Positions 1 to 64,000 of a stretch of 64,000 nucleotides of DNA are shown piece by piece. The translations under genes were made by a program, and so were the position numbers. Source of the DNA: Linderina pennispora (lineage: Eukaryota > Kickxellomycota > Kickxellomycetes > Kickxellales > Kickxellaceae); the NCBI RefSeq assembly GCF_002104995.1, contig NW_024468262.1:186001-250000 (forward strand). Reading direction: 5' to 3'. The notes under the pieces were generated by a model that was given only the letters and a program-made list of their open reading frames with translations, searched no databases and was not told where the DNA came from. Numbering within the stretch: the stretch's first letter is position 1; every line of letters begins with the position of its first letter.

Positions 1-1535
1 CTGGCTGACGCCAAGTACAACCAGCAGCTGGAAGAGAGCGAGCAGCGCATGATCCAGGACAAGCTGGCGAAGCTGACCAACACCGATCTGCAGGTGATTG
101 ACGAGAAGAACAGGGCGCTGGCCAAGGAGCAGATGCGCAAGGAGGACCTGAGCTCGCTGCCCACACTCACCATGGCTGACGTCAACGAGAAGGCCGAGCG
201 GTACGCCCTGGACATGAGCGCCGCCGGCGGCAGCGTACCGGTGCAGTGGCGCACCTACAGGCCACCAACGGCATCAGCTACCTGCGTATCATCAACGACG
301 TCCGCGACAAGTACCCAGAGCTGCGGCCGTACCTGCCGCTGTTCTGCGACGCCCTGACATATCTCGGTACCAAGTCGCGGTCGATGTCGGACATTGAGAC
401 CGACATCCGCCTGCACACCGGCGGCGTGTCGTTCTCGCCGTTCGTCAGCACCGATCTGGGCAACCTGGGTCACATCGAGGCTGGCATCTTCATTCGGCTC
501 ACACTGCCTGGACCAGCACATCGAGCCCATGTACAACCTTGTTCTGGAAGCTGGTTCGCGAGACCGACTTTGACAACACCGAACGCCTGCGCACGCTGCT
601 GACAGCCCTGTCATCCAGCATGTTCAACGATGTTGCCAGCTCCGGCCATGCCTTCGCTCGCCGGCTCGCTGGTTCGACCCTGACGCCTGAGATGAATGTC
701 CTTGAGGCAATCAACGGCATCTCGCAGGTCAAGTTCCTTAGCGACCTGTCCCGTCTGGCGGATCTGTCGCCGGTCGTCGAGAAGCTGAAGCAGGTGCAGC
801 AGGTCGTGTTCAACAAGCTGACGATGCGCGCCGCCATTACCACGAACAAGGGCAGCGTCGATGAGAACCAGGCTATGCTGGACAGGTTCATTGACACGTA
901 CCCGCAGCTCTCCACCGATGAGGCATCGCACTCTGTCGGCTTCCAAGTTCGAGCCCACCAGCGCCCGCTTCTTCTGCCCGCTGCCGTTTGCCACAAACTA
1001 CGCCTGGCAAGGCCATCCGCACCGTGCCCTACAGCCACCCGGACAGCGTCAAGCTGCAGTTGCTGGCCAAGTTCCTGACCCCCAACTACCTGCACCGTGA
1101 GATCCGCGAGCGCAACGGTGCATACGGTGGCGGCGCCTCGTACTCGGCGCTGCAGGGCATTTTCGGCTTCTTCTCGTACCGCGACCCGTCGCCGCTGGAG
1201 ACCGTCGAGACCTTTGCCAAGTCGATTCAAGTGGATCACCGAGCATCCAGATCTCGGACCGTGAGATGTCGGAGGCCAAGCTCTCTGTGTTTGGCGACCT
1301 CGACAACCCCATCTCAGGTGTCCGAGGAGGGAATGACGTATTTCACCACGGGTATTACCGATGACATGCGCCAGGAACGCAGGGACCAGTTCTTTGCCGT
1401 CACTGCCAATGACCTGAAGGACGTTGCTGGCCAAGTATCCTGGTGCCCGAGGCCGCGCAGTTCTCGTCGCTGGCTGTCATTGGCGAGGAGAGCTTGGCTA
1501 TTCCGCACGACTGGGAGCATCTGAAGCTCCAGTAG
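1..1535 (+). CDS. CYM1: Mitochondrial presequence protease, C-terminal part (M16C metallopeptidase, Cym1/PreP)
   Basis: Cym1/PreP degrades cleaved targeting peptides in the mitochondrial matrix. Only the C-terminal half is present. The N-terminal half with the HxxEH zinc site lies upstream of the window. Family signatures are visible: a substrate-chamber segment around REIRERNGAYGGGASYS (near 1095-1145) and the typical last domain ending SLAIPHDWEHLKLQ before TAG at 1533-1535. The coherent protein moves between all three frames, with single-base shifts near 245, 500-540, 945, 1005, 1230, 1310 and 1430. Some need a lost base and others an extra base. No GT-AG pairs explain the breaks, so I read them as sequence errors. 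The gene converges on the unknown gene ending at 1588, only about 50 bp away. The family call is firm; the exact reading between breaks is not. Confidence 0.85.
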
Positions 1536-1584
1536 ACATTTCTGTATTAGGTGGAGATTTTATTAGCAATGGTGTATCGTGTGG

Positions 1585-2345
1585 AACTCACCGGCGTAGT
1601 GTCTGCAGTGTCGGGATCCTTATCCATATAGTCCGTATACTCGCTGTCGAACTTGGTCTCCGCCGTCTCCAAGGAATATTATCGGGTTGGCAGGGTCTAG
1701 TCACCGTCGACAGGTCGATGTACGGGTTGAGCGGAGCAAGCTTCAGATCATATATACGGCTGTCACAAAGGACCAGTGGCCGCTTCGACGTGTCCATGAC
1801 CATCGAGTAGTAGTACTCGCTCATGACTGAGCGGTTGCCAAAGCGAACAAACCGGAATCAGGACTATCTGGGGTCCTGGAACTGTCCACCATCGCAATCT
1901 CGCTTGATGCGTCGCCTAGACGATGGTGCTCGAGCGCCTCAGAGACAAATCTGATATCGCGAGTGCACAACAGCGTGCGTGGCCGCGTCTCGCTAGCCAG
2001 CAGATACGGGATGGTCAGGTAGTATCCCTCGGGGATGAACAGATCGAAGGTGTTTGCCAGCAGCGTGCATGTTGCGTCGCAGTGGCTAGCACAGGTGCAC
2101 CACTCGGGGTTGCTCACATACAAGGCGCGAGGAGTGACAGCCTCAGGAGTGAACAGCTTCTCAGCCAAGCCATGCCCACGTTGCGGTTCCGCTCTCACGC
2201 CTAGCAATTGCACGCCGGACCTTGCCTAGCCACAGATGGTACTTGTGCTGGAACCCCGATATGCACAAGCGCCGCTGTTCTGCCCTGATTCGTGTAGGTG
2301 TCGCTCCTTGTTGTCATTGGTAGGCGGGATCTCGCGCTGTACCAT
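1585..2345 (-). repeat. Near-identical 3' tract of tandem paralogues, copy 1
   Basis: About 760 bp almost identical in direct orientation to 4240-5000, apart from scattered single-base differences. It covers the last ~250 codons of paralogue A. Identity drops sharply after about 2345, where the two genes keep only moderate similarity. Confidence 0.85.
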
Positions 2346-3983
2346 ATACAGGAGCCTTAGCACCCATGGACACACGCCCCAGTGAATGTCCCAGCTTTGG
2401 ATAGTGGTTGAGCACAGTGTCGATGATCCAGATCATGCGGTCCTGACACCGACATATTTTGCTATACACCTCTGCCGAAATCGGCTACGTTGCAGATTCG
2501 GCAGTCGTTCACAAAGTAGCTTTTTCCATCCGGCCCGCGATTCAAATTAACCAGCGACAGATTCAGCACGCCGACAAACTCGTTCTCGCTGGTGATAGCC
2601 TCTCCCAACGGCGAGTTCAGTATGGCTGAAAAGACCGTGGTATCTTTCTTCGTACAAGATTGCCTGTGGGGCGATTGTCCGCGACGGCTTGGGTTTGCGT
2701 GTCAGCGATCGTCTCCAGAGCGGTGCAGTCACGCTGGTAGCACGACTGCTGTTGCCGTATAGTTTCAGAGGTCGCGTTGGCAGTATGCACTATGGACGTA
2801 GTTCTCAGCAGCTGTCCGTACAGCGCCATGAAGTTGTTAGCCAGCTTGTCGTGCTGAAAGACCATGTACCCGTCGCCATGGGTGATTTTCAGCGACCCCC
2901 ACAGGCCACACACTAAGTGCAATGGTATGGAGCCAATGTAATGGCCGAAGAGCGCAATACGAATCGTCTGGATGCCGATGGCCGACATACACTGTGCAGC
3001 AGAGCAGTGGTCTGTGAACATCATGGTCAAAAGACGGCGCTCGCGCACAGGCCCTTCAATATTCTCACCGAGTCCCAGTGCATCGATTTCGTGCGCGGTG
3101 CCGCCAGTGCGGCCGATTTCCTCGTCACGGTCCTTCAGTCGAAATGTAATGCGCTTGCTGGCGAGTTCAGACAGCAACGAGTACGTGCCGAACTGCACCC
3201 ATGGCAGCTGACTACAAGCCAGTTTGTGCTGCGCCAGAGTCGACATTCTGTATAGCCCCGGATCCTCATACTCGCGATTGTCGAAGGCGTCTGCCTACGG
3301 CCAGCAATCGCCAAATGCTTGGCAAAGTATAAGAGTTGTGGAGAAGAGTCGTGCAATGGAGCCATAGAACATCGCAAAGAAAAAGTAGTTGACGCCGACA
3401 TGGATCCACTGCCAAGCAACAATCCGTCGCCCAGACTTGGGGATGTAGGAAATCAACCTAACTGCCTTCTCAAGCTCATCCATGTGCACATACTTTGTGA
3501 TTCTGGCCAAGCTCAAAACCCCCTCAGCACTGCCGTTCTGAATAATCTTAATCAGGTCGTCGGCATTCAGAGTCTGGTGCCCATCGCATACCGGATAATC
3601 CTCCTCGTCGACATCCACCTTGGCACGCTCTTCAATTGACGACTGTGAGACGCGGAATGATTTTGTGTGGCATCTATTTTCACACGCATGCAGGGTAATG
3701 CCAAATTCGTGTTCGTTTTGGTGCCTTAGCCAGCGCAGGTACCGGACGAGTGTCTTGCGGTATCCCCGAGTGGGTCCAGGGAGGAATTGCAAGAAAGCGA
3801 CAATTAGGGCGAAAAGGGCCGGAACTCCGCTGAAGAGGTCGATTTCGCGGATTCCTATGCCTCCTGAATCGTCGCTGTTGTCGTTGCCTTTGCGCTTGTG
3901 TAGGCTATGCAGTTCATGGGATGGTCCCATTCGCGAGATAATATACTTGTCACGTAGGTAATGTTTTGTACGATCGTCTCCAT
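1588..3983 (-). CDS. Unknown protein, tandem paralogue A
   Basis: No function recognised. The start is chosen at METIVQNITYVTS (ATG at 3983) because the neighbouring paralogue begins METVIHNITYVT. In order the protein has: a polar N-terminus; one hydrophobic stretch (DLFSGVPALFALIVAFLQFL) that could be a membrane segment; an Arg-rich stretch (YLRWLRHQNEHEFG); a helical region with SIEERAKVDVDEED and DLIKIIQNGSAEGVL; a second hydrophobic patch (VNYFFFAMFYGS); and a long C-terminal half with CxxxxC-type cysteines (EWCTCASHCDATC). The end is LQTLRR followed by TGA at 1588. The frame is interrupted by several one-base shifts (for example near 3250, 2620-2550 and 1660). About 800 residues are expected. 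It is convergent with CYM1 and in tandem with copy B. Confidence 0.6.
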
Positions 3984-4225
3984 GGTGGCGCGGGTGATTG
4001 ATGGCTGTGTCCTGAAGAAAGAAATACCAGAGAAGAACAATGTGACACTCTGGTGAAAGAAAAGGCCATCGAGTTAGGGCTATCGATTTGTGCATCCCTG
4101 TTGAATTGGGCATGTCAACCTTCTAGAAAGAAAATCAATAGAAGAGTGCGTCGAAACGTGTTAATGTGGTGCTATTTGAACCGGGCTGGAAAAAGTATGC
4201 AAAGTCGTGTCTTGGTATATAAAAA

Positions 4226-6639
4226 CTATGAAGAGTGGAATTCACGGCGTAGTGTCTGCAGTGTCGGGTCCTTGTCCATATAGTCCTGTATATTCGCTGT
4301 CGAAACTTGGTCTCCGCCGTCTCCAGGAATATCATTCGGGTTGGCAGGGTCTAGTCACCGTCGATAGGATCGATGTACTGGGTTGAGCGGAGCAAGCTTC
4401 AGATCATATATACGGCTGTCACACAGGACCAGTGGCCGCTTCGACGTGTCCATGACCATCGAGTAGTAGTACTCGCTCATGACTGAGCGGTTGCCAAAGC
4501 GAACAAACCGGAATCAGGACTATCTGGGGTCCTGGAACTGTCCACCATCGCAATCTCGCTTGACTGCGTCGCCTAGACGATGGTGCTCGAGTGCCTCAGA
4601 GACAAATCTGATATCGCGAGTGCACAGCAGCGTGCGTGGCCGCGTCTCGCTAGCCAGCAGATACGGGATGGTCAGGTAGTATCCCTCGGGGATGAACAGA
4701 TCGAAGGTGTTTGCCAGCAGCGTGCATGTTGCGTCGCAGTGGCTAGCACAGGTGCACCACTCGGGGTTGCTCACATACAAGGCGCGAGGAGTGACAGCTT
4801 CAGGAGTGAACAGCTTCTCAGCAAGCCATGCCCACGTTGCGGTTCCGCTCTCGCGTCTAGCAATTGCACGCCGGACCTTGCCTAGCCACAGATGATACTT
4901 GTGCTGGAACCCCGATATGCACAATGCGCCGCTGTTCTGCCTTGATTCGTGTGGTGTCGCTCCTTGTTATCATTGGTAGGCGGGATCTCGCGCTGCGTAC
5001 CATATACAGGAGCCGTAAGGTCCATGAGCTGACGCTCCAGTGGATTTCCCAGCTTTGATAGTGGTTGAGCACAGTGTCGATGATCCAGATCATGCGGTCC
5101 TGGCTACGACAGATCTTGTCGTATGTTGGCTGCGGAACCGGCACACCAAAGATCTCGCAGTTGGGTGCGAAGCGGCTTGACCCATCATTGGTTACGATTC
5201 AAGTTTACCAGCGACAGATTCAGCACGCTGACAAACTCGTACTCGCTGGTGATGGCCTTCTCCTAGCGGTGAATTGAGCATCTGCAGCAAGCTCCGGTAG
5301 CTGTGTTCGTAATATACCGCGCGTGGGTTGATAGGGCGGGGAGCTGAGGCTTTGCGGGTGCGTGGTTTTTTCCAGGACGGCCCAATCATGGTAGCCGAAT
5401 GGCTAATGCCACCATACATGTCGGAGTTTTCGGTTGCAGTGTGCCGAACCGATGTTGTTTTGGTCAACATGCCATATAGCGCCATGAAGTTGTTGGCCAG
5501 CTTGTCGTGCTGAAAGACCATGTACCCGTCGCCCTGTGTAATCTTCAATGACGCCCAGAGACCGCATACTAAATGCAATGGCATTGATCCGACGTACTTG
5601 CGCAGCAGTGCAATGCGGATTGCTTGGATGCCAATGGCTGACATGCACTGGGCTACCGAGCAGTGGTCGGTGTAGAGCATGGATATAAGTCGGCGTTCGC
5701 GCACAGGGCCATCTGTGCTCTCGCTGAGGTCCAGTGACTCGTCGCTGATTGTGCCACCGGTCCGGCCGATTTCCTTCGTCCCGGTCCTTCAGCCGAAATG
5801 TAATCCGCTTCCCGGCAAGCTCAGACAGCAGCGAATACACGCCAAACTGCACCCATGGAAGCTGGCTACATACAAGTTTGTGCTGCGCCAAAGGTTGACA
5901 TTCGGTAGATATCGGGTAGTTCTGGTTTCGAGCCATCCGAGTGCTTTCCGAAATACGGCTGTATCCGGTGCCTGACCAGGGTGAATAGGCGAGAGAAGAA
6001 CTGTGCCACTGCACCATAGAACATCGCAAAGAAAAGGTACTTGACGGCAACATGGATCCACTGCCAAGCAACAATCCGCCGCCCGGACTTTGGTATATAC
6101 GATACAATCCTGACTGCCTTCCGCAATTCCTGCATGTGCACATAGCGGGTTATGCGCGCCAAGCACACGAATGTCTCGGCATTGCCGTTCTGAATGATTT
6201 TTACCAAATCATCTATCCGTAGCAGCTGCTGGCTGTGGCACATGGGCGCGTCTTCCTCATCTACATCGGCCTTGGCGCGCTCTTCGATCGACGACTGCGA
6301 AACCCGGAACGATGTTGTGTGGCAGTTCTTCTCGCATGCGCGCAGTGCAATGCCAAACTCCTGCTCGCTCTGCTGCCTCAGCCATCGGATGTATTTGAGG
6401 AGGACTGTGCGATAGCCGCGGGTCGGATCGGGGAGGAATTGCAGGAAACCGACTATCAGCGCCAGCAGTGCAGGCACGCCGCTGAACAGGTCAATCTGGT
6501 TGATATCGATGCCGCTGTTGCTGTCGGACTGGGAGCCTTTGCGTTTGTAAAGCGCGCCGGTGGGTGTGTCTGAGGCGGTGCCATTGACAATGTAGTTGTT
6601 TATTGTTACATATGTGATGTTGTGGATAACAGTCTCCAT
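4226..6639 (-). CDS. Unknown protein, tandem paralogue B
   Basis: Paralogue of the gene at 1588-3983, same strand, about 240 bp upstream of it. Starts METVIHNITYVT at 6639 and ends after EFHSS at a TAG (4226-4228). It has the same architecture: hydrophobic DLFSGVPALLALIVGFLQFL, the stretch SIEERAKADVDEED, DLVKIIQNGNAETFV, RRIVAWQWIHVAVKYLFFAM, then MVFQHDKLANNFMALYG and a cysteine-rich C-terminal region. Shifts occur near 5900, 5780, 5280-5200 and 4330. The N-terminal ~500 residues are clearly diverged from copy A, while the last ~250 are nearly identical, which points to gene conversion. Function is unknown; membrane association is only suggested by the hydrophobic segments. Confidence 0.6.
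4240..5000 (-). repeat. Near-identical 3' tract of tandem paralogues, copy 2
   Basis: Partner of the tract at 1585-2345. The sharp step from near identity to strong divergence inside one pair of genes suggests a conversion tract rather than a recent whole-gene duplication. Confidence 0.85.
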
Positions 6640-7135
6640 GGCCGGATATTAGCTACGCGATGTGGATAAACGGGGTCGGGTAGAAGGGCTACAGGAAACA
6701 CGGGTGGGAATTGTCCAAAAAGCAGCACAAAAATATTGCAGGAAGAGAAGGTTCGGAATCGCAAATTAGGGAAAGAACGGGCCAGGCTATCGCTCAAACT
6801 CCCGCAAAGGGCATCGAATCCATTCTCTGCTTGCAGAATAGTGCATGAGCGCTGCAGCTGAAATGGCACAAGGCATAAAAGGTGACGCCAGGTGCCGACC
6901 AGATCAGTAGAGCCAGGTCCAGGTGCAATGCGGGTCCCGCTGGGGTGTACTCAGACATGATGCCACAGCAGCATCCGCGTGCATGACAAAGCGTTGCACA
7001 GGCTGGTGTGGCATGCCAAACGTAACGGCCGATTTCCGCTCTTCAGCCTTGCGCTTACCCTGCTCTTTTCCACTCCCGCCTTCAATTTCTGTTTCAGTAC
7101 CCTTTTTCCCAACTCATAGAATTACAATTCACACG
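6640..7135. promoter_or_regulatory. Divergent intergenic region
   Basis: Separates the start of paralogue B (minus) from the TMEM62-like gene (plus). Pyrimidine-rich from about 7050 to 7120 just before the plus-strand ATG, as expected of a fungal core promoter. I see no clear TATA box or RNA gene. Confidence 0.4.
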
Positions 7136-9443
7136 ATGCAGAGCAGGAGGCTGCTTCACTCGGGTGGCCTGCTTGTCGCAACGCTGCTGTGCTGGCTCTA
7201 CGGCTGCCACCTGTTCCGGTCCGCCAACAGCACGCTGGCGAGCAAGCCGGTACACGACAGCCAGCAAGGCAGCACAGCGGCTGCATCACATGACAGCAGC
7301 GCTCTTGGCGATAGCAGCGACAACGTCCTGACGTTCGTCCACGCCTCCGACATCCACATCAGCAAGTTTGTGCCCCGTGGCGGGTACGTCCACTTCCTGC
7401 ATTTCCTGAAGACTGCGGTGCCGCTGATCGCGCCGCGACTGGTCACCATCACCGGCGACCTGACCGACGGCAAAGACGAGCAGCGGCTGACGTCGATGCA
7501 GCAGATTGAGGAGTGGCAGGCGTACCAGAATGCGCTGAAGGACTTTGGTGTGCAGGAAAGGTTCTCCGGCACCTTCTACCGTGACCAGCGCGGCAACCAC
7601 GACTGCTTCGACGTGTTTTCGTTCGACGACCAGGGCAACTACTACAAGAACTACTCGGCAGTGGGAGCCAGCGGGTACCAGCTTGATATCAACGAGCCGT
7701 TTGGACGGTACTCCTTCGTTGCTACCGACGGGTGCCCCAAATACGGGTTTGCCAGGCCGCTCAACTTTTTCGGGTACCTGGACGCTCGCGACATGGAGCA
7801 GCTTGAGCAGCGCATGGCCCTGGCGGCTGGTGCCAACCACACGTTCCTGCTCAACCACTACCCAGTGAGCACCATGCTGTATGGAAAGGTATCGCAAGTC
7901 ATTTGGCGAGCTGTCAAAGGGCGTCAGCGTGTTTCTGTGCGGCCATCTGCACCTGCTTGTCGGCGGCATTGGCGCGCAGCTTCAGGCATACAAGGCCCGC
8001 GACGGATACTGGGAGCTGGAGATCGGCGATATGAAGGACCACGCGCTGTACCGCGTCTACGCTGTCGACAACGACCTGGTGTCGTTTGTTGATGTCACGC
8101 TGCCACTGCCAGCTGTGCCGATGCCCAACCCGGAGAAGCTCGCGCTGGCTGTTCCTCCGCAGATTGCGCATCCGCCAGTCATCTTGGTCACAAATCCAAA
8201 GGACGCTCGCTATTTGCTGCCGCGCCATGAGCCTCTGGAGAGAATCCGGACCAGCAAATTCATCCGCGTGCTAGTTTGGGCCGACAAACCGGTCCAATCT
8301 GTCACAATTGCAATCGATGGCAGACCGCATGACGCACCTGCCGTGTATAAGGGCAAGGAGACCTATGCCGGATCCGAAGAAGCCTGACGAAAAGGTCAAA
8401 ATCCCGCTCTGGGTGTCGCCGTGGGACGCCAGTGCTTACGACGATGGCCAGGTCCATGAGATGGTGGTTGTAGGCGACAGACGAAGCTGGAAAGACTACT
8501 ACGCAGCGTATTCCGTTCCACATGGGTACAGACCTCATTCCGCTGCACAACGATGCCCACGGCGGCTGGATCATGCGGCAGGACTTCCCTGCTATATTCC
8601 GCGCCAGCAACACAGTGACCTATTTTCTGATGACGATTTTTTTGGTGGTCCTGCCACGGCTGTTTGTGTTAAGCCTGGCGAGCCCGTCGACTTGGATGGT
8701 GCAGCGGTCGCTGCAGCATCCACAAGGACGAAGCCCGACTGAGCCATCTCTGGTCGGTGCTAGTGCGCGGTGATGTGCTGAACCCAGTAAGCGTGATTAA
8801 GCTTGCGATGGCCTTGGCCGGCTCGTGGAGCAAGTTCCTGGTGTCTACCCAGTTCACAGCCCAGGTCAACTTCACAACCATTCCGTGGCTGTACTGGCCT
8901 GCCTACACGTTCTGCATGCTGCTCGCCATTGCCCCGCTATTCAGTGGCCAGCTGATCCCGTCGGCTGGCGCCAGCGGTGTCGGGTCAGTCTATGTCTACG
9001 GCATCTATATTGCGGGCGACTGGGCGCCGCTTCTTGACTCGTACACGTACGCACTGACCAGTGTCATAACCCTGGTTGTTCTGCTGCTGTATATCCCTGT
9101 CGCAGCGACACCTGTCAGCGCATTCTACTCGCCACGCATGGTCGGCCGCCAGCCGTGGTATCGCAGCTTTATTGTGCGCGTCCTGGTTGCCATGTTTGTT
9201 ATCGTGTATCTGGGGCTGCCGACTATGATGACGGTTTATACCTATGGCTGGGCGTCACTTGTGTTTGGCTATGGCCGTGCCTGGATAGTCGCTGCGGGCA
9301 TGACCGCGCTGTATCTCCTGGACTGGCACTTTTATCCAGCCGAATACGGCCAAGACATACGGGCCGGTTCCATCGAATCCAGAGAACGAGGGCAGGAACT
9401 CGGGCGACACAGAGTAGTTCTTTTTTTGACCGTGCGTGTATAG
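7136..9443 (+). CDS. TMEM62-like transmembrane metallophosphoesterase
   Basis: The start at 7136 (MQSRRLLHSG) gives an N-terminal signal anchor (GLLVATLLCWLYGCHLF). The calcineurin-type phosphoesterase domain follows with its metal motifs in order: HASDIHISKF (D-x-H), TITGDLTDGK (GDxxD), RGNHDCFD (GNHD), LNHYPVS and CGHLHLL (GHxH). Next comes a beta-rich segment (FIRVLVWADKPVQSV), then at least six hydrophobic helices at the C-terminus (YFLMTIFLVVLPRLFVLSL, YTFCMLLAIAPLF, ITLVVLLLYIPVA and others). This is the TMEM62 layout: an extracytosolic phosphoesterase with a C-terminal membrane block. The substrate of the family is not established. One-base shifts occur near 7885, 8385, 8500-8560 and 8710-8760. 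It ends 75 bp before the next gene on the same strand. Confidence 0.8.
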
Positions 9444-9518
9444 GCTTTTTCTCTCCACCGTTAATACTGACAACTTGCATTTCCTTTTTGGTAAGCATCA
9501 AAGGAAGCATCCATCGTC

Positions 9519-11645
9519 ATGCATCTCTCCTCTGCTTTGATTTTTCAACACTTTTTCTTATTTTTGATACTGATGCTGAACGAGCATGACTTTGTTGAGA
9601 AGCGTCGTGAGGCTCTTGACCTGCTGCTGGTGTTGGAGGATATGCGCGCGCAGCCAGGGCTGATCAACTGGGGTATGCCTGGTATGTACGACCTGCCAAA
9701 CCTCCAGTTCCTCGACAACAGCTGGCTGCAACCAACGCCGTACCAGGCTCTCATCGACGGGCATGAGGTGCGAATAACCCGCATACGCACTATGGTGCGG
9801 CCGGAGCTATTGCAAGACATGATGGACCGCATCAAGCACTTTATCGATGCTCCGATAACATTGCCCGAAGGGGACTCGCCGTCACCGACCAAGCGGGTAT
9901 CGGCCTTCCAGCCTTCCAGCCGGCGTGCTTCAATGGTTTCACCAACGCCTGTCTGGCCGCATATTCTTCGCACTGCGCCAAGTCCAATGCAGGGCGCGGC
10001 TACGCAGGATGCAATCCCTGAGGAGCGCAGCGGCAGCACGAGCAATGACAGTCACAAGCAGCAACCACCTCAGCCCAAAGTCATGGTGCGAGCGTTCGCG
10101 CAGCGTATGCACAAGGGCTTCTTTTTGCGGGGGTGCTTGGGATCTGGAAAGAGTCACCTGCTTCTGCTGTTCGCCGTGTACCTGCGGCTGGTGTACACGA
10201 ATGTGCGCACGGTATATATTGGCGACTGCGGGGAGTGGGACAAGTGCGATTCTGCCTATGACTACATTGAGCTCATTCTTGAAGCCATTGCCTGCTCGCT
10301 TGTCGACCACGAGGCCATCCTGGGCGAAATCGATGCGTGGAAGGACTATTACCGGATCCAGACAGGGCCATGCACACGAGCATATCAACGAGCTTATCGT
10401 CAAGATATGCGAGTATTGTCCAGCAGGCACAGCTCAAACTTGTCTTCATCTATGACAACGTCGACAAACTGGCCTTCAGACAAGCAGCTCTACGAGCGTA
10501 TTGCCTACCGCACACTAATGAACCTCAAGCGCCGTACACCGTGCTTTGCAGTGTTTAGCTCGTTTGACGACAACATCACGGAGGAAATCAAGCGCCGGTT
10601 CACATCGACACACCTGTACATCAACTCGTCGTTTTCGCGCGAAGAGGGCGTTGTTTTCATGCAGGAGAGGTGCAAGGGGTTTGCCTGCACAGAAAACATC
10701 ATCAACGAGGCCGGTCAAGAACACGTGGTTCCATCCAAACGAGCTGCGTCGGCTATGCCGCTCTATGACTGCTCGAAGGGTTGCCAATGAGCGTGACTTC
10801 ATGCGTGCTGCGCAGCAGTTTCGTGAAGAGGAGTCATTCACCCTGCGTCCGCGTCCATACTCGTCGCACACGACTGTTGACAACGACATTAAGATGACAA
10901 TTTTCTGCGTCTACTTTTCGTTCCCTTGCGAGAACCCTGTGGTTGACTGGAACTTTATCGACACCAGTGGCATTGAGGATGGCGTCTTGCGGTTCTCATG
11001 TCCGCGCGTTGCCAATCTGGTGTTTGCGGAACAGATTGGCGACGAGAAGCAGGCATTTGAGCAAATCGGCATGCTGATTGGGGACACTGACGAGGCCAGG
11101 CACCAGCTGGCCGTGGCAGCAATCCGCTGGATCCTGGACAAGACGGGGGAACTGATTGAAGAAAGATCGCTGCGCATGCGAAGCCGCGATATGCTGCGGT
11201 ACATGGATGTGCGCATCGAACGAATCCGGGCATTGGATGTGGACGAAATGCTTGACAAAATGTATGCTGGAGCATCTACGTTGGACACCAACTCTGCCAT
11301 TGTCTTCTACTAGCGTCTCGCCGATCGCTGGAAGATGTGGACTTTGTGATCTATGACGAGAGCGCATTTGCGTCTGTCAGGTTTGTGAAGTGCTTGATGC
11401 TCAACCCTCTAAAACTCAAGATCCAGCTGCGGCACATCGATACAACCATAGCGAAGAGGATCCAGGAGCGGCTTGTTGGCCCAGGCGCAGGCTATGTTGA
11501 TTACTATGTTGTGTGTGGCAGGAAAGCTGCCGCATTTGCGTCTCGGCGTCCGCCTACTGCCAACGAGACCGGGTGTAACATGCACATTGTGGACATTACA
11601 TCGCTCAACTGGATCAATGGATTGGAAATATTCCAGTTCAACTGA
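9519..11645 (+). CDS. Uncharacterised P-loop NTPase (possibly Crinkler/RHS-type)
   Basis: A Walker A motif is clear (FFLRGCLGSGKSHLLL, around 10120-10165). A Walker B-like strand with acidic end follows (KLVFIYDNVDKLAF, around 10435-10475). Downstream are a helical region (KRRFTSTHLYINSSF, HPNELRRLCRSM), a middle region (VDWNFIDTSGIEDGVLRF) and a C-terminal domain with FVIYDESAFASVRF and GAGYVDYYVVCGRKAAAF. The long linker between the N-terminus and the NTPase is Ser/Pro-rich. The layout resembles P-loop proteins of the Crinkler/RHS class found in early-diverging fungi and oomycetes, but this is a guess from motif order. Frame shifts cluster near 10370-10480, 10710-10800 and 11310. The start is uncertain: ATG 9519 or a nearby in-frame ATG at about 9573. 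Confidence 0.55.
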
Positions 11646-11732
11646 CATGCCAATAAGCTATTACGATAGAAGCATTGAAACGCCAACGACAGACCTATAT
11701 ACAAAACCACTAGTGGCTAAGGGAATAAAGCA

Positions 11733-13148
11733 TTACATTTCATTGTGTCCCACTAAAGGATTAATTTCAAACGGAAGTAGCTGACTAGGAATTGAAAACA
11801 AAGGTGCGGTAGAGAAAATCGAGTATGGCGTTAGAAAAACGAATGGCGAAATATAGAAATGAATCGTGTATGTACATGTTGAATGGAATGATTTTACTTT
11901 GCGGATGACGCGGCCACGCGCAATGCGGATCTGCTGGTTTTGCCAGCCAATCTTGCGAAGCCACTCCTCCTCGCGCTGCTTCTCGCGGCGCGCTTTGAGG
12001 GTGTCAAGGCACTGGTTGAGCCAGTCATCCCAGCTCTGGACTCTCTTTCTTTGGGCCAATGACCAGCTCAGCCATCGTAATGACCCACTCCTGGGCAACA
12101 GTGGCCTCGCGCGTCAGACGGGTGATTTCGGTCTGGTAGCTGTCGACAAACTCAACCAACTTCTTGGACATGCACATGCTGTCAGTCGCTTGTGAATTCT
12201 GGAGACGCATATCGGCGACTGCCTGTCGCTGCTCACTTAGATCAGCCTCCAGCTTGTCGGCCCGCTCCGATTCCTGACGGACCCGCGACTCGAGGCGCTC
12301 GATCACATCCGAGTAGTGCGAGTGCAGGCAGTAAATGCGCTGCTCGTAGTCGTGAGTTAGGCGAGTCTGGAAGCGACGCGACAGGTTCTGTGACATGGCC
12401 ACCGAGTAGCGCTGACCCTGGCTGCGCTTTCCCGATGCGTTCTGCGACTCGTCAAAGCTGGCTGCGTGCGTGGCCACCTTCGTCCTACTGGCTTCGCTGT
12501 TTGCCATCATGCTCTGAGGGCGCAGCGTGGCCTGGGATGCCGATGGAGTGGCTGGTCGAGTTGACGTGGCGAACTAATCGAGCCACTGCTGGTATTATGC
12601 GGCGACGGCGAATCTCCAAAAATTGACGACGGCCTGTTGCGGTTGGTAAATGTGCGTGAGGAGGTGACACTGCTGCTATAGGAAGGCATTGGCGAGGCCC
12701 TGGATGACGCCCCCGAGTCCTGGTACTCGTAGTTGCTGCACTCTTCTTCCTCTGGGAAGCAAGGCAGTGTCCGGCCTGTGCTCATGCTGGATGGGGTAAT
12801 CGGCGAAGGCGACCGGGCACTGGCACCCAGCTCCAGGCGACGCGCTGTCTCTGCCAGGATCTGGGCACGGGCCCGCGACTCCGAGCTCCGGGAACTCCGG
12901 ATGGGCTCGTCGGCAAGCTCACCCATCTCGATGCTCAGTGCCGGCGCAGAGGACATGTGCTTGACAATGGCAGATTGTGGCCGGCTAGGTTTCTTGGCGA
13001 ACAATGCCTTGACCGAATGTGACAGGGCGGATTTGAGGGACCGGTGCCCGACCTCCTCTGCAGGCGACGGCGGCGATGGTAGAAACATTGCCGAGCGGTG
13101 CGAGCGCTTCTCACCATCACCACGCTTGAGTGCTCCAAAGATAGCCAT
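11733..13148 (-). CDS. Serine-rich coiled-coil protein of unknown function
   Basis: The start is MAIFGALKRGDG at 13148. The first ~210 residues are disordered and Ser/Pro/Arg-rich (RSSRSSESRARAQILAETA, SGASSRASPMPSYSSSV). The second half is a long charged coiled coil (VIERLESRVRQESERADKLE, VEFVDSYQTEITRLTREA), then a Trp-containing basic tail (SWDDWLNQCLDTLKARREK, WLRKIGWQNQQIRIARGR). One-base shifts near 12570 and 12040 join three pieces. The last ~50 codons before TAA at 11733 are hydrophobic and AT-rich and may be 3' untranslated sequence read through a lost stop, so the true end may lie near 11895. Probably cytoskeletal or cell-polarity related by composition only. No family recognised. 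Confidence 0.55.
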
Positions 13149-15304
13149 ATTTGAAAAAAATATATATAAGAGCAAGAAGAGGAAACAAATGTGCTGACGT
13201 GCTGAAAGGGAGAGAGCTGAAGGCAGAAGGAGAGGAGCTGAGCGGGATATGCGCAAGATGGAAAAGAAGGAATGGACAAAAATATCAGACGAGCAATGAG
13301 TTTCAAGGCTTCAAGGTGTGAGGAAATCTGGATGGTGGACCTTGCGACTATATATAAACCAAACGGGTGGACAAAACAAGTGCGCATTTCGTAGGCGAAG
13401 CGTTGCATTCTGGAACTGAGACAGACAGCCCCAACGCTGGAAGCGGCTGAGATCGCTTCTTGGCAGAGATCAGGCGTATGGTACTGGTAGTGGCGGCGAG
13501 CGGCGAGCGGCGAGCGGCCGACCAGCAGAGTGCCCGGTGCAAAGAAGCAGCCGTGTATCAAAAAGGAATATTGCCATTCTTGTAGTGCGGCCAGTGCGAT
13601 AAAGGCATGGAACCCATGCACCACCACGGGGATGGGCTGGCAGAGGGGGGCAGAGCACCCCTGGGTAGGGCTGGCATGCGAGATTAACAAGCGCTCTGGT
13701 CCTGCCAAATGTGCGCCTCTTGTTTGTTCCGCCGGGCGTCTTAGATGGCCACCCACCATCTCGACATTGTCCTGGTGGCAATTAGTGTGCTCCATAGGGA
13801 GGCTAATATCCCCCAAATAGGCACAAACAGGCCTTGGCCGGGCACTGTCGGAAAGCAAGGCACAATGGTCCAAACTAACCAGATTAGCGTGGATGTGTCC
13901 AGCAGTGTGAGAATGGCAATTGTGTTTTATTTCTGACTCCCACACCACAACAACCGAACAATATGTGGATGTGTGAGTGAGCGCGGGCACTCAAGGAAAA
14001 GGTAATTTAACGCAACAATCGGCACACCCCCGGTGGTCATTCAGTACGGGTTTTCACCCAGGTTTCCATTGGCCAACTCCTGTCTACAAGTGTGCACAAC
14101 AAAGCCAGCACCTAATATTTCCACGACCATTATTCACCACTTTGAAATTTGGGGGTGGCGCCATATTCCTCGAGTTGTGTTGTCCCAGGCTGAACTGCTA
14201 CACAAAATAGTGAGCCTTGCTACTTGGCCACTACGGCACATTTTCCGATTCAGCGTGACGGGACCAGAAAGAGTAAACAAGCTCGCATCGTCAGAGAATC
14301 GTATATTGCTGGTCTATATAGGAAGCCAGCTTTATTTCGGCCAGAATCGACAGCGTGCACAAATATCCAGAAAAAAATATCGCACAAGCGGGATTACATA
14401 TTGAGAAGGCTGTTGTTGCAGAAGAAAAATTGGTTTCTGCCGCACTAGAAAAGGTGCACGCTGCTTTCAAGGCTTCAGACTGGCCTGGTACAGAGCGGCA
14501 AAGATGTCAGCTTGCGCTTGCTGCAGCTGTCAAAAAAAATAACAAACAATAGCGTGTGCGCAATCTAATAGCGCGCCGCAAGCATAGTGGGGTAGAGCAC
14601 AAAGCAAATTTAGTATTGCGTTTGCGAAATGCAATGCGCATATTCCAAAAGCGACCACCATGCCACTCGAGGTCATATCTGCGCGTGTGGTTGGTGAAGA
14701 ACCGCTTTGCTTAAAGCGGGCATCGGGCTTAGTCTGCTCCAAGGCTGCACATAGTGTGGCAGAAGAAGTGCATCTGCAGCAGGTGTACTGTGGCATGTAC
14801 CCACCATATTAGGACGATGGGCGCAGCTGAATGCAGTGCCACGCTCTATTTACATACCTTTACCAACTCTGTGGGATGGCTCTATAAATTTTATGCAGCC
14901 AGCAGAGTGCGGTTGGCATCTTTTTTTTCTTCTTCTTTCCTGGAGATACCTAGCAAGCATCGCAATTGTTTCTCTTTGCTTACTGCTAAATGAGTCATTC
15001 TGTATCGTGAACAGCCGACATTATAGAGGTTTAAGGTAGAATGCAAATGGCCTTCATGCCCACCCGCAAGCTTCTCTATTCCGTCTGCCAAAGGGCCAAG
15101 AATGGGCCATGTTTTTACAACAATATTTCCCGTCGTTGTTGTAAGTACAAAAAGAAGAGCAAAGGGCGAAACAACCCGTGCACATATTCCAATGGAGCTA
15201 TGCCACAACAGACAGCACCGACAATGTGGTAGAAAGCCGTCCGCCGCCCACAAAAGCAGCAGCGGCAACAACAACAACAGAGTCGACCATAGTAGCTGCC
15301 TGTT
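13149..15304. other. 2.1 kb without a recognised gene
   Basis: Upstream of the coiled-coil gene (minus) and downstream of the alcohol dehydrogenase gene (minus). It contains a tandem GGCGAGC heptamer (about four units, 13492-13519), pyrimidine- and purine-rich runs, and a TATA-like TATATAAA near 13350, ~200 bp upstream of the coiled-coil gene start. Short reading frames here show no coding features I can support. Confidence 0.5.
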
Positions 15305-16439
15305 TCAGGCCCAAGGATCAAAAATGACCTTGAGCGCCCCGTCTGCCTGTGAGTCGAACATCTTGTACATCTCGACAGCGCGGGTGAGCGGCACACGGTG
15401 GCTGATGATTTGCGTAGCATTGCAGCCCCGGATGAGGGGCACCAGCTCATCCATCAGCGACCGAGCGGGGCACCGGCCGCACCTGTAGGTGATGTTTTTG
15501 TCATAGCACTGCTCGGGGCTGACCGGGAACCCTTTGTCGTGGGCATGCACGCCGACAGAGGACACCACGCCACCGGGCCGCACCAACTCGAATGCAAGCT
15601 GCAGCGCACCGTAGTTGCCCACAACCTCCAGAACGCCATCGACACCATGTCTGCTTCCCGCAACCGTGGCGTCGCCAATGATCTTGGCCGGGGACTTGTC
15701 AAGACTGACCGGTATGGCGCCCAGCCTCTCCGACATCTGCAAGCGCGATTCGACACGATCAATGGCGTATATGGTGCCGAAGCCGAGCTGCTTTGCGCAC
15801 ATCACTGCACATAACCCCACTGGCCCGCACCCGACAACAGCAATGCTGAGCTCAGCAACAGGAATGCCAGCTTCTGACAGTGTCGACAATGCGTTCTTTG
15901 CACAAAAATACCCGGTGGAGAATATGTCCCCAATCAGGACGCCTTCTTCGAACGAAACATCGTCGGGCAGCGCCATCAGCGTCCCGTTGGCATTGGGGAC
16001 TCGCACGAACTGCGCCTGTCCGCCGTGAATGCCGATGGCCCGTGGTCTCGCTGATCCAGCCAAACAGTTTCACTGCATCACAGCGGCTGCTCAGATGGTG
16101 GGTGCAGTACCAGCAGTCGCCACAGGCGGTGGTGAAGCTGGCAGCCACGCGCTGGCCAACATCCAAGGCAACTCCGCTGCCGACTTGCTCGACAACACCA
16201 GCGAACTCGTGGCCGCACACTGTGCCTGGTCTGAGCCCCTTCTCGGCGCCGCGGTAGGGATGCATGTCGGAGCCGCACAGTCCGCATGCCATGACGCGCA
16301 CTATCGCCTCTCCATCGGCTGGGTTGGTGGGGCGAGCCACCTTGGTGACGGCAACGCTGAATGGCTTTTCGAAAACAACAGCATCCATTTGATTCATGTT
16401 AGTAGTAGCGAGTTGAGACAAGCACACAGCACTTGTCAT
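15305..16439 (-). CDS. Zinc-dependent alcohol dehydrogenase (MDR family)
   Basis: Medium-chain dehydrogenase using catalytic and structural zinc and NAD(P). The catalytic zinc region shows CGLCGSDMHPYRG and GHEFAGVVEQVG. The structural zinc loop has four cysteines (ACGDCWYCTHHLSSRCD). The Rossmann motif is VVGCGPVGLCAVMCAKQLG followed by acidic AIDRVESRL, which favours NAD. The C-terminal part holds GVDGVLEVVGNYGALQLA and RAVEMYKMFD. Start at ATG 16439, or 16397 (MNQMDAVVFEKP), which fits usual family length better. A single shift near 16050 joins the two halves; expected length ~365-377 aa. Closest in style to class III/formaldehyde or threonine dehydrogenase-like enzymes; the substrate is not decided by sequence. 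Confidence 0.85.
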
Positions 16440-16759
16440 CGTATTTTTAGACGCACTTGACACTCGCTATTTCCTGCCCGTGCGACAATTGATTGCGGAA
16501 TCCGGCTGCTGATTCACAATCTACTCAGGAACCTGTGTACAACCCAGAAGATTTACACATGTTTAGCAGGCTCTGGTGGACAACAACAGCTGTTTGCTTT
16601 CGCCTCTCTTGAATGGGGCTCTCTCAGCTCTCTTAATTGCCTTTTTTTTCTCTCTCGCTGTTTTGCACTTTTCGTACCTACATCCATACTGCCACAAGCA
16701 ACTTTTGGACACAAGACCCAGTGGATAATCCAATACACACAGCTTGCTTTTCCTGAAAT
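16440..16759. promoter_or_regulatory. Divergent promoter region
   Basis: 320 bp between the dehydrogenase (minus) and the secreted trypsin-like gene (plus). A strong CT-rich run at about 16600-16680 lies upstream of the plus-strand ATG. No clear TATA box. Confidence 0.4.
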
Positions 16760-17968
16760 ATGCGAGTTACCTCACTTCCTATTGTGGCGGCGGCGGTATC
16801 CACACTAGCCTGCTTGTGCGGAGTTGTGGCTGGTGATTCGTCTGTTGTTGACCTCGCAGACCACCCATACGCACTGTACATTGCCACGCCCTTCACAGTC
16901 TGCTTTGGTGCCTTTTTGACAAACCAGGTCGTCATTACCGATGCCCGCTGCATGTACCCGTTTTCAAACAGCACCGATGTGCCGTCAGTGGCTGCCGGGG
17001 CGCTCAAGGCACAGTATCTGATGGGTGTCATTCCGAGTGTAAACACATCAACCACACTGCACAACATCCTGCTTTCAACGCAGGTGTACTCGAAAAAGAG
17101 CCAAGCCGCTTCGCGTGCCCAGGTGTTCTACAGCATGGTCAGCACCTACGTAAACAACCAGACATTCCTGTCGGTTGACTATGCTGCAGTCCACGCGTAC
17201 TACTCGCAGAGCCAGGACAACGAGGTCGCGCAGCAGAACTTTGACGTCGGAATCATTCACCTCAGCGTGCCTGTCCCCGATGCCAAGCCTGTGTCGCTGC
17301 AACTCGACGACCTGGATGCTGACATGGCTGATCTGCACGCACTGACATTTGCTCCGGCGACCTCCAGCAAGGATGCTGCGACGCTGCAGAAACTCTACGA
17401 AGGAATGGACCTGACCAAGGCCACACTGACCTCCATCAGCTCGCTCAAGCGCTCCGAGTGCGACAAGGACTACATGAGTGCACATTCGCTCAAGGACATG
17501 AAGAGCTTTGTTGGCCAAAAGATCCCCGGCAAGGCATCCCCTATTTTCTGCTCGAAGCTCTATGAAAACACCACTGCATGCTCGCTGGACACCAGCATCT
17601 CGATCAACAGCGACGGCGGCTCGGTGCGCTCGGTTAACCTCAACTCGACCCTTTACGTGGTTCCCGGCAGCGCCAAGCTGATCAGCATTGGCAACCCACA
17701 CGTCTACGAGGCCCGCTCGGTCAACGGCACGCCGTGCAAGAGCAATGGCTTTGTCAGCTTCCCGTACACCAGCGCCTACACTGACTGGATCAACTGGGCA
17801 ACCAACGGCACCATTGCCTCCAATGGCAGCTGGATCAACAAGACCATTACCGGAAACGACATTACCGACTTTTCGAACCACAGCGGCGCGGCCAAGAGCT
17901 GGTCACATATGAATGGCCTGTTCATTTCAGCACTGGCCATTGTCGTCGCTGCTGCGGTCTCGTTCTAA
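16760..17968 (+). CDS. Secreted trypsin-fold pseudoprotease, probably GPI-anchored
   Basis: Uninterrupted 402-residue frame. The signal peptide is MRVTSLPIVAAAVSTLACLC..GVVAG. The trypsin (S1) fold is suggested by VVITDARCMYP at the position of the usual TAAHC motif, DVGIIHLSVPV at the usual DIALIKL strand, and a late WINWA helix. The catalytic triad is degenerate: the His position reads Arg, Asp is kept, and the GDSGG segment is replaced by INSDGGSV. There are more than ten N-glycosylation sequons (NST, NTS, NQT, NGT, NKT and others). The C-terminus is a small-residue site (NHSGAAKS) followed by a hydrophobic tail (GLFISALAIVVAAAVSF), which fits a GPI signal. It is likely a cell-surface binding or recognition protein, not an active protease. 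A second member of the same type lies at 51622. Confidence 0.7.
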   Translation: MRVTSLPIVAAAVSTLACLCGVVAGDSSVVDLADHPYALYIATPFTVCFGAFLTNQVVITDARCMYPFSNSTDVPSVAAGALKAQYLMGVIPSVNTSTTLHNILLSTQVYSKKSQAASRAQVFYSMVSTYVNNQTFLSVDYAAVHAYYSQSQDNEVAQQNFDVGIIHLSVPVPDAKPVSLQLDDLDADMADLHALTFAPATSSKDAATLQKLYEGMDLTKATLTSISSLKRSECDKDYMSAHSLKDMKSFVGQKIPGKASPIFCSKLYENTTACSLDTSISINSDGGSVRSVNLNSTLYVVPGSAKLISIGNPHVYEARSVNGTPCKSNGFVSFPYTSAYTDWINWATNGTIASNGSWINKTITGNDITDFSNHSGAAKSWSHMNGLFISALAIVVAAAVSF

Positions 17969-18061
17969 GCGCCCCATTTTTGTTACGAAGAAACCTGAAT
18001 CCATCTACTTTATTCAACGACTGAAGTATTCATGAACAATTGTGCAATTTCAGAGCAGCTC

Positions 18062-19686
18062 TCACGCCTTCTTTTCAGCGGTCTTTGCTGCCGCTGCCGC
18101 AGTGCGTGTCCTAGTGGGCCGCGTGTACGGTGTCGCCCGCGCCTTTGTTCCCCGCTCTTTAGCAGCTGCTTGGCCTTTAACCGGCGGCTGCGGCTTGGCG
18201 TGCGTGCCCCTTGAGCGGTTCTCGGCTGCTCGAGTGGACTTCATATAGTGGGGCACATTGTCCTTGCCGGTCTTTTCGGTCTTTCGGTCTTTTCGGTCTT
18301 CTCGGTCTTCTCGGTCTTTGCAGACTTTGTTGCTGCTGGCTTGGCAACAAGCTTGGGAGCCCGCTTGCTCTCCTTTGGCTTGTTCTCTGTCTTTTGCTTA
18401 TTTTCTGCTGGCTTGTTGATGAACGCCTTGACCTTGGACTGGACATGTGTCAGATCAGGCAGTGCATGGGTCGTGGGTTTTGCAGGCGCCTTTCGAGCAG
18501 CAGGCAGCTTTGACTTGGGCGTAGCGATTCTGCGCGGAACAGGGGGCTTCCGTGCAGGGGTCTTCGGGGCAGCAGTAGACTCTGCTGGTTTGGCATCTGG
18601 CTTCCGTGGCGACATGCTCCGCGTCACCGGTCTCTCGCCCACCACCACAAGCTTCCGCGGGGTCTTGAGTCGCTCAGAGACCTTCTTCCTCTTGGGTGTT
18701 GCTGGAGCTTCCACTGGCTTCCTCTCCAGGGCCTTCTCCACAACCTTCTCAACCGTCAGCTTGTCACCATTCTTTGCCGGTGTTGCCGCTGGCTTGGTAG
18801 CTTTAAACTTGGGCAACGGTGCCTTCCTTGTCACCCGCTTGGGCACGGTCTCCACTGGCTTCTCAGCGTCCGCAAACAGAGTAGTCGACGATAGCTGACT
18901 CTTACTAGCCCTTGTAGTTCGACCTACTGCGACGGTCTTTGACCCGGCAGCAGCAGCAGATACAGCAGGCTTAACGCGCGTTGCCCTATCAGACATTGTC
19001 CCTGTGACCGTGCGCATTTTCGGCGTAGCTCTTACAGGTGTCATGAATAATGGCTCAACCTTGGACCGCTTGCTCGACCCCTGCTCGATCGGCTCACCGA
19101 CGCGCTTGTTGTGAGGCGTACGCTTCGTCGACCAATGCGCGGCAATCGAGTCGTCGCGCTCAAATAGCTTTTCGTGTGCCTCATCAAACACGTTTTTCGA
19201 CGGTGTCTCCGCGGGCTCAGGCCCATTGTCGTCGTCAGTCTTATGCTGGCTGTCGAATGTCTGCACTGCCACCTTGCGTTCGTCGCTAGCCAGAGCCGTT
19301 GCACGCACCTCTAGCTCAGCTGCAATTTTCTTAGACACCTCGGGCGTTTGGGGTTCGGGGTCTTTTGGCGTAGGCGCAGGGTCAGTGGCAGGCTCGTTGT
19401 CCGGCGTAGCAGTGTCCCTGGGTGTCGCAACGTCCTTGGGTGTAGCAGCGACAGTATTTACTTGCGTGTCATCCTCGGCCGCTTCTGTCTCCTTGTCGCC
19501 TGCCTCTTCACCATCGCTGATAGCCAAACTTTCAGCGCCGACCTTCCCGCTCTGAACAGCTTCCTTCAACTCATTGACAAGCTCCTCATCAGTGCCGTTG
19601 GCCTCGATCCCGGCCTTCTTGCACAGCTTCTGCAGATCCTGGCGCGTCAGGTTCGGCAACTCGTCGATAATGGTGGCTGTGGTCAT
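18062..19686 (-). CDS. SAP-domain, Lys/Pro-rich chromosome or spindle protein (NuSAP-like)
   Basis: The first ~45 residues (ELPNLTRQDLQKLCKKAGI..GTDEELVNELKEAV) form a SAP-type DNA-binding helix pair. An acidic Thr/Pro stretch follows, then the motif FDEAHEKLFERDDSIAAHW, which resembles the HxxxFxxMxSI element of nucleolar and spindle-associated protein. The rest is strongly basic with many TP sites (possible CDK sites: SRSMSPRKP, APATPKRKK, APKTPARK) and a KTE repeat encoded at 18267-18320. One base is gained or lost near 18245; after it the frame continues VPHYMKSTRAAENRS to a basic end (TRTAAAAAKTAEKKA) and TGA at 18062. Total ~540 aa. Nuclear, DNA- or microtubule-binding role is inferred. 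AT-hook/SAP chromatin proteins are the alternative. Confidence 0.6.
18267..18320 (-). repeat. KTE-coding tandem repeat
   Basis: Nine-base units of the type TCGGTCTTT/TCGGTCTTC on the plus strand, reading KTE repeatedly on the coding strand. The adjacent reading-frame break near 18245 may be an error linked to this repeat. Confidence 0.7.
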
Positions 19687-21617
19687 GGCTGTTACCAGTG
19701 ACGTTTATTGAAAGCGCTATGCTGTAGTTTATAGTAAGACTGATTGAAAATTGTGAAAGTGAGTAGTTGTGAGAAAAAGGCAAATGCATTTCGCACACTT
19801 TCGCGACACCCTTACAGCGCTGGTTTCGCACTGAAATGTGCCTCCCGCTGCGGGCCAATCTGTTTATATTAACAGGTGATCGCGTCGGTTGATTAGAAAT
19901 AATCAACTATCACTATTTGATCAGCGCCTGCCCCACTTTCTCTGGCATAACTGGCAGCAAGGCTCAGCCAGCAACCGCCAGTTTAGTGGCCTACCATGTA
20001 GCAGCTGAGTACCAGCAAAAAGGAGTGCTGGCACATACACGCATGATACCTTGTTATCAGCTGTGAATACTGTGCTTATGTGGCTTAATTGATTACATGG
20101 ATCACTATCACTACATGGCATGGCATTGCGTGTAAATTTGCTAATCAAACCTCCACGAACTACGTAGATTATATGATCTTTCCATTTCCTTGTGAATGTG
20201 GCGCTATCCGTATATGTTGAATGTCACTGGCAACTGCAAAAACAGTGAATATGTGTGACATACGCCACATGTGAGCAGTGACAATCAAATATGCAAGAGC
20301 ATGCACCAGAGACGATGGCCGTAGATAACGGACGGGGTGGGTTCAGCACCTTATTCTACTCTACCTCGATCGTGAATTGTCGTATTGAGCAGGTGGCCAG
20401 TGTTCACGAACGCAACTGCAAAAGGATTGCCTGGCCACTTACAAGCAACAGTGGTCACTTGTGTGTGTTGGTATATTGCTAGCTTGATGGGAAAGCGGAA
20501 GCCTTGCTGGTATATCCAGAAACCCCACCCACCAACCACAGGCGGCAACCACGCCCCATCCATATGCACACCGGAAGTAGACGTGCGTAAATTGCTGTCC
20601 TTACAATGTCCAACATACGGCACTGTGGAATAGAAAACAAGCCCACTGTCTCAAAATGGCCAGCTCCGACCTACATGCAAGTGGATAACATCAGCCATAG
20701 CCGCGGACCCATCTTCACGCTGCCACAACGCCTCTCTGTCTGACAAGGAAAAACCTTCAGGATGTGCCTGTACAGTCAGCCCCTCCTACCTACTCTGTGC
20801 TTAAAAATGCAATATGTGCGACGTAGGTACTTCATGGCGAGTAGTTGCACATATACTTCAACATACCCTTGCCATAAAAAGAGGCATATTCATGGCGCTT
20901 GGGTGAGAGAGACATAAGCCAAGTTGCGCACTGTCTCTCCTGACGTCTTTGCACAGGTGCAGCAAGGATTTTCATTGGAGAACGGCAACTTGGCTGAGCT
21001 GGACAGCAAGGAAACCAGGGTGCTGGCGAACGAGCCTTTGGGTAAAGTCAGCTGGAAAAATGGACTTGGGGTTTATTAATTTCTCTGCGATTTGCACAAA
21101 ACAGAGCAAACAGGGCAACCTCCGACAGCGGTTGTCGCGCTGGCAGGAGGGACAACACACATGCATGCACCTGCCTGCCGCCCCGAGTTGGTGAGGGCAA
21201 AACTGACGGGGTTTCCTGTCCATTCCTGGCTCTTGCGGCAGCATGCTGCCAATGTGACCAGACCACAATTGTGCAATTGCCGTTGCTAAACATCCGCCAC
21301 TTGTGTGTGCCTGGAATATCAAAACTATTTCCTCACCTGATGCTGTTCTGGCATGGCGATGGCGCTCAAAAACAGCGAGAGATCTGTTGGATTTTCAGGG
21401 TATAAAAAGTCGCCTCTCTTCCCTCGCACTCCCCTGTCGCGGAAATAAATGGTTTCCTCCGTCTTCTCCTTTTCCTCCTCAGCCTGCTTCACCGCATAGC
21501 GCCTTTTTAATTTACTTGGCCTTTCTTCCAACCTGTAAACACAACACAACTTTATTTATTTAGCCTCTATTTCGCTCTACTTTTAACTCACGCTTTTCCT
21601 CTCTTATTTTTCTCACA
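19687..21617. other. 1.9 kb without a recognised gene
   Basis: Between the divergent SAP-domain gene (minus) and the F-box gene (plus). AT-rich near 19880-20260. I see no RNA gene or mobile-element signature. Pyrimidine-rich from 21460 to 21617, next to the F-box gene start. Confidence 0.5.
21401..21408 (+). promoter_or_regulatory. TATA box of the F-box gene at 21618
   Basis: TATAAAAA about 215 bp upstream of the ATG, in the orientation of the gene, followed by a long CT-rich stretch. Similar TATAAAA boxes precede the other F-box genes of this window. Confidence 0.5.
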
Positions 21618-23279
21618 ATGGCTCTCTCAGGACCGCTATCATTTGTCCCGGACGACATCCTCTTTGAGATATTCAAGTGGGTGTGTCCGACTATGCTTCC
21701 TGAAGCAGAGAACTGCTTTGGCCTCACAGCAGTTCTGTTGCTCGCCCACGTATGCCGCAGATGGCGACATGTTATCAGCAGCCCATTCGTCAAGTATGTC
21801 TGCATCGAGCGCGTGCTTATTGGGGACTGCACGAAGGATGGGAGACATGGGTATGCATGGCGGTCAAATATTGAGATGCTCATCGGGATGGGCAAGACAG
21901 AGGATGTCAGTCACCTTGTCATCAAGCTGGATGACGGGTGTATGTGCAAACCCCAGATGACAGAGATCCTGAATATGTTTCACGGCTACCACTTCAGATG
22001 GGCAAACATCCGTTCCCTTGTATTCGCTGGTGCTGGCCTCATGTCATTCGGGAATAATCCCTACTACAACCCGCAGTTGGATCCCGAGGCACAAATGGCA
22101 TTCTTTCAGTTCATCGCGCTTTTCCCGAATATCGGTTCCATGGTGCATACAAAGAACATGTTTGATAATGTGCCACTTGGGCTATCCACCCACAACACTA
22201 TACTATATCCACTTTACTGTTGGCTCTTTCACCACTACCGTAAGCAGCTCACATCTGTCCAGGGGCTGTATCCGCTGCCGCCTAGAGCCTTATCCAGCGT
22301 CGAGTATGAGACAACAGATTTGGAACTGAACTCGAAGTACCTGGGCTACTTTGCTGACAGTCCAGTGTTTGAAGCGTCGGTCATTCGCAAGATGACGGTC
22401 TATGAGATCATCGAGGGTATGAACTGGGGCTGGTTTAAATCCAGAAACAGCAACGATATTGTCTTTTCTAGCATGGAGCAGCTCAGTCTACGTTGTGTGC
22501 CACAAACTCATCTTAGCGCCAAGCTCGATCCGACCGGCGGGTTTGCCTTGCGTTTTCCGAAGTTGCTCTCATTAACGGTTGGGGATTCAGTTCCTGTCTT
22601 TGGCGACATTTACAGTCTCTTTCATGAATCTCCTATCGAGTTTCTTGCAATGGGCGAGGACCTGAGCGACCTTCAGTATATCGATGCGCGGATTGTCTCG
22701 AGGATTAAGGCATTCGTGCTGGTCGGGCAACAATTCTCGGACACACCCGTTTTTATTCAGCGCGGAGCTATCACTAGGTTTTACAAAGCGTTATGCCGGG
22801 TACAGGAGTTGTGTCTACTCTCAAATCCGTACCCATTGACAGATGTCGACCAGCTTATTTGCCTTAAAAACTTGCAGATCGACCTGAGCGTGGACGAGTT
22901 TCCCTATTTGCACGGAGCCATTCAGCAACTGCCAAGACTCGGGGTGTTGGATATCGTGTTCAAGAAACACTGGAGCGCCCGCAAGTACCCTTACACACTT
23001 TTGCCAGGTGAAAACACGCCTGCAATCGAGAACGCAGTACCTAGCACATACAGGCATGGAACCAATATTATCGATGCCTCTGACCTGCCCCCGATCAGCA
23101 CCTCGCTCTACTATGTCAGCATCGCACACAGCGGTCCAGAGATGTTCCATCGTGCCTGTATTCTCATTCGCAGCTTGCCCAACCTGACGAAGGTTGCTGT
23201 CCACGAGAGTAATGCGCTTGACATTCTCGAATTCAATCGCATAAGGGGCAGAGGTGTTAAAACCGAGGTGTATGGCTAG
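21618..23279 (+). CDS. F-box protein with degenerate leucine-rich repeats, intact
   Basis: Uninterrupted 553-residue frame. The N-terminus is an F-box (LSFVPDDILFEIFKWVCP..LLLAHVCRRWRHVISSPFVKYV): Pro-Asp-Asp/Glu-Ile-Leu start and CRRW end, residues ~6-60. The rest is irregular leucine-rich sequence with recurring LxxLxIDLS-type strands (CLKNLQIDLSVDEF, LPRLGVLDIVFKK, SLPNLTKVAVHES). F-box proteins recruit substrates to SCF ubiquitin ligases through Skp1; the target is unknown. It is the only large F-box gene here without a frame break and so a useful reference for the broken ones at 32901, 36994 and 42322. Confidence 0.75.
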   Translation: MALSGPLSFVPDDILFEIFKWVCPTMLPEAENCFGLTAVLLLAHVCRRWRHVISSPFVKYVCIERVLIGDCTKDGRHGYAWRSNIEMLIGMGKTEDVSHLVIKLDDGCMCKPQMTEILNMFHGYHFRWANIRSLVFAGAGLMSFGNNPYYNPQLDPEAQMAFFQFIALFPNIGSMVHTKNMFDNVPLGLSTHNTILYPLYCWLFHHYRKQLTSVQGLYPLPPRALSSVEYETTDLELNSKYLGYFADSPVFEASVIRKMTVYEIIEGMNWGWFKSRNSNDIVFSSMEQLSLRCVPQTHLSAKLDPTGGFALRFPKLLSLTVGDSVPVFGDIYSLFHESPIEFLAMGEDLSDLQYIDARIVSRIKAFVLVGQQFSDTPVFIQRGAITRFYKALCRVQELCLLSNPYPLTDVDQLICLKNLQIDLSVDEFPYLHGAIQQLPRLGVLDIVFKKHWSARKYPYTLLPGENTPAIENAVPSTYRHGTNIIDASDLPPISTSLYYVSIAHSGPEMFHRACILIRSLPNLTKVAVHESNALDILEFNRIRGRGVKTEVYG

Positions 23280-23454
23280 GAGTCCTGGCTTTCTTTAAGA
23301 TGTACCATATGTATCTATCATATTTACTCCAATTGCATATCTCTTTCAAACAACTCTATACGTATTGACCTTTATGACACGACACATGACATAATGCCCT
23401 CATGGACCTCTGTGGCTGTACTACAATACTCCCTACACAAATGTGCTACCACAC

Positions 23455-23760
23455 CTCACCCATCCATTTTGATACAACTGAAATGCGCCGTAGATCCTGG
23501 GGCATCACAACCTGCATTAGCAAAATGGCCACGCATGACCAAAGAGAGGCCCTCGCTATTCTCTTGAGACAATATGCGGAGATATTGTGGCAAGGCATTG
23601 TTGGAGGTGCCTGAAATGACCCCTGCTCTTGTCATAAATGAACGATCAACATGCTGTTGGCAAAATCGATTCACTCTGCCTCTTCCGCTCCTCCTTTGTT
23701 GAATTGGAAGATTGCCTTTGGAGTTCAGCGAGTTTTCTCATTTCAACCACCATGTCTGGA
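23455..23760. repeat. Degenerate direct repeat, copy 1
   Basis: Shares stretches with 24550-24840: a catg-cca-gag-ggc...attctct-ga-gcaat block (23530-23580 with 24620-24665) and a gttgaat...gttcagcga...ttttct block (23698-23742 with 24785-24825). About 70% identity by eye in these blocks, offset ~1.08 kb. Confidence 0.5.
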
Positions 23761-24549
23761 ATCATATTGTGTGCATAGAGCGTGAAATAAGAGGCTAATG
23801 CGCGACTCTCAGCCCCACGGCAGCTATTTAAGCCATGGTTCACGAATGGAATAGAGTCGAATTCATCACATTCCAACTCCGTATCTATACTCTAATTCGT
23901 AGACTAGCTATTCAAACATGAAGATCCAGTTCATCTCGTTCATTTCTAACAAAAAAAGCATTTTCGTGCGACGTACTCTATGATGATCCACCGCATGATG
24001 CCTTTCCAAATATTACTCGAACTAGCTACTGACATTTGTTACAAGCTCTGCAAGGACCCGCGCAGCTAGCTGGACCAAAGCGAACTGAACCAAGCCAACA
24101 TGGCTGCTGTTATCTGAGCCAACCTCGGCAACACACCCTTGAGGGCAGTGACTGTACTTGGGTCGGTTATTATTGTGCCAATTGCAGTATCTCTCCTTCC
24201 TATATATTAGCAAATCCTGTCTGCCAATTTGACGGATTATTCATCAATAAACTATCTCTTAAACTGTCTTTTCATGTTTGCGTATAGTATATGGCGTGCA
24301 CTGCAGAGTACAGTTGCTTATTCTGTTTCGTTTCGTTTTCAACGCCCAAATGGTTCAGCAGTTGAGGCAGCCATACACCGGCTGTCCACCCACTACTTCT
24401 GACTCACGAATAGCTGCTGTGCGGTGGTAAAGAAACCCACCACAATATTGTCGGAAAAGCATCAGAAGGTGTTGTGGAGTATATGCCCAGTGCTTTTGGC
24501 AGATCCACAGCACCAGCTGGACTACTCGCCCGACGGTGAATCCTCAGCC

Positions 24550-24840
24550 AGCCTGCTCGACCAGAGGGAAACACATGCTATGCTCTGGGTCAGCGCAGAT
24601 TCACTTAGAAATATAGGCAGGCATGGCCATAGGGAGGCTCATGTCATTCTCTGGAGGCAATGCGTGGGGTAATTGTAAAGAGGAATTGTAGGGTGTGTTC
24701 GACGCTGTGCTCACACCTGTCACAAAGCAGGGATCCACAAGCTGCTGAGCGGATCGCCTCTCCCACCGTCATCCATTCTCTCTCCGTTGAATCGGTGGAT
24801 GCCTGCTGAAGTTCAGCGATATTTTCTATTGCAAGCATTA
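24550..24840. repeat. Degenerate direct repeat, copy 2
   Basis: Partner of 23455-23760. The minus-strand readings of the second block are also alike (KLAELQRQSSNSTKEE versus NIAELQQASTDSTERE), so this may be a decayed coding sequence. Confidence 0.5.
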
Positions 24841-25750
24841 GCGATTCCAGGCTATGCACTGTGCACTTTGAGCCATGACCCATGACCCATGGGCCATGTG
24901 CAAGTTGCTGGACTGCTGTTCCAGAGGGGTGTATTTGAGCCCCGGACCATGAGATGCAGACTGCTGTTTTCAAAATTAACTTGCTCTGTATCCGTACTCA
25001 CATCTCTAGACATCTCACGCATGAATATTCATACCTTCGGATCGAAAAACACTGCTATGTCTACTGATATATCCTCATATACAGTTAAAGAAGGCAGAGG
25101 TATTGCCTTTCGTGACTAATTTGTCTACTAGAGCCTCATCAGCCTGGAAACTCATTGCACGCTTTCTTGTATGCTCCCCTCACGGTCGCCGTATCATGAA
25201 AGGGAGGCAAGACAAGAATGCGGAAGTAGACAATGGAGTGGCAAAACGGCCACGAACACGAGCGAAATGGGATAGCGAGTTTTCCGATTTGGCCCCCTCC
25301 TTTGGGACGGATAGGTATTAGCTGACTGAGCCCTGGGAGGTATACGCATGGCTATTCTTCTAGATGGCCACAAATTCTGGATTGTGTCCCTCACAGTCGG
25401 CGGTATGGACTACAACCTTTCTCATAGAATGTTTAGAGCTGCTGTATCTAGCGGTTCCCATGAGGGGCAATAAATTCAGTTAACACGCATTTCCTACGGC
25501 ATGTAATCTAGACTCTAATGTCATACATCGCACGCCAGGGCGATTCTAGATATCTAAAATGAAATGTAATTCTCCACTAAAGAACAACCACCTTAAGTGC
25601 GTACATTTATCCACATTGCACCAACAATTGCGCGGTCATCCTGTAGCACAATCAAGTCCACGTACAGAGGATTGTGAGCTACTGGAGGAGCAGAGCCAGC
25701 ACTTAACATACACTACATCCTCTATTCCAACGACTTTCACTCCGGGCTAG

Positions 25751-26800
25751 CTACCGGGCAACAGGCGACTCGTTCAGGATAGAATTCAAGCGTGTCTGTG
25801 CCATCTCGAACCACTTCAGATGTGAGTCATCAACAAAAGTAATGGTCCAGCTCCACCAATGCCAACAACGCCCTGACCAAATTCCCTGTCTCCACGGCCA
25901 TCTGGCGACTCCAGGTCTCGTCCTCAATAAACAACGCAGCGACCAGATCGTCCACGCACCCCTGCACAGGCTGCCCCAACTCCAGCAGACGGTCCAGCCA
26001 CACATTCTTCTCGTCGGTCACGTCGTCGCAGTCACGGATACACCTTAATGCAATCTTATCGCACACCAAGCGCGCCATGGTCACCAGCTGCTGCGCCTTG
26101 CGTGCATCCGCCAGGCGCTCTGCGGGAATATCCGGATCGAAATCGCCCAGGCTCTCGTCGCTCGAATACCCGTCGTTCTCTGCCGAGTCATCTTTCTGCG
26201 CCTCCTGCGCCTCCTGTGCCTCTTGCACTGACTCCTTCAGCTCATCCACAGCATCGCGCACCAGATCGCCCACGCTCGACTTCCACTTCACCACCACCGC
26301 TGCACGGTTGTCCACCGGAATCTGCGTCAGTTGCTTGCAGTGCTCCCAGAAAATGCCTGATGTCGACGTGTACGCCAGTTCCGCCAACACCGTCTTATCC
26401 AGTGCCACCTTGTCGGAAATAAAGGTATTAACCAGGGTCACTATCGATACCAGGGTCCGGCTCACCGCCCGCTTCACCGCCCTTCAGGTATGTGAGGCCA
26501 GCCGATTTCGGAATCTGGTTCAAAAGCTGCACCAGCTGGAAGAAGCCGGCATTGATCTTTGGGCACAATTCGCGGATCTCCTTGTCCAGGGCTGGCGGCT
26601 TCAGTGCTATCAGGAAGCGCGTTACCTCCTTGTCGATGGCTGTGGCCAGGTTGTCAATTGAGGTTTTGAAGTGCTTCCCGGAGAACTCGACGGAGGAATC
26701 GATGCCGTCGAAGGTGCGCACGTGGTCGAGCAGCACCATGATGTTCACAGGCGGCGTTGTGCAGGAACTTTTGTGTGTCCGCGGATATGTCAGTTGCCAT
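25751..26800 (-). CDS. Cyclin-D1-binding protein 1 (CCNDBP1/GCIP)-like
   Basis: Helical protein of the CCNDBP1 type. The start at 26800 reads MATDISADTQKFL; after a shift near 26750 the frame continues VNIMVLLDHVRTFDG, LATAIDKEVTRFLI and FFQLVQLLNQIP. After a second shift near 26470 comes SRTLVSIVTLVNTFI, the family-typical FWEHCKQLTQIPVDNRAAVV, an acidic segment (AQEAQEAQKDDSAENDGY..DESLGDFDPDIP) and a helical end (RKAQQLVTMARLVCDKIALR). A third shift near 25845 leads into FVDDSHLKWFEMAQTRLNSI and TAG at 25751. About 340 aa. Human CCNDBP1 binds D-type cyclins and Grap2 and acts as a negative cell-cycle regulator; the fungal role is unknown. Confidence 0.6.
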
Positions 26801-27069
26801 GCTGGAATTCTGCTAATAATAAGGGTGTTAAAGAGGAGTTGTACGAAAGTAAAGACGGAGAGAAAAGACCTGCCAAGGGGGGAGTCAAGCATACAAGGTT
26901 AGGTTGGGAAAAGTTTGGTATCGGCAGAATTATGATCTGATTTTCGACGGAACACTTGATCTTAGCGACAACAAGCAAGCATGGGGTGCGGGTTTTAGAA
27001 ATACGACAAACACTCTTTCTTCATCCTACATCACTTTTTTTCTTCATTTTTTTCCACACACTATCTGCC

Positions 27070-27675
27070 ATGTTTAATCCAACGCATATTCACAGCACCA
27101 ACCGCCCGAACGACGAAAACGCCGTAGCCGCAATGCGCACGGGCAAGCCCAGCCACCTAAATGGCAAGCCCACACTGGCGCCCGCAACCCCAGCGGCCAC
27201 TAAAAAGCACAGCACGCCCATGCGCCTGGCGCTGACGCCCAGCACGTCTGGCATCAAGCGCATCCGCTCATCGACACCAATGCAGGCGCGGGAGCCGATG
27301 CGCATGGTGAAGAAGTCGCGGGGGCTGTTCAGCCCATATGGCGTGGCGGATGAGCGGGTGCTGCTGCTGGAGCCCGAGTATGTGCCGGAGCGGGCGGCGT
27401 CGCCGGAACTGGCGGCGGTGGAGGAGTTTGGGGATGATCTGGATGCCACGCTGGTTCCGGGTCGGCCACGGGCGCCGCATGTGACCCTAAATGTGGGCGG
27501 GGCTTTGGAGCTGGCGCCGGAGCGCATGCAAGAGATCTGTGTGCCGGTGGTAAGGTTTTCGCGCATCCCGAAGCCGTGCGGTAGTGCAGGGCAGATCAAG
27601 GTGCGGCTGCAGGAGCTTCTGGCGATGTCGCTGTATCCGACACGGATTCCGCGGCTGAAGCGCAAGCGGGTTTAA
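27070..27675 (+). CDS. Small basic protein of unknown function
   Basis: Complete 201-residue frame. The ATG at 27070 is chosen because the in-frame sequence upstream is T-rich leader. Basic and disordered in the first half (KHSTPMRLALTPSTSG, IKRIRSSTPMQ), with several TP/SP sites, an NDEN tetrapeptide (KEN-box-like) near residue 14 and RxxL elements. The middle is acidic (EPEYVPERAASPELAAVEE) and the end is KRKRV. The order of a degron-like N-terminus, basic middle and TP sites recalls securin or other cell-cycle substrates, but no conserved family sequence is seen, so this is only a hypothesis. It lies 270 bp from the divergent CCNDBP1-like gene and ends 37 bp before the convergent HOM6. Confidence 0.6.
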   Translation: MFNPTHIHSTNRPNDENAVAAMRTGKPSHLNGKPTLAPATPAATKKHSTPMRLALTPSTSGIKRIRSSTPMQAREPMRMVKKSRGLFSPYGVADERVLLLEPEYVPERAASPELAAVEEFGDDLDATLVPGRPRAPHVTLNVGGALELAPERMQEICVPVVRFSRIPKPCGSAGQIKVRLQELLAMSLYPTRIPRLKRKRV

Positions 27676-27711
27676 GGCTATTAATGTGTTGTATGATTGT
27701 AAGAAAACTTT

Positions 27712-28807
27712 TCAGATCTTGGCGGAGCGGTCGAACTGAGCGGCGACCTTGATCAGGTCAGCGAAGATGCCAAAGGCGGTGACGGCAGCACCGGCGCCGG
27801 CACCCTGGACAATGAGCGGGTTGGGGAAGCGCTCGGTGGTGAAGGCGATGATGTTGTCGCTGCCCTTGAGGGAGGCGAAGGGGTGGTCGAGCGGGTATTT
27901 GGCGAGCTTGACGGAGCTCTGGCCGCCAGCAACATCGACCTTGCCGACATAGCGCAGCACTGCACCTTCCTTGATCGCGTCCTGGTTGAGCTGAGCAAAG
28001 TGGGCATCGAACTCGGGCAAGCGCTGCATGAACTCGTCGGCCGAGGCGACCGAGCGCAATGCCTCGGGCACGATGTTCTCGACCGGCAGAGTGTCGGTGC
28101 CGATATCGAGGCCGGCGACACGGCCCAGAATAGTGACCTTGCGGGCAACGTCCATGCCGTTCAGGTCATCTCGGGGGTCGGGCTCCGGTATATCCATTGG
28201 CCTTGGCCACGGCGACGCACTCGGAGAACTGCTGGGTGGCACCAGGTGCCGAAAAGGTATTGAACAGATACGACAGGGTGCCGGAGAAGATGCCCTCGAT
28301 GGTCTTGATCTTGTCGCCGGTGCGGATCAGGTCGTTCAGAGTGGAGAGCACGGGCAGGCCAGCGCCCACGGTAGCCTCGTGGAAGACCGAGGGTCCGGTC
28401 TGCGTCAGCTTCTGGATTTCACGGAACAGCGAGAGCTCGTTCGAGAAGGCCTTCTTGTTCGGCGTCACGATATGCAGGCCCCTGGACAGCCACGACGGGT
28501 ACAGGTTCGCGATTGCGTCGCTGGACGTGCAGTCCACAATGGCCGTGGGCGAAGGCAGCGTGGCCAGGGTGTCGGCGAAGGCGGTCAGGTCAGCCGGCTG
28601 CGCCGAACTGCCCAGAAGCGAGGACTGCCAGGCGGCCAGGTCGGTGGCGGCGAAGGGCGTGGCGGAGACTGCCATCTTCCTGGAGTTGATCAAGCCGACG
28701 AGGGCGATGGGCAGGGAAGCGAAGCGCGCGGACTGGGCGTGGGCGACAAGCTGCTCGACCAAAGCACCACCGACGAGGCCGGGACCGACAATAGCAATGT
28801 TTAGCAT
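27712..28807 (-). CDS. HOM6: Homoserine dehydrogenase
   Basis: NAD(P)-dependent reduction of aspartate semialdehyde to homoserine, on the way to threonine and methionine. The N-terminal Rossmann motif is NIAIVGPGLVGGALVEQL. The strand IVDCTSSDAIANLY and HIVTPNKKAFS mark the nucleotide domain. The substrate domain has the signature VFHEATVGAGLPVLSTLNDL..TGDKIKTIEGIFSGT (catalytic Lys of the family in this region). It is the short monofunctional type (~364 aa) with no aspartokinase or ACT domain, as in yeast. A single-base shift near 28190 separates GYTG from EPDPRDDLNGMDVARK; otherwise complete, ending in DRSAKI and TGA at 27712. Confidence 0.93.
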
Positions 28808-29078
28808 GGCTTAGAGATAAAAGTAGGGAAAAAGAGTTATTTGGGGAGTAGAAAAAGAGAAAGAGAGAAGGGCACGGCTGAATCCAGTCTGTGACCCACT
28901 AAATGAAATCGGCCGTGGTGACGACAAAATCGCCGCTGTTATCTTCGGCTGTCACTTTGACGCCAAAGTGACAGGATCTGAGAACCAGCAAATAGTCAAG
29001 TGTCTCGAACAACTTCAAGCGCATCCCTTGCTTTTTCCGCTTATTAATTTTTTGAAACCGCTTACGTTTTTATTCAGA

Positions 29079-30304
29079 ATGGAAGAACTGGACAAATTCC
29101 GCGAGCAGTGGCTCGAAGAAGTGCGCACACGGCATGAGCCAGCCACGCAGACCGCATCCGAACTCCTCTCAATGTCCGGGGTTGGCTCAATGGACGCAAA
29201 TACGCAGACAGCGCTCTCGCACTACCTCCAGGCGACCGCCTACGAGCACGAGGGACGGCTCGGCGAGGCTCTGGGCAGCTACCGGAAGGCATTCCGTCAC
29301 TGCGCAACAATCGACTCGATCTACCGGCAGATCACGCAGGGCCGCGACGGCGCCCACGCGCAAGCGCAGCTGGCCAAGGCCGAACAGAATATTGCCGACA
29401 AGAGGCGGCAGGAGAGCGGCGGGTTCTTGTTCCGCCACGAGGCTGGCGCGCGCGAAGTCGACGACACTCGCATTGATGTGATGGCGGAATTGGTCAGCGG
29501 GCTAAAGAAAATGGAGCTGCAGTGCGTGCCAGGAAACGCCAACCGGCCGGTGCTGGTGGACCGGCTGCCGGACGACCTTTTAGTCCATGTGCTGAAGATG
29601 GCGGGGGCGGTGGATGTGCAGATTGTCGGGCGGTTTGCTGCGGCCTGCAAGCGGTTTGCAGTGGTATCACGTGATGCTCGCCTCTGGAAGTTTATGAACT
29701 GCGCAGCCCAGCGCCAGCCTACCGGCGAGCGCTTCCAAGCAGCCTGCAGCAGCGTCAGCGTGCCTGCAGAGGAGCCCGTGGATACATATAGCCTATACAG
29801 GGAGGCACAGGCATATGATGGGTGGCTGGACATGTTCTTGCGGCGGGCGCGTGTGCGGTTCGATGGCATATACATCTCAACATGTCATTACCTGCGGCCG
29901 TCATCGGCAGAGAACACGTGGACGACGCCGGTAATGCTGGTGACATATTACCGGTACCTTCGGTTTTTCCGCGACGGCACCTGCCTCAAGCTCCTGTCAA
30001 CCACAGAGCCGGCCAAGATTGTACGCAGCATCTTCTGGGCCACCCGCGAAAGACGCGTGCAGCGCGGGGTGTGGCGGCTGGACGGACGCGATGTGGTGGC
30101 ATATACACAGGACAAGGAGCGCGATGGCCTGACCTTCTGCCTGGAGCTGGAGGTGCGCAGCACGCGGGACAGCCAAGAACAACAAGTTGCTTGTGGCAGC
30201 GCTACTCACACACCGACGATGTACGTGGCAGCTCCAATGAATATTCGCTGCGACAGTTCAAGCCGTTTTATTTCTCAAAGGTGGCATCCTATCTGCCTGA
30301 ATAA
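29079..30304 (+). CDS. F-box protein of the FBXO9/Hrt3/Pof7 family
   Basis: SCF substrate receptor. The N-terminus has a helical TPR/MIT-like stretch (ALSHYLQATAYEHEGRLGEA..YRKAFRHC). The F-box follows at ~residues 170-215 (VLVDRLPDDLLVHVLKMAG..AACKRFAVVSRDARLWK). The family-specific core is evident: MFLRRARVRFDGIYISTCHY, VMLVTYYRYLRFFRDGTCLK, LLSTTEPAKIV. One shift near 30170; the frame after it continues LLWQRYSHTDDVRGSSNEYS and FKPFYFSKVASYLPE to TAA at 30302-30304. About 408 aa. It ends only 10 bp from the convergent PCK1 gene, so the 3' ends probably overlap. Confidence 0.85.
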
Positions 30305-30314
30305 ATATGGCCTA

Positions 30315-31087
30315 TTAGACTGCGGGTGCGGCTGCTGTGATCTCGGGTGTCGCCTGGTCGGCGTACTGTGTGAAGTTGTCGCTGAATAGCCCCGCAAGCT
30401 TTCCAATGGTCTCATGGAACTCTGCTGGCGAGCCCTGCCAGGCCTGCAGCGGATCCAGAATCTCACTGGGCACGCCCGTGACGGACCGCGGGATCTGCAG
30501 GTTGAATACTGGGTAGTTGGCATATTCGGCCTGCTCAAGTTCGCCCGAGTGGATAGCGTCGATGATCTGGCGCGAGTGTTTGAGCGAGATGCGCTTGCCG
30601 ACGCCATAGGCACCGCCGGCCCAGCCGGTGTTGACTAGCCACACGCTGGCATTATGCTTCTGCAGCTTCTCGGCCAGCATCCGCGCGTACTTGACCGGGT
30701 GCCACACCAGGAACGGCTGCCCGAAGCACGCAGAGAACGTCGCCACCGGCGCCTTGACGCCCTCCTCGGTGCCGGCAATCTTGGCTGTGTAGCCCGAGAT
30801 GAAGTGGTACATGGCCTGCGCAGGCGTCAGCTTGGCCACCGGCGGCAGCACACCGAACGCATCGCACGTCAGCAATACAATGTTCTTCGGGTGCCCGCCC
30901 ACACACGGCACTTTGGCACTGTCCATGTGCTCGATCGGGTACGCGCAGCGCGTGTTCTCGGTGATTGTCTTGTCGGTGTAGTCCACTAGTCGTGTTTCAG
31001 GGGTTGATCTTGACGTTCTCCTAGCACCGAGCCAAACCGGATCGCTCGGAAGATCTCCGGCTCCTTCTCAGCCGACAGATCGATGCA

Positions 31088-31120
<33 letters not shown>

Positions 31121-31958
31121 ACCGCTCTCGGTCCACACGTGTTCGTCATCACCGATCAGCAGCCGCTGCGGGTCCGCCGACAGCGTCGTCTTGCCGGTAC
31201 CCGACAGGCCAAAGAACAGCGACACGTCGCCCGATCGCCCCTCATTGCATGACGCATGCAGTGACAGCGCATTGGCCTTGGGCATCAGATAGTGCATCAC
31301 CGTGAACACGCCCTTCTTCATCTCGCCCGCGTACTCGGTGCCCAGAATCACCATCTGCTTGTGCTTGAAGCTAATCGACACGCTGGTGCTGCTTGTCATG
31401 CCCTCAGTGAATGTGCTGGCCGGGAACTGGCCCGCGTTGATAATGGTGAAATCGGGCTCGCCAAAGTTCTCCAGCTCCTCGGCTGTCGGCCGGATCAGCA
31501 TGTTGTTCATGAACAGCGCATGGTAGGCGCGCGCACACACCACGCGCACCTTGATGCGGTACTTGGGGTCCCACCCAGGCGAAGCCGTCGAACACGTACA
31601 GGCGCTCACGCGTGTTGAGGTAGTCGACAGCGCGCTCGTAGTTGATGGCGAACGACTCCTCTGACAGCTTCTTGTTGACCGGGCCCCACCACACGTCATC
31701 GACCGTGGATGCCTCCTTGACAACACGCTTGTCCTTGGGCGACCGGCCTGTCTTGTTGCCCGATCGCGCCACCAAGGCGCCAACAGAAGACACGCATGTG
31801 CCGGGCTCATACCGTACTGCGTCTTCATACAGACTCGCCATCGCTGCGTTGCGGCGGACCGTGCGCGGAATGAGTCCTGACAGGAACGGCGCATGTGTGT
31901 GCAGACTGCGTAGCGCCCGTCCGCCAGAGCTGCGTGCGAGTGATAAAATCTTGAGCAT
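30315..31958 (-). CDS. PCK1: Phosphoenolpyruvate carboxykinase (ATP)
   Basis: Converts oxaloacetate and ATP to PEP in gluconeogenesis. Signatures: [14 protein letters not shown], the kinase-1a P-loop [21 protein letters not shown] (metal site), [29 protein letters not shown] and [15 protein letters not shown]. This is the ATP-type enzyme of yeasts and plants. Shifts near 31580 and 31010. Length ~547 aa, as usual for the family. The first ~36 residues ([27 protein letters not shown]) contain six Arg and no acidic residue before the conserved ASLYEDAV start, so they look like a mitochondrial presequence; the usual fungal enzyme is cytosolic. An internal Met ([10 protein letters not shown]) could give a short cytosolic form. 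Confidence 0.93.
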
Positions 31959-32823
31959 AGGTCGTTATGATGGTTCGTTAATAAAGTGTCTAAAATAATA
32001 TTTTCTAGTGCGGAGGCGGAGAAAAACCAAACAAAAAACATCCTGTGATCGAACAAGCCATCAGGCCTGCCGATCGGCCCGGTGTTGTCGTCATATGCCC
32101 CTGGATTAATCGCATTTATCAAACTCCTTTCTGTACAACTGCTTCTTGATCACGTGTAGCCACTAACAATGTCCTGCAAAAGATGTTTGATTTGCCTAAC
32201 AATGCAATTCAGGGCAACCTGACAGAGCTTCTAGGGCCATCCGCACATCAGCAGCAGCAATGCACTATACTGCCTGCCTGCCCATTTCCGAATCCTTCTG
32301 CAGCCTGTAAACATGGCAGAGCTATGGACCCATGAGTCTTGCGGTCATGGTACATTGGAAGGATAGACAGCCAGCTGTGCTTTTGAACAAGAGAGCACTG
32401 CCGCAGTACATTGACTCTGGACCACTTGACTGCATGGGCTGCATGTGCAACCGCCGATGCTCGCTGGGAGAGCACCAGTACCTCTCTTACTCTAAAACCC
32501 GACAAAAAAGGAAGGGACTGACCCCTTTTAATTTTGCTGATCTATCGCTCAACCACGAACACGGCGGACACCTGTCCGCGTTCGCAGTCCTTTCCACTCT
32601 GCAAAGCCTCACATGGCTCGGCCCCATGCTGCATGCGTGCATGACCGCATAAAAACTTGGCTCCCACGGCACTGTTTCCTCGATGGCCATAGGGTTAGAC
32701 GTTACGTCTCCACCATGTTTTGTACATTTTTGCTCCACTCCGATACATGTCTCGCCGTGGAGGACCCATGTCGCTGCCATGTCTGGGAGACGAGAGTGCC
32801 CTCGTCCAGCGCTCCAGAAAGAG

Positions 32824-32830
32824 TATAAAA
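32824..32830 (+). promoter_or_regulatory. TATA box of F-box gene, copy 1
   Basis: TATAAAA 77 bp upstream of the ATG at 32901; conserved in the duplicate (42242). Confidence 0.6.
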
Positions 32831-32900
32831 TCCAGGTATCCGCCATGGAGTGCGCTGGAATCCTTCATTTTTCCTCCAGCCCCTCCAGCCTTTCCTTACG

Positions 32901-34641
32901 ATGTCTGCTCTACACTTTAACGACTTGCCTGCCACCATTCTCCACACTGTCTTCGGCTTTCTGTTCCGGGATATCCTCCACGAGTATGCGGTCCTCGACG
33001 ATTACAGCAGGGCTATGGATATCGCCACGGTAGTGTCGCCTCTGGGGAGCTCTTATGCCATCGTTCGTTTACCACTTTGTTCTCGTCCAGCGGAGGATAA
33101 CTGTTGTTCGATCCTGAGCACCACGGCATACCGACCGAGAAGGTTGTGTGGCTTTCCAATATCACCTCTATCAGATACCAACAAAAGTCCTAGTCTGGCA
33201 ACTGGTTTGCGCGTTGTCATGAACGACGACTACACCGGTCCACTTCAACTCACAAACGCGCTTCTGGTTTTTGGTCTCACATTTCCACCACTGACCAGCT
33301 TCAGAACTCTCCAGTTCTTCGGCAGAGGCATTCTCAGATCAGGAACTGACAGCCGCACGCCGGACATGCATGCTGATGCAATGAGCTTCTGCAACTTTAT
33401 TCGGCCAAATTACAAAAGCCTAGGAGTCCATCATACTACGTCCAACCATCCTCTCACCCCGTGCCGACGTTTCTGATACTCTCAATGCCGCTAACATTCC
33501 TCAATCCTTCAACTATACCATATCGCCACGGTATTCGCTTCTCCTTCAGTTTTGCTATGAGCTTCTACCATCTCTAGAGTGCACAGTACCGGCCACTTTG
33601 ATCCTCCACCAGCCGGTAACACTCCGATCTGACTACGCTAGAGCTTGACCTGGACCGCATAAACCAACCTGAACATGTAGGAATTTCTGATATCGCCACA
33701 CTGGAAACGATAAAGCTCACCAACATTCGCCGACAGACACCACTTATCGGTCTTCAATCTGAACACACTGCGCTCCCCGCACTCCAGAACTTGAAGGTTC
33801 TCCAACTTGGGTTCAAAAAGGTGCCAGAATCCTCAGAGCAGGACCCAGAGCTGCCTGCCCGACTCGTATGCTCATACCCAAGGCTGTCAGAGCTGATGAT
33901 TAGTCAGTCTGCTGGCGTTTACCGAGATCTGTATTCCGCATTCCGCAACGCACCACTGAGACTACTGCAGATTAACGAGAACCACCGTGCACTTGCGCAT
34001 ATCAACACAGAGATCATCCGCAACATCGACTGTCTACACCTGGAAACAATCAAACCTGACGAAGGAAACTGGTGGGACGATCCTACGCACTTTGTAACAC
34101 GCTTCTATTCCGCAGATTCAAGCCGTACGTCGTGCTGTTCTGGATGTAACTTTGCCTTTCCCAGCACACATCAACTGGCACAATCTGGTGTGTCTGTCGC
34201 TGTCCACAGATATGGTAACTGTGACCCGCATCGTTTGTCTGTTGAGCCAACTAGCCCTACTGAAGTACCTCAAGATAAAATGCGTCTCAATGGATCCACA
34301 TAATCCTTACGCCTACTTCTGGGGATCAAGCAATCGACAGGCTGATATCCGTTCTGTCCACTGAACCAACTGTTGTCGACTCTGTTCGCTTGGATAGGCC
34401 CACCAGATGCAGGAAGCCATCGAAGCCATCAACAAGCAGTCTGCAAGTTTTCGCTATTGACACTCCAAATCATTTTGACGGAGAGTCTCTATCCAAGCTA
34501 CTGCTTTTCCTACCAGCGCTTAGGATTTTTGCTGTTGACACGGAATATGTGGATGTATTCAGAGCCAATGTGGAACGGTTCCAGCTAGACGTCTCGGTGT
34601 GCTTATTTGTGGAGGTTGACCATCATTTTAAGCTGGAGTAG
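32901..34641 (+). CDS. F-box-like protein, duplicate 1 (frame broken)
   Basis: Starts MSALHFNDLPATILHTVFGF, an F-box-like helix bundle (DLPxxIL start, residues ~7-50), followed in the other copy by VCRLWGALMPSF. The remainder is leucine-rich without clear repeats (TSFRTLQFFGRGILRSG, LVCSYPRLSELMISQSAG, IIRNIDCLHLETIKPDE, KLLLFLPALRIFAVDTEY). It ends FVEVDHHFKLE, TAG at 34639. One-base shifts near 33030, 33110, 33195, 33425, 33530, 33610, 33800, 34125, 34255 and 34350 break the frame. Several of these sites are intact in the duplicate at 42322 and vice versa, so errors explain many of the breaks better than decay. About 575 aa if continuous. Target unknown. Confidence 0.6.
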
Positions 34642-35290
34642 TATTGAATAGACTATAAATAGCAGAGGCTATCCCCACCATAAAATCACTAGATTTATTG
34701 TGAGGAGCAACAGCAATATTGGTTTCATTTTATCGATCCGTAGTGACTGTGGAGTTTTTTGTGGTATACAGAGTCGGTTGGACCGCACTATGTAGTCCAG
34801 TCCAAGTACATTAATTTCATCGAGATAGTCTTGCCACGCCATATCCCGATGCCATAGCCTGTATCTTTTCTAGTTGATAAACTGGCTGTTTACTCACTAC
34901 AATTGTATTGTTGACAGCAATGTTTAATGTGAATCAGAGTGTTGACTTCATATAGAACTGACCTTTCTTTTCACTATTTTGTAGTTAGTGCTATTTTAAG
35001 CTTATTGGCCTCTCTAATAGTGTGAACCCGTATTGAGGACACAGCTGCGAAGGTAGTCTATATGTAGCGAATCTATTGCAGTTTAATAACCTTCAATTGC
35101 AGATATAAACATTTTTAGCTTGCGGATTTAATATATTTTCTAATGTGAATTAAAAAAAAAAAATAAGAAAGAAAAAAGAAAAAAGCAAAAGTCTACAAAT
35201 GCCTAGCGACATATAAAACACCAACTGTATCCGTAGGTTAAGCACACTATTAGCAAGATTTGTACCAAGTTTACTCTATTGCTTACAGGA
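34642..35290. other. Intergenic region of duplicate 1
   Basis: AT-rich, no gene seen; includes an A-rich run at 35150-35190 absent from the other copy, and the TATA box at 35212. Confidence 0.5.
35212..35218 (+). promoter_or_regulatory. TATA box of small reading frame, copy 1
   Basis: TATAAAA about 75 bp upstream of the ATG at 35291; the same spacing is kept in the duplicate (44602 to 44680). Confidence 0.5.
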
Positions 35291-35542
35291 ATGAACAGCA
35301 ACAACATAACACCACAGGATCTGCCTGCATACATGGAGGGAGTGCGACAGCAAGTTAAGGATAGACATGCGTCACTGGAATCTCGTCAGCTTAAAGTTGG
35401 TCGAATAATCATTGATTGCGGGGTAGATATAGAGGATTATGCAACGCTGGTGGACAACTATGGTAAACAGAACCTGATTCAACGCGCATTTGACAGCAGA
35501 AAGTATTACCCCCGTGCTCAGCGACACCAGCGAGTGACATGA
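35291..35542 (+). CDS. Small protein of unknown function, duplicate 1
   Basis: 83 residues, beginning MNSNNITPQDLPAYMEGV. It sits at the same place in the duplication as the 74-residue frame at 44680, which starts MNSNNITSQD. Only the first ~10 codons and the promoter are conserved; the rest is highly diverged. Charged and hydrophilic, no signal peptide or membrane segment. It could be a real fast-evolving gene or the start of a decayed one. Confidence 0.35.
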   Translation: MNSNNITPQDLPAYMEGVRQQVKDRHASLESRQLKVGRIIIDCGVDIEDYATLVDNYGKQNLIQRAFDSRKYYPRAQRHQRVT

Positions 35543-35816
35543 TATTAATGGTTTTCCTGGACTGAAATCAGGACAACCTGGCCCCTTTGCCCATCTCTCA
35601 AGTATTATACGTACTCGGTCCGCATCCGATTCTCAGTTCATCCCAAGGCATTGCTATCGGTATCGCAAACAGCAGGAAACTTCCCAGTAACATCTTTATA
35701 GATTTTTGCCGACTATTTCTATATTGATTCGTTTGACCAGAGACAAAATGATACCGCATCCCTTCTAGGGACAGCTAGGTAATGGATCCAGGCCACCCTT
35801 GTACATACTGGAGACA

Positions 35817-36827
35817 TCATTTTTGGGCGTTGTAGAATTTCAAGAAATCGCGCTTATCCATAGCAGTCATTTTGGTCATCCGCAGGCGCGACACGCCCAC
35901 CAAGCACTCCTGCACACGCTCGTCCAGGATCCACCGGCTCCTCGTCCGCATCACACAGCAAGGCTGAATCCGCCATGCGCGGCGCCTCACCGGCAGCCAG
36001 CACTCTGACCGATCACCGAGTTATACATCTGGCAGCACAGCTGGAACACATGCATAAGCTGGCTGCCCACGGAGTATGCCGGACTAAACGCGCTGAACGG
36101 GTACTTCAGCGCCAGCACATGAATCTTGGTCCTTTTCATCCAAGTTCGCCATTTCGCCAAACACCGGCAGCAACTGCAGTAGCGCGCGGCCATTGCTGGT
36201 CGCAGTTCTCCGCAAACACCACCACAGGGCCGGTCTGCCGCACACGCGCCTGCTCTGTAATAGTCTTCAGCGGCTCGGCCTCGTTCGCCGGCAGCAAGGC
36301 AGGCGTCATTTGGGCGGGGGCCCGCAGCGCCTGGTACAGCGAGATCCGGCGCGCATAGCATGTCGCGTTATCCAGCTCCACAAACACCGGATCATAGAAG
36401 GTATGCCAGAATCAGGATATCCACATACGAGGCATGGTTCGCCACGATTATGTCGCCCGAGGAAACATGCGCTTCCTGCGTGTTGCGCCGGCCGCGCTGC
36501 AGGCTCACGGTGCGCATTTCTATGCGCATAAAGCCCAGCGCAAAGAGTCGCCAGGCGCGCCCACATGCGACGCAAAAACAACGTCGCCGGACGTCGCAGA
36601 CCCGGTACTACGATCAGGACGCCCATCGATGCTGTCAGTGCGTCGAGAAGGGCGGTTGCACCGAGCACCGCTAGCCGCACTACCGCCAGAGCCGGGCCCA
36701 CGACGAAAGCTCTTCAGGCCCTGCGCCAAGCGCATTAGCCCGCTCTGCTGCGACCGTGCCGGGCACCGCCGGTACAAACGGCTGAATTCCAGTGCCCTGC
36801 ATCTCTCCACTTTGAAAACTTCTCCAT
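35817..36827 (-). CDS. LOA1/VPS66-like lysophosphatidic acid acyltransferase
   Basis: PlsC-type acyltransferase of lipid droplets/ER that makes phosphatidic acid. Catalytic motif I is readable as GDIIVANHASYVDILILAY (H-x4-D, near 36430-36470). PVFVELDNATCYARRISLYQ follows, and a block with GPVVVFAENCD stands where the family has its FPEG-like motif. A hydrophobic N-terminal helix (RLAVLGATALLDALTASMGV) would anchor the protein. The C-terminus is TAMDKRDFLKFYNAQK, typical of the LOA1 group, with TGA at 35817. Start taken at MEKFSKWRDAG (36827). Shifts near 36780, 36710, 36480, 36400, 36145 and 35970 break the frame. The family call rests on motif I and the C-terminus. Confidence 0.6.
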
Positions 36828-36993
36828 CGGTAATTTATAAAAAGCGAGAATAAAAGGGAATTTTAGTGAAAAGAGCCACCGAGTAAAACAGAAGATCAAT
36901 CGGCTGACGTCTATTTCAGCCGGCCCCACTAATCGCCCCTCGCGTCGCTTTTCTTCTCCTCTCGCATTCCAGAATATACCATTATCCAGAAAA

Positions 36994-38524
36994 ATGCTGT
37001 TCTACGTGGACATGACAGGGTCGCGCTGGCTCGATCTGCCTCTGGAAGTCTGGGCAGAGATCCTCGGATACGCAGTACCGGTTGACCCGCCCGAGCGTCA
37101 CCCGAACCTGGAGTCGTACTTTGAACAGATCGTCCACCGGCCCGCAGCAATCATCCAAGCCAATGGAAGCTTGCGCCAATACCTGCTGCACGCATTTTAC
37201 AAGCATGCAGCCTACTGCGGGAAAAGGAGGCAGCTACTGGTACCTTCGGCCGCACTGCCACTGATGCGCAAGCTGGTCATCGGCATCCCTTTCAAATCGC
37301 GTGCGTTCCGCACAATGGTACGGGGCCTGCATATGCTGCCCGAGGAGGCGCGCCACGGCCTGACGTGGCTGGGGCTGCGTTTGGGCGAACGAGCCAAGCT
37401 GTCCGAGTCGGAGTTCGGCTCGCTTGCAAAAGGCGTTCCCGAACCTGCAGAAAGTCGTCGTGGATGTCGCAGCCGAACACGCAGTCCACAAGGAGCTGCA
37501 CAGCGCGGTGGTAGGACAGAGCAAAGCGCACGTGGTCTCGTTGACCAGCCGCGGCCTGGCCGGGAGCAGTGCATTGCGGGCGCTGGTGCTTGCGGCTGTC
37601 ACAGCACCTGGAGAGCTTGGACGTGGGTACTGGTATCGTGGTGGGCCTTTGGTGCGGATTCTGCAGCCGACGTTCCATAGGCAGGTGCGATTCCCGCACC
37701 TGCGGGTTCCTGCGCTTTGGCGTGGCATTGCCGGGCGCCGAGACGGTCAGTGTTCCACCGGTGTGCCAAATGCCGCGCCTTGAGCACCTGCACATGGATC
37801 CGGAATGTATGCAGGCATGGCAGCCCGACGTTTTCCTCCATCATACAGTCGTGTCTCTCTACGATCTGCTGCTAAGCGCGGCCGCCAGAGCACCTGCGCT
37901 CGGTGACGCTCTGCTACATATACGATCAGCAGCGTATTCTGCAGCTGCAGAATATCGAGGAGCTGCGTTTGATGCGACTACCCGGCGCTGATGAGAGCGA
38001 AACGGTTAATACGATACTGGCGCTTCCGCGCCTTGCGAGTTTTGCGGGATTCGATTGAGGGCGGGCATACGCCGCTGGCGATCGGCTTTACGATGAACTG
38101 GAGCCTGAGGGAGCTCGATCTGCGAAATATGGTGTTTTCTCTTTCCTGAGTTGCGGCGGCTGCTGGCGCTGCTGCCGAATCTTGCATCGCTGCGTGTGCT
38201 ACTCCACACGCGCGATGGCGAGCGGCTGCCCATTGCTCCCGCGGAGTATCATCCCAGAGATAAAGTTTCTGTGGGCCAATGCCACCGACGGAAAAGCAGG
38301 TAGGGTGGACCAACGCCCACCTGAACGTGCTGGTAGGGATGGTTGCGCGGATGCCGGCGCTGACTAATATATGGCTGTTCCGCAAGGCCATCAAGCGCCT
38401 GCAGTGGGCCATGAACCACCACCCCGAGGAGGACCTGGTCGCGATGGTCCAGAATGCTGCAATCAACCAGTGCGATTGGGACGACCGCCTGGTGCACAGC
38501 CCGACCCGTCTGCTAGTTGCGTAA
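36994..38524 (+). CDS. F-box-like leucine-rich protein (frame broken)
   Basis: Starts MLFYVDMTGSRWLDLPLEVW, with an F-box-like DLPLEVWAEILGYAV at residues ~13-28, then YLLHAFYKHAAYCG. Leucine-rich segments follow (ALPLMRKLVIGIPFKS, AFPNLQKVVVDVAAEHA, SLRELDLRNM-type). It ends LVGMVARMPALTNIWLF, KAIKRLQWAMNHHPEED and LVHSPTRLLVA, with TAA at 38522. One-base shifts near 37430, 37590, 37690, 37790, 38130 and 38250. Related in style, not in sequence, to the other F-box genes here. It diverges from LOA1 (170 bp apart) and converges on HFD1 (50 bp). Confidence 0.55.
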
Positions 38525-38573
38525 GGGATTTTTGTATATTTTTTAACCCAGTATATACCGATTCAGAAATATT

Positions 38574-40187
38574 TTACGGCCTCGTCGACTTGACCACCGC
38601 GCGGCCCTTGAACAGCCCCAGCAGCAGCGGACCTGTAGCTGCCAGCAGCCGCCATAGCGGCACAAGCGTGAAACAGCCGTCCGAGCCACGACGTGCGCAA
38701 GCCAGTAGCTCTTCGGGTACATCATCGCGGGGCCAACTACCGCTTTCCATGGAGTTCTCGTCGCCTGCAAACGGGGCCAGGCGCAAGGTGTCGACGCTAG
38801 GCCGGCGGGAACCACAGCGGGCGCTTCATCACCGACCGCTTGTGCGAGAACGTCTCGAACGAATACCTGCCCATGTAGTTGCCGACGCCCGACGGGCCGA
38901 CACCGCCGAACGGGAAGTTGTGCGCTGCCAGATGGAACATGGCATCGTTGGCTATGGCGCCGCCCGAGCGCGTGTGCTGAAGCACATACTCGCTGGTTTT
39001 GTCGCTGGCAAACACGTACAGTGCCAGCGGCTGGTCGCGTGAGTTGACGATCTGGAGTGCCTCATCCAGCGTATCGTATGTGATTATCGGCAGTATCGGC
39101 CCAAACAGCTCGTCGCGCATCAGTGAGTCTGACGCAGTGACGTTGTCGACGAGTGTTGGAGGAATGTACCGGTCGGCCTTGTCTGCCACGTCATCCACAA
39201 TGGGCACCACCGTGCCGCTGGATGCTGCCAGCGCGTCCGTCAGCCGCTGCCAGTGCCGCTGGTTGATGATGCGTCCGTATTCGGCCGACTTCTGCGGCGT
39301 GCGCGTGTACGCCTTGTGCACAACCTCTGTAAGCAGCTCCACCAGCTTGTCCTTGATCGAGCGCTGCACCAGCAGATAATCCAGCCCCACGCACGCCTGC
39401 CCGGCATTCATGAGCTTTGCCCACACCAGCCGCATTGCCGTCGGGCCCAAATCCGCCACATCATTATGAACAATTGCCGGCGACTTGCCGCCCAACTCCA
39501 GCGTCACACCTGCCAGCTGCTCGGCGGCAGCCTTGGCCACAATCTTGCCCACTGCGCCATTGCCCGTGTAGAAAAAGTGGTCGAACTTTTGCTTCAGCAG
39601 CTCGGTGGTCTCAGGCGACGCCGCCCTGCACCACCTGCAGGACACGTGCATCCAGGCTCGTCCGAAGCACGTACTCCATGGCCATGGCCGAGTACGGCGC
39701 CACCTCCGACTGGCTTCACCACCACAGTATTGCCCGCTGCCAGTGCACCGATAAGCGGCAGGAGCGTCAGCCGCACCGGGAAGTTCCATGGGCTGATAAT
39801 TACCACGCAGCCCAGCGGCTCCTTGCGCACCTCCATCGAGCTCGTCAGGAACCCTGTCTGGTCGCTTGCCAGCCGATTATGCTCTGGCCTAACCCATGTG
39901 TCGATGTTGGCTAGTGCCTGCCCGATCTCGAATTCCACAGCCTGGATATCGTAGAGCAGTGCTTCTTCCTTGCACCGATGTAGGTCAAGATACAGTGCTT
40001 GGGCGAGCAGGTCGGAGTGCTGGCGCACACCCTCCAGCAGCGCCTGCAGCTGCTGCTTGCGGTAGCTGACCGGCCGCATTATGTCCTCGGCGAATGCACC
40101 GCGCAGGTCTGCCACTATAGTGCTGATTTTCGACACTGGCGTGAAAGCCAGCTCCTGCTTTTCAAGGTCAATCGTGCTTGTGGCCAT
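38574..40187 (-). CDS. HFD1: Fatty aldehyde dehydrogenase (ALDH3 family)
   Basis: Oxidises long-chain aldehydes, for example hexadecenal from sphingolipid breakdown. Motifs: [33 protein letters not shown] (GxxxxG cofactor loop), [13 protein letters not shown] (catalytic Glu), [16 protein letters not shown] (catalytic Cys), [11 protein letters not shown] (EIFGP-like), and the C-terminal [20 protein letters not shown] typical of ALDH3. After KRPLWFPPA a shift near 38795 opens a further ~70 residues ending in a hydrophobic segment ([19 protein letters not shown]) with basic flanks, the expected C-terminal membrane anchor of HFD1/ALDH3A2. Further shifts near 39620-39720. Start [15 protein letters not shown]. 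About 535 aa. Confidence 0.9.
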
Positions 40188-41625
40188 TGGTTAGAAAGTA
40201 GAAAGTGTAGGTGAATGGAGGACCAAGCGGCAAAGAATGCGTCAGATCCCTCGTGCTTTATATGCACAGGAATTACGCCAAGCATTGACCGCCGTCGTTG
40301 CACACGGCCTGGTTTCGGCCGCTGAATAATGAAAAGTGCCTTCCCCCAGCTCATCCACAGCGAATGCCGTGTGGGGATTTGCCTAATCCTGTTTGCAGCT
40401 GTTTGCCTTTTCCTTTTACTTGTTCTGTCCATTAATTCACGCCTGGTACTCTTGCTGTAGATGCACTTGCTTCTGATACCCAGCAAGAAAGCACGCCTTG
40501 GACGTACTTTCCAAGTCCGTGTCCCTGAGTAAATGCATGTATCTGCCGCTGCGCTTGTATGTCATCCACCCATGTGGACATGTAGATCGCTGCATTTTTG
40601 CACAGCATGACCCAGTGCCACCTGATCCCGACTCCATCCACTGGCCTCTGGCCATGAGGGCGATTCAAAGGCTGGGATAGGAATTGGACTGCAGAGCGTT
40701 CTCATTGGCATGTGATAGATGCTGGCTCATCAGTCCAGCTATCGCTGGAATGGTCGTGGTATCGCCTCAGGCTCAAAACACCCGGCTTTCTGGGACTGGC
40801 CGAACTAATCCGTCGCGTGGATCTCCTTATTTGTCAATGTGCCTGGTCTTTGCCTTTTACGGCAATGACCTCAGTGAATCGCAATGCCTTTTCTGTGGGA
40901 TCTATTTCCACTGTGTCTGCTGCCATACTCCCTATATCTTGCCCATGCTATGACGGATATTGGAACCCACGCTCTAGTTTACTGGCTCATAAGATACCCA
41001 TCTGGGAATAGTTGTGGGCGGATTACACAACACCCCGGAGCCGACACCTGCTATGCACAAGCCGAGCTGCCATATGCATCATCACATTCCAAACATATCC
41101 TGCTGAAATCTGCATACACGATGCAATCTCCATGCATCCTTTGCAGCCATGGTCCCACGCTTACATTATTCAATGCCTGTGACAGAAATGTCTGACCCCA
41201 CAAGTTCCTTTGTCCTTCTCCTGATCAGTCGCCCGATCTGATCATTCAAACTCCAGCCCCTAGCCTCTTCCTCAAGCTGTCTATTCAAATGTCGCTAATA
41301 ACGAACTAGCTCTCTTTCACTACATTACATGCAGTGGTCGCAACTACTAACAAGGAGCAGACTGTACAATTTAATAAAATGAATCGTGGCCAGTGACACC
41401 AGCGGTTATTCAAGGTCAGAAGGTCAATTGAAGACATTATGTTTGAAGGTATCATGGTCCAACACTGTCTCCACAAGTCGCCTATCTAGTACAATCTCTG
41501 TATATCAGCTGATCTCCGAGTTTCAGCGCACAGGTAGTGCTGACAGCTACGATATATGTTTCCTGCAACCCACATTCCGATTCCAGGCAGACATTGTTTT
41601 GCTCTAGCATGTATTCCAAATTAAT
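40188..41625. other. 1.4 kb without a recognised gene
   Basis: Between the HFD1 start and duplication copy 2. Moderate GC, scattered short frames only, no repeat or RNA gene recognised. Confidence 0.5.
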
Positions 41626-42241
41626 AAGGGCAACCTGATCAGAGCTTCTAGGGCCATCCGCACATCAGCAGCAGCAATGCACTATACTGCCTGCCTGCCC
41701 ATTTCCGAATCCTTCTTGCAGCCTGTAAACATGACAGAGCTATGGACCCATGAGTCTTGCGGTCATGGGTACATTGGAAGGATAGACAGCCAGCTGTGCT
41801 TTTGAACAAGAGAGCACTGCCGCAGTACATTGACTCTGGAGCACTTGACTGCATGGGCTGCATGTGCAACCGCCGATGCTCGCTGGGAGAGCACCAGTAC
41901 TCGTCTTACTCTAAAACCGACAAAAAAGGAAGGGACTGACCCCTTTTAATTTTGCTGATCTATCGCTCAACCACGAACACGGCGGACACCTGTCCGCGTT
42001 CGCACTCCTTTCCACCCTGCAAAGCCTCACATGGCTCGGCCCCATGCTGCATGCGTGCATGACCGCATAAAAATTCGGCTCCCACGGCACTGTTTCCTCG
42101 ATGGCCATAGGGTTAGACGTTACGTCTCCACCATGTTTTGTACATTTTTGCTCCACTCCGATACATGTCTCGCCGTGGAGGACCCATGTCGCTGCCATGT
42201 CTGGGAGACGAGACTGCCCTCGTCCAGCGCTCCAGAAAGAG

Positions 42242-42248
42242 TATAAAA
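42242..42248 (+). promoter_or_regulatory. TATA box of F-box gene, copy 2
   Basis: TATAAAA 80 bp upstream of the ATG at 42322, conserved with copy 1. Confidence 0.6.
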
Positions 42249-42321
42249 ATCCAGGTATCCGCCATGGAGTGCGCTGGAATCCTTCAGTTTTCCTCCAGCA
42301 CCCTCCAGCCTTTCCTTACGA

Positions 42322-44073
42322 ATGTCTGCTCTACACTTTAACGACTTGCCTGCCACCATTCTCCACACTGTCTTCGGCTTTCTGTTCCGGGATATCCTCC
42401 ACGAGTATGCGGTCCTCGACGATTACAGCAGGGCTATGGATATTGCCACCGTGTGTCGCCTCTGGGGAGCTCTTATGCCATCGTTCGTTTACCACTTTGT
42501 TCTCGTCCAGCGGAAGGATAACTGTTGTTCATCCTGAGCACCACGGCATACCGGTCGAGAGGGTGGTGTGGTTTTCCAACATCACCTCTATCAGATACCA
42601 ACAAAAGTCCTGTCTGGCAACTGGTTTGCGCGTTGTCATGAACGACGATTACACCGGTCCACTTCAACTCACAAACGCGCTTCTGGTTTTTGGTCTCACA
42701 TCTCCACCACTGACCAGCTTCAGAACTCTCCAGTTCTTCGGCAGAGGCATTCTCAGATCAGGAACTGACAGCCGCACGCCGGACATGCATGCTGATGCAA
42801 TGAGCTTCTGCAACTTTATTCGGCCAAACTACAAAAGCCTGGAGTCCATTATACTACGTCCAACCATCCTCTCACCCCGTGCCGACGTTTCTGATACTCT
42901 CAATGCCGCTAACATTCCTCAATCCTTCAACTATACCATATCACACGGTTATTCGCTTCTCCTTCAGATATACTTTGAGTTTTATCATCTCTAGAGTGCA
43001 CATACCGGCCACTTTGATCCTCCACCAACCGGTAGCGCTCCATCTGACCACGCTAGAGCTTGACCTGGACCGCATAAACCGACCTGAACATATGGGAATT
43101 TCTGATATCGCCACACTGGAAACGATAAAGCTCACCAACATTCGCCGACAGACACCACTTATCGGTCTTCAATCTGAGACACACTGCGCTCCCCGCACTC
43201 CAGAACTTGAAGGTTCTCCAACTTGGGTTCAAAAAGGTGCCAGAATCCTCAGAGCAGGACCCAGAGCTGCCTGCCCGACTCGTATGCTCATACCCAAGGC
43301 TGTCAGAACTGATGATTAGTCGGTCTGCTGGCGTTTACCGAGATCTGTATTCCGCATTCCGCGATGCGCCCACTGAGACTACTGCAGATTAATGAGAACC
43401 ACCGTGCACTTGCGCACATCAACACAGAGATCATCCGCAACATCGACTGTCTACACCTGGAAACAATCAAACCTGACGAAGGAAACTGGTGGGACGACCC
43501 TACGCACTTTGTAACCCGCTTCTATTCCGGCAGATTCAGCCGTACGTCGCGCTGTTTTGGATATAGCACTACCTTTCCCAGCACACATCAACTGGCACAA
43601 TCTGGCGTGTCTGTCGCTGTCCACAGATATGGTCACTGTGACCCGCATCGTTCGTCTGTTGAAGCAGTTAACTCTACTGAAGTATCTCCGAATTTCATGT
43701 ATCTCGATGGATCCACGTAATCCTGATGCGTTATTTCTGGGGATCAAGCAATCGACAGGCTGATATCCGCTCTGCCACTGAACCAACTGTTGTCGACTCT
43801 GTTTGCTTGGATGGCCCACCAGATGCAGGGAGCATCGAAGCCATCAACAGCAGTCTGCAAGTTTTCGCTATTGACACTCCAAATCATTTTGACGGAGAGT
43901 CTCTATCCAAGCTACTGCTTTTCCTACCAGCGCTCAAGATTTTTGCTGTTGACACGGAATATGCGGATGTATTCAGAGCCAATGTGGAACGGTTCCTGTT
44001 AGACGTCTCGGTGCGCTTATTTGTGGAGGTTGACCATTATTTTAGGCCTGGAATAACCCTGAATAGACTATAA
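42322..44073 (+). CDS. F-box-like protein, duplicate 2 (frame broken)
   Basis: Same protein as at 32901. Here the N-terminus is continuous through the F-box (MSALHFNDLPATILHTVFGF..AMDIATVCRLWGALMPSFVYHF). After a shift near 42515 the frame runs unbroken from RITVVHPEHHGIPVERVVWF to a TAG near 42992 (LQIYFEFYHL). Later parts match copy 1 (TLELDLDRINRPEHMG, LVCSYPRLSELMISRSAG, LRLLQINENHRALAHINTE, LLLFLPALKIFAVDTEY). It ends GITLNRL, TAA at 44071. Breaks near 42515, 42990, 43180, 43370, 43535, 43640 and 43740 are mostly at different places from copy 1. Confidence 0.6.
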
Positions 44074-44601
44074 ATAGCAGAGGCTATTCCCACCATAAAA
44101 TCACTAGATTTATTGTGAGGAACAACAGCAATATTGGTTTCATGTTAACGATCCGTAGTGACTGTGGAGTTCTTTGTGGTATACAGAGTCGGTTGGACCG
44201 CACTATGTAGTCCAGTCAAACACATTAGTTTCATCGAGATAGTCCTGCCACGCCATATCTCGATGCCCTAGCCTGTATCTTTTCTAGTCGATAAATTGGC
44301 TGTTTACTCACTACAATTGTATTGTTGACAGCAATGTTTAATGTGAATCAGGGTGTTGACTTCATGTAGACCGGGCATTTCCTTTCACTATTTTGTAGTT
44401 AGTGCTATTTTAAGCTTATTGGCCTCTCTAATAGTGTGAACCCGTATTGAGGACACGGCTGCGAAGGTAGTTTATATGTACCGAATCTATTGCAGTTTAA
44501 TATCTTTCTATTGTTGATTGAAGTATTTTTAGCTCATAAATTTAAAACATGTTCCTTAATATGACTAGAAAAATGTGAAAGTCTACAAATGCCTAGCGAT
44601 A

Positions 44602-44608
44602 TATAAAA
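44602..44608 (+). promoter_or_regulatory. TATA box of small reading frame, copy 2
   Basis: TATAAAA 78 bp upstream of the ATG at 44680. Confidence 0.5.
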
Positions 44609-44679
44609 CGTCAACTGTATCGGTAGGTTGACCACACTATTAGCGAGATTTATACCAAATTTACTCTATTGCTTAAGGA

Positions 44680-44904
44680 ATGAACAGCAACAACATAACA
44701 TCACAGGATCGGACAGCACACTTGCTGAAAGATCAGCTGCGAATGATAGATAGAACTAAGACTCAGCTGATTCGTATACACAGAGAGGATGATATTTACA
44801 CTGTACCTACGAGCGCTGTTGATCAATATGAGAGCTTAGAGCGGAGCAAACAAGAATATCCACCATATGTCAGACTTCCCAAACACTATCCCGCTGGTTC
44901 TTAG
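44680..44904 (+). CDS. Small protein of unknown function, duplicate 2
   Basis: 74 residues, MNSNNITSQDRTAHLLKDQL onward, hydrophilic and basic. It occupies the position of the 83-residue frame of copy 1 but differs from codon ~10 on, while the flanking DNA is nearly identical. Confidence 0.35.
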   Translation: MNSNNITSQDRTAHLLKDQLRMIDRTKTQLIRIHREDDIYTVPTSAVDQYESLERSKQEYPPYVRLPKHYPAGS

Positions 44905-45270
44905 AACAATTGAAGATTTAATAGGGATTAAGAGACACGATAAAATCGTTGGCTGACACAAGGACAATCCGGCTCCTTTGCCCTCTCCTTCAATTATGAC
45001 ACCCGCCCGCTACGCACCCAGTTCTCAGATCATCCCAAGGCATTGGTATTGGTATAGTGAACCACAGTAAATCTTTCAGGAATGGGTTTATAAATTCACA
45101 ACTTTACTTTTATATTTCTTGTTCAACTAAAACATAGTTGCATCATATCCTTTCGAGAATAGGAGAGTACCGTTATAAATGCTGAATTAATTAATTGAAT
45201 TTGTACCAAAAGGGTAGGCCGAAAAATGACAAGAACTGCCTAAGAGTGGATATAGCTAAATAGTTAACAT

Positions 45271-45375
45271 TGCAACGATGTGCTTGTTGCATCTTTACTA
45301 GAATTGCTCTGCTCGCGATGCGAGCTCGGCTGCTAGTCAGCATGGGTTGACATGCCGATAAGAGCATCACGGCAA
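45271..45375 (-). ncRNA. Candidate Fanzor guide (omega) RNA scaffold
   Basis: Directly downstream of the Fanzor coding region on its strand, where TnpB and Fanzor guide RNAs usually lie. Three inverted repeats can be seen: TGCAAC/GTTGCA (45271-45291), GCTCGC-GAT-GCGAGC (45311-45325, perfect six-base stem) and GCCG/CGGC (around 45354-45373). The guide would be encoded towards lower coordinates, past the element end, which I cannot place. This is inference from position and hairpins only. Confidence 0.3.
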
Positions 45376-45449
45376 ACCGGTCATTTGAACGTGTTGGATG
45401 GCTGTTGGTGCAATGGCAGTCATGGACATCTCCCATCTTGGTGGCCTGC

Positions 45450-47919
45450 TCAGCGCAGGCGCTTCAGCGCTGGCTCGCTGCTACTGGCAACAGAATCGCC
45501 TGCTGCTGCACGCCTCTTGCGCGACCTCTTTGTTGCCAGGGTGGTGCCAGAAGCATTGGCAACAATGGCCGTAAAGCGATGGAACCGTTCAGGAATACTG
45601 CCTGAATCACAGAGTGACTAGAAAATGAGCCTGAAGTTTAGAACTGCTGCGAGGTCGCGGTTCAAGAGCTGAGACGAATAGGCTCGCCTGTATTGTGCCA
45701 TGGCCCGCTTACATGACTCGCTTGTACAGCGGAGAAGGCCATGGCACTTCACAGTTGGGTTCTTCGATCTCTGGTAGGGCCGCGGATTGGGAACATGCCG
45801 GAATGTCTGCAGTGACTTTTCGCAGCAGAACGGGCACATCGACGATGTCCGGAATTCGTCGATCAGATAGACTTCAAAGCCATGATGCTTGAACTTGTCG
45901 CGCCATCCCTTGCCACGAATCGGCGCATGGTGTCGGGCCATCGGCGCACTCCAATTGCCCATGACCAGCACTGGATCTGGACCGAACTTGCTCCGGAGTT
46001 TCGCGGCAAGCCTGTGGTCTGCACGGGCCTGGTTCATGAATGAATCAAGGCGCAGCTTGCGGTGAAGCGGGCACACCTTGGGACTGGTACTGACACCTGG
46101 ATGGGCCTTCCAGCGCCTTTGGTGCTGCTTGTTTGACTCAGTGGGCTGCTGCTCTGGTAACCTTCGCGCTGTCATCGTGCTGGCATAAAACGGTGCTAGG
46201 ACACACCGCACAGATGCACGGGCAGCAACGTAGGCACGGAATTTTGCTGGGCTAAGGGTCCGGCAGCAGTGCTTGGAAAGCTCTGCCTCTGCTCTGCGGA
46301 CAGCATCTTCTGGGACTTGATCCTTTGTAGCCCGACGAATCCTGTCATAGTGACGCAGCTTGAGCTCCTTATTGCGCTGCTGCCGTGTGTAGCGGTAGAG
46401 CATTCTCTCACCCTCTTTCCCATTGCTGCTATTTTCGTGCATCATGTATAGCAAATCGCCCCGACCTGGATCGATGAATACACAGCGGCCTTTCAGATTC
46501 TGCAGCTCTGGCTGTGGGATCTGGTGGATATAGCGACAGTCAGCTATAGTATTGCCTCCCACAGCATTGCCTCCTGCACCATCAGCCTTAGGTACCTTGT
46601 CTTGTAACAGAATGCATATCGTTACATCATCTGTTGTCGCCATTCCGTGGAATTTTCTGTCACCATGCACCTTAAATGGCTTTGATGTTAGATCTGCGAC
46701 CCAGCCCCACACATCCCACACAGGTTGTGTGATCCCTTGGACCGGGTCGTGTGCACAGACTGGGGGTGCTGGTGCATATGCATTGTTAAGTGCTGCAACA
46801 GTGTCTGCTGCTGCCGCCGATGCAGCAGCAAGCGAATCAGCCGCTACTGCTGCAGTTGCTGCAGTGGCCTCTGTTTCATCTGATGGCATCTTCGCTGCTT
46901 CGCGTGCAGCCTTCTTGGCCAATTTTTCGCCCTTTTCTGCTGCTTTCCTTGCCTCTGTTGCTGCCCTCTTTGCTGCGTTGATCTTGGTAACCTCCTCACG
47001 TGTTTTCGAAACAAACACCTGCTTGATTATTTGCTTGTCTAAGCGCACATGGCCTGGGATCCATGATGTCCGCAGAGGCAAGCATTGAGGGGAGACTTGC
47101 CAAGCTGCTCATTCTCGATAAGCTGGCATAGGCGAATGTATGCACGCAGATGCTTAAGTGGATTTACCTTGGCACCATAGTATCGGCTGTCTTTGGCGAA
47201 TCTGTACTTGGCATCATAGGCACTAAGGACTGGTGCCAGCTTGTTGTAGATTGCAAGCATCGGTGGGGTGAGCACACTGAGATCAGGGTGCCTAGAGGCA
47301 ACTGCCTGGCGGAGCTTCTGTGCAGGTGTATAAATACACACTTGGCATGCATTATTGAACTCAGCCTTGGACACATTGCCCATTGTACTGTGCAGTGTGT
47401 TTTTGCGGTTGCGAATATCAATCAATTTGGCCAGAATCCGCTGTAGGCAAGTGCCATAGTGCAACACAATGTTGTTCTTGTATGCTGTCATCAGCTCGGT
47501 ATCCACGTATGTCGCTACTTGATTCATTTCGCGTACACCATGTAGCTCGATATCGCCATTATGCAATAGATAATCATAAATATGGTATCTAACTACATCA
47601 CCGAAATCTGCGCTTAACAGTTCTGACTTGTCCTTCCGGTTGACGAAATCCTCGGCAGATATGACAGTCTTCGCCTTCAGGTTGCGATAAATGAATAAAT
47701 AAATAAAACAAAAAAACCCTTTTTCACAAATGTTGCTGGGTCAAAGGCATCATCGTAAGCTAGCTGATGGAGTAGTATCCATCGTGCAAGCATGTATGTA
47801 TGCTCTTTGATGATATTGACGCTGTGTACAAATTGCTCTAGGCGGGGCAACATAGAATCACGGAAGCCAATACCACCAAGTGATGTCTTTATGGCAGTAG
47901 TGCTGCGGGTAATGTTCAT
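45450..47919 (-). CDS. Fanzor 1 RNA-guided DNA endonuclease (eukaryotic TnpB homologue)
   Basis: Begins MNITRSTTAIKTSLGGIGFR at 47919, a typical Fanzor N-terminus. A shift or small intron near 47680-47700 leads into FVNRKDKSELLSADFGDVV and the helical YVDTELMTAYKNNIVLHYG. The Fanzor 1 motif LPLRTSWIPGHVRLDKQII follows after a one-base shift near 47075, then a Lys/Ala-rich insert (~46790-47000) and KFHGMATTDDVTICILL. RuvC-I is CVFIDPGRGDLLYMM (Asp codon 46470-46472). RuvC-II is VYLIDEFRTSSMC (Glu 45855-45857). RuvC-III is LLNRDLAAVLN (Asp 45654-45656). The zinc ribbon is CPFC plus CTSESC. The frame stops at an in-frame TAG (45618-45620), but 55 sensible codons continue (SGSIPERFHRFTAIV, TKRSRKRRAAAGDS, a likely nuclear signal) to TGA at 45450. 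About 815 aa if read through. No transposase gene is seen beside it. Confidence 0.88.
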
Positions 47920-49089
47920 TTGAGAAATTCAATAGGCAAAGTAAGAAGAGAAATGATGCTGTTCAGTTTTGCTTTATTGCGTATGCATAGCATTAAGAAC
48001 TTTTTATTAAAAATGATCTGGCTTGCATGGTTCTTGGGGCCCTTAGCACTGATACAGTCCCTTGAATCAGTCTATACAGACTGTGTCTATTGTGGCCCAA
48101 ATACTACCGCTCACACATGTTCATAAGACAAATTAGTTTATAAAATAAATCCACAAATATTGCATGACCGCTAGAAGAGTTATATGGCCTTGTTCAATGT
48201 GCTCATAAACAAATATCCTAAGAGTGTTGCGCAGCCGGTGATGACCACCATGATGATGCCATGGAAGTTATCAGGCCGACCGACAATGAGAGCAGCTCTT
48301 GTGCTGAACCAATGGAGATATCTAGTGGAGACCTGTGACCACTACAATAACAACTCGTCACCCTGGTTTCACCGATGAGGTCAGATGCCGCACAAGATCA
48401 AAAAGGAGTTTATAGAGTAAGTCACCCAAACTCGTGTTGAAGCTTAAAAGTTTTATTTTATTTTTTTTTAACCAATTATATAATTTCTAGCGGACGGTCG
48501 GACACTTTTTAGACTATAAAATCTTGTATATAGGTAAAGATAAAGAAAAGATATTGCCACACAGTGTCGGAAATAGGAACGGTATCGCCCGACAATATAA
48601 ACCTTATCAGTAATGCTGTGGTTAAAGACAAATCCTTTTAAACTGCTGGAAGCTAGACCGAAAAGTGCCAATAGTCACAACTCTTGCTCCCTAGTAGCAA
48701 TATCAGGTGGTGTCTGCTTTCAACCTAATACATGTATGCCTATCGCAATTTGAAGCTTGCTAGGATACCTACAGCACTAAAATTAGCGTGTAATTGTAAG
48801 ACACGCCTCCAAACACGGTCCAAAGCTACGTTTATGTGAACACCACACAGTACATCTCAGTGTCGGAAGCAAACAAAAACTGAAAATCAGCATGATTACT
48901 TTTAATTAACGAGCGACTTCTAGTGCAGGAAATCACCAAAAATATGTCACCTATGCATGTAGATCAGCCGAACAAAGCTGCGGTACCGCAGCTGACAAAT
49001 ATCTTCAACATGTCCAATGTTGGTGACAAGCAAGGACCACCTCTTCTCCTCATATCTTTTTTCAATCACTTTCCATATTGCTCCTGGAC
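47920..49089. other. 1.2 kb between Fanzor and the next gene
   Basis: AT-rich, with T-runs near 48460 and A/T-rich patches near 48880-48960. It may include the upstream end of the Fanzor element, but no terminal inverted repeat could be recognised. Confidence 0.45.
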
Positions 49090-50961
49090 ATGAATGTTAT
49101 TCTCTCTGCTGCAAAACTTGTGCAGCTAGTTGTGCTTGCGTTTGCTGGGTGGCTGCTTCTTCAGTCCCTGTTAATGAGCATCCAAACGTTTTTAGTTCTC
49201 GTGCTTCCCCCTGCAAGTGTCGCCTCCCTTAAGCTTATTCCGTCAGCCAACGAAACTGCTGACCTTGTTTGGCCCGCGTGGAAGGAACCATTTCATTATG
49301 AGGCCAAAGTATATATCAACAACAAATCGTACGATTCGAGTCGGCCCGAAACGTTCTTCCAGAATGCCACCGAGGTCTGGCACGTTGAGCCGCAGAGCCT
49401 GGTGAATCGGTACCCATTTTTCGAGAAGCACCTGACTCTGAATCTGGCTGATACAGATGATAAATTCATCTGTGTTTTTATACAGAAAGCTGGCCAGTTC
49501 ACACCGTACCCAAACATCAGCGATCCCCAGCTACGTGTTAGTAAGAACCAGTTTGCATACACTAGATGGGACACCACTTGTGATGAGGAGAATCTGAAAG
49601 GGGCTGGTAGTAGGCGCCGCTGCACCTCTCAGTTAGGACTGATGGTTTATACTCGGGCAATATGGGATATCCATCTTGAGGACAACGTATATACATATGA
49701 TGATTCGCGAAACCACAACCGCAGATCCACTACCGTCCACGGTCCTTTGCTTAAGTCTAACAGTACAACTGGCAGCACTGGTTCTATGAACATGTACCTG
49801 CCGTCTATTGCGCAGAGCAATGGTCCTAAGTTGTCCTACAAGGTATTCCCTATAACCAAAGATGAGGGCACAGAGAAGGGATACAAGGAATTCAGTGCAT
49901 CTGTAGATATCTATATGACAATACGCGGCGTAAGCACAAGCTCAAGGTTCAACCCTGGGCCGATCCCCAAAACCGGGAATTACAAGGTACTCGCAATTCT
50001 GACAACGAACTGGGGCCGTCCCTTCATACCGCACTTTAACTACAGCTCGCCAACGGTCAAGTCAGCGGTCTCGACAGCGATATTCCTTGCACTTTACCCC
50101 GCCCTCCTCTCCCTGTGGCTCCTTCGGCAGCTCTACATCGCCCGGCTCTATTTCACATCAGCCTGCTCAAGCAGCAAAAGGGCCAGCCCCATCTTAAGGA
50201 TGTACCTTTTCATTGAGCATCTATGGTCGCCTTTGGTTGATAAGTTTGTCTTTGGGACAGACAACACGGGGTTGTATAGTGCTGTTCTCGGCGGCTACAC
50301 CGGCTGGTGGTTCATCAGATTCATCCTTGTGGCCTTGCCTCAGAGACAGGTTGCTAGTGTCATACGGTGTCTTGCTGGCTCTCAGGCAACCAACAAAAGC
50401 ACGGGGAATCGAGGTAGTACGCTGCTTCTTCCTACTATGGAGAAGCAGAAGTACGAGGAAACAGAGGAAACAGCGGAAACAGCGGAAACAAGGGAAACCG
50501 AGGAAACCGGGGAGAACGAAGCGGTAATCGCTTGCTTCAAAGCATTGCCCCTGGGATTAAAGGTATTTCCCCTAGTAATTGCCGTGCCATCTGTCGTGGA
50601 TTATGCCCGTAATACTAGCTCGCATTTCGACTTTGCAGTCCCAGAGCTTGTGGAGGGTAAATAGTGGTATATCCCCACGTTCATACGATCACTATGCGGC
50701 TACACGCAGCAATTTATTCACCTATACCTCTATGTCATCTTCATTCCGACTCTCATCTTGATATTCACCCGCAAATCAACAGTGCACGCGTCAATTCCCT
50801 ACCACTTCCTTCGCACGATCGAGCTCACTGTGGTCATACTGGCCTGCCTCTACGAGATTCCCAAGGCACTTGATCCAGAGTATTTGGCATGGCGCCATAC
50901 TGTGTATTATATCGGCAGCGTTTTCCTTTTCACCCAGTGGGTAGTCAACAATAAATTGTGA
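49090..50961 (+). CDS. Multi-pass membrane protein with glycosylated outer domain, in-frame TAG
   Basis: The ATG at 49090 is followed by a hydrophobic signal anchor (LVQLVVLAFAGWLLLQSLLM). A ~300-residue outer or luminal domain has several sequons (NET, NKS, NAT, NIS, NST, NYS). Then come a membrane segment (STAIFLALYPALLSLWLL), further hydrophobic segments, and an acidic ETEETAETAET linker (50455-50520). A TAG at 50662 stops the frame, but the same frame stays open for 98 codons with clear membrane helices (FIHLYLYVIFIPTLILIF, TVVILACLYEIPKAL, VYYIGSVFLFTQWVV) to TGA at 50961. The complete protein would be ~622 aa. Topology is loosely like CLPTM1, but no firm family assignment. Confidence 0.6.
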
Positions 50962-51621
50962 GTGGTAGATTAGCTTTAGAACTGCCTGTACCTAATGTCT
51001 GACCAGTTCTGCCAACAGCACAAACCCTGTGTGGCAAGCTGACACTACTAGTGTGGCAGATTTTATATGCATTGTCACGCTAAAGCGACCATATCGAATA
51101 GTGGGGGTCTATATGCATGGATCTCGGGATCGTTGCTTTCTCCGCTATCGCCGGAACTCGTTCTTTTCGATTAGCCCTAGAAAAGGGAAAACAAAAAACA
51201 AATGAGGTGCAGGTACCCGCATGGCACCAAAGCATGGTGGTTTGGTGGTTGGGGGATAGTCGCGTTGAGTATTTTTAGTATCGGTGGACATTCATCTGCT
51301 CGATTGCATATCACCATGCATGATGGCGAAAGGCCACGATGCCATCCTCCTTTTACCACACTACTTGACTGCAACGATAGTTGCCCATGATATGCAGGCA
51401 GCTGATTTGCATGGAATATTGGCGCCCTTCCAATTTAAGGATCCAGCCAGCTTCAACAGCACGGAATAGGGACAAGGGAGCTGGGTAAACTCCCTAGTTT
51501 ATATAGTTGTGCTTCACAGAACCAGCGGACTATCTTGCTGGTTTGGCCTACTTTAGTTCCCTAGTTATTTCTCCTCCACCCCTTCGGAAACTTGTTTTTC
51601 ATATAATTAGACACCTTCACC
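50962..51621. other. 660 bp intergenic, nothing recognised
   Basis: No gene or repeat seen. CT-rich short run before the ATG at 51622. Confidence 0.45.
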
Positions 51622-53005
51622 ATGAAGACTGCACAATTATGCTTGCTGGCGTCGATACTGGCTGGCTTCTGTGCCGCAGATGCCGACTTGCCAATGGCAA
51701 ATGCGCGCATGAGAGAAAGGTTAAACGACTTTCATGGCGCGGTTCTGTTAAAAGACGGAGAGCAGACGTCCTGCGAAATCGCCCTTATCTCCAACCGCGC
51801 TGGACTGGTCGCAGGCTCATGCATCGACATCGACAAAAACTTCAACGCCAAAAACATCACCCGATACTCAGTCATGCTGGACTCTGGCGGTATGCCAACT
51901 CCTGGTGTATTCCCTGTGAAGGGAATCACAGTCCACCCCCAGTTCGAACCGCCGTCGTACGCGAATAACGTTGCTGTTGTTTTGTTCAACCTCCAGTCGA
52001 ACAAGCTGTGGGTGAGCTACATCGATGCTTTTCCGGGAGAAAACACCGACTACCTGTATGCACGACGCTCGCTCAGCAATGTAACTACTCAGACCTGGAA
52101 CACACCAGACTCCATTAGGGATATAGTCATTAGTGAGGGCTGCACAAAGGCAGACACGCTGTATGCTGCTAACAAGAAGGACTTTTTGTGCAACAACAAG
52201 ACGATGACGCCACCTATCAAGGACATATGCGCTGTGCCATACAGCATTGTATACGGGCTGATTAAAACCGATATGGTGGCCACGGCGCTATACAGCCACT
52301 CGGTGACCTACAACGACAAAATGTGCGGGAGCACACGGCAGTTCCACTACTACACTATCCTGGCAAACTTCTTGAACTGGGCACAGCAGATCGTACCCGA
52401 CGGCATTAGTGCGTTCTCCAACAATGGAACCAACACCATGAGCACTAACATAACATACGCCATGAAGGAGCCAAAGAATCCCAAAGCGGATGGCGTTAAG
52501 GTGTATGGCGGCAATCTGTTTGCGCGTGATGCCTCGGTCGAAGCCTGGATGACGGTGCCTAATACCAACTACCACCTCGGCTGATGAAAAGAACTCAGCG
52601 GGGCTCCTCCCCTCTCAAATAGGGACTGGCGGAAACAGCTTTGCGGGGCCATCTAAACCGACGTCAACTGATTCAGCCGATTCAACCGATTCAACAGGTA
52701 CAACCGATACACCCGCGGCCAGCCACTCTTCTAGTTCGCCATCCAAAAACCAGATAATCGCTATTGGAGTCAGTGTGCCCCTGGCCACATTGGTTGGCGT
52801 TGCGCTGATGTTCTACGCCTACAAGCGCTGGAAGAAGCACCACAACACGGTTGCATGGGATCCCTCAAACGAGCACAACAACATCCGGTCTATTGCGCTG
52901 GACTTGGGAGGTGCCAGCACCATCATGGATATTCCACCGACCTACGACAGCGTTCGCCAGCAAGAAGACGCGCTGACTAACTTTATCACGGAGCCAAAGT
53001 CATAA
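51622..53005 (+). CDS. Trypsin-fold pseudoprotease with C-terminal membrane anchor
   Basis: Signal peptide MKTAQLCLLASILAGFCAAD. A trypsin-like domain follows: ALISNRAGLVAGSCI at the TAAHC position (His replaced by Ser), FPVKGITVHPQF, and NNVAVVLFNL at the DIALIKL strand (Asp replaced by Asn). No GDSGG motif is present, so all three catalytic residues are missing. LANFLNWAQQIV is the closing helix. A single shift near 52575 leads into a Ser/Thr/Asp-rich stalk (TDSADSTDSTGTTD), a single membrane helix (IIAIGVSVPLATLVGVALMF), a basic stop-transfer YKRWKKHH and a ~55-residue cytosolic tail with IPPTYDSV. About 460 aa. A receptor-like role is inferred. Compare the GPI-type relative at 16760. Confidence 0.7.
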
Positions 53006-53257
53006 ATAAACACACATCTTACCAGCATTCTACAGACTATGCTGTCAGATAGACTGAGACGCGCCGACTCTGCTCCACCTGGCACCGATCACCGATCAGA
53101 TCAGTGGCTGTTGGGCTCTAAAATGCCCCTGCCTGTCGACGACGACACCGCACTCGCTCTTTTTTTGCCTTTCACTGCATTTTTAGCCTTTTCTCATTTT
53201 GTAAACTACCGCCTAGGCTCATCGCACGCTTCCATCACCATTTGAACACGACATAAC

Positions 53258-56200
53258 ATGGACGCGAGTGCAAACAGCGAGGCGCCCTCTCTGGCTGTGC
53301 GCCTAGGAGGCACTGTCGTCAATTCTAAAGTCGCAGATAATGACCGACATAAATTCGTGGGAGGAACGGCGGCAAGAGGTGCCGGGACGCGGTGGCAAAA
53401 AGTTCAACCCTAAGCGACAGCGCATGGCGCCGCTGCCCGAGATCCCGCACGAGACACTGACAGAAGTGCGTTCCCTGCGGCAGGTATTATATACCAGCAA
53501 CGACGATTACACAGGCGATGTCGTGAAGTGGGCTGTTACTGTTCTGTCTGTGGGAGTGTCAATCACAGACATGAAGGCTGGGTCGTGCAGACTGGAGGAC
53601 ATGTCGACCATGCCTAGCGTGCGGCTGGTGATGCAGGTCTTGGTGCTGGCCGGTCGAAAGTCGGTTTGCTGTAGTGGGCGAGGAGGCTGCCGAGACGGCG
53701 CTGGTAGAGGTCGTGCTATCGGCGAACAAGGATACGCGCGCTATTGGATGGATCATGAAGATGTATGGCATGCTGCACCGGCAGTCGTTTCCAAGATGCC
53801 TGTATCTGTTTGCGATCTCGCAGATACCAAAGCCGGCGCTGTCGTCAGCTGAGCTGGAAGCCTTGGCCAAGGCCATTCGCGACTTGGCGACGCAGTTCCC
53901 ATCAGAGAATTCACGGGCGCTGGGACACATCCTGGGCGTGTATCGCGATGTAATATCCAGCGACAACGTATTGGCTATACCTGAAGATGACCCACGCCGG
54001 TTCATTCTATTCTATATGATGCAGTCGCACCAGGGCCAGAGGCCCGTTCTGCTCGATCACGAGCTCCAGGAGACGACTGGAATAGACAGGCAGTGGCTCA
54101 CCCACATGGTGAACTTTGAGATGCAGAACCAGTTTTCGCGGTTCCCCGCCTTTGTTGAGGACGGCACGGCAATGCGCCCGCTTGTCGATTCAGTGGAGAT
54201 GCTTTTTGGCGATCTACCTCGCGACAAGAAGGCGACCGGAACGCAGCACATGGACTACGGCCGGGTCCTGGGCGTCCTGTCGTTTGTTGGCACCCTAGTG
54301 AGCAGCGCAGACGAATCAGGCAATCGGCCACTCCGAACTGCTGGCATTTATTGGCAAGTGCCATGAAACGTTGGCACGGCTGCTGCTGCGCGAGCAAGAG
54401 CTGATCGTACTCAGCCAGTTGCCAAAGATCGTAAAGAACATGCCGCAGCCGATCCCCAACGGCTTGCTAGACCTGGTGCAGAAGAACGGGCGTATTGTGG
54501 CCAAGGGCTCGTTGACAATCACGCCGTTCACGCACTCTGAGGTCGAGCAGCACTTCAAGCGCCTGATATCGGCCACATCGGAAATTGGCCAGGCAACTGG
54601 CCAGAACAGCGCATGCTCGAATCGGCTGTTGGAGATGATGTGCGAGACTGCACCAATGCTGGTCGAAGTGTTCTGTTCGCGGCTCGATACCTTGGCGTTG
54701 GTCAGGAAGCTGGTGGGGGTCCTTACCGACCGGCTGCACCTGCATACTGACAGGAAGCGCGTTAATCCGATGTGTGTCCGGGCATACTACCGCTCATTGC
54801 TGGCCATCAACGAGATGCACCGAGGAGTCGTCCTGACCCATCTCTTGAGCATGTTTGAAGAGCAGTTGGCTAAAGACGTCCTGATCTCGCAGCGCGTCGT
54901 GCGCATTGTCGATCTGATGGCGACGGCGGCCGAACATCAATATATGTTTGCCAGGAGCCCTGCTACAGTTGAAGACTTGGCATCAGTGCGTCCGATTATC
55001 AGCGACCTGTGCAGCTGTCTGGGCGTGCACTGGCAGGCACTATGGACTGCATGTTTCCGCGAACCGGTGGCCACAGCAGCGCACAGCGATAATGAACTGA
55101 CAACATCGGATGTGCCTGAGGATGTAAAGAAGCAGCACATGTGTGCCAGGCGGGCCCTCGTGCGCGCCATGGCACATATGGCAGTCTCAGGAGCGCTAAG
55201 GGTTGCAGATCAGCTGGTACTGGCCGAGCGCGCGCTGGACCAGCTCGCCAAGCTGCAAAGGACGCAGAAGCAAGACGACCTGGGCCTGGTTCGAAACCTA
55301 GTCATGCTAACCATATGTCTAATCAAGGGGGACCGCGGGCTGGAGCGCGTGGTGCTAGAAAAGATCACGCAGGGTCTGCTGGAGGCGTCCGACACTGACA
55401 GCAGCGATGGCCAAGAGAACTGCCATGATGCGATAGATGAGCTCGAGAAGCTCTTGGAGGGTGCTGCCGTGTCGAGCAGAGGTACCGATGGCGAGCAGGC
55501 ACTGGAGCTTGGCGAGCGCATGCTGTGGCAGAACTCTGTGCGTCCGGCACCCAAGTACCCCCGCAGCGGGATTGCCCTCAACCACGACCGGGCATCCGAC
55601 GCCTGGAAATTTGTCAAGCCCGCGGCTGCCAATGGAAATACTGGCGGACAGCCTCTATTGGTGCTCACACTGCTCTCGGTTGCGCAGTCATCACCCTCGG
55701 GCATGGCATTGCTGGCACAGCTGATCGAGGAGTTTTACGTTGAAAGCATTCCAAGTGCGCCGCCTATGCTGCTGGACGGGCGGCTACAGGGCGGCAAACT
55801 TCAGCTGCGGGCGGTAGAAATGGAGCTGCTGTTGGACTGCCGCAACAACGCCAACCTCAACTGGACGATCCTGGCAATGTTGCGCGATGCGCCGGCAGGG
55901 GCCCTGGCTGCGAAGCGCATTGCCAGCGCACTGCTGATTGCCTTGGCCGTGCTGTGGAACGGCACGCTGGGAGTACCTGCCACTAGACGGCCACGCGACC
56001 TTGAATTCACATGCACGTTTGTGGACGCAGTCGTGCGTGCGTATGCCAGTGATAGCAGGTGGCAGGATATGCAGCACCTGCCGAAGGTGTTCCGGGTCAT
56101 AAAGGGTGCTGATCTGGCCCGTCTGCTGCACCAGTGTGTGTGGCGTGGCGTGGTGCACGACTTCCCAGGCGCGCGGGAAGACGCCGATCAGCTGCTCAGC

Positions 56201-56266
56201 CATGTGCTGCGCAAGTACATTACGAAGACTGCATCCATGTTCCGCTTCTTCAAACACTGTGCATGA
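53258..56266 (+). CDS. Integrator complex subunit 5 (INTS5)-like
   Basis: Large all-helical protein of ~1000 residues, the size of INTS5. Segments resemble the animal protein in order: ALVEVVLSANKDTRAIGWIM..MLHRQSFPRCLYLF, GRVLGVLSFVGTLVSSADE, LLSVAQSSPSGMALLAQLIE, ERMLWQNSVRPAPKYPRSG, and a C-terminal LPKVFRVIKGADLARLLHQC. Integrator processes snRNA 3' ends and terminates paused RNA polymerase II. The frame moves once near 53660 and once near 54330; from 54371 to the TGA at 56264 it is continuous. The start is either ATG 53258 (MDASANSEAPSLAV, needs a further shift near 53395) or ATG 53340 (MTDINSWEERRQEV). The match is by eye; a helical-repeat protein of another family remains possible. Confidence 0.6.
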
Positions 56267-56800
56267 GGCTCTCGCGTATTCGCTTTTGTAGAATAAAGGT
56301 CGTATTGAATTTAGAGAGAAACAGGTATAGGAGCTACCGTCGTCGCTGTCGTCTGGGCTTCAAATGGGCCAGAGGGAGTGGCAAAATAAGCAGGGAAGAG
56401 ATAAGGCATGCGGTGAAGAAACGAGGAAAGGCTATAAGGTGCTATTTTTAAGGCTAGGGAGCAATTTATGAGCTTCCCACAGGGTGCTGGCAGCGGCGTG
56501 GTGGCGAGGGAGCGCAATATGTAACGTGATCATATACATGACATGTCGATGTGCGTGAACACGGCTTCTATTACATTACCTCGCCCCCTTCATAAAAAAG
56601 ATCGAGTCAGGCCCTTCCAGAACACTAATAATGACAAAAGAAAAAAGGCTCCACCCTGTGGTTAATAAAATGCGAAAGGGGTAAAAATAGAGGGAATAGA
56701 TAGGAAGAAAGGAGAGGGTAAAAAGAAAACGAAACGGTATGGAAAACAAAGCAAAGAGAAAGAAACGAAGCGGAGATGTCTGTACCCATGTATTGTAAAC
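56267..56800. other. 534 bp between convergent INTS5 and RAC1
   Basis: Purine-rich on the plus strand (56640-56770), that is a pyrimidine-rich 3' region for RAC1. No gene seen. Confidence 0.45.
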
Positions 56801-58044
<1,244 letters not shown>

Positions 58045-59349
58045 TTCGTGAGCTACGTTTTTTTTTGTTGTCCAAGAGAAAAGGAGGAGGAGTTTAACGA
58101 CAAAAGAGCCTACACCAGTTAACAAACATGGGAGCGTTTAGTAAACACGGGCTATGCTGAACGCGCGGCGTGCCAGATGAGCAGCTGCTCGAAATTCAAC
58201 AGCCCCAGCACACGGAGCAGAAACGAGTGCGAATTGGCAGGAGGGGGACGTACTAGAGGCTGCGACTGTATATGCACAAAAAAGTATGAACGGAGTAGAG
58301 GGAGGGCAGAGGTAATACTGCTCCGACAGGGAAGACGCCCTTTTTCAGCAAAATGTCTGGGTGAGGAATTTGTGTGCTGGTAACAAGATGAGGGCAAACA
58401 AGGTTGAAATTCCTCCTGCGTCCGGGAGGTTTGTGTTTTTCGGCAAGTAAACCCGTTTCGGGACTTGCTGCAAAGGCGAATTGCGAATATAGGAGGCGAG
58501 TATACAGAAAAGCAGCGCCGGCTGTTCCGTGTGCTCCCAGAGGGCTGGGCAAATGTGGACGTCCTCTCCCCGCCTCGCTCGAGATTCAGCAGACGCGTCT
58601 CGGGAATTCGCACCGCCCCCTCCTCCTCACGGCGAAAGCTTGCAACTAACCTCTTTGGTGGGATGGAAAAAGAATAGAACCTCGCAAAGATGACTGGGAA
58701 AAAAGGTGTAACAAAATGTGGAAAAGAAGACCGAAAAAATACAAGCCTGGCAAGTGAACTGAAAAAAAAAAAAAAAAACAATCTGCTGAAACCTCGCTGC
58801 CAGGCTGGCTCGTGTTTTTTCCTTTTTTTTGCGTTTGGGGCTATAGGCATGGCGGCCCTATAAAAGCGCTGAGAGCGTGGCCTGGCACTCTTCATTGCCA
58901 GCTCTGCCATTGTTGATCCAAGCGTCCATTTTGAGCGATGTCGGATATGAAATGTCCATCGCTTGGAGCCCATGTGGAGCGCTTGCATGGCGATTTGACC
59001 AGCAGCCGAGCGAGAGCGGCCCACAGGCTGGCTCTTGCGACTAACCTCGCTGCGGCAGACGGCCAGGACGCATGCCATTGCTAGCCGGCACAGGCCCCGC
59101 CCGCCACCGAACACTGGGACCGCTCGGGGGCGACGGCAAGTCACATATGGCACAGACGCTGGTGGTAGAAACCCAGCGCCCCATGTACGATTTGCAACAC
59201 ACAGCTGCTCTTTTCATATGCCAGAAACCAGAAGCGTAAACATCACATACAACAGCGTATTTAATTTGACAGGCAAATCGGTAGAGATGAGCCAACAAAA
59301 AAGACCGGTGGACCGTGTGTTGAAGCTACGAGTGCGGGGCTGGGAGCAT
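58045..59349. promoter_or_regulatory. 1.3 kb upstream of RAC1 and downstream of RPS9
   Basis: Contains the RAC1 promoter and a probable long 5' leader: a T-rich run at 58061-58070 just before the ATG, an A17 run near 58765, a T8 run near 58823 and a TATAAAA at 58859-58865 read on the plus strand. No supported gene. Confidence 0.4.
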
Positions 59350-60624
59350 TTACTCCTCGTCCTCCTCCTCGCCACCAGCAGCGGCAGACTTTGCGCGCTT
59401 GCGGGCAAGACGGCCGGGGCGGCCACCACCGAACGGCGAGTTCAGGGCGAAGTCGATGTGCTTCTGCGAGTCGAGGCGGACGACGAACGACGGGACGTTG
59501 ACGACCTGCTTGCCGACGCGGATGTGGCGCTGACGGATCAGGACACGGGCGTGGTGGATCGACTTGGCCAGACCGAGCTTGAAGACCTGGGTCTGGAGGC
59601 GGCGCTCCAGGAAGTCCTCGACCTTGAGCGACAGGACGTAATCGAGCTTGGCCTTGGACTCGTCCAGCACACCGATGCGGATCAGGCGGCGGATGAGGGC
59701 GTTACCCTCGAACAGACGACGCGGGTCCTTGCTGTCCAGCTTGAGCAGCTCACGGGCGGCACGACGGATGTTCGACAGGGTGTAGGCAACACGCCAGATC
59801 TCGCGCTTGTTGCGGAGACCGTACTCACCGCAGAGCTTGAGCTCGTGGTCGAGACGCTCCTTCTCGAACGGGTTGCGCGGAACCTTGTAGTTCTTCGAGT
59901 CTACAGTATGCAAAAGAAAAAGGGGGATGCGAGGTGAAGGAGCCTTATTGCGGGCTACGCCAACTGCGGCACGGCACCAGGAAAAGAGGAGATAGGAAGC
60001 GGCCACACGACTACATCACGCACTGCTAGAGCACGCCGGGGATCACATAATGCACGGGACCGAGAGAGCTGCCAGTCCTGCCTTGATCGTCGACTGCTTC
60101 ACGCACGGCGCAAGCTGCTGCTCGCAGCACGAAGAGGGCTAGGAAGAGAAGAACAGATCGCTCCGCTTGTCTCAGCGACACTCCGCCGAGCGATACTATA
60201 TCTCACTCCCCCATGCCCTCCCCTTGCGGGAGCCACAGCAAGCAGGCCAGTGCGATGTGCAGACAACAGCAGCCAGGCAATGCCCTCACCGTCAGACGCC
60301 CGTGGCTATCTCTTCCATGTGCGTCTGCCCATCCAGTATGTGAGTCCCTCGCGTGTGTGCTCCAAAGTCGCGGCCACCCCGTCTCCCCTCTTGGCCAAGA
60401 TAACCGTTGCAAAGTTGGCGCAAACGCCCTAGCTTCTTCCCTAAAAGTCTCATAGCATGGGCAGCCTTGTGCTAGAAGGACGTGCCCGTAGGGTTCGTTC
60501 GTGTCCAGAGAGCCTTGCTGAGCATCTCTTTCGTGGTGGGTTCGTATCAAGGGCAAGTTCACAGGCAAAGGTTACAGGCGGGAACATACTAGAACACCGT
60601 CGAAATACAGTTTCTGGGAGGCAT
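59350..60624 (-). CDS. RPS9: 40S ribosomal protein S9 (uS4)
   Basis: Two exons. Exon 1 is only 16 nt (60624-60609, MPPRN plus one base of Tyr); donor GTATTT. Intron 60608-59901 (708 nt) ends in ACTGTAG. Exon 2 is 59900-59350. Splicing joins MPPRN to [17 protein letters not shown], exactly the family N-terminus. The S4 RNA-binding domain follows ([19 protein letters not shown]), then [20 protein letters not shown] and an acidic end EEEDEE. 188 aa. Ribosome small subunit body. It is head-to-head with RPL21. No frame errors. Confidence 0.95.
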
Positions 60625-61701
60625 GGTCTACGTTTACGGTACCAAAGTAAATAATCCTCAGGCGTGCAAAGAAAAAAGAGGGTGAAACTTGCACTTGGGC
60701 TGCTGCATACCCGCCTTTATTGAGGGACGCCTCCTTGGCCCGGCGAGGTGCGCTCTGCGGGCGTGGCCCACGCTCGCTCTGGCCGCGGGAAGGGGTGCAA
60801 GCAGAAATTTTCAGCGCGGGCAAGCTTTTTTCGCGCTGGTCCCCGGCAGCTTTAGGGACAGGATTAAGATCAAGATCACCGCGCACGACCCATTGGCCGC
60901 CGGCGGTCACGGGAAAAGTTGGTGTTTCACGTGAATTGTGTCCGGGGGGCCTGGCCCACAGCCTTTGCGGAAACTGTAGGGATCACCCGGCCCACTCGGC
61001 TCCAAGCCAAAGTTTTTTCCTCTCTTGCGGCTCTGGCGGCCTTGCAGTGGGGGAAAAAATAGTCGCAGCGGGCGTTGCTAAAAATTTTCCTCACCCAAGC
61101 CCCAGCATGGGCCTGAGGCAGGCGCCCTTAAGAGAGTTTAGCGTCGCAAGCCGGCGGTTAAGAACCTCCTTTTCCACTTCTCTGTGCTCATAGCCGTTGA
61201 ACCTTTTTTTCAAAATTTAAGGAAACATAAGAAGGTAAAGAAGGCATTTTTCTGAAGCTATGCGTGGGCCACTGCCGCCCCTGCCTGGCTGGAAGACCAG
61301 GCTCCTGTGTTTTGTCGACCTGCCTCAGGCTTGGGCGCGTACCCGCGGGTTTGTGGCGAACAGATTTCAAACGGGCGGGTTGTTTCTGGGAGACTAAAGT
61401 CGCAGGACGGCGACAGTGGGTGGGGCGCGGCACACGACAGAAGACAGCCAGTCTGGCTGAAAGTGATTCTGATTTGAGAGCGCCCAATTCGACGAGGTGG
61501 TGGGGGTGAGAGCAGCAGGCACAGCCCTCCCCACTGGCTGCCGTGCGTCTGCGAAGCGAGGGCTTCGTCAAGGGCAAATGTAGTAGACGCAGCAGTCTGA
61601 GGCAGAAGCATATACTCCGTGCCGTAGCTGGACCTGCAGCTGTTTATCCTAGATCGCGGCACATGCCCTGCTAAACACAACATTCTAACGACCCTGTAGC
61701 C
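60625..61701. promoter_or_regulatory. Shared promoter region of RPS9 and RPL21
   Basis: 1.08 kb between two divergent ribosomal protein genes, suggesting joint control. AAATTT-centred blocks recur (about 60809, 61082, 61213). A CT-rich block at 61165-61190 and a TGTAG just before the RPL21 ATG could mark a leader intron acceptor. No known Homol-type box recognised. Confidence 0.45.
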
Positions 61702-62384
61702 ATGCCTCACTCGTTCGGTTATCGCGCTCGTACCCGCTACATGTTCTCGCGGAACTTCCGTGAGCATGGTCCGCTCCACCTTTCGACCTACCTGAAGGTC
61801 TACAAGGTCGGCGATATCGTTGACATCAAGGGCAACGGTGCCGTCCAGAAGGGTATGCCCCACAAGTTCTACCACGGGTAACGTATCGAAAAAAGGCAAA
61901 GCAAAAGGCCGATGTGCATATGCCAGTTGTGTGTGAGTGCGGATCAGCAGGCAGAGGGCTAACCAGTGCGCGATGGCATGGAATTCTGTAGTAAGACCGG
62001 TGTCGTGTACAACGTCACCAAGTCGGCCGTCGGTATTATTGTCCACAAGAAGGTCGGTAACCGCTACATGGAGAAGCGTGTCAACATCCGCATTGAGCAC
62101 GTCCACCACTCCAAGTGCCGTGACGACTTCCTGCGCCGTGTCAAGGAGAACGCCGCCGCCAAGAAGGCCGCCGTCGCTAAGGGCGAGAAGATCAACCTCA
62201 AGCGCCAGCCCGCTCAGCCCCGTGAGGCCCGCCACGTCTCGACCCTGAACAACGAGCCGACCACCTCTGACTGCCATCCCCTACGACAGTAAGTTCCATA
62301 TATATACGAGAGCATTGTTGGCGGTGCGTGATCTCTGTGGTACGTTACTAACTGAAGCACTGTTCTCATGTAGCCCTCATCTAA
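61702..62384 (+). CDS. RPL21: 60S ribosomal protein L21 (eL21), three exons
   Basis: Exon 1 61702-61877 ([20 protein letters not shown] to KFYHG), exon 2 61992-62288 ([20 protein letters not shown] to AIPYD), exon 3 62374-62384 (only TLI and stop). Donors GTAACG and GTAAGT; intron 2 has a perfect TACTAAC branch point at 62346-62352 and a TAG acceptor. One extra base near 62268 in exon 2 shifts LTAIPYD out of frame; without it the protein is 160 aa, the family length. Other motifs: [20 protein letters not shown] and [16 protein letters not shown]. Large-subunit protein. Confidence 0.94.
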
Positions 62385-63002
62385 AGCGTGTGTTTTTGGA
62401 TCGGATCGGATCGGCGACTTTGCTCTCTGGTTTTTGTTTCGTTGCTCGCTTCTCTGTGGGCAAGTGTATCGAGGAATCGGACTCTAGCTTTATATTTCTT
62501 TTGTCAGTGTTTCAAGGGAATACAAACCCGGGATTTGACTTCTCACATCCATGTCCACAAACAAAAAAACTGTTAGATCTCCCAGGAACTCGCTGCGAGG
62601 CCCGTCCTGTCGTCGCTGAGCGATCTGGCACCGCTTCAGATCTGGCACCGCTTCAGAACTGGCACCGCTTCAGAACTGGCACCGCTTCAGAACTGGCGCT
62701 GCTCGCACTGTCCGCACTGCCACACTGATCAGTGCGGTTCCCCTGCCTCCCATCACCTCAGACAACAAAAACAGTTGGGTGGTCAAAGAGCACAAAAAAT
62801 TTTCCGTTTTGAACTTCTGATCAATCATTAGGGTCAGCAGGGGAGCGATATTTTGTGCTCGATAATTAACGAGGCGGTGGTTAATAGCGAGAGAAAAACG
62901 GAGCGGCGGCTGCTGCCGGTCTCCTGTCTCCACTTTTCGCCTGTTTAATTTTTATTTTGTATACTGCATATTACCACATACTAACGGCCAGGGGTTTTGG
63001 AA
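62385..63002. other. 618 bp between RPL21 and RIM2
   Basis: 3' region of RPL21 and promoter of RIM2. Holds the 17-bp tandem repeat at 62625-62698. No gene seen. Confidence 0.45.
62625..62698. repeat. 17-bp tandem repeat
   Basis: About 4.3 near-perfect units of CTGGCACCGCTTCAGAA with no spacers. Confidence 0.8.
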
Positions 63003-63993
63003 ATGACAGCGGCAGTGACACAACAAGCGGCGACTCGGACGCCAAACAAGCATATGCCGGTGGCAGTGGAGCGGCACGTCGAGCCCTGGCTGCACTTTGT
63101 GGCCGGAGGAGTGGGGGGGATGGCCGGCGCCATCATAACATCGCCGCTGGACGTGCTGCGCACACGGCAGCAGCTATCGGGGGTGCGGCGATCGGCCGAC
63201 AATCAGCCGGTGCTCCGGCGGCTCGCGCAGCCATTCATGCAGACGGGCCAGGTTCTGAAGCAGCTGTATGTGCGCGAGGGCATCAAGGGGTGGTTTGCCG
63301 GGCTGGGACCGGCATTGGCAGGCATAATCCCGGCGCGCGCAATCCAGTTCTTCGCCTACGGCAACGGCAAGCGGATTTTGGCGCAATACAACAATGGGAA
63401 GGAGACGGCCCTGGTGCATTTGGCGGCAGCCTGTATTGCCGGGGTGGCGACGACGACGGCGACGAATCCGATCTGGATGGTCAAGACGCGCATGCAGCTG
63501 CAGCCGGGCCAGTACAAGAACAGCCTGGAGTGCTTTTTGGGCATAGTGCGCAATGAGGGGTGGCTGGGCTTGTACAAGGGCACGAGCGCGGCGTATCTGG
63601 GGGTGTCCGAGTCGGCGATCCAGTGGGTGGTGTATGAGCAGATCAAGAAGACCCTGAATGACCGCAAGCCCAACGGCGGCGCCAAGACCCTGTATGACTG
63701 GTTCGAGTACTTTGGCGCAGCGGCGTCGGCCAAGCTAGGTTGCGTCGGTGGGTACGTATCCGCATGAGGTTATGCGGACGCGGTTACGGCAGCCGCCCGA
63801 CGCCCAGGGCAAAGTCAAGTACACGGGCTTGGTCAACTCGGCCCGCATTATTTTCGCCGAAGAGGGCATGCGCGGGTTCTACGGCGGGCTGACCACGCAT
63901 TTGCTCCGGACGGTGCCCAATGCTGCCATCATGTTCCTGTCGTACGAGCTGGTGGTGCATTACTTTGGCAGCACCCGGCCCAGGAAAGCCTGA
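63003..63993 (+). CDS. RIM2: Mitochondrial pyrimidine nucleotide carrier (SLC25A33/36 type)
   Basis: Inner-membrane carrier exchanging pyrimidine (deoxy)nucleotides, needed for mitochondrial DNA. Three carrier repeats with PxD/ExxK/R signatures: SPLDVLRTRQQL, NPIWMVKTRMQLQ (the Trp-containing NPIWxVKTR is diagnostic of this group) and YPHEVMRTRLRQ. Matrix-side GWFAGLGPALAG, GLYKGTSAAYLG and GFYGGLTTHLLRT follow each repeat. N-terminus HFVAGGVGGMAGAIITS. ATG at 63003; TGA at 63991-63993. One extra base near 63737 breaks repeat three; otherwise ~329 aa and complete. Related carriers for folate/FAD are less likely because of the NPIWMVKTR motif. Confidence 0.88.
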
Positions 63994-64000
63994 AATGTTC

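What the first reader, a model, noticed from the sequence alone, without database searches (positions are those of the whole stretch)
45450..47919. A Fanzor RNA-guided endonuclease locus
All hallmarks of Fanzor type 1 are readable: N-terminal TTAIKTSLGG block, LPLRTSWIPGHV motif, RuvC-I (FIDPGRGD), RuvC-II-like Glu in DEFRTSSMC, CxxC plus Cx4C zinc ribbon, and RuvC-III (NRDLAAVLN). Fanzors are eukaryotic OMEGA nucleases related to TnpB and Cas12. The catalytic Asp-Glu-Asp set is complete, so activity is possible. This is the strongest candidate for a new system here.
Basis: partly seen in the sequence, partly recalled or inferred. Interest (0 to 1): 0.92.

Follow-up and report, generated by a model that had tools for sequence, protein, structure and literature searches.

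The report
Broken Fanzor gene in a Helitron
This is a decayed copy of a known kind of RNA-guided DNA-cutting gene, Fanzor1, that rides on a rolling-circle jumping element present in many copies in this genome, and sites with and without the element make it possible to ask what the cutter does for it.

Summary
The named motifs are on the minus strand, and the catalytic half matches solved Fanzor1 proteins (PpFz1 E 3e-60, SpuFz1 3e-31), with Asp-Glu-Asp and both cysteine pairs kept. This copy is broken: two frame changes and one early stop. The genome holds at least 88 related places, 10 in stop-free frames of 842-894 aa. Fanzor1 is a known family, so this is not a new system. The gene lies in a 3,243-bp canonical Helitron (TC at 48540, hairpin, CTAG at 45298). 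Of 115 such 3' ends genome-wide, 113 are followed by TA. Four sites without the element read TATA, TATC, TATA, TATA just before the guide-like sequence, in line with the published PpFz1 TAM, ATN. A Helraiser-like RepHel Helitron shares the 5' terminus; its 8 detected 3' ends all abut another Helitron's 5' end, and one apparently allelic pair shows the Fanzor Helitron with and without RepHel. Fanzor1 in Helitrons was described in 2013 (Helitron2, an alga). I file this as a new variant of a known kind; homing is plausible but untested.

The parts
45298..48540 (-). Non-autonomous Helitron carrying the Fanzor1 gene, from 5'-TC (48540) to CTAG-3' (45298)
   Evidence: Sharp ends shared with sister copies by blastn, ends laid side by side, each end once in the window and 0 in 100 shuffles
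48512..48540 (-). 5' terminus TCTTTACCTATATA...ATAGTC, preceded by host A
   Evidence: the first 84-89 bases also occur at 6 of 7 RepHel places
47680..47919 (-). Fanzor1 N-terminal piece (ATG at 47919, TTAIKTSLGG)
47042..47740 (-). Fanzor1 middle piece in a second frame
   Evidence: the same stretch is part of one open frame in L024 and L028
45621..47108 (-). Fanzor1 C-terminal piece in a third frame, with RuvC and zinc ribbon
   Evidence: PDB matches
46470..46472 (-). RuvC-I Asp of DPG
45855..45857 (-). Glu of DEFRTSS
45711..45836 (-). Zinc-ribbon cysteines (CPFC ... CTSESC)
45654..45656 (-). RuvC-III Asp of NRD
45618..45620 (-). Early TAG stop of this copy
45296..45355 (-). Predicted 3' part of the omegaRNA scaffold (includes the Helitron 3' hairpin)
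   Evidence: Inference from PpFz1 (75-nt omegaRNA) and conservation in 20 copies; fold z -2.57 here but -0.67 in L028, so only the hairpin is firm
45311..45325 (-). Helitron 3' hairpin GCTCGC-ATC-GCGAGC
45298..45301 (-). CTAG-3' terminus
45296..45297 (-). TA after CTAG, most likely host target sequence
   Evidence: 113 of 115 ends; host has TA there in 3 of 4 sites without the element and TC in 1
45276..45295 (-). Predicted guide of this copy (first 20 nt after TA)
   Evidence: Inference; letters read

Best explanation
A dead copy of a Fanzor1 gene inside a non-autonomous canonical Helitron. Shown: Fanzor1 identity, Helitron termini, sister copies with long open frames, and a RepHel Helitron with the same 5' terminus in the same genome. 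Inferred: RepHel moves the Fanzor Helitron in trans by rolling-circle transfer; an RNA from the 3' end of the element, ending in the hairpin and CTAG-TA, carries the adjacent host sequence as guide; in intact sister copies the protein would cut the same site lacking the element, beside a TATN/ATN motif, so that repair keeps or copies the element. This copy no longer encodes a whole protein but could still give guide RNA to a sister's protein.
For: Protein: (PpFz1 E 3e-60 for the window piece, 2e-83 for L024); catalytic and zinc residues. Element: ends; 115 3' ends matching the exact pattern, reversed-pattern control 0; no inverted termini or target duplication seen by eye. Selection: pooled pN/pS 0.46 over 28 fetched loci, 0.33 in codons 1-310, 0.77 in 311-500, 0.44 after 500; the same data in a wrong frame 0.81. 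TAM: 4 of 4 sites without the element read TATA, TATC, TATA, TATA before the guide-like sequence; PpFz1 TAM is ATN (PMC11423790, passage).
Against: No RNA or cleavage data. The TAM rests on four sites, three apparently allelic and one paralogous repeat. The RNA fold is weak in L028 (z -0.67), and the last bases that would close it differ in some copies (by eye). The Pfam TNB and NCBIfam TnpB models match only below their cut-offs. AlphaFold on the window piece alone was useless (pLDDT 39.6). The host base before TC is T, not A, in 2 of 13 copies. pN/pS was measured against a majority sequence, which is crude.
Confidence: 0.82

Rival explanations
1. The Fanzor gene is a passenger: a Helitron captured it, copies spread only because the ends are good RepHel substrates, and guided cutting plays no part.
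For: Many fetched copies are decayed or 5'-truncated. Some places with both ends about 2.0-2.2 kb apart have no scored Fanzor match (searches compared by place), although 310 of 398 candidates were not scored.
Against: pN/pS 0.46, lower in the N-terminal and catalytic parts than in the middle; 10 of 88 places keep stop-free frames of 842 aa or more.
Confidence: 0.3
2. RepHel and Fanzor form one autonomous element whose inner end is skipped, rather than RepHel landing repeatedly on Fanzor Helitrons.
For: All 8 RepHel 3' ends found abut another Helitron's 5' end, 5 with the exact CTAG|TCTTTACC joint. C171 shares its host flank with C157b but its RepHel end with C157a, so copies exchange sequence and trees may mislead. 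Deletion of RepHel at C5 is not excluded.
Against: Near-identical RepHel ends (for example C1 and C212, 0.8% over 598 bases) sit on Fanzor copies 7.4% apart, and the 5 followers compared fall into three groups; C5 has the host flank and Fanzor variant of C157a without RepHel.
Confidence: 0.35
3. The TA after CTAG belongs to the element (end CTAGTA), so the target rule is not A^TA.
For: 113 of 115 ends have it; the L022 site without the element has TC there.
Against: In 3 of 4 sites without the element the host itself has TA there; RepHel ends are CTAG, then T followed by C, T or A.
Confidence: 0.25

Closest known systems
PpFz1, Parasitella parasitica Fanzor1 (PDB 9cf0-9cf3, PMC11423790)
   Same: Aligns with sister copy L024 over residues 29-848 in four pieces (E 2e-83); same DPG, DEFRTSS, zinc ribbon and NRD; its ATN TAM agrees with TATN seen here
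   Different: The word Helitron does not occur in that paper, so its carrier is not compared; the window copy is broken and activity here is untested
SpuFz1, Spizellomyces punctatus Fanzor1 (PDB 8gkh, PMC10432273)
   Same: Fanzor1 with a guide from the 3' flank
   Different: More distant (E 3e-35); TAM CATA
CRe-1, 2, 3 of Chlamydomonas (PMC3627910)
   Same: Fanzor1 in non-autonomous Helitrons, often 5'-truncated with 3' ends kept
   Different: Those are Helitron2, inserted after TTTT, many with target duplications; here TC...CTAG ends and no duplication seen
Helraiser (bat Helitron, PDB 7lcc, PMC5876387)
   Same: RepHel helicase half E 3e-138; TC...hairpin...CTAG, A^T target, circles joining CTAG to TC
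   Different: No Fanzor partner: that paper is not among the 4 with both words
IS607 TnpB ISXfa1 (PMC10711439)
   Same: A fixed flanking nucleotide is part of the guide-RNA scaffold, as proposed here for TA
   Different: Prokaryotic; moved by IS607 recombination

Membership tests
Fanzor1 | Significant match to characterised Fanzor1 proteins | tested here: met
Fanzor1 | D ... [TS][TS]xx[C4 zinc finger] ... RD motif with complete D-E-D | tested here: met
   motif as worded in the abstract of PMC3627910
Fanzor1 | Carried on a eukaryotic transposon | tested here: met
Fanzor1 | omegaRNA from the 3' end with guide from the flank | tested here: inconclusive
   Conserved 3' end, fold weak in one of two copies, no RNA data
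Fanzor1 | RNA-guided dsDNA cleavage with a TAM | not testable with these tools
   TAM inferred only
Fanzor1, this copy as a working gene | One open reading frame | tested here: not met
Helitron (canonical, Helitron1) | 5'-TC, 3' hairpin then CTRR | tested here: met
Helitron (canonical, Helitron1) | Insertion between A and T without target duplication | tested here: met
   Exact at L022; 3' side A^T at L027, L018, L021, but 8 and about 7 host bases are missing on the 5' side at L027 and L018; host A in 11 of 13 copies; duplications judged by eye only
Helitron (autonomous) | RepHel encoded in the element | tested here: not met
   Only Fanzor pieces read between 45298 and 48540; none of the 7 RepHel places lies in the window
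Helitron2 | 5' hairpin and asymmetric terminal inverted repeats, T-rich target | not tested
   Ends fit Helitron1; no search for such repeats was run
TnpB (prokaryotic) | Match above the NCBIfam TnpB cut-off | tested here: not met
   L024 16.4 bits against cut-off 100; window piece no match

The most novel reading that the evidence does not exclude
An RNA-guided homing drive on a rolling-circle transposon: Fanzor made by filled sites cuts the matching empty allele beside TATN, so the empty alleles that survive are those altered in the first guide positions. In the three allelic-like pairs the empty allele mismatches the predicted guide at positions 1-2, at 1 and 4, and at 7. In addition, RepHel Helitrons live at the 5' ends of the Fanzor Helitrons, by insertion there or by recombination of a circle through the shared 5' end.
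Probability: 0.2. Interest if true: 0.8.

Novelty: new variant of a known kind. Interest (0 to 1): 0.5.

Why it matters
What Fanzor does for the element that carries it is, to my knowledge, an open question. A genome with over a hundred element ends, sister genes with long open frames, a likely mobiliser, and filled and empty versions of the same site lets one read the motif and guide start from nature and test guided retention directly. The match between the Helitron target A^TA and a TATN-type TAM is a concrete, checkable case of a nuclease fitted to a different transposition mechanism.

Tried and rejected
LINE-like reading of the repeats at the 5' end: rejected, since the 3' ends are exact and a RepHel partner exists. 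Cut-and-paste transposon: rejected, no inverted termini or target duplication by eye in the aligned ends; no repeat finder was run. Mariner, Crypton or IS607 carriers: ends do not suggest them; not searched by profile. Element-encoded CTAGTA end: kept as a rival. Structure: AlphaFold without relatives gave pLDDT 39.6, so no fold search was made. Rfam: 0 matches in the window at gathering thresholds. Joined-flank searches: 13 sites gave 3 places without the element (40 of 43 candidates scored; the window's own site found only itself); 10 further sites gave no listed match covering both flanks by more than 17 bases (40 of 143 candidates scored); at L021 four repeat copies cross the joint by 2 bases. 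The mean distances among RepHel-linked copies were not used as a test, since copies exchange sequence. The first pN/pS run had the wrong frame by my mistake; it serves only as a control. Organism: not identified; Linderina was a guess from memory on genome size, a search for it with Fanzor found 0 papers, and I do not claim it. Paper searches: 'Fanzor' 82 papers, 30 listed; 'Fanzor' and 'Helitron' 4 papers; 'Fanzor' and 'homing' 16 papers, 12 listed; Helraiser terms 9 papers; these are listings. Read: passages and one section each of PMC3627910, PMC10432273, PMC11423790 and PMC10711439; passages of PMC5876387. No paper was read whole.

Full report
The thing itself. The C-terminal 487 residues match Parasitella PpFz1 (E 3.2e-60) and Spizellomyces SpuFz1 (3e-31) among solved structures; the Asp, Glu and Asp of RuvC and the CxxC and Cx4C pairs are in place. 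A sister copy with one open frame, L024, matches PpFz1 between residues 29 and 848 in four pieces (E 2e-83), SpuFz1 (3e-35) and, weakly, GtFz1 (7e-5). So Fanzor1 membership was tested, not recalled. The Pfam TNB model and the NCBIfam TnpB model match only below their cut-offs.

This copy is broken: two frame changes and a TAG at 45618-45620 just after RuvC-III, beyond which a basic tail is still readable. A protein search of the genome gave 131 matches, which I grouped by hand into 88 places including this one; the tool scored 88 of 398 first-look candidates, so this is a lower bound. Ten of the 88 lie in stop-free frames of 842 to 894 residues; two of these were read in full (L024, L028). Against a majority sequence, substitutions in 28 fetched loci give pooled pN/pS 0.46: 0.33 in codons 1-310, 0.77 in codons 311-500, which hold the Ala-rich linker, and 0.44 after that. 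The same data in a wrong frame gave 0.81. This suggests selection on the protein while the family spread, followed by decay of single copies.

The element. Comparing the window with the fetched loci gives sharp ends. The 5' end reads TCTTTACCTATATATAAG and is preceded by host A in 11 of 13 copies, T in 2. The 3' end is a 6-bp hairpin GCTCGC-ATC-GCGAGC, about nine bases, then CTAG. Each end is found once in the window and in none of 100 shuffles. This is the anatomy of canonical Helitrons: TC, hairpin, a terminal tetranucleotide, insertion between A and T without duplication (PMC5876387, passages). The window element is 45298-48540 and shows no RepHel. Genome-wide, 115 3' ends match the exact pattern against 0 for the reversed pattern, and 113 are followed by TA; among the 25 ends printed, 24 have TA and L015 has CA.

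The mobiliser. PF14214 finds seven RepHel places; six carry the first 84-89 bases of the Fanzor Helitron (a capped list; read). The helicase half is PIF1 (2e-78), and its nearest solved relative is Helraiser (3e-138). RepHel has its own 3' end, found 8 times with up to 2 mismatches. All 8 abut the 5' end of another Helitron: 5 as CTAG|TCTTTACC, 2 as CTAG|TACTT, 1 as CTAG|TTACC. In 7 of 8 the follower looks like a Fanzor Helitron, judged from Fanzor matches at the place (C1, C23, C157a, C212), a 464-base match (C112) or its first hundred bases (C157b, C171); at C2 it is a different element. The exact CTAG-TC joint is what Helraiser circles show, and tandem Helitrons are known from plants and bats (PMC5876387, passages).

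How the two came together is open. RepHel ends of C1, C2, C212, C157a, C157b and C171 differ by 0-2.2% over the bases compared, whereas C23 differs by about 10% over 583 bases and C112 by 16-19% over about 590, though both are much closer in the last 280-360 bases. The five Fanzor followers compared fall into three groups of a tree with many weak forks, and C1 and C212 carry Fanzor ends 7.4% apart behind RepHel ends 0.8% apart. For C157b the Fanzor used lies about 4 kb further off than expected, so its pairing with that RepHel is assumed. The C5 place has the host flank and the Fanzor variant of C157a with no RepHel between, in the 301 bases seen. This favours RepHel joining resident Fanzor Helitrons, by insertion or by recombination of a circle through the shared 5' end. 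Against it, C171 mixes the flank of C157b with the RepHel end of C157a, so copies exchange sequence, and loss of RepHel at C5 is not excluded.

Target, TAM and guide. Joined flanks of 13 insertions found three places without the element, and one repeat gave a fourth, with two further repeat copies agreeing. L022 is an exact A^T insertion; L027 and L018 lack 8 and about 7 host bases on the 5' side. If the guide starts at the third base after CTAG, the four sites read TATA, TATC, TATA, TATA just before the best-matching sequence. PpFz1, the nearest characterised relative, has TAM ATN (PMC11423790, passage). So the host A^TA that the Helitron uses could serve as TAM, and the TA could sit in the RNA scaffold, as a fixed flanking nucleotide does in IS607 TnpB (PMC10711439, section). 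The published PpFz1 omegaRNA of 75 nt points to the last 50-60 bases as scaffold; the fold beats shuffles here (z -2.57; 4 of 200 as good) but not in L028 (z -0.67; 48 of 200).

In the three allelic-like pairs the empty allele differs from the predicted guide at positions 1-2 (L027), 1 and 4 (L018) and 7 (L022), three mismatches in 25 in each. Survivors that escape cutting would look like this; so would mutation at insertion or plain divergence. Three pairs cannot decide.

What is known. Fanzor1 in Helitrons was described by Bao and Jurka in Chlamydomonas as Helitron2 elements (PMC3627910, section read). In the held library 4 papers contain both words; of the three I looked into, only that one gave element anatomy in what I read, and PMC12477157 was seen as a listing only. 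A Fanzor1 in TC...CTAG Helitrons with readable empty sites and an adjoining RepHel partner is therefore, within those limits, a new variant of a known kind.

Noticed in passing
L049-L054, L013, L024, L026 5' ends: Many 5' ends carry runs of ATCTTT of varying number before TCTTTACC; C157b and C171 share a flank but differ in the number of units.
   Followed up: partly
L045 (C2), L062 (C23): Another element with a similar 5' terminus (continuing GCGTTTTTGGATGGTTGG) lies directly behind RepHel at C2 and behind the Fanzor 3' end at C23.
   Followed up: no
23 places that begin at query residue 218-225: A group of C-terminal Fanzor matches, 17 of 23 in frames of 310-347 aa and 16 of 23 with a TGA: perhaps a separately amplified derivative.
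   Followed up: no
L029, L031, L034, L037: A repeat of about 390 bp that partly matches its own reverse complement lies beside or within Fanzor or RepHel elements.
   Followed up: no
small contigs C5, C53, C54, C57, C84, C106, C117, C154, C193, C203: They match flanks of insertions on other contigs at 90-100%, as alternate alleles would, so the assembly may hold two haplotypes.
   Followed up: partly
window 30989-32041, 38800-39789, 21618-23276, 29079-30386: Host gene pieces: ATP-type PEP carboxykinase, aldehyde dehydrogenase, and two F-box-like proteins, the first of these two below the Pfam cut-off.
   Followed up: no
G000:C68:198243-198650: A weaker PF14214 match (E 5.8e-24) inside a 1,989-aa open frame with repeats, perhaps another Helitron lineage.
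   Followed up: no
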